Assembly: GCF_020520425.1 (NCBI RefSeq)
Contig: NC_079487.1
Coordinates: 129,416,385 to 129,480,384 of the forward strand
Direction: 5' to 3'
DNA: 64,000 nt
Source of the DNA: Spinacia oleracea
Taxonomy: Eukaryota; Streptophyta; Magnoliopsida; Caryophyllales; Amaranthaceae
Part shown: in pieces, positions 1 through 64,000 of the stretch
Numbering within the stretch: position 1 is the first letter of the stretch
Layout of the letters: every line of letters begins with the position of its first letter
Notes under the pieces: generated by a model
Database searches by the model: none
What the model was told of the DNA's origin: nothing
The model's input: the letters and a program-made list of their open reading frames with translations, nothing else
Made by a program: the position numbers and the translations under genes

Positions 1-64
1 CTCATTTTGAGGGCATAGGTTAATCTCTTATTATGAGTGAATAGGGTAAATTTTATTGGTCATT

Positions 65-1807
65 GAGAAATACCACAATTATATCAAATAAGTTCTCTCT
101 CTAGAAAACTATCTGACTTCTCTCTAAAAAAAGGAGCGCAAAACCTAAACCCTAAGTTTATTCCTTGGCGGCGGCCCTAGATCCGCCTCTCAACTTGGGT
201 CGCCGGCGAGCTTCCGTCATCAAGGCTTCATCGGGGCTTCGACGTAGTTCGTTGAAGAATTTTCCTACGTTTCCGTCCAGAGTTTAGGGGAAGCGGTGGA
301 AGCTCGTCTCCGAGGAGCGTCGTTTTAATAGCTAGTGTTCTTCAGATCCGACCGTCAACGACTCGCCAATTCGTAAACGGAGGTTAATCAGACCAGATCA
401 ACAACTTGGGGCGCCATTTTCGATTTCACCCCAAACGCAGCTGCCATAATAACGCCGGTAAAGGTAAAGTTTTGGTTAGGGTGTCTAATTTTGGATTGGA
501 AATGCTAAATTTGGTTGTGATCTGTTTATTGGGGGTTTTTGGTTTTTTCAATTCTCAAATCTTTTCTAATCGCCGCCGTCTCGTAGTGTCGGATAACCCC
601 GATCTTGAATGTAAAGGTAAAGATTAATAGAGGGGTCCTAATCGTCGTCGTCTCGTAGTGTCGGATTATTCCGATCTTGAAGGTAAAGGTAAAGATTAGT
701 AGAAGGTCTCTGTTTTGGGATTGAATTGACCATTTTCGATTTTGATAGTTATCATACCTCTATGTTTTGGCTTTCTGGTGGTTTTAGATTGTAGTAGTCG
801 TCTTGGTCTAGTAGTCCAAGTTTAGGTAGTAGTTTTTTCACGGTATGTTTATTCTGTTGTTGTTGTGGTTGTTTAGCTTAGTAATCTGCTTAGGGGTTGG
901 TTGTTTTCCTGGTGTTTTTGTTGGTTCATATGCTTCCTTGGCGTGGGTGCGAGTGGGCTTCTTGTTTGAATGTCCATTGTGGGTGTATCAGTTTACAAAG
1001 GTTTTAGGTGAAGTAATTTTGGGTTCAAACCCTAGGAATAGGATGGTCAAGGGAAGAGATGCCCGACCCTTCCCCAATGTCTGGTGTCTTAGTTTTTGGG
1101 AAGTTGTTGTCCTGGGTGTTGTAAAAGATGACAACGGTAACCTTGTTAGTGGCTTTGATGGGGTTTGTGGGGGTCTATTTTATGTAGGTCTTCCATTTCT
1201 AGGTGTGGGACTATGTTGGGGGGAAGTTTGGTTTTCACGGGATTTGGGTGTTTGTTCCGATTTGGTTAATCGGAGGTCATTGGGACTGACCGTTAAGCCT
1301 CAGTTTAGGTATGCGATGAATTTCATTCTTATTGCATTCAAAAGTTCATATATGAGCGTTGCTCCCCATTTTGGGGGGATTCATAGTATGCTACTCGAAT
1401 TGTGTCTCTTCCCCTTTAAAGGGAGGTTTCAAGGTTTGTTGTCTTGTGATGTTACTTTCCTTCTGTGTCTTGCATTATGTTTCGAGTGCCACATGTTATT
1501 AGAGGAACATCTCAGTTGTTTTCACCCAAGCTTCACCCTTTGTGGAAAAGGAAAAGGAAAATGGGGAAGCATGTGTATTGTAGGTTTTGGCACGCATAGT
1601 TCGAAGTGGTGCTACCTGCAACAAGAGTCCAACTGCCAAGGGCCAACTCGGAGAGCGATTACTTTAAGTTATCCTTTCAAGTTTTTGATGTTAGAGCAAC
1701 TAGTGCTCATGTTGTTAATATAGTTCTTGTACAAGTCTATAAAAGCCTTGTAGTATGGTAGACTATTTCTTTTATGTATGATTAAGCCTATGTCAAAAAA
1801 AAAAAAC
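65..1807 (+). mobile_element. Non-autonomous LINE-mobilised retroelement with poly(A) tail and target duplication
   Basis: The element ends in a run of A (about 1795-1806) and is flanked by a direct repeat of about 20 bp, GGGTAAATTTTAT plus GGTCAT, at 44-64 and 1808-1827 with one mismatch. That is the signature of LINE-type target-primed insertion. The 5' part is GC-rich and resembles a plant L1 leader. It is followed by a 72-bp tandem duplication (567-638 and 639-710). I see no endonuclease or reverse transcriptase, so it must have been mobilised in trans. An open frame at 845-1723 (292 codons) resembles no family I recognise and may be chance. A retrocopy of an unknown transcript is the alternative reading. 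Confidence 0.7.
567..710 (+). repeat. 72-bp tandem duplication inside the retroelement
   Basis: Two adjacent copies begin TAATCG(C/T)CG and share CTCGTAGTGTCGGAT and GGTAAAGATTA, with a handful of substitutions between them. They lie in the leader of the element at 65-1807. Confidence 0.75.
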
Positions 1808-1827
1808 GGGTAAATTTTATAGGTCAT

Positions 1828-2922
1828 GTCTTGCCTACATCGTGCATTCTTGCATATCTTATATGCCTTGAAGTTGGATAAATGTTAAAACAAAAGTAGA
1901 AAAGTTGATTGAATATAATAAAATATGGATAAAGTAAGAGAAATGTGTAAAAAGGTTGGTATGTGTAAGGAAAAAAAATGAATAAAGTAAGAGAAAGTGA
2001 GTGAAATTTTTTAAATATTGTGAGGATTAAGAAAGGTAAATTTTCATGTCGAAAAAGTAATAAATCAAAATGTAAAAAACATTATTAAATAGACTAAAAC
2101 GGAAAATGTAAAGAACATTTTGAAACGGAGACCAGGACATGACTCAAGCCCACATGTCAATTTTCATGTACGTACTTATCTAATAGGCTAATAATATATG
2201 AAATTTACTTGATTACAATCTTTTCCTTTCTACTTCGTATTAGCCAAGTTGCATAAACACGTTGTTATAATACGGAGTATCTTGTCCCTAGTCGAGTTAT
2301 AGGTGGTTTGCGGGTTTGAGTTGGATGACCCGTGAATCGAGATCATGGTGACTTGATTCATTAGACTGGGTCGGCAACATGGCACATAGTGTTAGAACAA
2401 ACATCGAACTAGGTTTGTCATAAATTTAGGGTATGGTTGGTCTTCGCTTGTTTAGGTGGGTTTGCTTGGCCGTAGAAGTGGTTTCTGAAACTAATTAAGG
2501 CTATATTTTTCACCCACTTTTTTCATTATTCTGACTCACACAAGACTCTCCCTATTTTTTATACATTATCATCAGACTCGTTTCATACTTAATTACCAAA
2601 ACTCCTAAAATAATATTTTATGTATATATCTATTTTTTTGGTACATTTCTAATTAAATAAAAAGATAATTAAGTGTGATGATGTGGCATTATTTGGTTTA
2701 GTTGGAGAAAAAAGTGGAGTCTTAAGTAGTTTTGGATTTTCAAAACCACTTTCAAACTTGTTGTAATCTTTTACCACATTTTCCCAATGGATAAATTCAC
2801 CCTAAGTTGTGTTTAAATAGGGATCACGTGGGTCGAGTTGTGCTAAGGTAGGTTGGGCTTTCCATATTTGGCATTTTCAACATATACAATACTTTTAATT
2901 AGTTACGTTAGCATGAAAGCTT
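1828..2922. other. Intergenic, no gene seen
   Basis: AT-rich spacer with no supported frame. A TACGGAGTA word lies at 2271. The stretch 2290-2460 has degenerate GGGTCG-like text typical of old hAT-type MITEs, too decayed to bound. Confidence 0.5.
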
Positions 2923-3159
2923 AGGCCTCATTTGGTATCATGACCAGTTTTTAGTATTATTTTATTTATTGTAAAACACATATGATTAAGATTGAATCAT
3001 GAAGTAAAATAAATAATCGTACCTAAAGTAATGGTGTTGATTATGAAAACTGACAACAAAAAACTGAAAACTGCCTTTTATGCTTTTCATATTTTGTTTT
3101 ATACTTAAAAAAAGATAAACAGAAATCTATAAACAAAAAAACGATACCGAATGAGGCCT
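2923..3159. mobile_element. MITE with AGGCCTCATTTGGTATC inverted ends
   Basis: The left end AGGCCTCATTTGGTATC matches the reverse complement of the right end GATACCGAATGAGGCCT with one mismatch. Length is 237 bp and there is no coding capacity. No clean target duplication could be fixed, so the superfamily (hAT or PIF/Harbinger) is open. A decayed relative may lie at 16.63-17.04 kb. Confidence 0.7.
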
Positions 3160-4366
3160 AAAGAATTGAGGGAAATTTGTTAGCGGGTGGTCTAGGTGAT
3201 TGGGTTGTTTGTGTCATATGGGGGTAAACTGAGTAGGTTAGTGCGTTTAGTTAGTTTTGTTGTGTTGGTCGTGAAGGGTTGTATCGCGTTAGATATGCTG
3301 GATCGAAGTGGGCTAACTTGAAAAAATTGGATTCGCAACACTTATGCCTATCCTCGAATATTGCCAGGTCTCATATCATTTGAATCCAGGTTCTAACATA
3401 TTTGACCCACCAGTCATGTGGGTTGAGGTGGATTGAGTGCCACCGGCCCAATAACCCCATCTCTGGTTGTTGGGTTAGTTCTGGTAAAAGACGTATGTTA
3501 ACTAGTAAACTGCGAATTATCAAACAACATACATCACCCTCGCCAACTTCCTACCTCGATGACATAACGTTGGACATGAACTGATAGTTAAGTTGAATGT
3601 CAGACGAGACGATTTAATAGGAGACTAGGCACCAGGCCTAACTTTGGGGCGGTCTAACCGGGACAACATCGGACAACAAAATTTTGGGGCCCAAATTTTT
3701 TTTGCTAGTTGAACCTCAAGAATGTTATATGTCATATATTTTCAGTTGCTTAGTTAAAATAATAAATTCACTTGTCCTATTTGATAGGGTGCTGTATTTG
3801 GGATATGGCACCCAAGTTTGATTCCTTCCCATGTTACCTTTTCCTTTTGTTTTATTTGGTAATGATAAAAAGAACACAAATTCTCATTTACAAGTGGTGT
3901 ACAATAAATATTGCACACCGGAGTAAAAGTTGACTCAAAATGCTTGAAAATTACCTTTATATATGTAAAAGTTATCTTGGTACACCTTATGCGCGCAAGA
4001 CCTTTTGTAAAAAGAATCACCCATTTTTATATCTATCAAACCTTTCGATTCATCTTTATTGTAGTGGCAGCTGGTCGGGATGCTCTGCAAATCTCAAACT
4101 TCCCGAACCTAGACCATTCCGTATTTGATTATGATGACATGAAATCGAAAATGGTTCAGCCGAAAGCCGAAGATAGACAGCAACAACGCAGATTGGAAGA
4201 AAATGCTAGGGATGCATGAAAGATTTAATGCACTTGAAGAAAACATATCATATGCGAGAATAAACTCTTAGATGTAGAGAAGGAAAAATTAATTGAGATA
4301 CCAATTTATATACCAATACATTCATAGGAATTTTTTCTTATATGCATCGCGTGCATATAAGATTTA
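3160..4366. other. Intergenic, no gene seen
   Basis: Spacer with short open frames only. The longest (3911-4219 +) ends in a charged stretch at 4075-4219 that might be a decayed gene fragment. No family is recognised and no splice structure supports it. Confidence 0.4.
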
Positions 4367-4671
4367 TACTATATATTAAAAGGCGTTGATAAGCAAGTCT
4401 ATGTGCCACGTGACACTCACACTAATCTCACTTCAGTATTCCATGTCATACACAATTATTTAAAAATGATAAATATGTGTGGTACAAGTCTTGAACCCAT
4501 AACCTCTACTTTGTAAACCAAACAATTATCCATTGATCCAAATCAAATTATATGTCATCCTTTCGTAACAAAATATAATAAATGACAATTTAATAATAAC
4601 GGAGTGTTGAATTTATTTTAAATTTTTATCTGTGTATTAACCTGGAGCATCGCCCGGGTCCAAATACTAGT
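4367..4671 (+). mobile_element. Small non-autonomous Helitron
   Basis: The 3' end has a short GC-rich hairpin (CCTGG, loop, CCCGG with one G:T pair, near 4641-4657), then about ten bases, then CTAGT at 4667-4671, followed by T. This is the Helitron CTRRT terminus with insertion between A and T. The 5' end is placed after A4366; it starts TACTATATATTAAAAGG rather than canonical TC, so the left bound is less certain. Confidence 0.6.
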
Positions 4672-4740
4672 TAATTTTATTAAAACCAACCCACATATAA
4701 TATTATATCATAACATTAATTTGGCTCTATATTTTTTTTA

Positions 4741-5893
4741 GGGAAATTCTCTATGATAGCATTATACTTTTGCAAATTCTCATTGGTAACAAAATATTTG
4801 TCACTTTCTCTAAAACAACATTAATAATCTAAGTTCTCTCTTTTATAACATTATTTCAGTAATTTTGACATAATTAACCAATCTATTACTAACTATGGTT
4901 AAGTATCAATAAAATTACTAAACCTTTGTTTACTATAGTAAATCTCCCACCCAACTTCACCGATCATTCATTAGCATCGTTTGTTTCTTAATGAATTGCT
5001 TGATTATGTGGATCGATTTATGTGATAGAAATTCAGTTTTATGTTTGTTTCTAGATCAAATTGATTATGTAGATCAATTTGCTAATAGAAATTGAGAGAT
5101 ATGTTTCTTTATCAATTATCAATCTCGTTGATCATGTAGATCGATTTTGGTTATAAAAAAAGAGGTTTCTCTTCTGTACGTTGATGGACCATTCCCAAAA
5201 ACGCTCCTTTAAATCTCGTGGTAACTGGTCCATCCGTTTACTAGAAACTAGAAAGAATTCAGATCCATAAAAGATACACTGTTGTTGTTGCTGCTGCTGT
5301 TGTTGTTGTTGTATTTAGTTGGTTTATCTTCTTATTCAATGCGCACTTGTTTTATCTTCTTGTTTTTCAAAGTTGTGTGTGTGCTATATATGCTTCTCTT
5401 AAACTTGTTTCTGCTCCTGTAAAAAATGATAACATACTTCTCTCAGGCCGAGAAGGGAAAGAGAAGAAGTGCTTATTGATATGGAAGGGAACCAAGAAGA
5501 TCAATTGCACTTCCCTAATAATCAAGTGAAAGCTGCGTTTTTTGTGCAAGTTTTGCTAGAATTTACGCCTTGAGTGTCTATAGGTATTAATCAATACCAT
5601 CATTGATATTTTTCATTAGAACTGTGCAAAAATATGAAGAAAGAGATGGAAGGGAGTGAGAGGAAAAACACGAACATAAACGGGGAGATGAGGGGATGTT
5701 GGTGTTATAACCTAGAACTTTTGGAGGGTTATGAGTTAACATTAACTCTAATAAGATTAATTAGGTCAAAATTATTGAACTAATGTTATATTAGAGAGAA
5801 CTTAAATTATTAATGTTATTTTAGAGAAAGTGGCAAATATTTTGTTACCAATGAGAATTTGCAAAAGTATAATGCTACCGTAGAGAATTTCCC
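4741..5893. mobile_element. MULE-type element with long inverted ends and 9-bp duplication
   Basis: Ends GGGAAATTCTCTATGATAGC and its near reverse complement form inverted repeats of more than 100 bp. A perfect 9-bp direct repeat TTTTTTTTA flanks it at 4732-4740 and 5894-5902, the size used by Mutator-like transposases. The low-complexity target weakens this slightly. The 1153-bp element has no transposase. Its interior holds a (TTG/CTG)n microsatellite near 5281-5311 and short frames that look non-coding. Confidence 0.8.
5281..5311 (+). repeat. (TTG/CTG)n microsatellite
   Basis: Trinucleotide run of GTTGTTG, CTGCTG, then GTTGTTG inside the MULE-type element. Confidence 0.9.
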
Positions 5894-6053
5894 TTTTTTT
5901 TATAAACAAAACAATATCAATTAGTAATAATTAGATATTTTACCTTAAATAATTGTCCTCAAATTTTATGGGGCCTAATATTTAAACTTGGCATAGGGCC
6001 TTCAAATTGCCGGAGACATCCCTAAGACTAGCGAGCAGAAGATCTCCAGTATA

Positions 6054-7120
6054 ACTAGATTTTAGCCCGTGCGATGCACGGATTCTATTAAATTGTTATA
6101 TTTAAATAAAAATTCTATGTATATACCACTTTTATATATTAGATTAGATTAGTTTTTGATTTTGCATTGAATTTCATTTTAGATTTTTTTTTATTATGAA
6201 AGTGTTTGTTTTTGGACGAAATTGTATATGCGTAATATTAATAGATAATTAATAAAAAATATCTACGTGAAAGTTAATCATTTATTTACGTGGCACTTGA
6301 CTTTTTTATTCAAAATTAATTTTGAAATCTTATTTTTCATTGGCCGAAACCATTAGATTTTTCTATGTGACGCTCTAATATTGGGTTAATGTTTGATTTT
6401 AAATTGAATTGAAATTATTTTATTTTAGATTATTGTTTCATTTTGGATGAATTTTATTTTAGATTTATTTTTTTAATTATTAGAGTGTTTGATTTTAGAC
6501 GGAGTTGTATATATTAGTAATTAATTCATGAAAATATCTACGTGGCACCTAATTAATTATCTACGTGGAAATCAATTATTTTTTAATTATTAGAGTGTTT
6601 GATTTTCGATGGAGTTGTATATATTAGTAATTAATTAATTAAAATATCTATTTGGCACCTAATTAATTGTTTAAGTGTCACTTGATTTTTTAAATTCAAA
6701 AATAAATTAGAAATATTATTTTTCATTGGCCGAAACCATTAGTAATCCTAGGTGGCGCTCTAATATTTTAGAAAATATTCCTCCATTGGCCGAAGCCATT
6801 AGATTTTTCTACGTGACGCTCTAATATTGGATTAATATTTGATTTTAAATTGAATTTTATTTATTTTATTTTAGATTATTGTTTGATTTTGGATGAATTT
6901 TATTTTAGATTTATTTTTTTAATTATTAGAGTGTTTGATTTTAGATGGAGTTGTATAATATTAGTAATTAATTAATTAATTAAAATATCTATGTGACACC
7001 TAATTAATTATCTACGTGGCAATCGATTATTTTTTAATTATTAAAGTGTTTGATTTTCGAAGGAGTTGTATATATTAATAAATTAATTAATTAAAATATA
7101 TGCCTCCTTTATATATGTAT
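6054..7120 (-). mobile_element. Helitron (minus), first of a head-to-tail pair
   Basis: On the minus strand the 3' end reads CCGTGC-ATC-GCACGG hairpin, a short A/T-rich spacer and CTAGT, mapping to 6054-6077 on the plus strand. The flanking minus-strand base is T. The 5' end (TACATATATAAAGGAGGC on minus) abuts the next Helitron at 7120/7121. The interior is built from degenerate repeats of roughly 250-300 bp containing CATTGGCCGAAACCATTAG and TATCTACGTGGCA. No Rep/helicase is seen. Confidence 0.65.
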
Positions 7121-7877
7121 ACTAGATTTTACCCCGTGCGATGCACGGATTCTATTAAATTGTTATGTTTAAATAAAAATCCTATGTATATACCACTTTT
7201 ATATATTAGATTATATTAGTTTTTTATTTTGCATTGAATTTTATTTTAGATTTTTATTTTATTATGAGAGTGTTTGTTTTGGATGAAATTGTATATGCTT
7301 AATATTAATAATTAATTAATAAAAAATATCTACGTGACACTTAATCATTTTTTTACGTGGCACTCGACTTTTTTAATTCAAAATTAATTTTGAAATCTTA
7401 TTTTTCATTGGCCGAAACCATTATATTTTTCTACGTGGCGCTCTAATATTGGATTAATGTTTGATTTTAAATTGGATTTTATTTATTTTATTTTAGATTA
7501 TTGTTTGATTTTGGATGAATTTTATTATATATTTATTTTTTAATTATTAGACTGTTTGATTTTAGATGGAGTTGTATATATTAATAATTAATTAATTAAA
7601 ATATCTACGTGGCATCTAATTAATTATCCACGTGGCAATCGATTATTTTTTAATTATTATAGTGTTTGATTTTCGATGGAGTTGTATATATTAATAATTA
7701 ATTAATTAATTAAAATATCTATATGGCACCTAATTAATTATCTACGTGGCACTTGATTTTTTTAATTCAAAAAGAAATTAGAAATCTTATTTGTCATTGG
7801 CCGAAACCATTAGTAATCCTAGGTAGCGCTCTAATTTTTCAGCAAATATGCCTCCTTAGATGGAGTTGTATATATTA

Positions 7878-8135
7878 CTCCCTATGTTCCATAATGTACC
7901 TCATGTTTACTATTCATATGGTAAAAGTTTAAAAACTTTTACTGTAATTAATAGTATGATTAAGAATATAAATGTTAACTTGTGGGATATCAATGGATTC
8001 GTTTCAATATAAATTTTCTAAATATTAATTTTGTATAATTTTTACTAATACGAAATTAAAATTATTAATGGTCAAAGTAGTGCATTGAAGACAACGCATA
8101 ATGAAAAAGTGAAAAACATTATGGAACGGAGGGAG
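7878..8135. mobile_element. Stowaway-type MITE inside the Helitron
   Basis: Ends CTCCCTATGTTCCATAATG and CATTATGGAACGGAGGGAG are inverted repeats flanked by TA on both sides, as in Tc1/mariner-derived Stowaway MITEs. Length is 258 bp, non-coding. Confidence 0.85.
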
Positions 8136-9132
8136 TAGTAAATAATTAATTAAAATATCTACGTGACACCAATTAATTATCTACATGGCAATCGATTTTT
8201 TTAATTCAAAAATAAAGAAGAAATCTTATTTTTCATTGGCCGAAACCATTAGTAATCCTACGTGGCGCTATAATAATTTAGTAAATATGCCTATTGGATT
8301 AATGTTTGATTTTAAATTGAATTTTATTTATTTTATTTTAGATTAGTGGTTGATTTTGGATGAATTTTATTTTAGATTTATTTTTTAATTATTATAGTGT
8401 TTGATTTTAGATGGAGTTGTATATATTAGTAATTAATTAATTAAAATATCTACGTGGCATCTAATTAATTATCTACGTGGCAATCGATTTTTTTAATTCA
8501 AAAATAAATTAGAAATCTTATTTTTCATTGGCCGAAACCATTAGTAATCCTATGTGGCGGGTTAATTTAATTATTATTTTTATTTTATTATTGCAGTCCG
8601 GTTTTCTTGTTGGCTTGTTTGAAGCCCAGTATTATTTTATTATAAGGTTTGTATTTAGAAATAATCAAATTCAAATAATCCAGGATATAGATTCTTTTTT
8701 ATATACTCTGTAATCAACAACAATAAGTACTCCGGATAAATTTTTTCAATGCATGGTCAAGCTAGCATTTTTTTTTGACAAAGATCAAACTACCAATTTA
8801 TTTGTTCGAGAAATTTTTTATCGTCCTTTAATTTGTATAAATTTTTTTCCTACTTACGTTTGCAAAGATAAATATAAAGTTTATCACACCTAGCAAAAAT
8901 TTGATTCACAAGATTTGGTAAAAAATAATAGAATATTTTGTTACATTGAGTTGAGTTCTCGTGATTTAAAAGACTACTCCGTACTCATATAAGTTAAGCC
9001 TAGATGTTAAACAACACTAAAATTTGTTTAATAACTAAAATATTTACACATACTATATACTATACTACATAGTAAACGAAGAGTATGATAATTTCTTACG
9101 AATCTAAAGTCTGCTTATATGGAGAATCATGT

Positions 9133-9545
9133 ACATAATTAATTAATAAGGAATGGACAAAATACTGAAAGTTTAAACATGATAAAAAAAGCATAATTGG
9201 TTAAAATAGGCTACACATTCTTCTAGTTAGTCATCACTCCTAATCGACAAACATAATATCCTACACAATGAACAATTATCATTAACTATGGACACATAAA
9301 CGTTATATGACTCATTGTGTACATAATTAATTAATAAGGAATGAAAATAAATACTTAGTTTAAAATTTAAACCTGTTAAAAAAAAAAAAGCATAATTGGT
9401 TACAACATGCCACACATTCTTCTAGAATCCTAGCAAATATCACCTCCCGCTTTAAGTCTATAGCCACGACTCCTAATCAACGAACATAATACCCTACACA
9501 ATGAACAATTAATTATTAACTATATGGACAAATGAGCGTTATATT
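9133..9545. repeat. Diverged tandem duplication of about 190-220 bp
   Basis: Copies start near 9133 and 9321 with ACATAATTAATTAATAAGG and share GCATAATTGGTTA, CACATTCTTCTAG and CCTACACAATGAACAATTA. The second copy has extra inserted bases. No coding potential. Confidence 0.7.
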
Positions 9546-10336
9546 AACTCTAACTTAGTTTGAACAAAACAAATTCATTCAACAAAACATGAAATATAAA
9601 GAAAAAATAAACACAAAGTTGGGGAGGTATGCTTGACATGTGACAATTAATAATTAATATTCATTGGTTTATATATAGATTATTAAAAAAAAAAACGATT
9701 ATTGAAATTTTGGTAATTTTTTATCTTTAATTTTTTTTGCAAATTCTATCTTTTGTTTATTTGCAAATTCTTATCTTTTTGTTAGTTGGACTCATCTGTC
9801 TAATAACAGAATAAATTATCTCTAAGTAATTTTTTTATTTTAATGTTATTTAATATTTATTTTAAATCACACTTAAGAGTTTTTGATTTTGTTGGTTGTG
9901 AGACGGGAATTGCTAATTTTTGATAAAATTTTCGACTTGATTTGATGCCATCTGTTAATTTGGTGGAATTGTTGATGATATTGCATGTGATTGAGGTCTG
10001 ATTTTTGTAATATAGTAGGGAAGTTTGTAGTTGATCAGGTTTTGTTATTTAATTAATGCTGGTAAAATTAGTTGGGTTTCCCTGTTATTTGACGATTGTA
10101 TGTTGTAGAGGTTCATTCGTTGTTTACGTGGCACTTTAAAAACTCTTAAAAATTCCTATTTTGTTTGTATTTAAATATATCCACGTGGCACCTACTTAAT
10201 TATCTACGTGGTACTCAGTTTTTTTAATTTAAAAATAAATTAGATATCTTATTTTTCATTGGCCGAAACCATTAGTAATCCTACGTGGCGCTCTAATATT
10301 TCAGCAAAAATGCCTCATTTATATATATATATTAGA

Positions 10337-10754
10337 TTAGATTAGATTAGATTAGATTTGTTTCGCAAGCCCAAGATTAACCTTTTTTTTATTTATTTAT
10401 TTAAAGGCCCAAGCTTAACTAGAGTTGGGATAACGAAGCGGAATATGCGAACCAAATGCCAACCACAATTAGAATTCCTTTAATCATAGTTAACGTAAAA
10501 GCAACAAACCCAACGTGAAAGCACAAAAATATCCCTAAAAAGTCAAATTAAATCCTACAGCAAATTCACTATCCACGTGTACGGCTGGATCTAGTCTCTC
10601 AACCGCTTTACCATTCTCGTCGGATTTCCCCTCTTTAATATTCCTTCCCCTGTGTTAGGTTAAGGTTTTCTCACACCTCATCTTCTCCTAATCTTCCAAA
10701 TTTCTCTCTCCTTCAATCCTCTCTTTCTCTCTCATCCGAATTCAATCTTTTGCA
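10337..10754 (+). promoter_or_regulatory. Upstream region and leader of the LAMMER kinase gene
   Basis: The region starts with a (TTAGA)n tract at the Helitron edge and ends in a CT-rich leader (about 10670-10754). No convincing TATA box was found. The Helitron end lies only about 420 bp from the start codon, so part of the promoter may be transposon-derived. Confidence 0.4.
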
Positions 10755-13700
10755 ATGGAAACAGAGCGAGTTACCGAGTTTCCTATGACTCATCTCGATC
10801 GTCGTCCCAGAAAGCGCGCGCGTTTAGGTTGGGATGTTGCTCCTCAATCGTCTAAGGTATATGATCTTTTCGTTTTTTTCAATTTTCTTTTTTGGTTTTC
10901 GGTGTTTTTTTATTGCTAGATCTGGGGCGATTTAATTAGAATCAGCTATCTTTGTATCTGATATGGATTATTCTTGGTAGATTATTGCATCGTTTTTGTT
11001 TAATTTTTGTCTTTGGTTCAGATCTTATTTTACTGTTGTCGATCGATTCGTATGTTGAGATTTTGTTTCAAACGCTATGTATCGGAGTATTCACAGATAA
11101 CTGATATTTTATGAAAATTTCAATTTTTTATTTGTCTTATACCTAAAAAGATGTTAAGCTTTTGAAATCATGTGAATCCGGTTTATAATTCTTGAATCTT
11201 TATGTTTTGTGAATCGGGTTTATAATTCTTGGATCTTTATGTTTTGTGACCGATTTACTTTTTGATATTTATCGCGTATTTGGGGTTTTTCTAATGAATC
11301 ATCTAAAAGATGTAGATCTATATCTGATGTTTAAATTATTGGGTATTGGTTAATTTATCAACTTGGTTGGTCTAATATGTATGTTGCAAATATTTTGCGA
11401 TTTTTATTATGAAACTTATAAAAATTGGAAGGAAATGTTTGAAAGAACGATAACAAAAGATAATAAATGAAAGGTGATTTGCTTTTGTGTTAACTTGAGC
11501 GAAACATGGATGGATGGTGTTGTGTAGGCTCAGATAGGTATATTTTGTGCACAAGAGATTGGAAATGTTACAAGCTATGCACCTTCAGCTGCACCTTTGG
11601 AAAATTCTAGTTGCCTGTTTAGCAAGGGAGTGGTACGAAATGATTCTCCCCCGTGGAGGGAAGACGACAAAGATGGGCATTACATGTTTGAGCTTGGAGA
11701 TGATTTAACTTCTCGCTGTAATTACACTCTCCATTGTCAAACTGTTCTTTTAATTTGCGTTGCTGGATGAGTTGTTTTAACTGGACATGACAGGAATACT
11801 CTCACAATAGGGAATCATGTATTATTACTATGTACCAGTATGAATTAGGCAGAAGGTTGCTCTCATTTTTAGCTCAAGTACTGTACTTTTGGGCTTAAAT
11901 GGATGCAACCTTAGAATGATTAGGTTGTATACTTCGTTTTACATGTTTGTCATCTAGCCTCCTATGACGGGTTATAGGTTTTCTATGTTTCTTGTGCATG
12001 GTTTTGACTGTATCACTTTTTCCTTTTTCAGATAAGGTGCACAGCAAAATGGGTGAAGGTATGACTGACTTGAATGGTTTTCGATGATGGTTAACTATCT
12101 TGAGTGTTGCTCTAAAACTCATGTGTTTATCGTATATGGCTTCAGGTACCTTTGGACGGGTATTGGAGTGCTGGGATCGTGAGCGGAAAGAAATGGTGGC
12201 AATAAAAATTGTACGTGGCATTAAAAAATACCGGGAGGCAGCAATGATTGAAATTGATGTGTTACAACAGCTTGGTAAACATGATAAGGGGGGCAATCGG
12301 TGAGTTACTTCTCTATTTTGCATTTGCACCTCTGTGCTTGATGCCATTTGTGGCATTGTCATGGAGGCTCTTTTAATTTGACTGCAATGGATGTTAAATT
12401 GGTTTGTTCCTTGCAGTTGTGTGCAATTACGGAACTGGTTTGACTATCGTAACCATATCTGTATTGTAAGTATATACGTAGTTGATTTAGAATGGATTTC
12501 CCCAATTACACCTAAGTTTTGGGGTCAAGAAATCATTGGTGAATTCAAATGGTCTTAACAGGTTTTTGAGAAGCTTGGACCAAGCTTATACGATTTCCTT
12601 CGCAAAAACAATTACCGCTCATTTCCCATTGATCATGTTCGTGAGATTGGAAGACAACTGTTGGAATGTGTAGCATGTGTGTACTAAAAAATATCTTCCC
12701 TTAGTTTTACTGATTTCATTGTTATCTTCCTGGCATTTAGTATTATAGATGTGTATTCAATGTCCCTTCCCTCAAATATCATCTCGAGGAAGACATCATT
12801 AGAAAGCATTAATTGCCATGTGTCTGGGTTTTGTTTAATTCATGACATTGAACTTTTTGGAAAATGTTGCAGTTATGCATGACCTTCATCTTATACACAC
12901 TGATTTGAAGCCTGAGAATGTGCTATTAGTCACACCAGACTATGTTAAGGTCCCTGATTACAAGGTCTGGTTTTCAGCTACTTTCTGTGTTGCATTGGTC
13001 AACTTTGCTGCTTATGTTAACTTTGTGTTTTATGTCGTTCTTTTATATCTAACGTGATGTTTGGCATCTATTATATTCTAACCTTATGATAAGAGTTACT
13101 TAACAACAATTAAATTTGTATGCAGGGATCTTCTCGATCACCTAGGGATAGCTCATACTACAAGAAAGTGCCCAAGTCAAGTGCTATAAAAGTCATTGAT
13201 TTTGGTAGTACTACGTATGAGCGCACAGATCAGAATTATATAGTGTCAACTCGTCATTATCGTGCCCCTGAAGTTATTCTTGGTACAGCTCTAATCAAAC
13301 TAGTAGTGAAAGCTCCCTATCCTATAACGCGTGTTACTTCCGTCTTGCTCATGCTTTACTGAAATACTATGTAAAACCTTTTTAGGCCTTGGTTGGAGCT
13401 ACCCATGTGATGTTTGGAGTGTTGGTTGCATCCTGGTTGAACTCTGCTCTGTAAGTGTGCTCTCTTAATGATCGATATAGATGTGTTTTTTATGTGACTA
13501 TCTTGACCTTCTACCTTTTTTTCCCTTGTAGGGAGAAGCCTTGTTTCAAACACATGAAAACTTGGAACATCTTGCAATGATGGAGAGGGTGCTCGGACCA
13601 TTGCCACTGCATATGCTGAAGAGATTGGAGTGAGTACACATTTAATGGGCAAATATTGCCAGTGACTTTGATTTAGCATTACTGGTGTTCTGTGTTATGC

Positions 13701-14064
13701 TTGAACTTAACTTGGTTCATCTATTATTTTCTGCAGTCGACATGCAGAGAAGTATGTTAGAAGGGGTAGATTAGACTGGCCTGACGGTGCAGCTTCTCGA
13801 GAAAGTGTTAGAGCTGTTTCAAAACTACTCCGCCTTCAGGTAATTGATTATTACAACATTTCATTATTGTCTCTTATTATGTGTTCCGAATATATGAACA
13901 AGTTTTATTTTCTGTATCAGAACCTTGTGATGCAGCATGTGGATCATTCAGGCGGTGATTTCATTCATCTTGTGCAAGGTCTACTTAGATATGATCCAAC
14001 AGAGCGGCTAACAGCCCGTGAGGCTCTCCGTCATCCATTCTTTGCTCCTGATATTAGGAGGTGA
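10755..14064 (+). CDS. AFC2: LAMMER dual-specificity protein kinase, AFC2 type
   Basis: Twelve exons with GT-AG introns join to 431 codons: 10755-10856, 11528-11717, 12032-12058, 12146-12299, 12417-12465, 12562-12676, 12873-12964, 13126-13282, 13386-13450, 13532-13629, 13737-13839, 13921-14064. The start gives [10 protein letters not shown], close to Arabidopsis AFC2, with a basic [12 protein letters not shown] segment that may be a nuclear signal. Kinase motifs by residue: glycine loop GEGTFG about 105-110, VAIK lysine 127, HTDLKPEN 221-228, DFG 268-270, and the family signature [11 protein letters not shown] 329-339. Length fits AFC2 (427 aa, from memory). The family phosphorylates SR splicing factors in the nucleus. 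All diagnostic residues are present, so it looks functional. Short open frames inside its introns are not separate genes. Confidence 0.95.
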
Positions 14065-15040
14065 AAATGGCCTGTGCATTGATATTTTAGGAAGGGAACG
14101 TGTTTTCATTCTTGGGGGAAGTGGCACAAATAATGATCATTTTTATGTGCCGGACTCTTGGATTGTAAAAATGGCATATGAGAGAATGCAACAAGTTTTG
14201 CTTGTGCTGGTCAAGTCATCAGGGTTGTTTTCTAACCTAGTTGGGAGGGTCTTGTAAATACTTTTTTGGTGGGAGATCTGTAATGAGAATTGTGTATTGA
14301 TTTCTTAACCCGTGTATAACAATTTTATAGTTGCTATTTGAAATAAAAAAATTATTTAGATTTTCGTTTTTGCCTTTGTTAGTTTAATTTTTCTACCGTG
14401 AGGGGTGAGGGGTTGTTTGGGTGATCGTAAATTTCTATGGAAGTTTCACTTAACTTGGGGAATCTAGGTGAGTAATTTCTCCATTAGGTAGGTAAATAAT
14501 CCAACAATCACTTTCTAGGAAGTCATCCTTCTAGTGTTTTACAATTACTCCATATGAATTTTACTTAACAATACTGGATTACAAATCTATCACACCTCTC
14601 CATATGCATAGTTCATGATTTAAGACCAAGACTAGAATGGGTTGAGAAAGAGTTATGGACCTTATGGTGGTGTGACTAAGATGAGATTAGTAGTGACAGT
14701 TCGGGATGAACAAATACCCCCAGTAAATCAGTAATCAGTGTAGTAAGTTTGTATATGTGGAAGTATAACATTTAAATCAAAATGGTAGATTAGACATAGA
14801 AAAACCCGAATGGAGTATGCATTTTTGGAAATGGCACCCCAGATTAAACCGACTTCAGTTATTTGATAAGGACTTAAAAAGTGGGTACAATCTGGGGTGC
14901 CTTTACTCTTTAGCCATGGTCCATGGATACAAATAATTGTCTTCTTCAAAAACACAATTTGACAAGTTGCATAACAGCTCAGCTATACTTCAAACACAAG
15001 ATCTTTACAGGGTCAGTTTTTTCCCGAAAAAAAAAAAATA
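14065..15040. other. 3' flank of the kinase gene, no further gene
   Basis: Includes the 3' UTR, with AATAAAAAAATT near 14342 as a possible polyadenylation signal, and AT-rich spacer. Nothing else is supported. Confidence 0.5.
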
Positions 15041-15112
15041 AGGTTCCACCGAGACTTGAACTCGGGTTACTGGATTCAGAGTCCAATGTCCTGACCACTA
15101 GACCATGGAACC
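15041..15112 (-). tRNA. tRNA-Gln (anticodon CTG)
   Basis: The minus strand reads GGTTCCA, the D arm TGGTCTAGTGGTCAGGA, an anticodon stem-loop with CTCTGAA (anticodon CTG), T arm GGTTCAAGTCTC-like bases and TGGAACC closing the acceptor stem. The 72-nt cloverleaf has A and B box promoters. On minus it is followed by ATTTTTTTTTTTT, a strong RNA polymerase III terminator. No CCA is encoded, as expected for a nuclear gene. Confidence 0.93.
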
Positions 15113-15375
15113 AATTTGTTGTTTTATGTTTATTTAAGGTTATTTGACCAATGAAATCAGTTCTTAATCTCTCATACCTATTACGCTATCTGATTGGATG
15201 AACCGATGAACTCACCCCCCATTGGCACCATATTCCCACCAACCCGGCCCGAGATTCACCTAACCAACCAACTGTAAATTTTAAATATAGGACAAATGTG
15301 TGTGCACTCTCATTTTAAAAACATACAGTATTACAGTGATAAATAAAAATATTTAAAAATGAGTAGCTTTTGTAT

Positions 15376-15491
15376 TTTTTTTTTTTGGTGCGTATGAGCC
15401 ACAAGGGCAATATAAATTACAAATGGGGGTGGGGGATTCGAATATGAGACCTATTATACACAGACCCTCAGTTTTAACCACTAGGCCAAGA
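15376..15491 (-). mobile_element. tRNA-derived SINE with target duplication
   Basis: On the minus strand an A-box-like GGCCTAGTGGTTAA is followed by a B-box-like TTCGAATCCC and a 3' end CATACGCACC plus poly(A). A 9-bp direct repeat CTTTTGTAT flanks it at 15367-15375 and 15492-15500. Length is about 116 bp. Decayed relatives appear near 17.2 and 18.3 kb. Confidence 0.75.
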
Positions 15492-15734
15492 CTTTTGTAT
15501 ATGAATGATAGAATGGGTGAGTTGGGTTGTATAGATATAGATAGTACAACCGGTCAACCATCAAATTCAAGCTCAACCTACACCCATCATCCATGACATA
15601 TTGATGCCGGTACAAAGTTTGGTTATTCATAGTGTTATGTATAGGTCAACAATCAAATTCAAGTCCTAACTAGTGTGTTGTCAAAAAAAAGGTCCTAACT
15701 AGTAACTACACCCATCATCCATGATGCATTGGGC

Positions 15735-16098
15735 TAAAGATGGCTGTGGGCCGGGTCGGATTTCGTGCCAAGCCCACGGGTCGTGGGCCTAATCGGGCCG
15801 TGCCCACACCAGGCCCACGTTGTTTCGTGCCGTGCCGAAAAGTTAAAAACAAGGCCCAAGCCCATGTGCTTTCGTGCCGGGTCGGGCCGGACCGTCGTGC
15901 ATAAGGCTAATTTGACTAAATTTAACGTGCTTTGTCGTGCCGGGTCGAGTCGTGCCGTGCCTTGTCGTGCTTTTTCCAAAAAATTAAGGCCCATGGGCCA
16001 CAACTTCGTGCCCGTGCCGGGCCGTGCTTTTTGCGTGCTCGTGCCAGGCCGTGCTTTTTTCGTGTCGTGTCGGGTCGGGCTTCGGGCCACCATCTTTA
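15735..16098. mobile_element. hAT-like MITE rich in GGGCCGTGC text
   Basis: Ends TAAAGATGG and CCATCTTTA are inverted and lead into degenerate GTGCCGGGTCGGGCC text. Flanks CATTGGGC and ATTGGCGC could be a decayed 8-bp duplication. Open frames on both strands here arise from the GC-rich repeat and are not genes. Confidence 0.55.
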
Positions 16099-17215
16099 AT
16101 TGGCGCTAGACCGCTAGTACAAAGTTCGATTATTGATAGTGTTAATATATAGGATGCATGCATGACAACGGAGTAAAAATACACTTACCAAAGTTTTACG
16201 TGTGTATACTAATAAGTTTATTTTTAAAATTAATATCAAAACATCTAAGTATGTTGTATAAATAGTGTAAAAATCAAAACGCTATACTTAAAGAACAACA
16301 GAGAAAGCAAGTCAATACGGTAATTTAGCACTAATTTGGTTTATGAAGGAGGTGTGGTTGATTGGTCGATTAAATTTGAAAATAGATTTAAGATTAGTAG
16401 AGTAGTAGTTGCATTCCAAAATGCGGGGACTATATCACAATATGGGGCATGGCCATAGGTGGGGCGGCTAACAAGTCGGGCTCATTTTGTGTATTGACAA
16501 GCTACCCATTTTTGTCCATTGAATTTAGCTTTCTAACAAATTAAACCAAAAAGGGGAAAAAGTTTTAAATGACCCAATTTATAAGCGAAAGGATGTTTCT
16601 ACGTGTATACTCCGTATTTATTTACCCCCTATAACTTTGGGGTGTTTGGTTTTTGAGGGGGGAAGAGAAAATGTTTTGAAATGGAAAACCATGTTGAGTA
16701 ACTAGATAGCGTTATTTGGAACCATGGTCATATGATTTAGGTTGAATCATAAGCTTAATTTTTTTTTATCCCCATACCAATCATATTGATTTTGAAAACT
16801 GGAAAAATAAATATGAACTAAAAAACGATAACGAACGTACCGTACGATTCAGGCATATTATTTAGGTTGAATTATGAATTCAAAATTTGTTATTTCTATA
16901 ATGATCATGTTGATTTTGAAAAACTTACAACAGAAACTAAAAACTACATTTTTATTGTTTTCAAATTTTTAGTTTTACGGAGTAGTTGTTTTTAAAAACT
17001 GAAAACTGGAAACAAAACACAATTTCGATTGAAATCTAAATTTACAAAGTCAATTTGGGAAATAATAAAGAGAAACCCAATCTATAATCATCACATTACC
17101 CAAAAAGGGTGGAAATAATTTGTTAGAAAAAAGGAATTTTACGAATTACTCATATTGTTTTAAGGAAATTACTTTTTATGATGATTAACAAGAATATGAT
17201 TGTACACCTTGTACC

Positions 17216-17340
17216 AATCCGGTAGTAGCCTAGTGACAAAAGAATGAGATATGTGTATGATAAACCACGAGTTTAAATCTCTCCTTACTAATTTGTAATT
17301 TAAAACGCCCTTAGTTCATTCGAACAAAGAAATAAATTAA
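17216..17340 (+). mobile_element. Possible SINE remnant
   Basis: GTAGCCTAGTGACAAAAG resembles an A box and GAGTTTAAATCTC a B box, with an A-rich 3' end. No duplication was fixed. Confidence 0.4.
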
Positions 17341-18275
17341 AAAATAATGAGGTCATACCACATGTAGACCAATTAAAAGAGGAGCATGTCGAGTTAGGGT
17401 CAACCACGGCAAAAAATTCGGCACATCATGTTGGGCCAAACCCTAGGTCGATTTTTTGTGTCCAAAATTCGAAATTCCGGCCAAAAATAGCAGACTTATT
17501 GGGTTGGACCACTTAAATATAAAAACAATTCAGTTTTAAGTTGCCCAAAACCTAAAGAGAATATTTTTTGGATCAGGTCGGGTTAGACCAAAAAATCGTG
17601 CCTAAAATCTGACCAAACCCCTTAATTGTCAGGTCAAGCCAGCTTTTGCCGGGTCAAAATGAACTGATATAACCGTCTAACCACATGAGAATTGGAGCCG
17701 TTGAAAGACTTCTGTGTATGAGTTGCTTGATTCTCTTTTGCTTACTTTTTCTACTTGATGGAGCATAAAAGTAAGATCACCTTTGACACTTCAAAATTTG
17801 CCCTTTCGATGATCTTCACGGAACTTACTTGGCTACTTGCCCTTCCGTATGATGTGCGGTCCTTGAGCATAAGCACAATTCACAAGGAATTGAAGGGATT
17901 TTGCTCAATTATTGTACTTTATTCATCCCTCCACAACAGGAACAAAAAATCTAAAGACTAGAACTATTCTCAAGCTATTATATGGGAATCACTAGTACCA
18001 ATTGAGGTTGACATAACTGCATGAGTGATTGAGGGCCTCTTGTTCCTTAATCAAAATCTCGGGTTTGAGCCTTGGGTATGGAAAAAACTTCAACTGGGAA
18101 GGATGTTGCCCATAGAGGTACCCATGCAAATTTCCGCGGGAGATAAATCCACGCGCCGATGGCGGTGGAAACTCATCGTTGTAGAATAAAAAAAAATATG
18201 GCAATCATTAATTAGCTTATTCCTACTGTTTAACTATTTTCAGACGGAACTATTTGGTAGCATTCGCATGCGTTG

Positions 18276-18405
18276 TTTTGTGGTGCGATTAAGCCACAAA
18301 TGCATTACAAAATACAAATAAGAGACGCAGAATTTAAATTTGTGACCTGTAGTACACATATCCAGTCCCTTTGCCATTTCATTAGTAAGGCTACAGACTT
18401 TTGTG
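18276..18405 (-). mobile_element. Decayed SINE related to the 15.4 kb copy
   Basis: On minus, GTAGCCTTACTAATGAAATGG, then GGTCACAAATTTAAATTC, then GTGGCTTAATCGCACCAC match the order A box, B box and tail of the SINE at 15376-15491, with many changes. Confidence 0.45.
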
Positions 18406-19702
18406 ACATTACTTATCTAAAATAATTAAATTTCAAAATTATATTGCCATCAAAAGGGATAATTTACCAGTTATGAAACGAGACAACCTTAACAACCTAC
18501 GTAAGAATGTAATTTCTATATAGAACGGAACCAAATTGTTGATAGTATAACATTCAAGAGGAAATGACTTCTCTACGGAATACAATAATCAAAATAGTAA
18601 ATAGTAGGCGATAATTAGATTCTAATATCTTTAACAAAAACAATGAAAAATCGTTCTAAAGGAAACTATAAAGTCAAAACATTTGTAAAAAGACTAAAGT
18701 CAATATACACTAATATGACATGTTTAAGATTACATTTCATCACTATTGGAAAAGAATTCAATCATGAAGTAAGCCACCATCTATACTCAAAACGAAGATA
18801 TGATCCTTTTCTTTTTCCGCTGAAAAATAGCAATGCAAATTTGTGCTTCACCACAAGGTCTTCATTCTCCATTACCACCTACCCAATCAAAACTGAAAAG
18901 CAATATTCGTTAAGTCCACTCATTTAGAAATCAAATACAGTATATACTAACATTTTTTAAAAAAAAACAAAAGAATTCACACGATAATGCCACACATATT
19001 TCTTTTCCTTTCTATACTATTTTTCTTTAAATCATTATGCATTTTCCTCTTGCCTTATATTTTTGTTTTTACTAAATCATCATGTCTTCTCATTCTTACT
19101 TTTATTAGTTTGACATTCCAATTTAATTTGAACAATTTACATTAACACTCCTTTTGTTACAAAGGAAATTATAACAATATACTTGAATTCATAGAAAACT
19201 TGGACATTAAAAAAACGTTCCTTTCATATTTTATCAATTTAGATGGGCGTTTCATTTTCAATTTATTCCATTTTATTTTCTCATTAAAAAAGATATCAAT
19301 CGAGAAACAAATAAGATTTTAGATTTTTTAAACAAACTTGTAGAAATATCGTACATTGGAACAAAATTAAGTCAAAATGCTTAAAAGTTATCCCGGTATA
19401 ATTTACAGAGTATGGAGTTAAAATGATCTATTCTTGTAGTAATAAAATTTTCCGGTTTAATAAAAATGATCCTATAAAAATCAATAATGCTGTACTCCGT
19501 ATCCTTTAAAATATCTATCCATAAAAAATATACTATGTAATATAAAAGTTAATCAAAACTTGTTAAAATTTATCAAAGGCTGGTTAAACTTTATCCAACG
19601 ACAGTATATCAAAAATTTATTTTACACCCAGTACATGCAAAACCTTTTACTTAATCTAAACTTCTGTTATCATATCTGATTTCACATTTAACCTATTATA
19701 TA

Positions 19703-19961
19703 CTCCCTCCGTCCCTTAATACTCGCACCGTTTTGTCTGGACATGCATGCCGATGAACAATTTTGACCACCAATATCTTTAACTACATATTATAAAAACT
19801 TATAAAAAAATTAATATTTTGAAAATATATATTAAGATGAAGCTAACACTATATTATATACTAACATTATTTTTATATACTAGAAATAAAATAGGGTCAA
19901 AGTGAATTATGTGAATAGTGCAAAAAGTCAAAACGGTGCGAGTATTAAGGGACAGAGGGAG
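19703..19961. mobile_element. Stowaway MITE upstream of quinolinate synthase
   Basis: Ends CTCCCTCCGTCCCTTAATAC and GTATTAAGGGACAGAGGGAG pair over more than 30 bp, with TA on each side (19701-19702, 19962-19963). The 259-bp element ends 285 bp before the start codon of the next gene, so it lies in or next to its promoter. Confidence 0.9.
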
Positions 19962-20246
19962 TATGAAATAAGCTAAAATAAGTTGAAAAGAATACAATTG
20001 GTGAATTGGGTTTATTTCTCTCTCACACACCCAAAAAGAAAAACAATTGGGTTTATTTCTCCCTTTCTCCTTTTTCGCGCGTTTGTCTTTCTCTCCTCTT
20101 CTTCAATTCCACCCCCTTTCCATTACTCCTTCGTTTATGTAACCGTCTTCCTCTGTTCTCACACTCTTCTCTGCATTCTCTGCCATTTTTGCCGCTTTTC
20201 AAGGTTCTCTCCCCTCACCTCTCTGCTGTCCCTTTCCTCCTTAACC

Positions 20247-23200
20247 ATGAATTCGCATGCAACATCTTCACGATGCTTCTCCTCAATTCCTTCACTCAAA
20301 ACCACCATTATTCGACCTCAATTACCTCTTCCGATTTCTAACCTCAATTTCTCTCACCTCAAAACCATCCCTAAATTCATCCAAAACCCTAGCACCACCT
20401 CATCCTTTGCATGCACCGCCGCAATTACCTCGCCGCCGTTTCCGGACACCTCTGACCTCGCCGCCTCGAAATTCGAAAAATTGATTTCCGAATTCCGACC
20501 ATTAACCGATCCCGTTGACCGAGTGAAGCACCTGCTGAGTTACGCTGCGAAGTTTCCGCCTTTGGATGAGGAGAATCGGTCGGCGAAGAACCGCGTGATG
20601 GGGTGCACGACGCAGGTGTGGGTTGACGCGAAGCTTGACGGAGAGGGAAGAGTAAGATTTAGGGCTTACAGTGATTCTGAGGTTAGCAGAGGGTTTTGCG
20701 GGTGTTTAATCTGGGTTTTGGATGGCGCTTTTCCCGAGGAAGTGTTGAATTTGAAAACTGAAGATTTAGGGTTGTTGAATTTTGGGGGAATTTCGGGAGG
20801 AGTTAAGTCCAGGGCTAATACTTGGTACAATGTGTTGATTAGTATGCAGAAGAAGACTAAAAGATTGGTTGCTGAAAAAGAAGGGAAGGTTTTTGGTGAC
20901 CTTTTCCCTTCTTTGGTTATTTCAGCTAATGGGGTTACTGCTAAAGGTAGCTTTGCTGAAACGCAGGTAATCTTGTCTTTTTCTCTTTCGTTCTAGTGAT
21001 GTAGACTAGATTTGATATGACGTCTTAGGGGTATCATGAGCTTGTTGTCATCCACGATTACATACTTAATTAGTTATTTGATGTTGTGTTTTTGGTTTGC
21101 TGTAATTGAGGAAAATCTATTTTACACCAAGGCTTATCTTTTCTTAGGTATGTTTGATTCTTTTGAATCGTTTTGTTGGTGCAAAGTTGTGGATTAGTGA
21201 TAATTATTAGGCTATGTTTGTAGGTTGAAAAGGAAGAGAATTCACACACACATGCTGTAAATTTATAGGCATATTTTTTAATTTGTGAATCAGAAAATTT
21301 GCCTGAAGCATAATGCGATCAATAATCCACACACGTAAATTTGTATTTTTTTTTTTGCAGATTTGAAGAAAATTAGAAATTGAGAATAGTCATCTTGTTA
21401 TGCTTCTGTTTATATTTCATGCTCCCCACTTATGAGGAACTTTTCATAATTTGTTCTATTTGTAAGGATATCAGTTGAAGAATGATAGACTATTCCTTTT
21501 CGCTTCTTGAGTTGTAGTATAAATTATTAGGTTGATCTGCTGCTGTCATATGATGCATTGCTTTTCTCTTCAGATTTTTCCACCATAATTTTGATACTAC
21601 TTAAATCATTTCAGGCAAGATATTTGTTCCCTGATGAATCACAAGTCAACGATCTTGTCAATCATCTCAAAGAAAAGAACATTGGCATTGTTGCACATTT
21701 CTACATGGATCCTGAGGTCCAAGGTGTCTTAACTGCTGCGCAAAAGCAGTGGCCACACATCCATATATCAGACTCCTTAGTTATGGCTGATAGTGCTGTA
21801 AAAATGGCAGAAGCTGGATGTCAATATATTACTGTTCTTGGTGTAGATTTTATGTCAGAAAATGTTCGTGCAATTCTTGATCAGGCTGGCTATGACAAGG
21901 TAATTATGACAAATTCTTTCTTGTTCAGGAGTCCATAGATTTAACTCGTCCGAGTTATTGTTTCATGTTAAAATTAAGCAATATTCTTAGTGTGTTGAAA
22001 GATTAGAACTTTTAAATGAAAGGCATTGGAGAAAATAAGCATTGCCTATTCCGCCTAACATCATTTTCAGTACTCACATTCTTTTTGATACCCTTACAAG
22101 TTATAAGGAAATTGGCAGTTGAATGGTGAGCCACTGGTGATCACGGTTTGCAAAGTAGACTGTTCCTGTGAAGAATGAAGTATCCTTATAACACCTAATA
22201 AAAGTTTCTGGAGGAGTTCATGCTTGCAAATGATTCATATTTTCAAACTTGAGCTTAGCTTGGAGCCTTGGACGACATTATGTTTTTTATCTAGTCATTT
22301 GCAGCTTGTTTTACACGGAATAATTTACTATCAATATGCTTCAAACAAAATAATTCAATGTTCAATGCTCTGTACAGGTTGGTGTTTACAGGATGTCTGA
22401 GGAACGAATTGGTTGCTCATTGGCTGATGCTGCAGCCACAACAGAGTATATGAACTATCTTGAGATTGCCTCTTTGTCACCACCTTCCCTTCATGTGATC
22501 TATATAAATACTTCATTGGAGACAAAAGCTCATGCTCATGAACTTGTACCAACAATAACATGTACTTCCTCCAATGTCGTGCAAACAATTTTGCAGGTTT
22601 GCCTAAATACTGACTATTTATTTCTACTGCTGCCTGTTTCCTTTTTACTTCTGCTTATGCTGTTACTGGTTCTTTATTGTATACTTCTGAGTTAGACTTA
22701 CCAGTTACCAACCTTCCTCTTACGGTTATAGAAAGTTATTACTGTTTTGTCCCCTTATCACGGTTTCTAATCCCCGTATCTCCTTTTCTTTCTTAGGCAT
22801 TTGCACAGATTCCTGACCTTACATTGTATTATGGACCGGATTCCTACATGGGTGCCAATATTGCAGAGTTGTTTCAGCAAATGTCCATGATGTCAGATGA
22901 AGAGATTTCAGCAATACATCCACAACATAACAGAAACTCAATTAGATCTTTGCTTCCGCGCTTGCACTACTTCCAGGTGCTTGTTATACTCTGAGGGCTT
23001 GTTTCTTATAAGACATAATTGCATAGATCCAAGCTCTGACTTGTTAGCCTTTTATGACACAATGAACATTTTCACGTTGCTGCTCCTCTTAAGTTATCAT
23101 TTATAACCCCTATCAATCAATGATAGATATGATCCCCTCCATATCAAGTTCACAAGAAATATTATATTGTAAATGCACAATTAGCAAATTACTATTGTGT

Positions 23201-24486
23201 CAGGATTACACGTTCTTGCATGTTTGTACCCGCAAGTCATATTGTGCTTTCTAGAATGTAATAGTAAAATTGCTTGCCTTTTTCTGATTTATGATATCTT
23301 TTCTGCACCAGAATGGTACATGCATTGTACATGATCTTTTTGGACATGAAGTTGTAGAGAAGATAAATGAGATGTACTGTGATGCATTCCTTACTGCCCA
23401 TTTTGAGGTCCCTGGAGAAATGTTCTCTTTGGCAATGGAAGCAAAAAGACGAGGAATGGGGGTAGTTGGCTCCACCCAGAACATATTAGATTTCATAAAA
23501 CAGAGGCTACAGGAGGCTCTAGAAAGAAATACTGATGACCATCTTCAATTTATCCTGGGGACGGAATCAGGAATGATTACTTCCATTGTCGCCACAGTAC
23601 GCGCAATGTTGGCGTGCGCAAAACCCTCTCCAAATAAAGCGGATATTAATGTTGAGATAGTTTTTCCCGTATCAATGGATTCAGTTTCAAACACAAAAAA
23701 CACCTCATATGGCAGCTCTAGCGCAACAGGAGTTGAAGATCCACTAAATCTTACTGTTGTACCTGGAGTCACAAGTGGTGAAGGATGCTCCATCCACGGG
23801 GGATGTGCATCCTGTCCATACATGAAGGTCAGTAGCTACTCAATCCTTTCACTGATGTTCTTGTTTGCATTTGTTTACAAGTTGTTTTAAAACTGTTGTT
23901 TGCATAAGCCTGTTGTGTTTCTGATACTCATATTTACGAGCTAAACTGTGAAAGATCAGATTTGTGATTATTTACTCCGAGACCTTTCTGCGATTCTCTT
24001 TCTTCTTGGGTAAATTATTCTTTATGTGTTCCGTCAGCAATTAGCTTTTATAGAACTAACATTCACATCTGATCGTGTCCTTCCCCCTACCCTGCCAGAT
24101 GAATTCTCTCAGCGCGCTTCTAAAAGTTTGCCAAAACTTGCCAAATGATAGACATGTTCTCTCAGCTTATGAAGCTGGAAGATTTAGCTCACAAACAGTG
24201 AATGGAAGATCAGTAGCTGATGTTGGATGCGAACCAATTCTTCACATGAGACACTTTCAGGTTCTTTCTTCCTCCCATAGAATTAGTTCAAGTTTTCAAT
24301 TCACGATGCTAATATGTCATCCCAAAATCTTCGGTATAGTTTATGATATGAGCTCTGATGTCTCTGCAGGCAAACCGAGAACTGCCAGCGAAGCTAGTTC
24401 ATCAGGTCTGTCAATCATAAAACCTGATGAACTTTGTCATTTGTGCTGGATTTCAGATAGGTGCTGCTGCTCAAATGGATGGATGA
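20247..24486 (+). CDS. QS: Quinolinate synthase, chloroplast (SufE-NadA fusion)
   Basis: Eight exons, all joined in phase 0, give 715 residues: 20247-20966, 21615-21899, 22378-22596, 22797-22976, 23312-23827, 24099-24260, 24370-24405, 24457-24486. The start was chosen because it opens a Ser/Thr-rich transit-peptide-like N-terminus (about residues 1-65). Residues about 70-230 form a SufE domain with the sulphur-acceptor cysteine in NRVMGCTTQVW (C120). Residues 241-715 form NadA, with AHFYMDPEVQG, ISDSLVMAD and a terminal GGCASCPYM (C633, C636) as likely iron-sulphur ligands. NadA condenses iminoaspartate with dihydroxyacetone phosphate in plastid NAD synthesis; the SufE part serves its 4Fe-4S cluster. 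Length matches the Arabidopsis enzyme (about 718 aa, from memory). The last exon codes only nine residues and is the least certain. Confidence 0.95.
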
Positions 24487-25009
24487 GCTCCGTTTGCGAT
24501 TTTGTCAGATGATGACTTATTATATTTAACTCACAATCCCTTAATTATGCCGCAACAAAGAATCCTGTGATTGTTGCTTGGTATGGGAATCTTTACCCTC
24601 TTCCTTTTTTGGTTAATGGTACCAACTTAAGTCAAATTTTAGAATTCTAGGAATAGAATGAATGATTTGCTTGGCGATTTGTTGTACATATGATCATATT
24701 CTTGGCTGAATTATATAATAACAATTCTGGTTTAGCATTGATCTTTTATCCCCATACGTAAAATGATTCATCAAGGTTCCGAAGCGCCGGGAAAGGGATC
24801 ATCTAATAGTACCAAGTCCAGTGTACCTCGTTTGCTCTTTACTCTGTGCAGCAAAAACCAATTACATATGCACAAACTTTTGTGGAACCTGTCACTCGTC
24901 TCACACCTGCATTTCAGTAAGGTTTTTTGTTTTTTTTTCTTGAAACTTGCATGACAAAGAAAGAGAAAAGCAATACAATGGGAGAGGGAAAAAGAAAAAC
25001 TGAAACTAG
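24487..25009. other. Convergent intergenic region
   Basis: It lies between the 3' ends of quinolinate synthase (+) and the glucosyltransferase (-) and must hold both 3' UTRs. A short frame at 24763-24954 has no support as a gene. Confidence 0.5.
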
Positions 25010-26449
25010 CTAATTTTGCTGTCGAAGGTGATAACCTCTTAACTCAGTTATCAATGCAGTGATATCAGAATATGAGGAGCCACCTTCTTCAACAGCCTTT
25101 TGTCCCATTTCCTTCAACTTCTTTGCTCTGCTTCTCCTCTCCTCCACCTCTTCCCCCTCTGTGATTTCTCTCAATGCCATCTCCACAGCTTCGCGCTTGA
25201 TAATATCCTCAATCAAGGGCGTCCTACTCCACTTCTTAACTCCAACAGGGACGCCCGTCTTCAAAATTTGAGTCACCAATATTTCATTGTAGAATTGTTC
25301 GGCGAAAATAGGCCATGTAACCATTGGCACACCAGCAGTGATCCCTTCTAGTGTCGAGTTCCACCCACAATGAGTGACGAAACCCCCTATGGCTTCATGC
25401 TCCAAGATTAACACCTGTGGAGCCCACCCTCTTATTATTAGTCCTTTCCCTTCCGTCCGTTGTTCGAATCCTGGTGGCAACCACTCTTCATTTTTTCCTC
25501 CATTTCTGACAACCCATATGAACTCTTTTCCAGATGCTTCTAGAGCCATGGCGATCTCGTGCAGTTGAGGAGCTATGATGCTTGCTGTGCTTCCAAAACA
25601 GACGTAAATAACCGAATCAGGCTTCTTTGAACTAAGCCATTTCAAGCACTCGTGTTCATCTGTTAATGTCTGTTTGCCTCTATGAGCTTTATCATCTCTG
25701 TTGTTGAGTGAAACAGGACCTACATTCCACGCCCTCCTACCCAATTCTTTTGTGAAAAAGTCTGCATAATCTTTTTCCAACTTGTAAAAGCTGTTAACAA
25801 TCACTCCATAACTCTGGACCTCTGATTCTTTGACCTTCTGTATTCTCTTTTTGATAAATGTTTCCTCATCTTTCCGTAAATCTTCTGGGATTTGCAATCT
25901 TCTCAGCTGTATCTCACCGGGGAGGTAAGGAAGAACGAATGGCTCATCGTCAGAGCTCACTTTCTTGAAAGGCTCATGTACCCTAACAATTTCTTGAGCA
26001 CAAAGGGAGAAGTAGCTAGTCCCATGGAAGACTAGCCTCGGGATGTTGAACTTGGCTGCACACTCAGTCGCCCATGGGAAGAACATGTCCGCGACTAGGC
26101 AGTCAGGTCGGACCTTATCCAAGTAGTTCTCCAGCTGCTCATTTAGCATATCCGTGGCTTTGAAGAAGTTGTGGATCATTCCAGGCCCCAATGACAGTTC
26201 CGGGGTCTCGCATCCGTCAGGCAAACCAGCTTCTTTTGCAGGAAAGTTGAATACTTCAATGTTGATGATTATCTTGCTGTTTTCATTGGCCTTAGTGAAG
26301 GTGCCCATATTGAGAGGGGTGGTGATAATGGTTGCCTTCACATTGTCGCGAGCGGCAAAGAGCCTCGCAATATCAAGGGTTGGGATCATGTGGCCATGGG
26401 CCATGAAAGGGAAGAAAACTACATGAAGGTCTTCAGTTTCAACACCCAT
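25010..26449 (-). CDS. UDP-glycosyltransferase, UGT73-type
   Basis: A single-exon gene of 479 residues. The upstream ATG at 26521 is rejected because a TATATATA box at 26540-26548 would place the transcript start near 26510. The ATG at 26449 opens MGVETEDLHVVFFPFMAHGH as in family 73. Visible features: catalytic histidine in AHGHMIP (about residue 20), its acid partner in DCLVADMF (about D121), and the plant PSPG box about 342-385 from WAPQVLILEH through HCGWNS to the final Gln that favours UDP-glucose. Such enzymes glucosylate phenolics in the cytosol; betanidin 5-O-glucosyltransferase of Caryophyllales belongs to this family. The acceptor cannot be read from sequence. It is intact and convergent with quinolinate synthase. 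Confidence 0.93.
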   Translation of the reverse strand: MGVETEDLHVVFFPFMAHGHMIPTLDIARLFAARDNVKATIITTPLNMGTFTKANENSKIIINIEVFNFPAKEAGLPDGCETPELSLGPGMIHNFFKATDMLNEQLENYLDKVRPDCLVADMFFPWATECAAKFNIPRLVFHGTSYFSLCAQEIVRVHEPFKKVSSDDEPFVLPYLPGEIQLRRLQIPEDLRKDEETFIKKRIQKVKESEVQSYGVIVNSFYKLEKDYADFFTKELGRRAWNVGPVSLNNRDDKAHRGKQTLTDEHECLKWLSSKKPDSVIYVCFGSTASIIAPQLHEIAMALEASGKEFIWVVRNGGKNEEWLPPGFEQRTEGKGLIIRGWAPQVLILEHEAIGGFVTHCGWNSTLEGITAGVPMVTWPIFAEQFYNEILVTQILKTGVPVGVKKWSRTPLIEDIIKREAVEMALREITEGEEVEERRSRAKKLKEMGQKAVEEGGSSYSDITALITELRGYHLRQQN

Positions 26450-26536
26450 ATTGATCTTTGTATGGACTTTGAGATAATACAAGGAAAATATATTAGAAAG
26501 AGAGATAATATGTTTTACCAAATACTGTAGTAATGA

Positions 26537-26550
26537 TTATTATATATAGA
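26537..26550 (-). promoter_or_regulatory. TATA box of the glucosyltransferase gene
   Basis: The minus strand has TATATATAATAA about 95 bp upstream of the chosen ATG. It is the main reason for rejecting the longer open frame. Confidence 0.6.
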
Positions 26551-27363
26551 TCGAGTTCCAATAATAATGAGGGAAGAGAAATAGGCAATTCAAAGTTGAC
26601 CTAGTAACTATATCAGATACTCCACTTTATTGGATCATTGGATGGATGGATCGCAATCAGTGGAGTACATACATAAGCGCTTATGTCATAGTATTACTTG
26701 TTCGTTGCGCAACTTTAGTGGATTAAAGCATCTATAATTCTAATGTCTTACTTCTTTCGTCCCACTAATCTATTGTCTTTAATGTGTTTTTTACTTTCTA
26801 TAGAGTTGTGTTAATTAAATCAAGTGACTACAAAATTAGTTCATTGATAAAACAGTCATACGACATCTATAATAGAAATCAAAACTAACAAATACAAAAC
26901 AATTTGGATCAAATAAAATTCTAATCCGGCAAAATCAAGATCGTTGTAGATGAGATCTGACAATGATGAATACCTTTTTTCACGAGGGGGTCTTTCGATA
27001 TGTTATAGCTTTGGTATTGAATTAAATTCGATTTAATTGATTGTGGACGTAAGAATGACATCCGTTGTAACCCCGCACAAATCTTCATCAATAAATCAAC
27101 ATTTCCTGCGAAATTAAAAACATGGCCCTAAACTCTCACAAGGAGAGAGATAAAACCCAATAAATGGGTACAGATAATCCAATAAATGGGTAAAAAAAAC
27201 TCTCCAATAGGAGGAGAATGAAGTTTTTATTCCAAACATGAAATCAAAAGCTAGGAAAAACAAGAAAAAAAGGGGCTTACCATCAATCTAATGGTTGGGG
27301 GTAGCCCTGGAAAATTTGGGTTTTGAAAGAGGAAGAGAGGAATAAAATCCTCAAGAATCAAGT
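26551..27363. other. Upstream spacer, no gene seen
   Basis: AT-rich, with no supported frame. It may include further promoter of the glucosyltransferase gene. Confidence 0.4.
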
Positions 27364-27605
27364 GACTACCTAAGTTTAAATAAGTTCAGATAAATTCTGA
27401 TAAATTCCTATAACTTAAATAAGATCCTATAAGGTTAAATAAGTTCTTATAAGTTAAATAAGGTCGTATAAGTTTAAATAATTTCAGATAAATTCTGATA
27501 AATTCCTATAACTTAAATAAGGTCCTATAAGGTTTTATAAGTTAAATAAGGTCTAAGTTTTAATAAGGTCATATAAGTGCTAATAAGGTCCTATAAAGTT
27601 TCAAT
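27364..27605. repeat. AT-rich degenerate array, period about 98 bp
   Basis: A block containing TTCAGATAAATTCTGATAAA and CCTATAACTTAAATAAG starts near 27373 and again near 27471. Inside it, units such as ATAAGGTCCTATAAGG recur about every 20 bp. Confidence 0.8.
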
Positions 27606-27934
27606 TATTAAAATATGTAATACTATGATTATTTGCGTCGTTATATTAAATAAATCATATTTATAAATTTTTATATTAAAAAAATTCGTGGTTACTAATT
27701 GACGATAACAATTATCAATGATACGAAAGTATTAATTAATATATTATTAATTTAATATCAATATAATTTATAAAGGAAAAATTTAATAAACACTTTTAAA
27801 ATTATGTGTACATCACATGGAAAAACTTTGGCGAAATGCAAATAATCATAATATTATTTATTTACACCAATGCATTAATTGAAAGTAATAACTTCCAAGC
27901 TTACTCCCCCCCTAGACTCGTGACTCGTGAAATA

Positions 27935-28026
27935 CTCCCTCCGTCTCTATTTGCTCTTCTTGGTTTTACTTTTTTTGTCTCACAAAAAAAATTGCAAACA
28001 GGAAAAACAAAAAGAGAGGGAGGGAG
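27935..28026. mobile_element. Short Stowaway-type MITE
   Basis: CTCCCTCCGTCTCTATTTG at the left and AGAGAGGGAGGGAG at the right are inverted, flanked by TA. At 92 bp it is probably an internally deleted copy. Confidence 0.7.
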
Positions 28027-28349
28027 TATTCGTAAAGAGTATCAAAGAGTTATTTTTCGTCCATGATAAAGCTCCATTACGAAGTACTCCGTATAAAAAG
28101 ATTTATTAAAGAGTCAATCACAAATACAAACGGGCTAGGTCGAATTTGTACTTGAATTTTATAAATTTTGAATTATTATCGTGGAGAAATAACTTATGTT
28201 ATTATTAACATAATTATTAATATAAGAACTAAATAATAATTTTCCCTCAAAAAAAAAAACTAAATAATAATTATTTTATTAATTTATATTTATTAATATT
28301 TGCAATCAACTATTATCAATATAATGGCTAAAATATTATTAATAATCTA

Positions 28350-28586
28350 ATAAACTTTAAATAAAGTCTAATAAGGTTCAATAAGGTTATACTATGTATA
28401 AAGTTTTATAAGTTTTTATGAGGTCATATAAGTTAAATAAGGTCCTATTCAAATAATTTTAGGTCCTATAAATTTTTCTAACGCCATTCAATTTTAGGTC
28501 CTACGGAGTATAAGTTTTTCAACGCCATCCAAGTGATTAGAGAGTTGGGTCTTATAAGTTTTTCAACGTCTATTCATTCAAGTGTG
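28350..28586. repeat. Second AT-rich array of the AAGGTCCTATAAG type
   Basis: Repeats the AATAAGGT(C/T) and CCTATAAG words of the 27.4 kb array, then AAGTTTTTCAACG(C/T)C units that reappear after the LTR at about 29498-29600. The LTR at 28587 therefore inserted into this array. Confidence 0.65.
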
Positions 28587-29480
28587 TTATAAATGAAGGA
28601 CCTTTTAGGCTTGAATGTTGATTTGTATGACAATTTGATGTTTGAATAATGAGAAGAAATAATTAAAGAAATTAAAACACACACAAAGATTTAAGGTGGT
28701 TCACTCTTCAATGAGCTACATCCACCATGGGGGAGGGTTTGGAGCTTGTATTACTCTTCAATGGAGAAAGGATTACAAATAGGAATTCTCAAAGGTGAAG
28801 AAGAGAGAATTCTTAGATCTAGGGTTTCAACCTCACTTGTGTTTCTCTCTCTTAATTCTGAAAATCTCATTACATTTGGTATTTATAGTGTTAGACATCA
28901 AACCAATCTAAGGGACAAGAAAAGGCCACGTCGATTGTACCGTGCGGAGAAGAAAACAGATTACCCGCAGAGTACGGTCGAACTTTCAAAGGGTACGGCC
29001 GAACCAAGGTCAGGTTCGGCCGAACTTACCAAAAAGTTCGGACGAACCTCCAAAAACATAGTTCCTGATTCTCTTCAGGTTCGACCGAACATTATAAGAG
29101 TTCGGCCGAACTTCCAGCAGGTTTGGCCGAACTTACCCAAAGTTCGGGCGAACCTCCAAAATCAAAGCTACTGACTTCAGGTTCGGCCGAACCACCTAAG
29201 AGTTCGGCCGAACTTCCAGCAGGTTCGGCCGAACCTCCAGCAGGTTCGGCCGAACTTCCCCTGCTGCATGACAGCTTCTCGTAAAACAGTCATAACTCCC
29301 TCATTTCTCATCCAAAATGAGCTTATGACCAGGCGTTGGAAAGCTATTGAGCCAAGCTTTCACCTCCAACTTGAATCAACTCAATCTAATGAGTAGATCA
29401 TGAGGTATGTCCATTTGAAGTCATAACTTCCACTATAACACCCTAACATCCTTCAAGGAAGATTCGAGGCACACATAACA
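28587..29480 (-). mobile_element. Solo LTR, probably Copia-type, with palindromic repeats
   Basis: The block starts TGTTAT and ends ATAACA. On minus its end carries text typical of plant Copia LTR ends (CCCCCATGGTGGATGTAGC). It splits a local repeat of TTTTTCAACG...CAAGTG. A clean 5-bp duplication is not seen, so it is called an old solo LTR. It holds a cluster of TTCGGCCGAA palindromes at 28.98-29.26 kb. An open frame at 28746-29174 lies inside it and is not a host gene. Confidence 0.6.
28975..29262. repeat. Palindromic TTCGGCCGAA cluster
   Basis: At least six exact TTCGGCCGAA decamers (near 29014, 29101, 29182, 29202, 29223, 29244) plus one-base variants, spaced about 20-80 bp and separated by short CTTCCAGCAG-type spacers. 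It lies inside the solo LTR. Confidence 0.9.
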
Positions 29481-29654
29481 ATGATTAGAGAAATTTTTCA
29501 ACGTCTATTCATTCAAGTGATCAGAGAAATTTTAGGTCCAACGCCATTCTTGAGAAAGAAATTTTAGGTCCAACGCCATCCTTGAGAACTTAGCATTGAT
29601 TGTTGGTGTAATTGAGAATGACTTATGCCTTATGTCTTTTCACCTTATTTTTAC

Positions 29655-30425
29655 TTAATTTTTTTTTTTGAAAGAAACGTTAGGGGGCATTTTATTAACG
29701 TAAATCAAGTTCCGCCAAAGTAAACACACTTTGGGGGAATTATCAGAACAAACAAACTCTGAAGCATCGGTATTCCATCTTGTAATAAGATGGGCCACCG
29801 TATTGCCCGCTCTACGCACATGACTACAGTTGAAAAATACACACTCACGCTTCATTCTGGCTATATCCTCATAGTATAGGAGCAAAGGGGAAAAACCAGT
29901 AATGTTGTTGTTGATAGACCGCACCACTGTCAGTGCATCACTTTCCACCATCATCTCTACATGTCCCATCCTTCTGGCCACTTGCATACCAAATTTTACT
30001 CCTGCAACCTCTGCTTGTTCCACCTCCCATCGTGCTTGAATTCTCTTAACTCCTGTTGCAATAATCTGCCCCTGAGCATCCCGTAGCACAACACCCAGAC
30101 TCACTCCCCCTCCGTTCATCAGGTGAGCATCAGTATTAATCTTGACGCGTCCAGTAGGCGGCGGAGACCAGCTTGCAGGACCAGCCAAAGCAGCGTGCAC
30201 TGGTTTAATGAATACTTGCTGCGCATACTCCATATAATCCTGCACTAGTTTTGTGAAGCTAGTAGCAAGCTGTTGTGGACTTGCCATAACCATTCAGCAC
30301 TCGTTTGTTTCTGCAGTACCAACCAGCCCACGCCAAGGTACAGAACAGGCGGAGCTCCGCATCATCAACTCGATTAGCCACCCAGCTAAACCTTGCAGCA
30401 AAGGAAGAGGTGGGGGCATCCACCA
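29655..30425 (-). mobile_element. 5'-truncated LINE (L1) tail with RNase H domain
   Basis: The minus frame from 30293 to 29655 encodes an RVT_3-type RNase H: KINTDAHL with the first acidic residue, VEQAEVAG, ESDALTVV, and HVRRAGNTVAHL near the end. Upstream bases to about 30425 still read as LINE C-terminal text (WYCRNKRVLNGYG) in another frame. The 3' end is CCCCCTAACGTTTCTTTC followed by poly(A) (plus strand T run at 29659). Loss of the 5' part is usual for LINE insertions. The open RNase H frame suggests fairly recent insertion. Confidence 0.8.
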
Positions 30426-30689
30426 GAAGATTAAGATTAAAAGATTAAAAGAAAAGCGAAGAAGTCCAGATAAGATATATAAGATAAGATAAGTTTAAAG
30501 GACACATTTTTATAACTTTCAATAAGATAATTAAGATAAAATAACACAAACTTTTCAGAAAGGCCGATTTACGATAATATATTGTGTGGCGGCCTAAAAG
30601 AGGAAGGTTATCCATACATCTTAATTATGTTCTTTTAGTTACCCTTATTAATGTTATTAGTTTTCTTTATTTATAGTTATAAGTTACCT

Positions 30690-30790
30690 TATTTTCAATG
30701 CTATTAGCTCAAATGATAAAGCAATGTATAATATTGTACATGGTGTGGGTTCAAGCCCCATATAACCTAGCTACTACATATATTACACTT
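30690..30790 (+). mobile_element. tRNA-derived SINE-like remnant
   Basis: TTAGCTCAAATGATAAAGC resembles an A box and GTGGGTTCAAGCCCC a B box at the usual spacing. No ends or duplication were fixed. Confidence 0.5.
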
Positions 30791-31112
30791 GTGTGTTGGT
30801 ATATTCTCATTGTTGATGTTATATTGGTCATAGTTATAACTTGTAACAAACATATCACTCTTGATTGGGGTCACTCCATTGTTTATTGTAAGGGTCACAT
30901 TTTTCATTGGTTAGGGTTACACTTATCCTTTAGTAAGGTAACTTCAGTCCTCGAATAAGGTCACTTATATCTTTGGCCGGGTTCACTTTTATCTTTAATT
31001 TGGGTCACTTTTACCTTGAACGAGTTTTATTTTTCACTTTTTACGTACTGAGTTGGATGTACAATAAAATACCGTAGATCGGGGGCACGCAAAAGTTTTT
31101 GATAAAATAATA

Positions 31113-31431
31113 CTCTCTCTGTCCCAAATTTATAGTCCTGTCTCCAAATCGGGCGTCCCAAAGTTGTAGTTCTGTCTTATTTTTGGCCATTAAGTTTCAC
31201 ATTGTCATGTACTATAATAATTAAAAATGCATTGAAAACCCACCCTTGTACTGTATTCCACATTCCCATGTACTATATTCTTTTTTTCATGTATTATATT
31301 GTACTTTCTCATACAATTCAATCATCAATGTATTTAAAATTCCAATATTCTATATAGTATATTTCACTTTTTTAAAACCCGGGTTTTTAGTCAAACATGA
31401 CTATAAAAGTATAAAACTGGGACCGAGGGAG
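31113..31431. mobile_element. Stowaway MITE
   Basis: Ends CTCTCTCTGTCCCAAATTTATAG and TATAAAACTGGGACCGAGGGAG are inverted with TA on both sides. It is 319 bp and non-coding. Confidence 0.8.
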
Positions 31432-31952
31432 TATAAGATAGGATACAATAAGATAAGAGGTAATAAGATAATATAAGATAATATAAGTTCATGACCAATA
31501 AGATAATATACAAGAAAATATAAGTGGAATTCAGGTGAAAAGAACGGTACCTTAGATGTGGTACATTAATATTACTTGCTTCGCTTTTTATTTTATTTGC
31601 AATTTTACACTATTTACACATTCTCCTTATCATTTTTTGTGATTTATACATAAGGGATTATTTAGTCATGTGAGATGTTGTTAGAAACGTATCGATATAT
31701 ATTTTCAAAATATCAAGTTTTGATAATTTAGCTAATGAAGAATAAGAGATAATAACGGCTAAAGTTTTGCGTGGACAAGCGTGAAACGTCAAATGGTGCA
31801 ATAATAAATAAAAATGGAGGAAGCATATATAATACCTTCGTTTTTAAATAGTTGCACCACTTATTTTACTTTGACCCTAATTTTCTTCTAATAAATAAAA
31901 ATAAATATTATTAAGTAAAATGTTATTGTGTTTGTATGCTTGCATTTAAATA

Positions 31953-33610
31953 AACGGTTTTTTCATGAAATACCCCTGAGGTTTGCAATAATGCACCAAA
32001 TATCCCTGCGCGTTTCAAAATTCTTTGAATACCCCTATATTTTCCGTATTGTTCACCAAATACCCCTATTATGACTTTCCGTTAGTCCTCCGTTAAGTCA
32101 TGTTTATAATTCACCAAATACACCTATTTATAAACTTTTTGCATAGTATACACCTATTTAAAAAGTTTTTTGCACCAAATACCCAAACAGCTTATACCAT
32201 TAATAATTGAATTTGAAGAACAATACATCTGAAAATTGAAGAACAAAACCCATAATATTGAAGAAGAGAATATTAAATTTTGAGAGTTTAATTCCTAAAA
32301 TCGAAAATCTAAACTACAAATTCGAATTCCAGTGTCTATAATCTCTCTCTAATCTACCTAAATTCTGTTGTTTTTCGCCCCTTGCTGCTGCCGCTGCTAT
32401 TCTATGCTCACGAAGAACTCAGCTCTAAAATCTAAAATAGGAAAACCAACGAAAATCAAAATCTGAAAAACACAAACAAATGTTGCTCCAAAATCTCCTC
32501 TTATTTCATATGCTCCCTCGAACCAAAGAGAAGAACATAAATGCTGAAGAACGAATTCGAGAACGAAAATCTGCAAAAAAAAAAAAAAAAAAACGAAAAT
32601 CTAGTTCTGTATTCTCTCTTAATTGTTGCGCTACCCTCTATGCTCTCTACACTATCAATTTTTGTTCTCCGTCCTTCGAATCCAACCCCTGAATTCCAAA
32701 AAAAATCAGCCTAGAAAATAGGGGCAACATGAAATCTGAATTCAGCATCTTCAATTTCAACAGAAATATGAATTCATGTCCTGCTGTCTTCATCATCACC
32801 TTACCCTAACTGAATTCATGTTCATGGGCACATGCATAACCCACATATCCACAATTTCATCTTCAATTTCATCTTTGTTCATAATATTCATCATCACCAT
32901 ACCTAACAGAAACCTACCCTTGTTCATCAAACTTCAATTCACGATTTCAATTCACTAGAAAATTTGGGTTCGATTATTTGGGATTTGAGTTAGCAATTGA
33001 TTTTTGATGAAGATGGTTTGAGAAGGAAAAATTGTGGTTGGGTTCACCATTTTGATACCCAGGAAAAAGAGATGTGAGATTGAGAGGAGAGAGGAGGGTG
33101 AGAGGAGAGAGGGGATTTAGAGTTAATTAGGGTTCATTAAGTGTTAATTAGGATTGGCATTAATTCACCTCAAATTACTCAGAAATACAAGCTCGGTAGT
33201 TCTGCGAATTCACCATTTTCGCCATTTCCGCCGACGAAGGTTGAAGGTTGGCGGCGAAAGGAGAGGACTAAGCGCGGCAGCAACAAAGGAAGGAGAAGAC
33301 GGTGGCGAGAGAAGAGAAACGATGAAGAAGAAGAAGAAGAAGAAGAAGAAGAGGGGCGAGTAATTAAGAAGAACAGAGGAGATGAGATGAGAGAGAAGAC
33401 ATTAGATTTTTTTTAAAAGTTAAAATGTAGAATATTGGGTGAATAAGGGCATAAACGTAAATTAACGCTAACGGAGTACTAACGGCCGTTAAATCCAAGG
33501 GTATTTGGTGCACTTTAAGTTTAAATAGGGGTATTCTATGAATTTTGAAACGCGCAGGGGTATTTGGTGCATTATTGCAAACCTCAGGGGCATTTCATGA
33601 AAAAACCGTT
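31953..33610. mobile_element. MULE-like element with inverted ends of about 75 bp or more
   Basis: AACGGTTTTTTCATGAAATAC at the left matches the reverse complement of the right end, and the match continues through TGCGCGTTTCAAAATTC. The flanks ATTTAAATA and AAAAAAATA are a poor 9-bp match, so the class is inferred from TIR length. The interior has no transposase; it holds a (GAA)n tract and G/A-rich text resembling a transcript leader. Open frames at 32480-33416 are low-complexity and not supported as genes. Confidence 0.65.
33318..33352 (+). repeat. (GAA)n microsatellite
   Basis: About ten GAA/AAG units inside the MULE-like element. It creates a poly-Glu/Lys frame that should not be called a gene. 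Confidence 0.9.
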
Positions 33611-33751
33611 AAAAAAATAGTATCAATGTATAACATTTGACATTTTATACATTTTACTACTGCATAATTACAAATATTAATGGTCAATATTATGTGTTGG
33701 CAAACATAAAAGTCAAAATGGACCAAATGGTACAACTATTTTAAAATGGAA

Positions 33752-34554
33752 AAATTACTACGGTACAAACGAGGAGACTTCTGGCATTGATCCTTCCACA
33801 GTCCACACTCTTGTTCAATACAAATTGCAACAGCTTTAGCAAGGGGGTGGGGCGGTGGGCTACTGCCATCCCCTTTTCCTTCCACATCTAAAACAGAGTA
33901 AGATAGACCAGGCCCAGCCCAAAAAATACGGAGACACTGCGCTATTACTAAAAATAGGCCCCTAATATGAAATTGGGAAAAGATAACCAAAGAAAAGAGA
34001 GAAAGTAGAGAAAACTTCCTTGACGTGCCTCATCCAGTCATCCTCATTGAATTTCTGTTTTTTTTGACCCCTTTTATTATGATATTATTGAGGCCAAATT
34101 CTGTAAATCATTTAGGGCCGGGCCTGAGATGGACACAAATGAAACCCTTTGAGAGTTGAGAGATCAAAAGGTGATAATCGTACTTCAAAATAACATCTTC
34201 TACTGCAAATACATTTGATACTTTGATCGGTACAAAGTTTTAGGAGAGTAAATTGATATTTATCAAAATAAGATGGAAGTACGGTAGTGAGTTACTTCAT
34301 ACGGAGTATCTATATTATAAAATCAATGTGGTGATTGGTGAGAAATGTGAGGGCTCCAAGCCCAACCAAACACACTCTCTAAAACTTATATCTAACCGGA
34401 ACTTTAGCTTGAAAGTATAAACTTTCTTTAAGTACATATATAAGCAAAATACTCCCACCATTATAATCTAAGAAAAGCAAAATTCCCACTAGAGCCATTA
34501 CAAATTACAAAACCGGAAATGAGATTCGAACTAATGACATATTGTACACGTATA
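33752..34554. other. Spacer with a SINE-like fragment, no gene
   Basis: The open frame at 33736-33990 (minus) has no recognised domain. 34490-34554 on minus has a B-box-like TAGTTCGAATCTC, a probable SINE remnant interrupted by the LTR element at 34555. Confidence 0.4.
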
Positions 34555-36682
34555 TGTTAATATTAAATTCAATATGGCAATGAGTTTTAGTTATGTTATA
34601 TTACTAGATATTTATTTAGGAGATATATATTATGTTATTGTATTCCTATTTTACGAGTTGTATTTTAGGGATAGATTTGTTAGTATATTGGTTTCTCCTA
34701 AATTGTAATATTCTAGTAATATTGTGTTTCCTAATACTAGGGCTAGGGTTAGGAAGTTGGAGTATATAAATAGGGATTTATATACCATTATGATTGATAT
34801 GCTTGAGATCCTGAACTTGAGCATAGTTTGAGAGAAACACCTGTGAGGTTGATTGATTGTATTGTTGATAACGGTTTTGATTAATAATACAAGTTGGGAC
34901 GTGGGTATACCACGTTATTTATATTGTGTGTGTTTTGTCTATATTGTTATCTCGTACTATTCCTAACAAGTGGTATCAAGAGCTAAGGTTCGTGATGGAG
35001 AAATTTGGTGGAAGGTTCGAGATTCAATTGTTCAATGGAAGGAACAATTTTGCCTTATGGCAAAGCACGGTGAAAGATCTCCTAATCCAACAAGGGTTGT
35101 ATGGAACCCTTGAAGACAAGAAGCCTACCGAAATAGAAAAGACAAAGTGGGAAGACATGAAGTTACGTGCGGCATCGACAATCCGGTTGGCTCTTGCACC
35201 GGAAATTAAGTATGATGTTCTTGAGGAAGATAACCCTAAAAGTTTGTGGGACAAGTTGACAAAGACATATCAGTCCAAGTCTTTGGCCAACAAGTTATTT
35301 CTCAAGAAAGATTTGGTCGGACTCGAGATGGAAGAAGATGGAGATTTGAGAGATCATCTGAATCGTTTCAATGGCTTGATAAACCAACTTAATAATTTGG
35401 ATGAAAAATTAAAGGATGGGGACAAGCTATTCTTCTACTTGTGTCTCTACCAAAGAAGTATAATACTGTGATTACTTCTTTGTTGGTGGGGAAAACGAAG
35501 TTGGGTTTGGAAGAGACTATTGTTGTTCTTCTATAGAACGAAAAATTGATGAAGCAAGGATCGGATGACTCATCGGATGGAGGAGCATTCGTGGTAGATG
35601 CACGTGACAAGAGAAAGAAATTTGGTAAGAAACATAACCTTAATATTAAGTGTTTATATTGTGGAGAGTTGGGTCATATACAAACTATGTGTCCCAAAGC
35701 AAAAGAAGACTTGAAGGAGTTGAAGAAAACTCGCGAGAAGGGACGTGTTTCGTATGCGGAAGGAGATGATGATGATGTTGGTGATGCTCTTTTGGTTCAA
35801 GAAGATAAGGGGCCAAAAGACGGTTGGGTGCTTGACTCGGGAAGTTCTCATCACATATGTGCTAGGAGGGAATGGTTCTCATCCTATGAAGAGTGTGAAG
35901 GGAAGATGGTTACTTTGCCGGATGGTAAGAAGGTAAAAGTTGACGGCATTGGTGAGGTTGTGGTAAAACTTTGCAATGGTCGTGTTCGAAAGTTAGCAGA
36001 TTGAGCTACGTACCAAAGTTAAAACGGAATCTAATTTCATTGGGTAGATTAGATGGTTTGGGTTACACTGTTATGGTGAAAAACAGTAGTTTGGAGGTCA
36101 CTAAAAGGGGTGTGGTGATACTCAAAGGTTGGAAGAATAAAAGAAATCTATTTGTGTTAGATGGAGATGTTCTTGTTCGAGGGAAGGCATTGTCGGATTG
36201 ACGACTGTGTTTCAATAGTGACCGTTAAATCGGTTGTGGCCATATTGGGTTGAAGGGGAGGAATTGTTAATATTAAACCCAATATGGCAATGAGTTTCAG
36301 TTATGGTATATTACTAGATATTTATTTAGGAGATATATATTATGTTATTGTATTCCTATTTTACGAGTTGTATTTTAGGGATAGATTTGTTAGTATATTG
36401 GTTTCTCCTAAATTGTAATATTCTAGTAATATTGTGTTTCCTAATACTAGGGCTAGGGTTAGGAAATTGGGGTATATAAATAGGGATTAATATACCATTA
36501 TGATTGATATGCTTGAGATCCTGAGCTTGAGCATAGTTTGAGAGAAACGTACACCTGTGAGGTTGATTGATTGTATTGTTAATACCGGTTTTGATTAATA
36601 ATACAAGTTGGGACGTGGGTATACCACGTTATTTATATTGTGTGTGATTTGTCTAGATTGTTATCTCGTACTATTCCTAACA
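34555..36682 (+). mobile_element. Short Copia-type LTR retrotransposon, non-autonomous
   Basis: Two LTRs of about 415 bp (34555-34968 and 36265-36682) begin TG and end CA, flanked by the 5-bp duplication GTATA (34550-34554, 36683-36687). TGGTATCAAGAGC just after the first LTR is an initiator-Met tRNA primer site, and AAGGGGAGGAAT before the second is the polypurine tract. The 1.3-kb interior carries gag-type text with a CCHC knuckle and the start of a protease region (LDSGSSHHIC). I see no integrase, reverse transcriptase or RNase H, so it is a broken, non-autonomous fossil. The LTRs differ at about a dozen sites (about 3%), which suggests roughly a million years at commonly used plant rates. 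Confidence 0.9.
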
Positions 36683-36687
36683 GTATA

Positions 36688-37249
36688 TATACTCAATCTT
36701 TGACGCTAAACCAAGAACTCAAGCAGATCGATACATTGCAACTTGAACAATTTCAATTCCTCTATATATTTTCACGAAGAAAAACAACCATTTCCTCTAT
36801 TAATTAAAAATAGAAAAAACATAAATGATGTTTATCATACGTACAACGTAGTTGTTGAGTTGGATGAATATGTGGAGAAGCTTTTTTGTTGAATAACCAT
36901 ACAATAGCAAGTCGCATTCATCTTAAATTATCTTGTGTAAAATATCTATACTATAGAAGAAAAATTGAATGAAATAAAGTAATAAAACAAGTATGGTTTG
37001 GTAGATATTTTAATAAGTAAAAAACAAGTGGGGACCATGTCATTTTAGGGAGTGGGGGTGGGGTGTAGTTATGAAATTATTTGTTTAATAGGGTGGTGGG
37101 ACATATGATATATTAGATAGATTATTTAATTAGATACTGGAGTTGATAAGTTACTAAAAATGGCAAGTGTATCTCTTAAATAAATACGGCCGGAAAAGGC
37201 AAGTGTATCTCTTAAATAAATACGGAGGGAGTACCACAAAACATAGATA
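36688..37249. other. Spacer, no gene
   Basis: AT-rich. 37158-37232 carries two copies of GGCAAGTGTATCTCTTAAAT, ending in TACGGAGGGAGTA, the edge of another Stowaway fragment. Confidence 0.5.
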
Positions 37250-37553
37250 CTCCCTCCGTCCCGGAATACTTGAAACGCTTTCCTTATCGGGCCGTCCCGG
37301 ATTACTTGAAACATTTCTAAAAATGGAAACTTTACATAATATTTTATTATTTTCTCACCTTACCTAAGGGCCCCCAACAACTCTACTACCCCAAATAAAC
37401 ATTAAAAAATTCATGACCCCACACACACATCCTACTATCTATATTAAAAATATACCCCACTACTAACTACCTTTCAATTAAATAAGAAGTCAATTATAAT
37501 GAATTAAACTCCGTGCCGGTCAAACGGTTTCAAGTATTCCGGGACGGAAGGAG
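37250..37553. mobile_element. Stowaway MITE
   Basis: CTCCCTCCGTCCCGGAATAC and GTATTCCGGGACGGAAGGAG form inverted ends continued by TTGAAAC / GTTTCAA, with TA on each side. The element is 304 bp. Confidence 0.88.
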
Positions 37554-38035
37554 TACTCCGTATGTAACTAGTAACTACCTTAGCTAGAGGCATAGAGCTG
37601 AGTTGGGTAGGTCGATCGAGATGGATTTATCACCATTGGATTCGGAATGCGTTAAAGTATGTGTACGTATTACGTACTATAAAATGGGGTCTCCTGCATG
37701 TTAAAAACATGTAAAGTTTATCTAATTTTTATAAGGTTAATTACAAACTACAATTGTTTACAAGGTAGTTTGTCATGCATGAAAATCAAAATTTTATAAG
37801 GTAATATTTCACAAATTCAGCAATAAGTTTTGTTCTCATTTATTCCAAATAAGTTTCTACACTTTTATTTAGAAATATTAAAGAGTTTTAGTAATGTCTC
37901 TAACTAATAAGGGGTTGTAGTTTCATGAAAAAATAAACTCGATGATAAAATTAATTGTATGACGTTGATATCTATCATAAATTCGTAACCACTAACCACT
38001 AACCACCTTAGAGTTAGAGTAGAGGGGAGGAAGTA
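37554..38035. other. Spacer, with part of the knottin upstream region duplicated
   Basis: The segment about 37625-37690 (TTTATCACCA, then GGAATGCGTTAAAGTATGT and AATGGGGTC) recurs at about 38376-38465, just upstream of the first peptide gene. No gene is seen here. Confidence 0.5.
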
Positions 38036-38203
38036 TTTGCGCATATCAGACATGTATGGGCAAATACATATCAGAATAAAAGACAAAATAGGAAAAAGGA
38101 CAAAAAAGAAATTAAATGGTACTTTTTTTTTACAGAATGATACTTCCTTTTTTGTCTTTTAGCTGATATGTATGTTGCCACACATATCAGATATGCGAAA
38201 AAA
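38036..38203. mobile_element. MITE with TTTGCGCATATCAGA-type inverted ends
   Basis: The left end TTTGCGCATATCAGACATG is the near reverse complement of the right end CATATCAGATATGCGAAA. The interior has GGTACTTTTTTTT and AGACAAAA. A related copy is at 56234-56475. Confidence 0.65.
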
Positions 38204-38362
38204 CAAGAATGGACCCTAACTGAACCAGCACCTAGCACAGGTGAACCAGCCCAGCTACGCAGGTCATCGCTTGAGCCAAGCCCAAGCATTTCGCAGTTGA
38301 TGGGGCTCGAACTTGTGACCTCCAAGTCACAAGGTGAGTTCCCCACCAACTCCACCAACTTA
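38204..38362 (-). mobile_element. tRNA-derived SINE upstream of the first peptide gene
   Basis: The minus strand starts GTTGGTGGAGTTGGTGGGG, with a B box AAGTTCGAGCCCC about 50 bases on, then GGTTCACCTGTGCTAGGTGC. This resembles SINE families of Amaranthaceae; the family assignment is from memory. It ends about 210 bp before the TATA box of the next gene. Confidence 0.6.
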
Positions 38363-38570
38363 TGTTGGTTCCGTATTTATCACCATAAATTCGATCTGGA
38401 ATGCGTTAAAGTATGTATACGTACTATATTAATTGTCTACCTATCTAATATTCTAATGGGGTCCGTCTTTTGTTTAAAGAAGGTGTAAATTTAATTTGTA
38501 TGTGGACATTATTGAAGTATGTATAAATGTATAATGTATAATGTATGCCTGTATGGTATGAATTGATGGC

Positions 38571-38578
38571 TATAAAAA
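38571..38578 (+). promoter_or_regulatory. TATA box of peptide gene 1
   Basis: TATAAAAA lies 82 bp before the ATG, which predicts transcription from about 38603. Confidence 0.7.
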
Positions 38579-38659
38579 GGGGCTCCAGACTCCAGTCCTC
38601 CAGCAACAAATAAAGTCGATCGATCATAAAATCATTATATAAATTTAATATTAATTAAA

Positions 38660-39001
38660 ATGATGAAAAACTGGGGTTTAGTCGTAGTTGTTATAATAGG
38701 CATTATGGCAATGGTTGGCAGTAGCAGTGCAGGTGAAATGGAGCAATATGAGGTGGCATCGGTTCTTTCAAACATCATGCTTGAGGGGGCGGGTGCAACT
38801 GGTGCGCTGAGTTGCACTGGTTCTGGACAAAGTTGTGCGAGTCATAGCGAGTGTTGTCCACACACCGCATGTCGTTATTTATATAACAAGTGTGAATGGT
38901 GTCCAGCAGCTGGTGATTCTTGTGGTCGTTCTTGGCACTGTTGTCCAGGATTCACCTGCTATTATGATAGTTTCTGGACTGTTACTGGTACATGCTCCTA
39001 A
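38660..39001 (+). CDS. Secreted 12-cysteine double-knottin peptide, copy 1
   Basis: An intronless frame of 113 residues. Residues 1-24 are a signal peptide (VVVVIIGIMAMVG core, SSSAG end). A pro-segment rich in Glu/Leu/Ala follows to about residue 48. The C-terminal part has 12 cysteines in two matching blocks: C-x6-C-x5-CC-x4-C-x6-C, two residues, then C-x6-C-x5-CC-x4-C-x11-C. Each block has the inhibitor-cystine-knot spacing of knottin antimicrobial and protease-inhibitor peptides. Spinach and Mirabilis knottins I recall have one block. It is likely secreted; target and activity cannot be read from sequence. The 324 bp at 38765-39088 match copy 2 at 48201-48524 exactly. A frame at 38835-39044 is its shadow. 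Confidence 0.85.
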   Translation: MMKNWGLVVVVIIGIMAMVGSSSAGEMEQYEVASVLSNIMLEGAGATGALSCTGSGQSCASHSECCPHTACRYLYNKCEWCPAAGDSCGRSWHCCPGFTCYYDSFWTVTGTCS

Positions 39002-39088
39002 CTATTTAAACAATTGCCGCCCCGCCCGTCGTCGTTACTGGTAAATGCTAATTAATGCATTGCGTAACCCGTTACGTTATGTCACCTT

Positions 39089-39485
39089 ATTTTCAATTTA
39101 TGTATGCATGTGTACTGTCTATTGTTTACCTAAATCCGGACTACTACTATGTATGTTAAATAAACCTCGTCACTAGCTCTGATCCTCATTATTGATAGAT
39201 CTTGAGGTCGGGGTTTGTATTACGAGTAGCCGAGTAGTAGTCATCGGATCGAGTCGAATCGTCTACTACTGCCACATACAGATCAGTACGTACTTCTGTT
39301 TGGAGTAGTCTTGTATTGTACCTTTCAATTAATCATGTACGTACGTTATTGTGTACTTCCATCGTCCCTTAATTAAGTTGCAATATATGCACTTTATTAT
39401 GTTATAATATACGCATGTCCATCGATCGTACGTCTTAAAAACTACTGCTCCATACTCCTCAATTTTATGTTGTCAATTAATGCCC
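39089..39485 (+). repeat. Diverged 3' part of the peptide-gene duplication
   Basis: Aligns to about 48525-48935, sharing CCTAAATCCGGACTACTAC and GGATCGAGTCGAATCGTC. At least seven substitutions and several indels occur in the first 260 bp, unlike the identical tract before it. Confidence 0.8.
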
Positions 39486-40631
39486 ACTTCTAGAGTTAGT
39501 AGTATGGACTACACGCTAATACGCTACCATGTACTACCTCTGTTTCACAATATAGTCCTTGCAAATTCTCTCTCTAAAACCCTGAGAAAGCTTTCCTATC
39601 TAGTAACGCCGGGGCTATAATCACGTCATAACAATGGGACCCTGTGTAATTTTTCAAAATGGGACCGTTAATTAATTACTTTAATAAAAAAAATCCAAAA
39701 TTTTGAACAAAAAACAATCCCTTGTAAAATTAATTGTCTGACTAGCTATATGATCTGATCGTCGATCGACTCGATTGATCTCTAGGATCTCTAAGCATGA
39801 TCCATTCATCTACCTCTATAACAATAAATCAAAATTTCAAACACTCAAACAGTTAATAAACCTTCATAATCAATACAGTATTATGCAATCATACAATTTG
39901 CAAATCAAAATCGAATAATTTGATTAATTTTGGCCAAATTTAATTGAAATTTAATGAGACTATCAAAACTTACCAGAAATTAAAGGATGGTGCTGATTTG
40001 AATGATTTCGTACTTCGTAGCAGTACGTGCATATGTTGGGAAACTAGGCTGTGAAATAACAGTTTAATGATCAATTTCAACTTGATTTATCCGTTGAGAT
40101 CTGATAAGGATGAAAGTAAGTTAAAGAATATGAACGAGATTCGGGGAGAAATTGATGAATGTTTGTTTCCCAGTCAATCACTCTTTCCCGTAAATGAAAG
40201 CATGGTAAACTCCGGAAAAAAAATTAAACGAGATTTAATTTGGGGAAGAAGGATGAAATTAAATTTGAACAAGAACTAGGTAAGAATGAATGAAATTTAA
40301 TTGAAGGATTTGATTGGGGAACAATGAACGACAACTTTGTAAACATCCAAAAACCATAACTAAAGTCTCCGAAAATCCATAACTGAACCGGAAAAAAAAC
40401 ATTTAAAAAAGTTCAAAGTATAGTTGTTTGTTTCCGAAAATCAAGGAGCAAAACGCAATTTCAATTTAAGGGGATTCAAACTCAGGACCTTTGGTTTATA
40501 ACACATTACCTTAACCAATGTTCCAACTTAGTTGTCATGTGCATTTAGGTGAATATTTACATTATATTCGAAATTAAAATTTGAGGGCGTTGTTCCGTCG
40601 CTCACCTCGCACCGTCCCAGAACCGGCCCTG
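39486..40631. other. Spacer with SINE-like remnant, no gene
   Basis: Minus-strand GAGTTTGAATCCCC near 40472 is a B-box-like word of a probable SINE (about 40465-40545). The frame at 40067-40279 has no recognised domain. Confidence 0.4.
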
Positions 40632-43600
40632 CTATCTAGGTTTCTAGAGATCTTTTCTTTCTCCTTCTTCTTCTCCTCTTTTGATCTCTCTTCTCTCTTC
40701 TCTATTCTCTCTTTACCCCTCTCATCATATCATGTATGATTCCCCAACTCGTATGAGTATCACTATCCCGCTCTCTTCCAATGATATTCCCCCTAGCTTT
40801 GGAGGATTCAGTCTTGCGGTAGTGGATAATTCAAGGATTACAGGTCTTTTTATGAAGCTCAAATTCAAGTATGGGTTTCTCAGCTCTGAAGACGAATGGT
40901 CCAATCTCAGTTGGTAAAGTGGGTTACTCGAAAGATCTCTTTGTATTCTTCTGTAATAATATTGAAGATAAAGATAATTTTTTCTCCATTGGTACGACTT
41001 CGTTCATGGGGGCGCTGGTTATATTCAAAGGTTGGCATATGGGAGCTTCCATTCAAAATCTAGATTTCTCATAAGCTTATTTTTGGGGTCAACATTGAAA
41101 GAAGCCAAACTACGCATAACCAATTGCATGTTGCTCATAGAACCCTCGAATGAATATGTAGAGTCACTAAGTTCGATGACCAGTAAAAAAAAGATGGTCC
41201 AAAACTATTCATCGGGGATAATATGGTGATTCCGATAGAAAAAGTTGTCGTCTCGAGCTTCTACTATGAATTTAGACACGACAACTTCAAATGGATTGAT
41301 TTTAGATATGAGGGAATCTTTAACCTCTTCCAAAACTGTGGTAAAGTTGGCCACCGAAAATCTAATTGAAAATCAACTCAGGTAGCATGAAAACGAGAAA
41401 TTCACCACCGCCTTAGGTCAATTGGTGGATCGAAATACGACTTCATGGTTGAAGATCATGCACCTCCTCTATACTCCAAAAGAATCATGGGTCTTGAGGA
41501 TGTGGAAAATTTCAGAACGCAACTCAATTTGAGGGTATTCCCTGAGATACCTCATCATCAGATTCCGGTGGCAGTAATGATGGTGGAGGACATGATCACT
41601 CAGAGAAATCGCCGCGAAATCCTAGTCTCGTGGGAGAAATGGTAACGACGATGGACCATCATCGCAACACTAGAAACGGAAACGTGATGAGCCCGGTAAA
41701 CCCATAATGGAGGGAGGCCACTCTGATAGTTTGATCGAGTGCTTTCAGGCCTGAGGTAAACCCGGACCAGTCTCCGTGGAAAAAAGTTAAAACCCAATTG
41801 ATGTATGCAGGTAAGGGCAAGCGACGATCTCTGGGTAAAGATGGCAGAGGAAGATGAAACAGTTGGCTCGGGAAAGAAGGTGAAGATCAATGTTCTCAAA
41901 TTAACCCAGTGGCGCGGTTGGCCTGCTCAGTCTTTGGTTATAAAATAAAGTGTATTAGTTGGAATTGTAGAGGGGTAAGTAACTCTGAGTCCCCAATTTC
42001 CCCTTTTCTTTCTAGTTTTCGGCAAAATGTAATGTTGATTTTACTTTTATCTCGGAATCTAAATGTAAGGTAGCTAGTCTCGAAGCCCCCTTTGCTCGAA
42101 TGGGCTTCGTTGGTAACACAAGGTGGGACGCACTTGGTAGTACATGCAATCTTTTCTTGGGCTGGTCTAGTCGGGTAGATGTTAGTGTGATTTCAGTTGA
42201 TGCAAATGTAATTTTCTGTAAGGTTAATTATGAGCTTAACGTTGACTTTTACTTCGTATTTGTTTATGGCTGCCCGTACATCTACGGTCGTAACTTGGTT
42301 TAGGATAGGATTAGTTCTCTGATGAAAAATAATAGTTGGAAAACGATGCTCATAGGTGACAAAAATCAGCTAGAAGACAATTCACAAAATTGGGTGGAAG
42401 AAGTAATGTCCAAGGGTCTTCTGATTTATCTCTTGAAAAAGCGCATGTGGGATTTCTGAATTACCCCATCATGGGGTTTCATACACTTGGACCAACAATA
42501 GATCTGGTACAAACTCCATTTTTGAGAGGCTAGACAGGGCTTATGCGTGTTCGGAGTGGAGGGTGTTATTCCCTAACGCTATGGTGTGCAATCTCCCTAT
42601 TTTCTTATCTGATCATATCCCGATTATCCTCGACTTTTCCCACTTATAGGTAAAAAAGAAAAAACCCTACAAACTCGAAGCTTGGTGTCTGCTTAGAAAA
42701 GAAATTGAGGAAATTACCAACTCCAATGGTCGAAGTTCATCCACGGGTCAAAGCTTTTCTCGATCCAAAGAAGATTAGAAGGTGTTGTTGGGGAGGCTAG
42801 GAAGTGGTGCCTGGACTTCATGAGGGATTCAGGTTTTTCATGGAATAAGTTTGAAGAAGATCTCACTCTCTTGCAGTCAAATTTGTAAGACCATAACTCG
42901 ATAGTTAAAGAGGTTGAGCATCGTAATATAATTGACTAACACTCACTTGCAGGAACTCCTAGCCCCCTTTTCCAACATGGAGATTAAGAAGACGGCGTTT
43001 TGCTCTAAGCCCCTTAAGTCTCCAGGTTCGGACGGAGTACCACCAATATTTTTCCAAAGGAACTAGCAAACTGTAAGTCATGATGTCTATGAAGGAGTGC
43101 ACTCGTTCTTTACGACTGGCCGCATGGTGAGGGAAACCAAAAAGACTTATGTGGCTCTTAAATTATCCCTAAGGAGCGACGCCCCTCATTGTTTGGATAT
43201 TTTCTTCCAATTAGCTTATGTAACTCCATCTACAAGATTATCTCGAAGTGCTTGGTTAACAAGATCAAGTATATTCTTTCGGACCTTGTTGGTGATACTC
43301 AGAATGCGTTTGTACCTGGAAGAATGATGGTTGACAATTGTTTTATGGAACATGAAATTATCAACCATGTCAAGAAGCGGAAATTGGTGCAAATTTGAAG
43401 GAATTTTAAAGGTCGATCTTAGTAAAGCCTATGACCGAGTTGATTGGGCTTTCATGATCAAAATTTTAAAGCATATGGGCTTCCCAATGTATCACCACTG
43501 TTTCTTACTCTATCCTTGTAAATGGCGAGCTAGACGACAATCAATCCGATAAGGGGGATTCATTAGGGGGACCCTCTATCCCCGTACCTCTTTATTCTCC

Positions 43601-44517
43601 TTATGGAAGCCCTTTCTCGAGGAGTCGGGCGTATAGAAAGTGAAAGAATCATCCATGTATTCGAATTGGTAAGTATACCCTAGCGGTTTCTCAATTATTT
43701 TCCACAGATGATGCGTTGTTCAGTTTTGAAGCTACTACGGACTCTTGTAGAGCGGTTCGCACGTGTAAGATGGCCTTTGTCGGGTCTCTGGGGAGATGAT
43801 TAATTTTGGGAAATTCTTTATCCTCTTTAGCCCTAATACTCCTTTGAGGTTTATGAGGATGATGAAGAGTCCATTGGAGGTAGTAAATAAAGATTATATG
43901 GGCGATTATTTGGGTTGCCCTATGGATGTGGATGGGCGTTCTTCTGCAAAATTCAATGTGTTAGTGGATAAAGTGAATAACAAGATATCTTCGTGGAAAT
44001 TTTCTAACCTCAGTGCAGTTGGGAAGATTGTTCTTATTAATGGGGTCCTTATAGCCTTGGATTCTCATATTCTCTCTATTTATATGTGTCTGGCCCTAGT
44101 TTTGAGAAAGCTCACCTTCACTCTCACAAAAATATGGTGGCCTAAAGGGAGCTCTACCCATTCTAGTCCTATATATATAATTAAGGAGTTGATCTAAACT
44201 TGTAGAGATGATAGGGGTCAGCCGTCAGGGGACCTTGACGTGGCCACATTAAACAAATCTCTTCTGGCTCGACAATGCTGGAGAATGCATGATCAACCTT
44301 ATCTACTGGTTAGCAGAATTTCAGAGGAAAATATGGAGCAGATCCCATTAGTTAATGTTATTCGAATCCCCCCCTCCCCCCAAAGCTTTCTCATGGGAGG
44401 CCTGTAGCTTATTGCGAGCTACTGGTGCAATCAAAGAAGAAATCCGCTTTAGAGTTGGTAATGGTCGCAACATTAAAATTCAATAGGATCGTTGGGCTAG
44501 CAATATATGAACGGTAG
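40632..44517 (+). mobile_element. Decayed L1-type LINE, 3' end missing
   Basis: It follows plant L1 order. A CT-rich leader (about 40632-40720) is followed by ORF1 text with a worn CCHC knuckle near 41335 (FQNCGKVGHRKSN, first and last Cys lost, the last to a stop). The endonuclease starts CISWNCRG near 41950, with FISESK and SYTWTNN...ERLDRAYA...SDHIPI near 42030-42640. Reverse transcriptase blocks are KSPGSDG (43017), QNAFVPGRM (43300), KVDLSKAYDRVDW (43410) and FSTDDAL (43702), then LGCPMD and FRVGNGRNIKI (44450). Frames shift several times and stops are frequent, so it is dead. It stops near 44517, where an LTR-like block begins. Confidence 0.85.
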
Positions 44518-44525
44518 AGGGCTTT

Positions 44526-45248
44526 TTTGTTATGTTATGATACATATAAAGCATATATATTTCATGCGGAAAAACCATAAAGCCACGAATCCAAATTAAT
44601 AGCCACATAACAATTAACATAATTTAGGATACATACTTATGTAGCGTGCCCTCCCTAGCTGCTTCCGAACCGAACAAGAACAAGTTTAGGACTCCAAATG
44701 TCGTCCCTCCGTAGATAGTCCATAGCACGTTCGGATCTGCCTTTTAATTAACTAGAATTGCACCTATAAGGTTTTAAGTTATTCGAATAATTTGTGGCAA
44801 ATTAATGTTAGTTTAATCCTTAAAACTATGTGAATACTTGAATTGGAGTGATTTTAAATTGTGAATGCCATCACATATTTATATGGTTGGAACAATGGAA
44901 TTAGAAGTCTACTAGGTTTCAGTTAATCTAATCCTATTAGAATTAGACATTAATTAAAACTAATAAGTTATTGTTTAGCTAAACAACTAACTCTAGTAAC
45001 TTTATTAAATTTAATCTTTAATCTAATCCTAATTGCTTAACGATTCAACGCATGCACGTACTCAACGCACACACGCACACACAACACTCAAGGGTCGTTG
45101 GGCGCGCGCGCGCGCGGAGCAGGCTCGGCCCGTAGCTGCTCGCAGCCCATTTGCTTGGGCACGCCTGTTGCCATGCGCGCTGGGCCTAGCCTTGCGTGCT
45201 GCTTGGCTGGGCCTACGTGCCTTGGCTGCTGCTGCGTTCCCTTGTGCG
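44526..45248 (-). mobile_element. Possible Copia-type LTR fragment, with GC-rich part
   Basis: TGTTATG at the left and ATACATATAAAGCATATATA with TTTCATGCGGAAA resemble plant Copia LTR ends. The right part (45095-45245) is GC-rich with a (GC)n tract. It interrupts the LINE and is cut off by the next LTR-like block. Assignment is by texture only. Confidence 0.4.
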
Positions 45249-46682
45249 TGATGAATCATATTTATATAGGGTATTTTTGGCTCATTTAGGTTGCATTTCT
45301 AGGCATTTTTCTCATATTAGTTGCATTTAAAGTCATAATTGCATAAGTCGTCGTTATCGTACTCTATTACGCTTCGTTTGTGTTTTCTTTGATATTTCAG
45401 GTGATTTTACAATCATTTGGATGTTTCCAGAGATATGGAGGTGGGTCGAATGACTATCGGATGGTTCGTATTGAAAACGTCGTGTTTGATTGGAAAATGG
45501 AGTTTTCGGAAATGATTTGCGGGAATTCCGGTTCACTTAGCTTAATTTATTCGGTCATCGAGGCAATTTGTTATTTTGGATGACACGGGGCTAGTTTCTG
45601 ATGCTCGACATAAAATCTCGGTAGTGTGGGAAGCATCGTCACAACAACGCACCTGATCGTGCAATGTGCCCACAGCGAAGCGCGTTATGCCCACATCTAG
45701 CGCGTTGTGGCCGCACCCAGTCCGCAGCACCCCGTCGCCTCGCTAAAACAACGTCTGTCATGCTCACAGCGATGTGCTGCGCCCACATCGCACACTTTCT
45801 TCTTCGATGCGCCCACAGCCCGCGCGCTGTGCCCACATGCAGCAAGATTGTTGTGCCCACATCGCACTCACACCTTGCATAAGCGAACTGCTGGCCTGCT
45901 CACAGCGCAAGGCTGCGCGCTCAGCGCGCCCAAGCCAATAAACCTACCATATTGCATACGTCTCTCTCGCCGTCGGTTTCTCATCACGTCATCACTCCAT
46001 CGACCAATCATTGACGACTTCTATTTTTATTTATTTATTTTTATTTCAGAAAAGAGGAAGCTTATAAATATTGAAGGGAATTATTTTCCTAGGGCTCTCA
46101 TGTTATTATTTCTTTTTAGAATTCTCAATGCACGATTAGTTTTATTTTTCTCTCTTTTTCTTTCATGAACCCTACCATTAATGGTTTCATTATTCATTGA
46201 TATTTCTAGTTGATTAGGTTTTATCTTTAATCTTTGCGATCTGATCAATTGTTTGATTAAATCTTGCTAATAGGGTTTCGAATCGAAAGATCGACTTTTA
46301 GAGGCTTACCTACAACTAGCAATTCTGATTATGTTAGCGACCGTACTGCATATGTTGAATCGAGAGTGTTAAGACCCGACCATAGGATTAACTCGTGCTT
46401 TAGATACTTTGAATACTTGAATTGTTGATGATGTTTTAATTGATTTTGAACTATGAACATGGTGAACCATTGCCCTAGATGTTTTAGTTTATTTTCCTAT
46501 TTATTTTAGTTTAAACATTCAATATAATCCTAAATTTCGTGACATTGTTAGTTTCGCCATACCTATATTTAAATAGTCATCTCTCTGTGGATTCGACCCT
46601 GCTTACCCTACTACATTGTTAAGAGGTTTCGTTAGGATTTTACATTTCACGCTTGTTGTTTCACTGTTGATTGTTTATATTC
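45249..46682 (+). mobile_element. Probable Gypsy (Athila-like) LTR, solo
   Basis: It starts TGATGAATCATATTTATATA with GGTTGCATTTCTAGGCATTT, and the 3' part has CTCTGTGGATTCGACCC, text I associate with Athila-type LTRs. No primer site or coding region follows, so a solo or fragmentary LTR is likely. The right bound (TTATATTCA) is approximate and no duplication was seen. Confidence 0.45.
45655..45935. repeat. GC-rich TGCCCACA-type degenerate repeats
   Basis: Words (T/C)GCCCACA(T/G) recur about every 25-40 bp with GCGCG text between. It lies inside the LTR-like block and makes spurious open frames on both strands. Confidence 0.7.
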
Positions 46683-48016
46683 AGGTGTATTAACCACAAC
46701 AGATATTTGCATAAGATCTGGAACGAAGGAACCATGGGACGGAGATGCTTGACATTGTTCTTGATTGATACTTACCATCAATGGGTTTCAATATTATTTT
46801 ACTTTAGACAATGCTTTTTGGGAGACCAATTATGCTCTCTTTTACTCAAATTCGACTCTGTTTACAAAAAATCAAGCAAAATCTCATGGAAATTTGATTG
46901 GCTCTGGCTGCAATGCCTTCTGCATGAGCCCAATCTGTTTTTTTTTGCTATGAACTGAGATAAAACCAGTAGCAGTTGCTGGAGATGGAGGGCGCCCAAC
47001 ATACTACCAGTTCGTGTTCATGCCCTTGCAAAATGCAATCCTACATTAAAATAATTAATGCAAATTAGAAAAGCCCCAATTTGTGTTCATCGAAACTCGA
47101 AAAACCCTAAATCTTGTGAGGCCAAATTAGAAAAATATGGGGGGGGGGGGGAAATTGAGAGGGAAAAACATCATACTTGATTCATATTCACGTTAATAGA
47201 ATTGGATAGCAGCCAATTGAAGTGTTAAAGCTTGTTGATATGGCAGCAATTCAAGCAATGGGGATGGAGTTTTCCTCTGGTTTCGCGCAGAGGAGAGGGA
47301 AGATGAAATTTTGGTTTTTTTTTTTAATTTTTTTTTAATAAAAGGGAAGTCAGGAAATTGGAGGGGAAATGGAAAAAAAAAATATTTTTATTATTTTTTT
47401 AGTTTTTTAATAGTCACGTGCCTGGCACATGGCCAAGTCAATGCCGGAAAAGGGTTTTAATTGGCATTTTCCGAGCAAAGGTCCTAGTCAACCCAAAAAA
47501 AAGTTGATTAAGATCTCAATTTGCCACTTTGCTTATATAAGGTCCCTTTTCACAAAGTTGACCTTATATAAGGTCCTTTCTAACAAAAATTCCTATGTTT
47601 TAAGGCTCTAATCATTTAGTGTTTTTTTTGCTACTTCCCAAAACATTGATGGATCTTATTCCAATTTGGGTTATGAAGTTTTAGGTAAATTAAAAAAAAT
47701 ATATAATATAGACAATATAATTGAAGTGTCCATTATTTGTTCTTAATTAATCATACAGCAGATCGAAGTGTATCTTAAATAGTGAAACCTTCTCCCCCAC
47801 ATACCAAAAAATATCATGAATCACGTTGGCTAAACTCAATCATATATTAATAATAATGTAATCTTACTGTGGATACAGTTTCAAACTTTCAACTGATAAT
47901 GTAATAATGTAAATACTCAATCATACATTAATAATGTAATGCTACTGTGGTTACAGTTTCAACTTTCAAGTGATAATAGAGTACATATACTGTAATACTG
48001 ATATACATTGGTTTTC
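46683..48016. other. Spacer, no gene supported
   Basis: Low-complexity text, a G run near 47140, and an AT-rich stretch with TTATATAAGGTCC twice (47535, 47565). Frames at 46671-46958 and 47429-47611 show no domain. Confidence 0.45.
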
Positions 48017-48023
48017 TATAAAT
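48017..48023 (+). promoter_or_regulatory. TATA box of peptide gene 2
   Basis: TATAAAT lies 79 bp before the ATG. The surrounding promoter shows no similarity to that of copy 1. Confidence 0.55.
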
Positions 48024-48095
48024 TGAGAGGAACGAATAAGTAAAAGTAAACACACATATAATCATATATACATTTAAGTATATAAAAATAATAAA

Positions 48096-48437
48096 ATGGA
48101 AGAGATAAAGAAATGTGGTATTCTCCTTCTTATAATTAGCATGATGATCATGGTAGGCAGTAGTGGAGCTGCCGAACAAGACATCGATGGTCAGCAGCTG
48201 CTTTCAAACATCATGCTTGAGGGGGCGGGTGCAACTGGTGCGCTGAGTTGCACTGGTTCTGGACAAAGTTGTGCGAGTCATAGCGAGTGTTGTCCACACA
48301 CCGCATGTCGTTATTTATATAACAAGTGTGAATGGTGTCCAGCAGCTGGTGATTCTTGTGGTCGTTCTTGGCACTGTTGTCCAGGATTCACCTGCTATTA
48401 TGATAGTTTCTGGACTGTTACTGGTACATGCTCCTAA
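48096..48437 (+). CDS. Secreted 12-cysteine double-knottin peptide, copy 2
   Basis: An intronless frame of 113 residues, the same length as copy 1. The signal peptide differs (CGILLLIISMMIMVGSSGAA) and the pro-segment is only partly alike. From LSNIMLEGAGATGALSC onward the protein is identical, with the same 12 cysteines in two knottin-spaced blocks. At DNA level identity starts at CTTTCAAACATC (48201) and runs 324 bp through the stop into the 3' UTR (to 48524) with no difference that I can see; beyond that the copies diverge. A frame at 48271-48480 is its shadow. Likely secreted; activity unknown. Confidence 0.85.
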   Translation: MEEIKKCGILLLIISMMIMVGSSGAAEQDIDGQQLLSNIMLEGAGATGALSCTGSGQSCASHSECCPHTACRYLYNKCEWCPAAGDSCGRSWHCCPGFTCYYDSFWTVTGTCS

Positions 48438-48524
48438 CTATTTAAACAATTGCCGCCCCGCCCGTCGTCGTTACTGGTAAATGCTAATTAATGCATTGCG
48501 TAACCCGTTACGTTATGTCACCTT

Positions 48525-48935
48525 TTTTTTATTTTTTTTATTTTATGTATGTGTACTGTCTATTGTTCACCTAAATCCGGACTACTACTATGTATGTTAA
48601 ATAAACCTCGTCACTAGCTCTGATCCTCATTATTGATCGATCTTGAGGCCGGGGTTTGTATTACGAGTAGCTGAGTACTAGTCATCGGATCGAGTCGAAT
48701 CGTCTACTACTGCCACATACAGATCAGTACTTCTGTTTGGAGCTGAGTAGGCTCATTGTATTGTACCTTTCAATTAATCATGTATGTTATTGTGTGCTTC
48801 CATCCCTTAATTAAGTTGCAATGCAGTTTATTATACGAAGTATTATAAATTATAATATGCAGGTCCATCGTTCGTACGTGTTAAAAACTACTGCTGGATA
48901 CAAAGTACTCTTTCATTTCATGTTATCAAATTAAG
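48525..48935 (+). repeat. Diverged 3' part of the duplication, copy 2
   Basis: Partner of 39089-39485. Similarity fades near 48935, after AAAAACTACTGCT. Confidence 0.8.
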
Positions 48936-48984
48936 TGTACCGGTTTTCAACGTCCGCATACGCTAAAAACGCCCGCAGATCTAG

Positions 48985-49115
48985 TGCGGCTAAACCGTGG
49001 TGGCGCCACCCAATTCTGAGTGACACACCATGGTTCCGGGCTGCCAATTCTGGGTGGCGGCCGCCAATTCTAGGTGGCACACCATGGTTCCGAGCCGTCA
49101 ATTCCGCGCGACCCG
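48985..49115. repeat. CACACCATGGTTCC / GCCAATTCTGGGTGG repeats
   Basis: CACACCATGGTTCCG occurs at about 49024 and 49078 (period about 54), each followed by G(C/A)G-C(T/C)G-CAATTC. CCAATTCT(G/A) recurs at about 49009, 49043 and 49065. It is GC-rich within AT-rich DNA. Confidence 0.75.
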
Positions 49116-49742
49116 TGATTTTTTATTTTTTTTAAAAATTTATTACTTCATTGTTAATTTCGGATATATAAAAAAATTACCCTAAAAAATAATCAAATAA
49201 TTTCGATTATTTTATTTAAAAGGGTAAAATTATCATTTCACCATAAAAACGCGAGAACGTCGAATAAAAATCCCCCAGTTAAAGACCACGATTGTAGAAT
49301 TCTACACACGCACTACCAAGTACTATGTACAAATTTTACTAGTATCTTAAAAAGATCTTGCATTGATTTATAAATAAGTCATTGATTTTCTTCCTAAAGT
49401 ATGGTTATATTTATGGGAAAATTGCATACTTTAAATATTTACATATATATTTACAATTTTTTTGGAAAAATAATATAATTAATAATTATTCATACGGCAT
49501 ATTTACATTGATAAAATAGGTAAGCCACATATTTAGAGACGACATGAATGTTACAATCATTTTTTTTTCTTCTAAAGCACAATTCGTATTTAATCACTTC
49601 TAGATTGACGCGATCAAGCACTGATTTTTGAGATTTTCGCATCTTTTCAATTAGTTCCCTTTGCAATATGTGCGCAAATTGGTCTGATCGACGAGTTGAT
49701 GACAAAACTTAAACCAATACGAACCCATCACCTTTCTAATTA

Positions 49743-50393
49743 TTGAAACCCTAAAATAAAACAGTAAGAGAATAAGAAGAAAAGGAAAGACAACAGAATT
49801 GTAGGGAGGAATAAGCATTCAGCATTGATTTCATTTCATTCCAATCAAACTGCAATGTTGCTTACAACCTTTCTTAAATAGTGCGGCTGCACCTTACAGA
49901 CATCGAGCAAATATTCTAACCTAGTACACCTCATAGGACAGCACACACAAGGTGACAAAAGAGTGTCATTTGCACAAAAATATATGTTGATCCTCTTGAT
50001 GACTAGTACTAGGAACCTTCCTTCTAATTTCTGTAGCTTGCTATCAACACTCCCCCTCAAGCTTGGAGTAGAGGTTTAGGCATAGCTTCAAGCTTGTGTA
50101 AAAGATACTGATGCTGATGAACTGGTAGGATTTTGGTGAGAACATCTGCTACTTGCTCCTTAGAAGAAACATATTCTGGTTGTATCTGGCCAGTTTGTTG
50201 CTTTTCTCTGACAAAGTGGCAATCAATTTCCACTTGTTTAGTTTTCTCATGCATGACAGGGTTTGCAGCTATAGAGATTGCAACTTTGTTGTCACATTTG
50301 AGTATAGTAGGATTTAGACACTTCAGTCCTAGTTCTTTCAACAGCTCAGAAATCCACAGAACTTCACAAGTTGTAACCGCCATTGAACTCTAA
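49743..50393 (-). mobile_element. 3' fragment of a Copia retrotransposon
   Basis: On minus, the C-terminal part of a Copia RNase H ([39 protein letters not shown]) at 50393-50057 is followed by a polypurine tract (GAGGGGGAGTG) and an LTR starting TGTTGATAGC at 50049, ending near 49743. The rest of the element is absent. It is a broken fossil. Confidence 0.85.
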
Positions 50394-50446
50394 TTGTCGT
50401 TCCTCTATTTGGTTCACCGTCACGTTCAGATCCGTCTTGATAATCG

Positions 50447-51423
50447 TAGCTTAGACAAAAACAACCTTTTATAACCATCTTTTTGCAAAAAATAACCTTT
50501 TATAATTCTTTTTCCAAAAACAGACCTAAAAGTGAAAATAATTTGCAAAAGACAACCTTTTCCCATTTTCAGGCGTTGACTCTCAATTCTCCGGTTTGAC
50601 TTGGCATGTGATGGTCACGTGAGGCCGATTTTTCTTATTTCCACCCTTTTCCCTCCCATATAAAACCCACTCCCTTAAAACCTAATAAAAAAAACTTATG
50701 GAAAGACAAAAGGAAGGTGAAGGAACGTCATTAATGAAGCTCTGCAAACAACGAACCTCTGTTGAATGTTGTAAGTCATTCAATTCCAAACGTTACTTTC
50801 TTCAACTACTTAAAATGATGTTTAATTTTCATTTTTGGGTAAAAATTTAGAAAATTTTGCACTCATTTTAATCCGTTTTTGGCTCTGAATTTTCTTGCTT
50901 TGCTGTACTTCAATGGCACCCAAAAAAGGGAAGAGGAAGGTATCAACATGGTCCTGCAATTCCATCAACAAAATAGAATCAATTCACAAATTTGGGGGAA
51001 AAAACCCTAAGTTTCCTACATTAAATTTAGGCAAAATTAATGAATAAAACTTACCAAAAATTAGTGGTTGAGTGTTGAAAATCACTTAGTATAGCAGCAT
51101 GAAGAACGAGGATGAAGCAAGAAGAGAGGAAAAAAAATTTGGTGGAGGATGAAGAATGAGGGTGAAGAACAGAGAGCAAGCTTAATTTTGGGGTTTTATT
51201 TTGACTCCAAAATGGGTTTAAGTGATAAAAAGGGAGGGAAAGTGGGTGCCATAAGTAAAACCGGCCAAGTCAAACCGGAGATTTGAGGGTCAACGTCTGA
51301 AAATGGGAAAAGGCTGTCTTTTGCAAATTTTTTTTACTTTTAGGTCTGTTTTTACAAAAAAAAATATAGAAGGTTGTTTTTTGAAAAAAATGGTTATAAA
51401 CGGTTGTTTTTGGCAAATTTGCC
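50447..51423. mobile_element. MULE-like element with inverted ends of about 150 bp
   Basis: ACAAAAACAACC at the left mirrors GGTTGTTTTTGGC at the right. Matching continues through GACCTAAAAGT, CCCATTTTCAG and CTCCGGTTTGACTTGG. The terminal dozen bases are worn at the left and no 9-bp duplication was fixed. The interior (50.70-51.20 kb) is G/A-rich and resembles a transcript leader, as in the 31.9 kb element. Confidence 0.65.
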
Positions 51424-51479
51424 ATCAAAATATACTCCGTATAAAACAGGCCCGTTTCTTTTGACTGTTAGCCCGACCC

Positions 51480-53358
51480 GTACTGTTCAAGCTGTAAATA
51501 AAGGTCCAAAATTGCCTGAGATTAAATTATGACCATTGACCAGTGATCGTCCTTCTTCAAGACCTCTTTGTTCACCGGAGACCTGTTGATCTGAACATTC
51601 TCTCTTTCGCAGGTAAATTCTACACCTTTTTTCATCTTCTGTTTCTCCCTTATTTTCAATTCGGCGTTTAATCAACTTTTATATTTCCCAATTTTCTTTG
51701 CTTTTATGTACTGTAATTACAATTTACATCTCAATACATTTTTGTTCGGGTTTGGTACAATTAGTATTCTTTGTTGTGACATTTTTAAATTTTTTCGTCG
51801 TATTTTTCAATAAAATCTTCAATAGTTATTGCGATCAATTTTAGTTTTAGGGGTCTGATTAGTCGGGGTATTTTGCTACTTCCCCAACAAGATTGAGGGG
51901 TTTTAATCCAATTTGGGTTATGATTGATTTGTAGTTCCACTTAATTATAGGCTGGAAGCTTATTTAAATTTTAAAATTTAGATAGTAATTGAATTGGCTG
52001 TTTTGCTTAATTGAGATATTTCATTGAGTCAACCAAGAATAATTTGTTGAACTTTTAAAGAGAATGTGTTGGACCGATGTTCCAAGAAATAGTTGTCTAT
52101 AAATCTAGCTTTTCCGGTTGGGACAAGATAAAGTGTGCCATGAATTGAGGATCCTTTAGGGGAAGCAGGCACATATTGGGATATTGATATTAGGATTTAG
52201 GAGAGTTTGGTGTTTCTATTGAATGATCCTCTTTCTGCGCCTAGGTTTTTCATGTAAAAGAACAAGAAGAATGGTAACAGGATAAGGATGGTGAATTTTA
52301 ATAACAATGCAAAGAACAAATTAGCTTGATGATGTTAATCAGATGTTTTTGAAAAGGGAAAGAATAGCAATAGATTAATAATCAAACCAACTGCGAAGAC
52401 GAGAAGTAGATAACAGCTTAGGAAAACAATTAGTTTTATCCGTTAGACTCCAAGCTGAAAATATGCACAATGTTGAGTGAGTTTTTCAGTTTTGTTGGGA
52501 TAGGGCAATGTTGCGTATTGTCAGCGCTTAAGTTTTGCTTCTTCTTTCCTAAAGGATTGATTATGTCAGAATGGACTTTGGGGGAAAGCATTTAGCAAGA
52601 AGCACTATAGTGTTAGATTAGGTAAATATTATTATTTTAGTTTGCAGGCAAGATGTACTTATATTTGGGAACGGTGTCAATTTTTCTTTTAATTCACCCA
52701 ATCTTATGGTGTACTTTCAAATTGCAAGAGCAAGAATGCAAGATGTTATGGGTACCTTCTTGATCCAATCAGTTAAGATAATTGCTCACCGTTTCTGGTT
52801 AGATGTGATTCATAATCTCATCTTAAATGATTACGATTTTGAGCCTTGTAGACAATCATCTTCTGTTCATAACAACGGATACTCTGATCCTGTAGTTTGT
52901 CTCTTTGATCTCTTACACCAGGTCTTATGATCTTCTGTTATGAAAACACTTGTGGGGAACCATTTCTAAGTGGCAGTCCGTCTGCAATCTACATTGACCC
53001 TCCTTTTTTTTCTTATCAATCTTTTTTTTTTCTTGTTCTCTTTTTCACCAATTTTAGTTTAAGAAACCCCAATCCTCATCTTTACCAGGGCCCTCTCTAG
53101 CCATCACACTGCCCTCTTCCATATTTCAATTGTTAATGTTATTTGGATGCCATGTTCCTGTCTTTATTTAGTATGGACAATGGACTATATACGTTATTAC
53201 TATTATGTTTATGAAGGAACTTGCTTATTCAGCGTCTGGACTTGTATTTAACTTATCTCTTTTCCCGCCTTCCTTCCTTTTCCTCCTTTTGATCTTTCCA
53301 GAGCGGGATTTCTAATTTTGGCTTTCATCATGTTTTAGGACAATCAGCTTTTGATTGA
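51480..53358 (+). promoter_or_regulatory. Probable promoter, leader exon and leader intron of the diphosphatase gene
   Basis: CTTTCGCAGGTAAAT near 51605-51618 is a good splice donor after a plausible leader exon. CATGTTTTAG before GACAATCAG near 53338 is a candidate acceptor just ahead of the ATG at 53359. Frames between them (51487-51675 minus, 52706-52930 plus) show no domain and are taken as non-coding. Confidence 0.4.
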
Positions 53359-54309
53359 ATGGGGTTAATCACTGCTCAGGGGAAACAACCCCTCTTCTCC
53401 TTTGGGGTCGTATCAGATGTTCAGTATGCTGATATTCCTGATGGTCGTTCCTTTCTTGGCGTGCCTCGATATTATAGACACAGTATACTTGTGTTGGAAA
53501 GGGCGGTCCAGAGATGGAATAGCCTCCAACATCTTAGTTTTGCTGTCAATTTTGGCGACATTGTTGATGGATTCTGCCCAAAAGACCAGTCTCTAGATTC
53601 TGTAAAGAAAGTTGCTTCCAAATTTGAAGAATTCAATGGCTCTGTATACCATATGATTGGCAACCACTGCCTTTATAATCTTTCTCGTGAAACACTACTC
53701 CCGTTATTGAAGATTCCTAGCAATGATGGCTGCGCTTATTATGATTTTTCACCAATACCTGGTTACCGATTAGTTGTTCTTGATGGCTACGATATTAGTG
53801 CCATAGGTTGGCCTGAAGATCATCCAAAATCAATGGAAGCTATGAGAATTCTAAAGGAAAAGAACCCGAACTCAGATAAAAACAGTCCTGTTGGACTTGA
53901 AGATCTTGAAAGAAGGTTTCTGATGTTCAATGGTGGTGTTGGGAAGGAACAGCTGAAATGGTTAGATCATGCCCTCCAGAATGCAACTGATAAAAAACAA
54001 AAGGTGATTATCTGCTGCCACCTGCCTCTTGACCCTGGTGCATCATCATCTGAAGCACTTCTATGGAATTACAATGAAGTGATGGATATTATACATAAAT
54101 ATAAGTGTGTGAAGGCCTGTTTTGGTGGCCACGAACATAAAGGGGGTTACTCGATTGATTCCCATGGTGTCCATCACCGTGTTCTTGAAGCAGCACTTGA
54201 ATGTCCTCCGTATTCGGATGCGTTTGGGTATATAGATGTTTATGATGATAGGATATCACTAGTTGGAACCGGCCGGATGAAGAGCACAGATATGGTGTTT
54301 GATTCGTAA
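53359..54309 (+). CDS. Mn-dependent ADP-ribose/CDP-alcohol diphosphatase
   Basis: One coding exon of 316 residues, close to the plant family length (about 311, from memory). Metallophosphatase metal-site blocks appear in order: FGVVSDVQYAD (residues about 15-25), NFGDIVDG (about 64-71), MIGNHCLYN (about 98-106), IICCHLPLD (about 220-228) and CFGGHEHKGG (about 253-262). Asp-Val-Gln at the first block is typical of the ADPRibase-Mn subgroup. Vertebrate relatives hydrolyse ADP-ribose, CDP-choline and similar diphosphates with Mn; the plant role is less defined. No signal or transit peptide is evident, so a cytosolic enzyme is likely. It looks intact. Confidence 0.93.
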   Translation: MGLITAQGKQPLFSFGVVSDVQYADIPDGRSFLGVPRYYRHSILVLERAVQRWNSLQHLSFAVNFGDIVDGFCPKDQSLDSVKKVASKFEEFNGSVYHMIGNHCLYNLSRETLLPLLKIPSNDGCAYYDFSPIPGYRLVVLDGYDISAIGWPEDHPKSMEAMRILKEKNPNSDKNSPVGLEDLERRFLMFNGGVGKEQLKWLDHALQNATDKKQKVIICCHLPLDPGASSSEALLWNYNEVMDIIHKYKCVKACFGGHEHKGGYSIDSHGVHHRVLEAALECPPYSDAFGYIDVYDDRISLVGTGRMKSTDMVFDS

Positions 54310-55478
54310 TCTTAAAGTGTTGGGTAATGTATTCTTTTTCTAACATATTATTCTTTCCTTCTATATATGACATAATGTTACATAGTTGTTAGATTTGTGT
54401 AAATGAGTCTGTTGACGAAATCATCTACTGCAGAGTGTAGGCCTGATTACCATTTACCAGGAATAAAATTATACGAACAAGGTAAAACTTAACATGGGTT
54501 TTTGTGTGTCGCCTGTTTTATTGCTGGAACTTGTATTCTGCATGTCCCTAGATTTCTTGAAATGAAATTAGGCGGAACTTGAGACAAACAATGTTGTTGT
54601 AATGTTGTATACTTGTAGTTGAGAAATGAGAAGACTAGCATGTTTTGCACATTTCCCTGTTCATTTTCATTCCTCTGTTTGGTAATATACTGTACTGAAT
54701 ATCATCATGCTACCTACGAGAAGCCCCTGAAACTTTTTTGTTTGAGAATATCCTCCATGACACACTTTGGTGTTTAAAAATTAAGGTGAAGAAGGGTTGT
54801 ATCCTTCACGCTTGTTATATTGTTTCCATGGCAATGGAGCCGGTGTATTCTTCTAAAGTGTTAGGTATGAGAGCAAAGAAGACGACACATAAAAAAAGAT
54901 TTCTGGTTTGGGTGTGATCATAAGGAGATGTTGATTGCTGAATTACAATGTGAATTACTTAACGGCACCTTGGAGTTGGTCTTTCTGTACCTGTTTGTAA
55001 GTTGTACCTGAGTGCACCATTAACCAGTATGGGTTGGGTTAAAGTAAATGTCAACGAAATCCGACCTAGTCATCGGTAGACCTGGTTATCGGGCGGGTCG
55101 GGTCAGGGTCGGTGCGGGTCAAAAGAGGGTCGGGTATTGAAAGGGTCGTTTTTAGCGGGTTAAAAGCGGGTCGCGGGTCAATAGCGGGTCATTAGTGGGC
55201 GGGTCAATAAACGAGCAATGAAAAATGAAAAACAAAAGAGCCATGTGCAAGTACAAGTGAATACGAAGCTATACACGTAATTTTTTGTATCATTGCTATT
55301 TTAATTTTCAAAATAATTGTAGTATAAGTTTGACCCTATAATGACCCTGTCCAATAAAGGCCCTGTCCAATAACCAAGTCTAGTCATCGGTACTACTGTA
55401 CGAGTATGATATCAACCATTCATCTAGACTTAACACTACCTCTTATTTTCTTTTACCTTCTTTTTCTTATTTTATTTA
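54310..55478. other. 3' flank and spacer, no gene
   Basis: Begins with the diphosphatase 3' UTR. The rest is spacer apart from the GGGTCGGG block listed separately. Confidence 0.5.
55075..55215. repeat. CGGGTCGGGT-type degenerate block
   Basis: GCGGGTC and AGGGTCGG recur with short spacers, the texture of old hAT-type MITEs. No ends were fixed. Confidence 0.5.
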
Positions 55479-55933
55479 GGCAAATTTGTCAAATACAACC
55501 TAATAAAGTCCTCTATTTGCCAATTACAACCTCAAATTTCTAATTTTGTCAATTACAACCTTAAACTTGTACATTTATTTTAAATTACAACCCGAAACCA
55601 TTTTCCGGCAAAAATCACCGGAAGATGATGTCTAACGTTATTAAAATAAATTATGAAGTACATAATATTTGTAAAAAAATTTATTATTTCGACTATTTTA
55701 TTTATTTTTGTTTTAATTCTTATTTATCGATTTAATTTTTATATAGAAAATATGTAAGTATTTTTTTTAATAACATTATGACATCATCTTCTGATGATTT
55801 TTGCCGGAAAATAATTTCGGGTTGTAATTTAAAATGGATGTATAAGTTTAAGGTTGTAATTGGCAAAAATAGAAATTTAAGGTTGTAATTGACAAATATA
55901 GATATTTAATAGGTTGTATTTGGCAAATTTTTC
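55479..55933. mobile_element. MULE-type MITE with 9-bp duplication
   Basis: GGCAAATTTGTCAAATACAAC and its near reverse complement at the right end form inverted repeats of more than 150 bp, including TTTTCCGGCAAAAATCACC. A perfect 9-bp direct repeat TTTTATTTA flanks it (55470-55478, 55934-55942). The element is 455 bp and non-coding. Confidence 0.88.
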
Positions 55934-56233
55934 TTTTATTTACATGTAAAAAAAAATGAGGTGGCACTAGCTCTTATTTGTAACAGTTAGCTTTTATTTC
56001 AGAATTTTATCCTACACAGTCTAATTAAAAGCCTTCTATTTCTCACCTAAGAGCTACTCCGTACCTCTTATTTTTCTCTTTTATTAAGAGCCCATTAAGA
56101 GACTCCCCTATTTTATGCTCTTGTTAGATGTAAACAGAGTAAATTACCAAGTTACGACTTCAATTATTTAATGACATTTAAATAGAAAGATACCCTGCTT
56201 GCGTAATGTAACCTCATATTGCGGAGGTTGTTT

Positions 56234-56475
56234 TTTCGGATATCAGATATGTGTGGCAACACACATATCAGCTAAAAGACAAATAGCTAAAAGACAAAAA
56301 AGGAAGTACCATTTATGTTAAAAAAGTACCATTCTGTAAAAAAAAGTACCATTCAGTTAAAAAAAGTACCATTTTTGTTTTAAAAAGTACCATTTAATTT
56401 TTTTTTTGTCATTTTTCTTATTTTGTCTTTTACTATAATATGCATTTGCCCACACATATTTAATATCCGAAAATA
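56234..56475. mobile_element. MITE related to the 38.0 kb copy
   Basis: TTTTTCGGATATCAGATATG at the left mirrors ACATATTTAATATCCGAAAAT at the right. The interior has five AAGTACCATT units and AGACAAA, matching the element at 38036-38203. Confidence 0.65.
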
Positions 56476-57191
56476 CTTCCTCCATATTGCGAAGGCTGTT
56501 TCTTGGAACAACCGCAAATACGTAACTACTCCTATTAATGCGTGGAATTCGGCCGAGAAAAATACCATTAATTTGTGGAATCAGAAGCTTAGACTTTTCT
56601 ATGCATTCAAGATTGAACCTTCTCTTTTGACTTTGTCATTGTCATGTTTGTCGCTTTGTGCGGTAATACCTCCAAATATAATGTGTACGGTGTATTAAGA
56701 CTATTACAGTATTATCCTTCCATTTTAAATTTGTGTTCAGATTGCAAATTCATGCAATGAGTAAGAAGAGTGTAAGACTTACTTGTACCTAGATTTTCAT
56801 ACACCAGAGAACACACCCTCTTCCATTTGCAAAAGCGCGAGTATAAGAATATAGAATCTACGGGAATGAAATATGAGAAAGGGTAAGAATATAGAATGGA
56901 CATCTCAAAGGAACGTATTAAAATAATTATTGGGTTAAAACTTAAAAGCTTTTTAACCAAATCATTTCTCCAAAATTCTAACATTTGACATAATTGCCAA
57001 ACAACAAAAGATTACAACATATATTTTGGTTAAAAGATGATTTATGGTGTAGTTGAAGCCAAAAGCCTATTACACAAATTTCATCAAGTAAATACATAAG
57101 AAAATAACACATAATTTCCTCACAAAGTAAAGTAATGCAAAAGAAATTTAACCCTTAGGTTTTTTTTTTCCGTTGGCTGGAAAAATATAAT
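56476..57191. other. Spacer and 3' flank of the NRT3 gene
   Basis: No gene is supported. Frames at 56423-56698 and 56712-56984 have no domain. Confidence 0.45.
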
Positions 57192-59213
57192 CTAAGTTGC
57201 CCTCTTAGACTTCTTCTTCTCCAAGTAGAAGAAAAAGCCAAGAGAAATAACAGAGAAAGCAGAGAATATAGAAGCAGCAATATCAATGGAGGCGCTACGG
57301 CCACTGATTCCGGCGACAAACAAGTCTAAACCGGTGGTTTGACCGTAAGCGATGAGTTTTCCACCAGGACCGTCACGAACGTAGACTCGGATAAAGTAAT
57401 GTGCAGTTGGAACATCCTTCTTAATAGTGTAGGTTACTGAGTCACTTGATGAAGTGTACGGCCTTTTAACGATTGCGAATTGACAGGTTTTGTCTCTTGC
57501 CATTTCTTCTTCAGTTTTCCTCCATGGCCTGTCTTTTTGGCTTTCTAAATGGTAGCATAACTTTGCTTCTACCTCCCTGTAGATTGATGTATCGACACCG
57601 GATATGCTTCTGTTTAGGGCCCATGTCACTGTTATTTGATCTTTCCCTGCCTTTACATTTGCTGTTTCATCAAAGTATTATTACGTCATAAACACAAACA
57701 TTAAAAAGTAGTCTCTACGAATTTATAATGGTGATATGCTTATTTTTCGTGTCCTTTTAGGGACCATTTATCGATACATGACCTCTATATATTTGGAGTT
57801 TCTCCCTAAATTACTACTCCGTCTGGGAGTTTCTAAATGCATCTGAATTAGAAAATATTGACAAAAAATTCTTGCATGCATAAGAAATACAATAAATTTG
57901 TTGTACATTTAGGTAACTTTAACATGTTTTGACTAACTTAATAATTATAATTTTTGTTTTGATGAATAAACATTTTAAAAGCTTACAGAGTTATGTTTAT
58001 ACATTAATTGCTCCATATTAGTGATTTGAAGGGATAATTTTTATTAAATTGAAAAATTTTATCACTAAAAAATAGATAATTTTTACGCTATATCGGATGA
58101 CTTTTAAATATTTTACCTCTCACTTTTACTTCGATATGCAATATCTATTGTACACCACCTTTAAATAAGAATTTGTGAAAAAAATATTCAAAAGGGTGTT
58201 TTAAGATATCACACTAGGGAAACTCATTAGGTTTTCATTTGAGATTAAGACATGTAATTACTCCTTTCTCTCTTAATCTATGCAGGAGTGCCAGAAATTG
58301 AGGGTCACATATTTGTAATTTATAATGCCTCCTTGGCTCATTTGTAGAAAAAAAAAGAAAAAAAAATCTATCCAGGAAGTCAACTCTACTAACTCGATCA
58401 AATCTACGTACAAAAGTGCGTCTTTTGTTGAAATTACTCAACCACGTGATGAGATTAAATTCTATCCTACCCACAACAATATCTTATTCAGATGGGTGAT
58501 GATAAAGGTCGCAAGTTGCGACAACATTTAGTTGTCGCAATCTTACGTGTCGCAGTTTAATTAGTACATATAGGCGACACGTAGGCTATGAGTCATAATA
58601 ATATTTTTACTATCAATGCAATATTTTTACTATGAAAATATGTAAATAAGGTAGTCGATATAAATAAGGAAATAAATTAGAATATTAAGATTTTCCTAGT
58701 TTTTTTTGAAACATTTAAAGTAGAATATATAAATTAAATATTTTATTTTCCAATTTAAATAATGACACATAAGCATGCCATGTCATCATTGTGACACGGC
58801 TTAAAGGTCGCATGTTGCGACCTTTATCATTTTCGTATTCAGATTATTCCTTGTATACAGGAGTAAATGAAATAGACAATCAACAATCCCTGTATTTATG
58901 TATTCTGGCCAGAATTTACAATTTATTTGAGATGAATTGAGACCCCTTCCCATCGATAATATAATGAATTCATTTCGAATGTATAAAGATACATTTTGAA
59001 TAAAAAAAAAAACCTATGATATTGAGTTTGAGTTTGATACATGTTGACTTTTTAATCAAATTGAGAAAAGGATAATTAAGTAATGTTACCTTGGCCAGAG
59101 GGAGTAGAAGAGACGGTGAGACTATGAGCAAGCTCATGGAACATGACTCCATAGCAAGATGCCGCCAAGCTTGAGAGTAATGCAACAAAGATTATTAAAC
59201 CTCGAACCGCCAT
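57192..59213 (-). CDS. NRT3: High-affinity nitrate transporter partner, NRT3/NAR2 family
   Basis: Two exons on minus, 59213-59090 and 57661-57192, join with GT-AG to 197 residues, near the family length of about 200-210. Exon 1 encodes a signal peptide (LIIFVALLSSLAASCYG). Exon 2 has KAGKDQITVTW, the family block KDRPWRKT, a DKTCQ cysteine paired with an earlier LCYH, PTAHYFIRVYV, and GRSASIDIAASIFS leading into one C-terminal membrane segment with a basic tail (EKKKSKR). NRT3/NAR2 proteins bind NRT2 carriers at the plasma membrane and are needed for high-affinity nitrate uptake; they do not transport alone. The intron is 1.43 kb and holds a MULE-type MITE. The frame looks intact. Confidence 0.92.
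58494..58835. mobile_element. MULE-type MITE in the NRT3 intron, 9-bp duplication
   Basis: ATGATAAAGGTCGCAAGTTG and CATGTTGCGACCTTTATCAT are inverted near the ends. A perfect 9-bp repeat TATTCAGAT lies at 58485-58493 and 58836-58844. It is 342 bp and non-coding, with further GTCGCA/TGCGAC pairs inside. Confidence 0.85.
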
Positions 59214-59370
59214 CACTAATCTGTTTTCTTTTTGTTTTTAGGCTTCTAGCTCCAATTTCAAGATTTTGAAGAAACAAAAATTGCTAAAAACTTCCACACC
59301 AAAAAAAATTGATACTTTTTTTTTTGTTTTTGTGATTCTGGTTTATGATTCTTCCGTAGTTGGCTATTGC

Positions 59371-59378
59371 TATTTATA
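59371..59378 (-). promoter_or_regulatory. TATA box of the NRT3 gene
   Basis: The minus strand reads TATAAATA about 160 bp upstream of the ATG, giving a leader of roughly 130 bases. Confidence 0.55.
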
Positions 59379-61898
59379 TTGTGTACTTGATGAGACCCCA
59401 CTTTGAAGGATACTCTATTAATTAAGTAATTAACCTCTAATTCATTGATTAATTATATGAATTTGTATTTTTTTAAACAAGGAGCAAGTCAACTAGAAAT
59501 TTGCAACTCTTGGAGAAGCAGAAAAGAACAGATTAATACTTAATTTTTAATCTGATTTTTGTTTAATTTTAATGAAGAATTGGCTCAAACAAAGGCGAAA
59601 AGGTGGAGTTGAATCATTATTATTAATTAAATGTTAATAGTATAATGTCATTATGTTAAGATCTTCCTCCATAAAGTATCACATTTGAGTGTTTCACATT
59701 GATAAAAGAAGATATATGCGTTCACTTGATAAGGTAAATGAGCTACTCCGATTATTGTCATATAGTTTTAGGATCGTGTAAAACTAACTAACTACTCATA
59801 TATATCTCTCTACCTGATTGGTGCGGCTCAATCCATATTATCAGATTATGTAGTATTATTTTAGGTGAAAATTAAAAATAATGTAATTTATGTGCAATTG
59901 GTTGTTGGTTTCTTTGGTCTGACTATTCTTGTTAATGAATCTTCATAGAATCTTCTTACAAATTCCATATGAATAAATTTGTGTATATTGCATGATCTGA
60001 AAAGGGGTTATCTGGCTGTCTTATATGATAGGGTCCAGCAAATTTGTAGCTGTTTGACAAATTGGGGACAAGTTTTGTAATTGGTGAGTAATTAATTGTG
60101 TTTAAGGACTTAAAAAGAGCTAATTAGTTATGAGAAAACGCTACTGGGTTGTTTAGGAAATTAGGCTTTGTGTTTTTGTACAATAGACACCTTTTTTTTG
60201 TGTGGTGATACTACTTTTCTCTCCCTTTCATGCCAGGAATAGAAGCTTGATCAAATCTTGGACTACAGTTTCACCTAACGGGAAAATAATGTTTATTTAA
60301 CTTACAAAAGACGGTGTAAACGAGTCACAATTGGGTCGTGCACATTATGTTTTTGTTCAAGCTCATTTAACTTGGCCGAATTCGAGTTTGTGTTGGTTGG
60401 AGCTCGAGCTAAACTCGAAATTATATTGAAGATTATTTTGTTGGGTTGTGTTTCAACTCGGCTCGTGTTTGGCTCGGTTGTCATCAATATGTATTAATAA
60501 ACATATTTTTTATATACTTTTAGGAATATTTTAAAAGAGTGTGTAGAGAAGATTAACCCGCGTGTGAGTTGGGATAATTAGTCTCACATGGAAGAAATAG
60601 ATAGAGGTTGACTAACATATTAGTTTAGTGGGCTACTCAACTAACACCAGTTGGTTTTAGGATGAAACTCCGTCAGATTTGTGTAAGATCGTTGATGTCA
60701 ACATTAAAAAGATAATTACTTCGTATTTGAATAGAAAGTACTTTATATAACCATTTGGTTAGAGAGTACACGTAATAATAGTAGAATATAACTATTTGGT
60801 ATAAAATTGATCTCATACAAATTTAAATAAAACATACTACAAGAGAGGGGAAATTACTTTATTAACACAGAATTTGGCCCAAATGCCATAATTGATACCA
60901 ATTTGGTATTGTCAGGAAAAAAAACACCTTAAAGAAAAACACCTTAAAGTTGACAACTTTACATATTCAGCTTTGACGATATATTGATTTTGTAAAGACT
61001 AAACATGTTCTTTTGAATTGAATGAATATGAAATGAATTGAATTAAACTTAATTTTAGTGTTCAATTCAAGTGAACTGAACTAAACGCAACGAACCTAAA
61101 CCGGATCGAATTTAACCAAAAACTGTAAAATAAATTCAAAACAAGGGTCATTTATGAAAATAAAATCCATAACTTTTTAAATAAAATCTTCTAAGTTAAG
61201 GGATGCTTTCACTACTTTAGAAAATTTGTTTAATTCAACTAGTTTGAGGACAAATTACATCAACACTTGTACTAGAAGAATCAAATTGACATAGTGGGAA
61301 TCAAAAATAAAGATTAATAGTCCAAGTGTCCAACTAAACTACTATTAATGGAGTTAACACACCAAAATTAGGCTAAATAGTCAAAACAGAAAAGGAAACC
61401 TATGCTTGTGCAACTTTACTTTCTTTTTTCTTAATTAATATCCCGAGTCCTCACAACAAATTCATATTTTTCCAGAAATTCAAAGCTAGCTGATGTCACC
61501 TGTTACTTTGCACAAATATCTTTCATAAGCTAGCTTTTGGATTAATCTTAAGGGAAATCTTGCAAGCACGTTAGTCAACCTTTTACGGTTGGCTCTAAGA
61601 TTCAGCTAATTTAGCCCCTTCCTCCATCGACTCCTATAGCCAACTTGTATTGTACCGTTGTACGGAGAATAAATTAAAATGAAATATTACTTTTATCGAA
61701 AGTATCAATTTTCGATATGTTTTATCAATTTTCTGTTTGATGCGATCATTCTTCTTTAAAAGAGATTAAAAAAAATTTGGAGTACAACACTACTACGTTA
61801 GTCATCATAATTAAACGTCCTAATTTTCTCATAATAATATGATAGTAAAAATAACGATAATCATATTAAACGTCCTTTCAGTTTATAAAGAACTTTTA

Positions 61899-61930
<32 letters not shown>

Positions 61931-64000
61931 ATTTTACGTCGATTAAGAAAATGTTGAAATTGTGATTTTAGTGATTATTGCAATGGTAGATACTAGATAG
62001 TCAACTAATGCAAAAGTCAACGCCGTCTATGAAAAAATGAAATAAAGGGAAAAAGTATGACGTCAAACTATATAATAATATTTGAGTATTATGAAAGTTA
62101 GATACTGCGTATAATGGAACAAAAACACATGCGTCATTGCAATATATGCTAATCAAAACAACTAGATAATAATAAATATTAAAATTAGTTTGATAAGCCT
62201 TCTAATTATGAAGCTGATGATGTATACATGAGATGGATTGATAAGTACTAATCGTGATCACATTATTCCCTCATTTTATCAAATAATTAAATTTCTCAAG
62301 GCAGACAAAACATAATATAGTTAATTGAGTTAAGCACACACATTAATTGTCTAAGTGCAAAGATCTATAGTTTTAGACACAAGTTAATTAGTTCTCCACA
62401 TCATGGCATCATCTCAATCTATGTACTTAGCCGTCAACAGTTATCCAATGGTTAGTTTTCTATCTTCTACTACTTGTATGTTTTACTTGTATGATGACAT
62501 TTTTATTGATTTGTTGGTTGCAGGGTCATTTCTGACAATTTGTAGGCTCAGGGAAAAATAAAATTTAGGAGCCTATTCATGAGTCTTGGATTGTTTTCAA
62601 TTTTTCCAGGGTTAGCTTATTTGAGATATTATTTTCTTTAAAGGTTTTTAATAGTCCATCCTTTTCTTATTATGTTTCTTGTTCGGTGAAAAATACGGGT
62701 ATTAGAAAAAAGCAATCTTGTTGTGTAGTATTTGAATTGAGATTACACAAAATTCAATTGTTGTTTAAAGAAAATGAAAAGAAAAAGGGGATTTTGAGGT
62801 GGTAGGGTGGGAAAAGACAAGTGTGTATAAGAAAAATCAATCATGTTTTATTTCTTTATTGTTCTTTTAGCACAAATTTCTAGAAAAATGGGAAGAATTA
62901 TATGGCTTAAAGTAGATATTAAATGAAACAAAAAATATTTATTAGGATACCCGATTAGGATAACAGGAAACGTAATAAAAAAAAAGGAGTGAGTATCATA
63001 AGGAGTATTAAATTACTTAACACATACTTGAAAATTCTCAGTTATTGGTCCTCTTATTTATGAGGACCCTGGACAACCGCCCCTCAAAACAACCATCAAG
63101 ACCGGCCTTGGATGGTTGTTTCATTGTACATCTAAGGTATTACTCTGTAAAATATCATGAAAAGTATACTCTAATTTATAGCTCTAAGCAATATGGGTTG
63201 CCTAGTTGCATTCATTGAACTAATGAAATTATTGATAATGTTGCACCTCTAAGTGAACGCGTCTGCATCCCACAATACAAAGACGAAATCTAATCAATTT
63301 TATTGTCTTTGTAACACATTCGCACTTCAAGTAACTTCATTGTCATGGTTTAACAGTCCATTTTTCTATTCACCTATGAATTCAAGCTTGTGCGCTCAGA
63401 TGTAAGTTTGTAACAAGTACACGTCAATGCTCGAAAGTTGAATGGTAAAGGTCAAGCGGTCAAGCTCTTTAGTCTTTACTACTGAGTATGTACTACAGTA
63501 CTACGTATGAAACAATGTCATTTTAATACTTGGACTTAGGCTGGCTTTTTAAATTACATGTGCTGATGTGCACCAATTTTATGGGCCATGAAAATTTTAT
63601 TTGAAAGACCCGACTAGACCCATTAATTTTATACTAGCCATGCTCACATTTACATAAAGGGTAACGGCCCATGGACCATGGTCTCTTAATGTTGCGTAAT
63701 ATACGAAATTTTTTTTTTTTTTTTGATGAATGCGTAATATACGAATTAGTATACAATTCTAATTATCCTTTTACATTCAAAAAAAAGATTTACTTCGTAT
63801 TTCATAAGATTTGAATCCATAATTTCTTAATAAGAATGGGGAAGATTAACCATATAAGTTATGATATTTTTGTGTTTGTGACGCGCATCAACTCAACCGT
63901 TTTTATCTTGGATCTTAAAATGAGATGATTCTCTTACAAAGTGAACAAAGATAGTCATGTTTTGTAAATGGTAAGAAGAAATGTATTTTGCAAATTACAT
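59379..64000. other. Gene-poor end of the window
   Basis: No supportable gene. GCTCGAGCTCG-like text near 60.36-60.48 kb resembles a worn MITE. A short frame at 62403-62451 (MASSQSMYLAVNSYPM) ends at a GT and could be a first exon, but the next acceptor (62523) leads into a stop. An A/T run of TTTTTATT units lies at 61.89-61.93 kb. 63.79-63.85 kb on minus has a B-box-like TGGATTCAAATC, perhaps a SINE trace. Confidence 0.5.

What the first reader, a model, noticed from the sequence alone, without database searches (positions are those of the whole stretch)
38765..48524. 324-bp identical tract shared by two knottin genes 9.4 kb apart: likely gene conversion
38765-39088 and 48201-48524 read identical over 324 bp, covering the whole mature peptide, stop and early 3' UTR. 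Just downstream the copies differ by at least seven substitutions and several indels in about 260 bp; at that rate about nine substitutions would be expected in the tract. Upstream, promoters are unrelated and signal peptides only loosely alike. Conversion or very recent exchange limited to the mature-peptide module fits best; selection would not hold synonymous and UTR sites.
Basis: partly seen in the sequence, partly recalled or inferred. Interest (0 to 1): 0.75.

Follow-up and report, generated by a model that had tools for sequence, protein, structure and literature searches.

The report
Knottin gene overwritten by its neighbour
Two neighbouring plant genes for a small secreted peptide, predicted to form two knots, have different switches and export tags but identical peptide-coding halves, most likely because one gene's second half was copied over the other's; this is a clear example of a process already known.

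Summary
38765-39088 and 48201-48524 match exactly over 324 bp, with a mismatch on either side. They are the 3' parts of two single-exon genes, A (38660-39001) and B (48096-48437). Each encodes a 113-aa secreted protein with two tandem cystine-knot-like motifs. The main evidence is discordance within the genes. The signal/propeptide halves differ at 42 of 99 sites, the tract at 0 of 324, and divergence then climbs 3'-ward (1/80, 4/96, 8/93, 14/59) until homology ends near 39450. Seven older control pairs of the family differ by 28-43% in the mature part. Two CACTA transposons carry captured 5' fragments of a B-like gene, joining B's signal peptide to the start of the tract. Against them A is the odd one at 33 of 103 signal sites but at 0 of 71 tract sites. 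The best reading is interlocus gene conversion, most simply B to A, probably repeated, with a left edge where homology had decayed. Two corrections: the homogenised block runs past the mature-peptide module, and its 3' edge is blurred by a variable poly-T stretch. The mechanism is known. The uncharacterised double/triple-knot family around it is the better lead.

The parts
38660..39001 (+). Gene A CDS, single exon, 113 aa: signal peptide + propeptide ending in LSNIMLEG + two ICK-like motifs (inferred recipient)
   Evidence: ORF list; 12 invariant Cys in 15 aligned members; Cys spacing
48096..48437 (+). Gene B CDS, single exon, 113 aa, same mature protein with a different signal peptide (inferred donor)
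38765..39088 (+). Identical tract in gene A: 78 codons + stop + 87 bp of 3' UTR
48201..48524 (+). Identical tract in gene B
38660..38764 (+). A signal peptide + propeptide region, 42/99 aligned sites different from B: not converted
48096..48200 (+). B signal peptide + propeptide region; relatives captured in two CACTA elements (C4:123143390-123143749, C3:69851243-69851433)
39089..39449 (+). A 3' flank still homologous to B; divergence rises 1/80, 4/96, 8/93, 14/59 after a variable poly-T stretch at 39089-39110; AATAAA at 39159-39164
   Evidence: sequence read
48525..48895 (+). B 3' flank homologous to A; AATAAA at 48600-48605
   Evidence: sequence read
38571..38577 (+). TATA-like box of gene A (TATAAAA), consistent with an unspliced short 5' UTR
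   Evidence: read; inference
48017..48023 (+). TATA-like box of gene B (TATAAAT)
   Evidence: read; inference
47915..48095 (+). Part of the B promoter region whose relative lies in the C4 CACTA element (match to query 116-401, 73% identity over promoter and signal part together)

Best explanation
A and B are an old tandem pair of double-knot peptide genes. The 3' half of one (mature peptide, stop, 3' UTR and some flank) has been copied over the corresponding part of the other by interlocus gene conversion. Most simply B was donor and A recipient, so A kept its own promoter and signal peptide but now makes B's mature peptide. Shown: the exact identity, the 5'/3' discordance, the 3' divergence gradient, and A's tract start grouping with B and two B-like transposon-captured fragments. 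Inferred: that the copying was non-reciprocal repair from the neighbour 9.4 kb away; that it stopped on the left where homology had decayed to about 58%; that it happened more than once (to explain the gradient); and that the outcome is one peptide under two different controls.
For: Exact 324-bp identity beside a 5' coding half differing at 42/99 sites (Fisher P 3e-26 against 0/237 in the mature CDS). Seven control pairs of the same family that I chose (not independent, and older) have mature parts 28-43% and 3' flanks 47-58% different; none resembles A/B. CACTA-captured fragments on C4 and C3 hold B-like promoter/signal plus the tract start. B differs from them at 15/105 and 13/103 signal sites and 4/71 and 7/71 tract sites. 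A differs at 44/105 and 46/103 signal sites but at the same 4/71 and 7/71 in the tract. A-alone sites: 33/103 vs 0/71 (counts, Fisher P 3e-9). Change-point test on 38765-39390 without the poly-T: split after 39126, 0 of 5000 shuffles. The search with A's own 5' region found no other gene as its source.
Against: On flank and UTR sites alone the contrast between tract and near flank is modest (perm P 0.026; Fisher 0.055 for UTR + synonymous and 0.13 for UTR sites against the nearest 176 sites). In 4 of the 7 control pairs the signal part is also more diverged than the mature part (for example 51% vs 35%), in 1 it is equal, and in 2 it is clearly less diverged (17% vs 41% and 28%); so a faster 5' half is not in itself unusual, only the size of the contrast is. 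The CACTA fragments cover only the first 71 bp of the tract, so direction beyond that rests on continuity. A two-step history (A to B before the capture, then a further exchange) would fit too. There is one assembly only; no second accession or related species could be searched.
Confidence: 0.84

Rival explanations
1. 5' swap: A and B are a recent duplicate pair, and A's promoter and signal peptide were replaced from another family member.
For: It would also give a diverged 5' half with an identical 3' half. The near 3' flank (1/80, 4/96) could be the true duplication age.
Against: The search with A's 5' region found itself and only a 30-bp match in a TGTATAATGTATAATG-like simple stretch at C1:80413891, listed as two overlapping rows. 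By protein score A's signal part is closest to B's (53 against at most 49 for 13 others), though that margin is small. The 3' homology fades as a gradient and does not end at a sharp duplication edge.
Confidence: 0.07
2. Assembly or polishing artefact: the two tracts truly differ but were made identical by consensus or short-read polishing.
For: The assembly that fits by size was polished with Illumina paired-end reads (library insert ~300 bp) by Pilon (PMC8668906 passages), and a 324-bp near-identical tract is ambiguous for short reads.
Against: The same passages report 118x PacBio CLR reads from fragments averaging 20 kb and Arrow correction before Pilon; reads of that length could span a whole gene (inference). 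The copies sit in different sequence, and the 3' flanks keep differences from the first base after the tract onward. Even if a few differences were lost, the 5'/3' discordance would stand.
Confidence: 0.05
3. Very recent partial duplication or insertion of B's 3' module next to an unrelated promoter and signal sequence (module transposition, no homologous pairing).
For: The block is about 690 bp and has no detected homologous flank beyond it. I did not search the junctions systematically for insertion marks.
Against: The junction falls in frame at the homologous codon between two homologous signal/propeptide regions. The 3' edge is a gradient.
Confidence: 0.03
4. Purifying selection alone keeps the two mature regions identical.
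For: Both copies keep intact ORFs and all 12 cysteines.
Against: About 50 synonymous and 87 UTR sites are unchanged, while 7 of 7 control pairs have mature parts 28-43% different and 3' flanks 47-58% different.
Confidence: 0.01

Closest known systems
Interlocus (ectopic) gene conversion between tandem duplicates
   Same: Short homology-bounded tract, identity including silent and UTR sites, discordant flanks, gradient at one edge.
   Different: Nothing fundamental. The left edge lies near the signal/mature junction, which leaves promoter and export tag unconverted.
Recombination among plant defensin-like (DEFL) genes (Arabidopsis; PMC5731061, passages seen)
   Same: Secreted cysteine-rich peptide genes with Geneconv tracks in signal or mature parts; few events.
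   Different: A different peptide family. The paper says it did not separate conversion from reciprocal exchange; here an outgroup fragment gives a likely direction.
Double-knot animal venom peptides: DkTx (tau-theraphotoxin-Hs1a) and Xt3a (PDB matches; Xt3a's source, a remipede crustacean, is recalled); bivalent spider toxins in PMC13172734 (passages)
   Same: Two CC-type six-cysteine motifs in tandem; the plant family profile matches Xt3a (E 1.7e-6) and DkTx (E 3e-4) over both motifs. In the spider Hc1a group the whole bivalent mature part also lies in one exon.
   Different: Plant genes, single exon, a linker of two residues between the knots, and three-knot members. HMMER's bias term is large (19.7 bits beside a score of 31.3 for Xt3a), so cysteine content drives part of the match; common ancestry is not shown.
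Multi-core plant knottin precursors (TIPTOP1-3 of Momordica, 5 to 8 cores; table passage of PMC11253845)
   Same: A plant secreted precursor with several knottin units in tandem.
   Different: Those cores are released as separate peptides (recalled); here only two residues separate the knots, so the protein probably stays bivalent (inference). No sequence comparison with them was made.
CACTA transposons with captured gene fragments (Chenopodium; PMC8978399, passages seen)
   Same: CACTA termini, 3-bp target-site duplications, captured host gene fragment.
   Different: The captured piece here is a knottin promoter + signal + start of the mature region, and it serves as an outgroup for the conversion.

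Membership tests
Interlocus gene conversion | Tract identity beyond expectation, including silent and untranslated sites | tested here: met
   0/324, with ~50 synonymous + 87 UTR sites unchanged; 7 of 7 control pairs at 28-43% in the mature part. Against the near 3' flank alone the silent-site test is borderline (Fisher 0.055; perm P 0.026)
Interlocus gene conversion | Phylogenetic discordance between tract and adjacent sequence, judged with an outgroup | tested here: met
   A-alone sites 33/103 in signal/propeptide vs 0/71 in tract, outgroups = two CACTA-captured fragments
Interlocus gene conversion | Non-reciprocal transfer (donor unchanged, no exchange of flanks) | tested here: inconclusive
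   Flanks on both sides remain locus-specific, and B keeps ancestral linkage to the tract start; the unconverted A allele was not seen
Interlocus gene conversion | Unconverted ancestral state in a relative or allele | not testable with these tools
   No other plant genome is held; single-protein queries of viral contigs and genome contigs gave no relative
Knottin / inhibitor cystine knot | Six-cysteine order C-C-CC-C-C per domain | tested here: met
   Spacing 6,5,0,4,6 then linker of 2, then 6,5,0,4,11; all 12 Cys invariant in the 15 members aligned
Knottin / inhibitor cystine knot | Disulfides I-IV, II-V, III-VI and knotted fold | not tested
Sequence profile matches double-knot structures; Pfam Toxin_12 and Dickkopf_N are below cut-off for A and B
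CACTA transposon (C4 and C3 elements) | CACTA termini in inverted orientation | tested here: met
   CACTACTACAAAAAA at the left; the right end reads TAGTAGTG, i.e. CACTACTA inverted (read by eye)
CACTA transposon (C4 and C3 elements) | 3-bp target-site duplication | tested here: met
   CTA/CTA at C4 and AGA/AGA at C3 (read by eye)
CACTA transposon (C4 and C3 elements) | Own transposase | not tested
   No stop-to-stop frame of 120 aa or more lies wholly inside either element, so both look non-autonomous; no profile search was done

The most novel reading that the evidence does not exclude
The genome holds an uncharacterised plant family of covalently linked double- and triple-knot secreted peptides (29 places pooled from four protein searches, fragments included). 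In it, homology-limited conversion works as a cassette switch: the same bivalent mature peptide is placed behind different promoters and signal peptides, while unconverted members diversify their mature parts. It would be a plant counterpart, by convergence, of bivalent animal venom knottins.
Probability: 0.25. Interest if true: 0.6.

Novelty: new member of a known kind. Interest (0 to 1): 0.4.

Why it matters
It is an unusually clean, small case. One exact tract, two promoters, an old unconverted 5' half and an independent outgroup in transposons make both the fact and the likely direction of conversion arguable from a single assembly. If it holds in other accessions, A and B are a natural promoter-swap experiment for one defence-like peptide. 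The surrounding family of double- and triple-knot proteins, whose two window members fall below the Pfam cut-offs, would deserve a proper survey across Caryophyllales.

Tried and rejected
Selection alone was rejected: silent and UTR sites are unchanged, and control pairs diverge. A longer shared segmental duplication was rejected: no homology beyond about 39450/48895 in the window self-comparison, and the flanks hit different repeats. A third copy of the module was sought and not found. The near-identical triplet at C1:11857/11988/12015 was checked as a possible second conversion case. Over the 1.8 kb fetched of each, the copies differ by 1 to 7 substitutions, spread over flanks and gene, so they look like whole-gene duplicates; they encode three-knot proteins. 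Relatives in viral and prokaryote contigs: none by a single-protein query. The first-stage suggestion to compare orthologues could not be done; no plant collection is held. Fold prediction was not obtained. A bacterial promoter scan upstream of A, and one sequence read of a stretch that bore on nothing, were of no use. The family alignment holds 15 of the 29 pooled places. Among the places fetched I left out one with stops (L028), one frame without a clear start (L030), one whose second knot is not seen (L035) and the CACTA fragment (L032). The row L020:8967-9311 starts before its first ATG. The places found later were not added. My first minus-strand coordinates for family members were wrong and were corrected. 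A Fisher test used a wrongly typed count (29 instead of 33) and was redone.

Full report
WHAT IS THERE. The window is C1:129416385-129480384 of an assembly of 894,210,420 bases in 242 contigs. The size, and the six large chromosomes C1-C6 met in the searches, fit the spinach Monoe-Viroflay genome (~894.3 Mb, six pseudomolecules; passages of PMC8668906; the paper gives 307 contigs). The species is my inference; no tool named it. The finding's two stretches, 38765-39088 and 48201-48524, are identical in 324 of 324 bases and differ at the next base on both sides. They belong to two intact ORFs, A (38660-39001) and B (48096-48437), each 113 codons. Both have TATA-like boxes about 75-90 bp before the ATG (read), so an unspliced short 5' UTR is likely (inference).

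THE PROTEINS. Each has a signal peptide, a propeptide ending in LSNIMLEG, and two tandem six-cysteine motifs with spacing 6,5,0,4,6 and 6,5,0,4,11, separated by two residues. In 15 aligned members of the genome's family all 12 cysteines are invariant. Pfam gives only sub-threshold matches for A and B (Dickkopf_N, Toxin_12). Over the 15 members these two profiles recur in 8 and 9 at E up to 0.1. A profile of the family matches solved double-knot peptides over both motifs (Xt3a E 1.7e-6, DkTx E 3e-4), with a large composition-bias term. That supports the reading 'two knots' but does not show descent. Pooling the protein searches gives 29 places by my count, including fragments and two places with stops inside (C3:35224824 and the CACTA fragment at C4:123143389). 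Three near-identical genes at C1:11.86-12.02 Mb encode three knots (spacing of one of them).

DIVERGENCE ALONG THE PAIR (gap columns left out). Signal + propeptide 42/99; tract CDS 0/237; tract UTR 0/87; poly-T stretch 39089-39110 6/22 plus an indel; 39111-39190 1/80; 39191-39290 4/96; 39291-39390 8/93; 39391-39449 14/59; then no detected homology. So the identity is flanked on the left by an abrupt drop and on the right by a gradient. Because the stretch just after 39088 is a slippage-prone poly-T and the next 80 bp carry one change, the end of the 324-bp run is not necessarily a recombination edge. A change-point test without the poly-T puts the split after 39126 (0 of 5000 shuffles). With only UTR and flank sites it falls after 39196, P 0.026; for 38765-39300 P is 0.017. 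Against the nearest 176 downstream sites the silent-site contrast is weak (Fisher P 0.055 for UTR + synonymous sites, 0.13 for UTR alone).

CONTROLS. Seven other paralogue pairs from the same family, chosen by me and sharing members, were measured in the same way: mature part 28-43% different, next 200 bp 47-58% different. All are much older than the A/B tract. Their signal parts differ by 17-52%: clearly less than the mature part in 2 pairs (C1:129122/129132, 26/150 vs 96/237, Fisher P 1e-6; C3:1115/C6:1487), equal in 1, and more in 4. So a 5' half that diverges somewhat faster is not unusual here. A 5' half at 40% beside a mature part at 0% and a 3' flank at 4% is seen in A/B alone. The unconserved 3' flanks of the controls speak against selection holding the UTR.

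DIRECTION. B's promoter/signal region and the start of the tract recur at C4:123143390-123143749 and C3:69851243-69851433. Both lie inside DNA elements with CACTA termini and 3-bp target-site duplications (CTA and AGA). A 601-bp subterminal stretch of the C4 element has 50 match rows over the genome, whereas the knottin fragment was found only in these two: captured gene pieces. They end 71 bp into the tract. B differs from them at 15/105 and 13/103 signal sites; A at 44/105 and 46/103. In the tract start both A and B differ by exactly the same 4/71 and 7/71. Sites where A alone is odd: 33/103 before the tract, 0/71 inside. Thus the tract start in A belongs to the B lineage while A's 5' half does not. 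B to A is the simplest direction. A two-step history with an early A to B transfer before capture cannot be excluded.

MECHANISM. The best reading is interlocus gene conversion between tandem genes 9.4 kb apart, repeated or with staggered right ends, and bounded on the left where the paralogues have lost homology. Unequal crossing-over would carry B's downstream flank along; A's downstream sequence shows no match to B's. From 0 changes the 95% upper bound on tract divergence is 0.9% over all 324 sites, or 2.2% over the ~137 synonymous and UTR sites. I do not convert this to years, since no rate was measured here. The consequence, inferred, is one mature peptide behind two different promoters and export tags.

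ARTEFACT. The assembly that fits was built from 118x PacBio CLR reads of fragments averaging 20 kb, corrected by Arrow and then by Pilon with Illumina paired-end reads (PMC8668906 passages). Homogenisation by polishing is conceivable but would not create the 5'/3' discordance. It cannot be excluded from one assembly.

NOVELTY. Conversion and recombination among secreted cysteine-rich peptide genes are known (PMC5731061 passages). CACTA elements with captured gene fragments are known in Chenopodium (PMC8978399 passages). Plant precursors with several knottin cores are known too (TIPTOP, table passage of PMC11253845). My ten paper searches gave no listing that I recognised as a plant double-knot family of this kind. 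They cover only open PMC text, several lists were cut (for example 10 shown of 201 and of 309), and I saw titles and abstract starts plus passages of five papers, so this is weak evidence of absence. I rate the finding as a new member of a known kind, with the family as the better lead.

Noticed in passing
C4:123143390-123143749 and C3:69851243-69851433 (loci L043/L044, L046): Two CACTA-type elements without long frames of their own carry a captured fragment of a B-like knottin gene (promoter in the C4 copy, signal, propeptide, start of mature part).
   Followed up: partly
C1:11857648, 11988179, 12015031 (L060-L062): Three nearly identical genes encode secreted proteins with three tandem six-cysteine motifs (18 Cys in the one counted); a more distant relative lies at C1:11652169.
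   Followed up: partly
C1:129122349-129137787 (L019, L020): Three further family members lie in a cluster about 300 kb upstream of the window's pair.
   Followed up: partly
38033-38204 and 56228-56483: MITE-like inverted repeat about 450 bp upstream of gene A, with a reverse-oriented relative near the right end of the window.
   Followed up: no
34555-36682: Two 96%-identical direct repeats (414 and 418 bp) around a copia-type gag frame (PF14223): a short LTR element.
   Followed up: no
38981-38996 and 39034-39049 (also in B): 16-bp near-repeat GTTACTGGTA[C/A]ATGCT at the end of the CDS and again in the 3' UTR, 53 bp apart.
   Followed up: no
55482-55930: Large imperfect palindrome of about 450 bp (80% self-complementary).
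   Followed up: no
6049-8559: AT-rich nested tandem and dispersed repeats sharing ~110-bp units.
   Followed up: no
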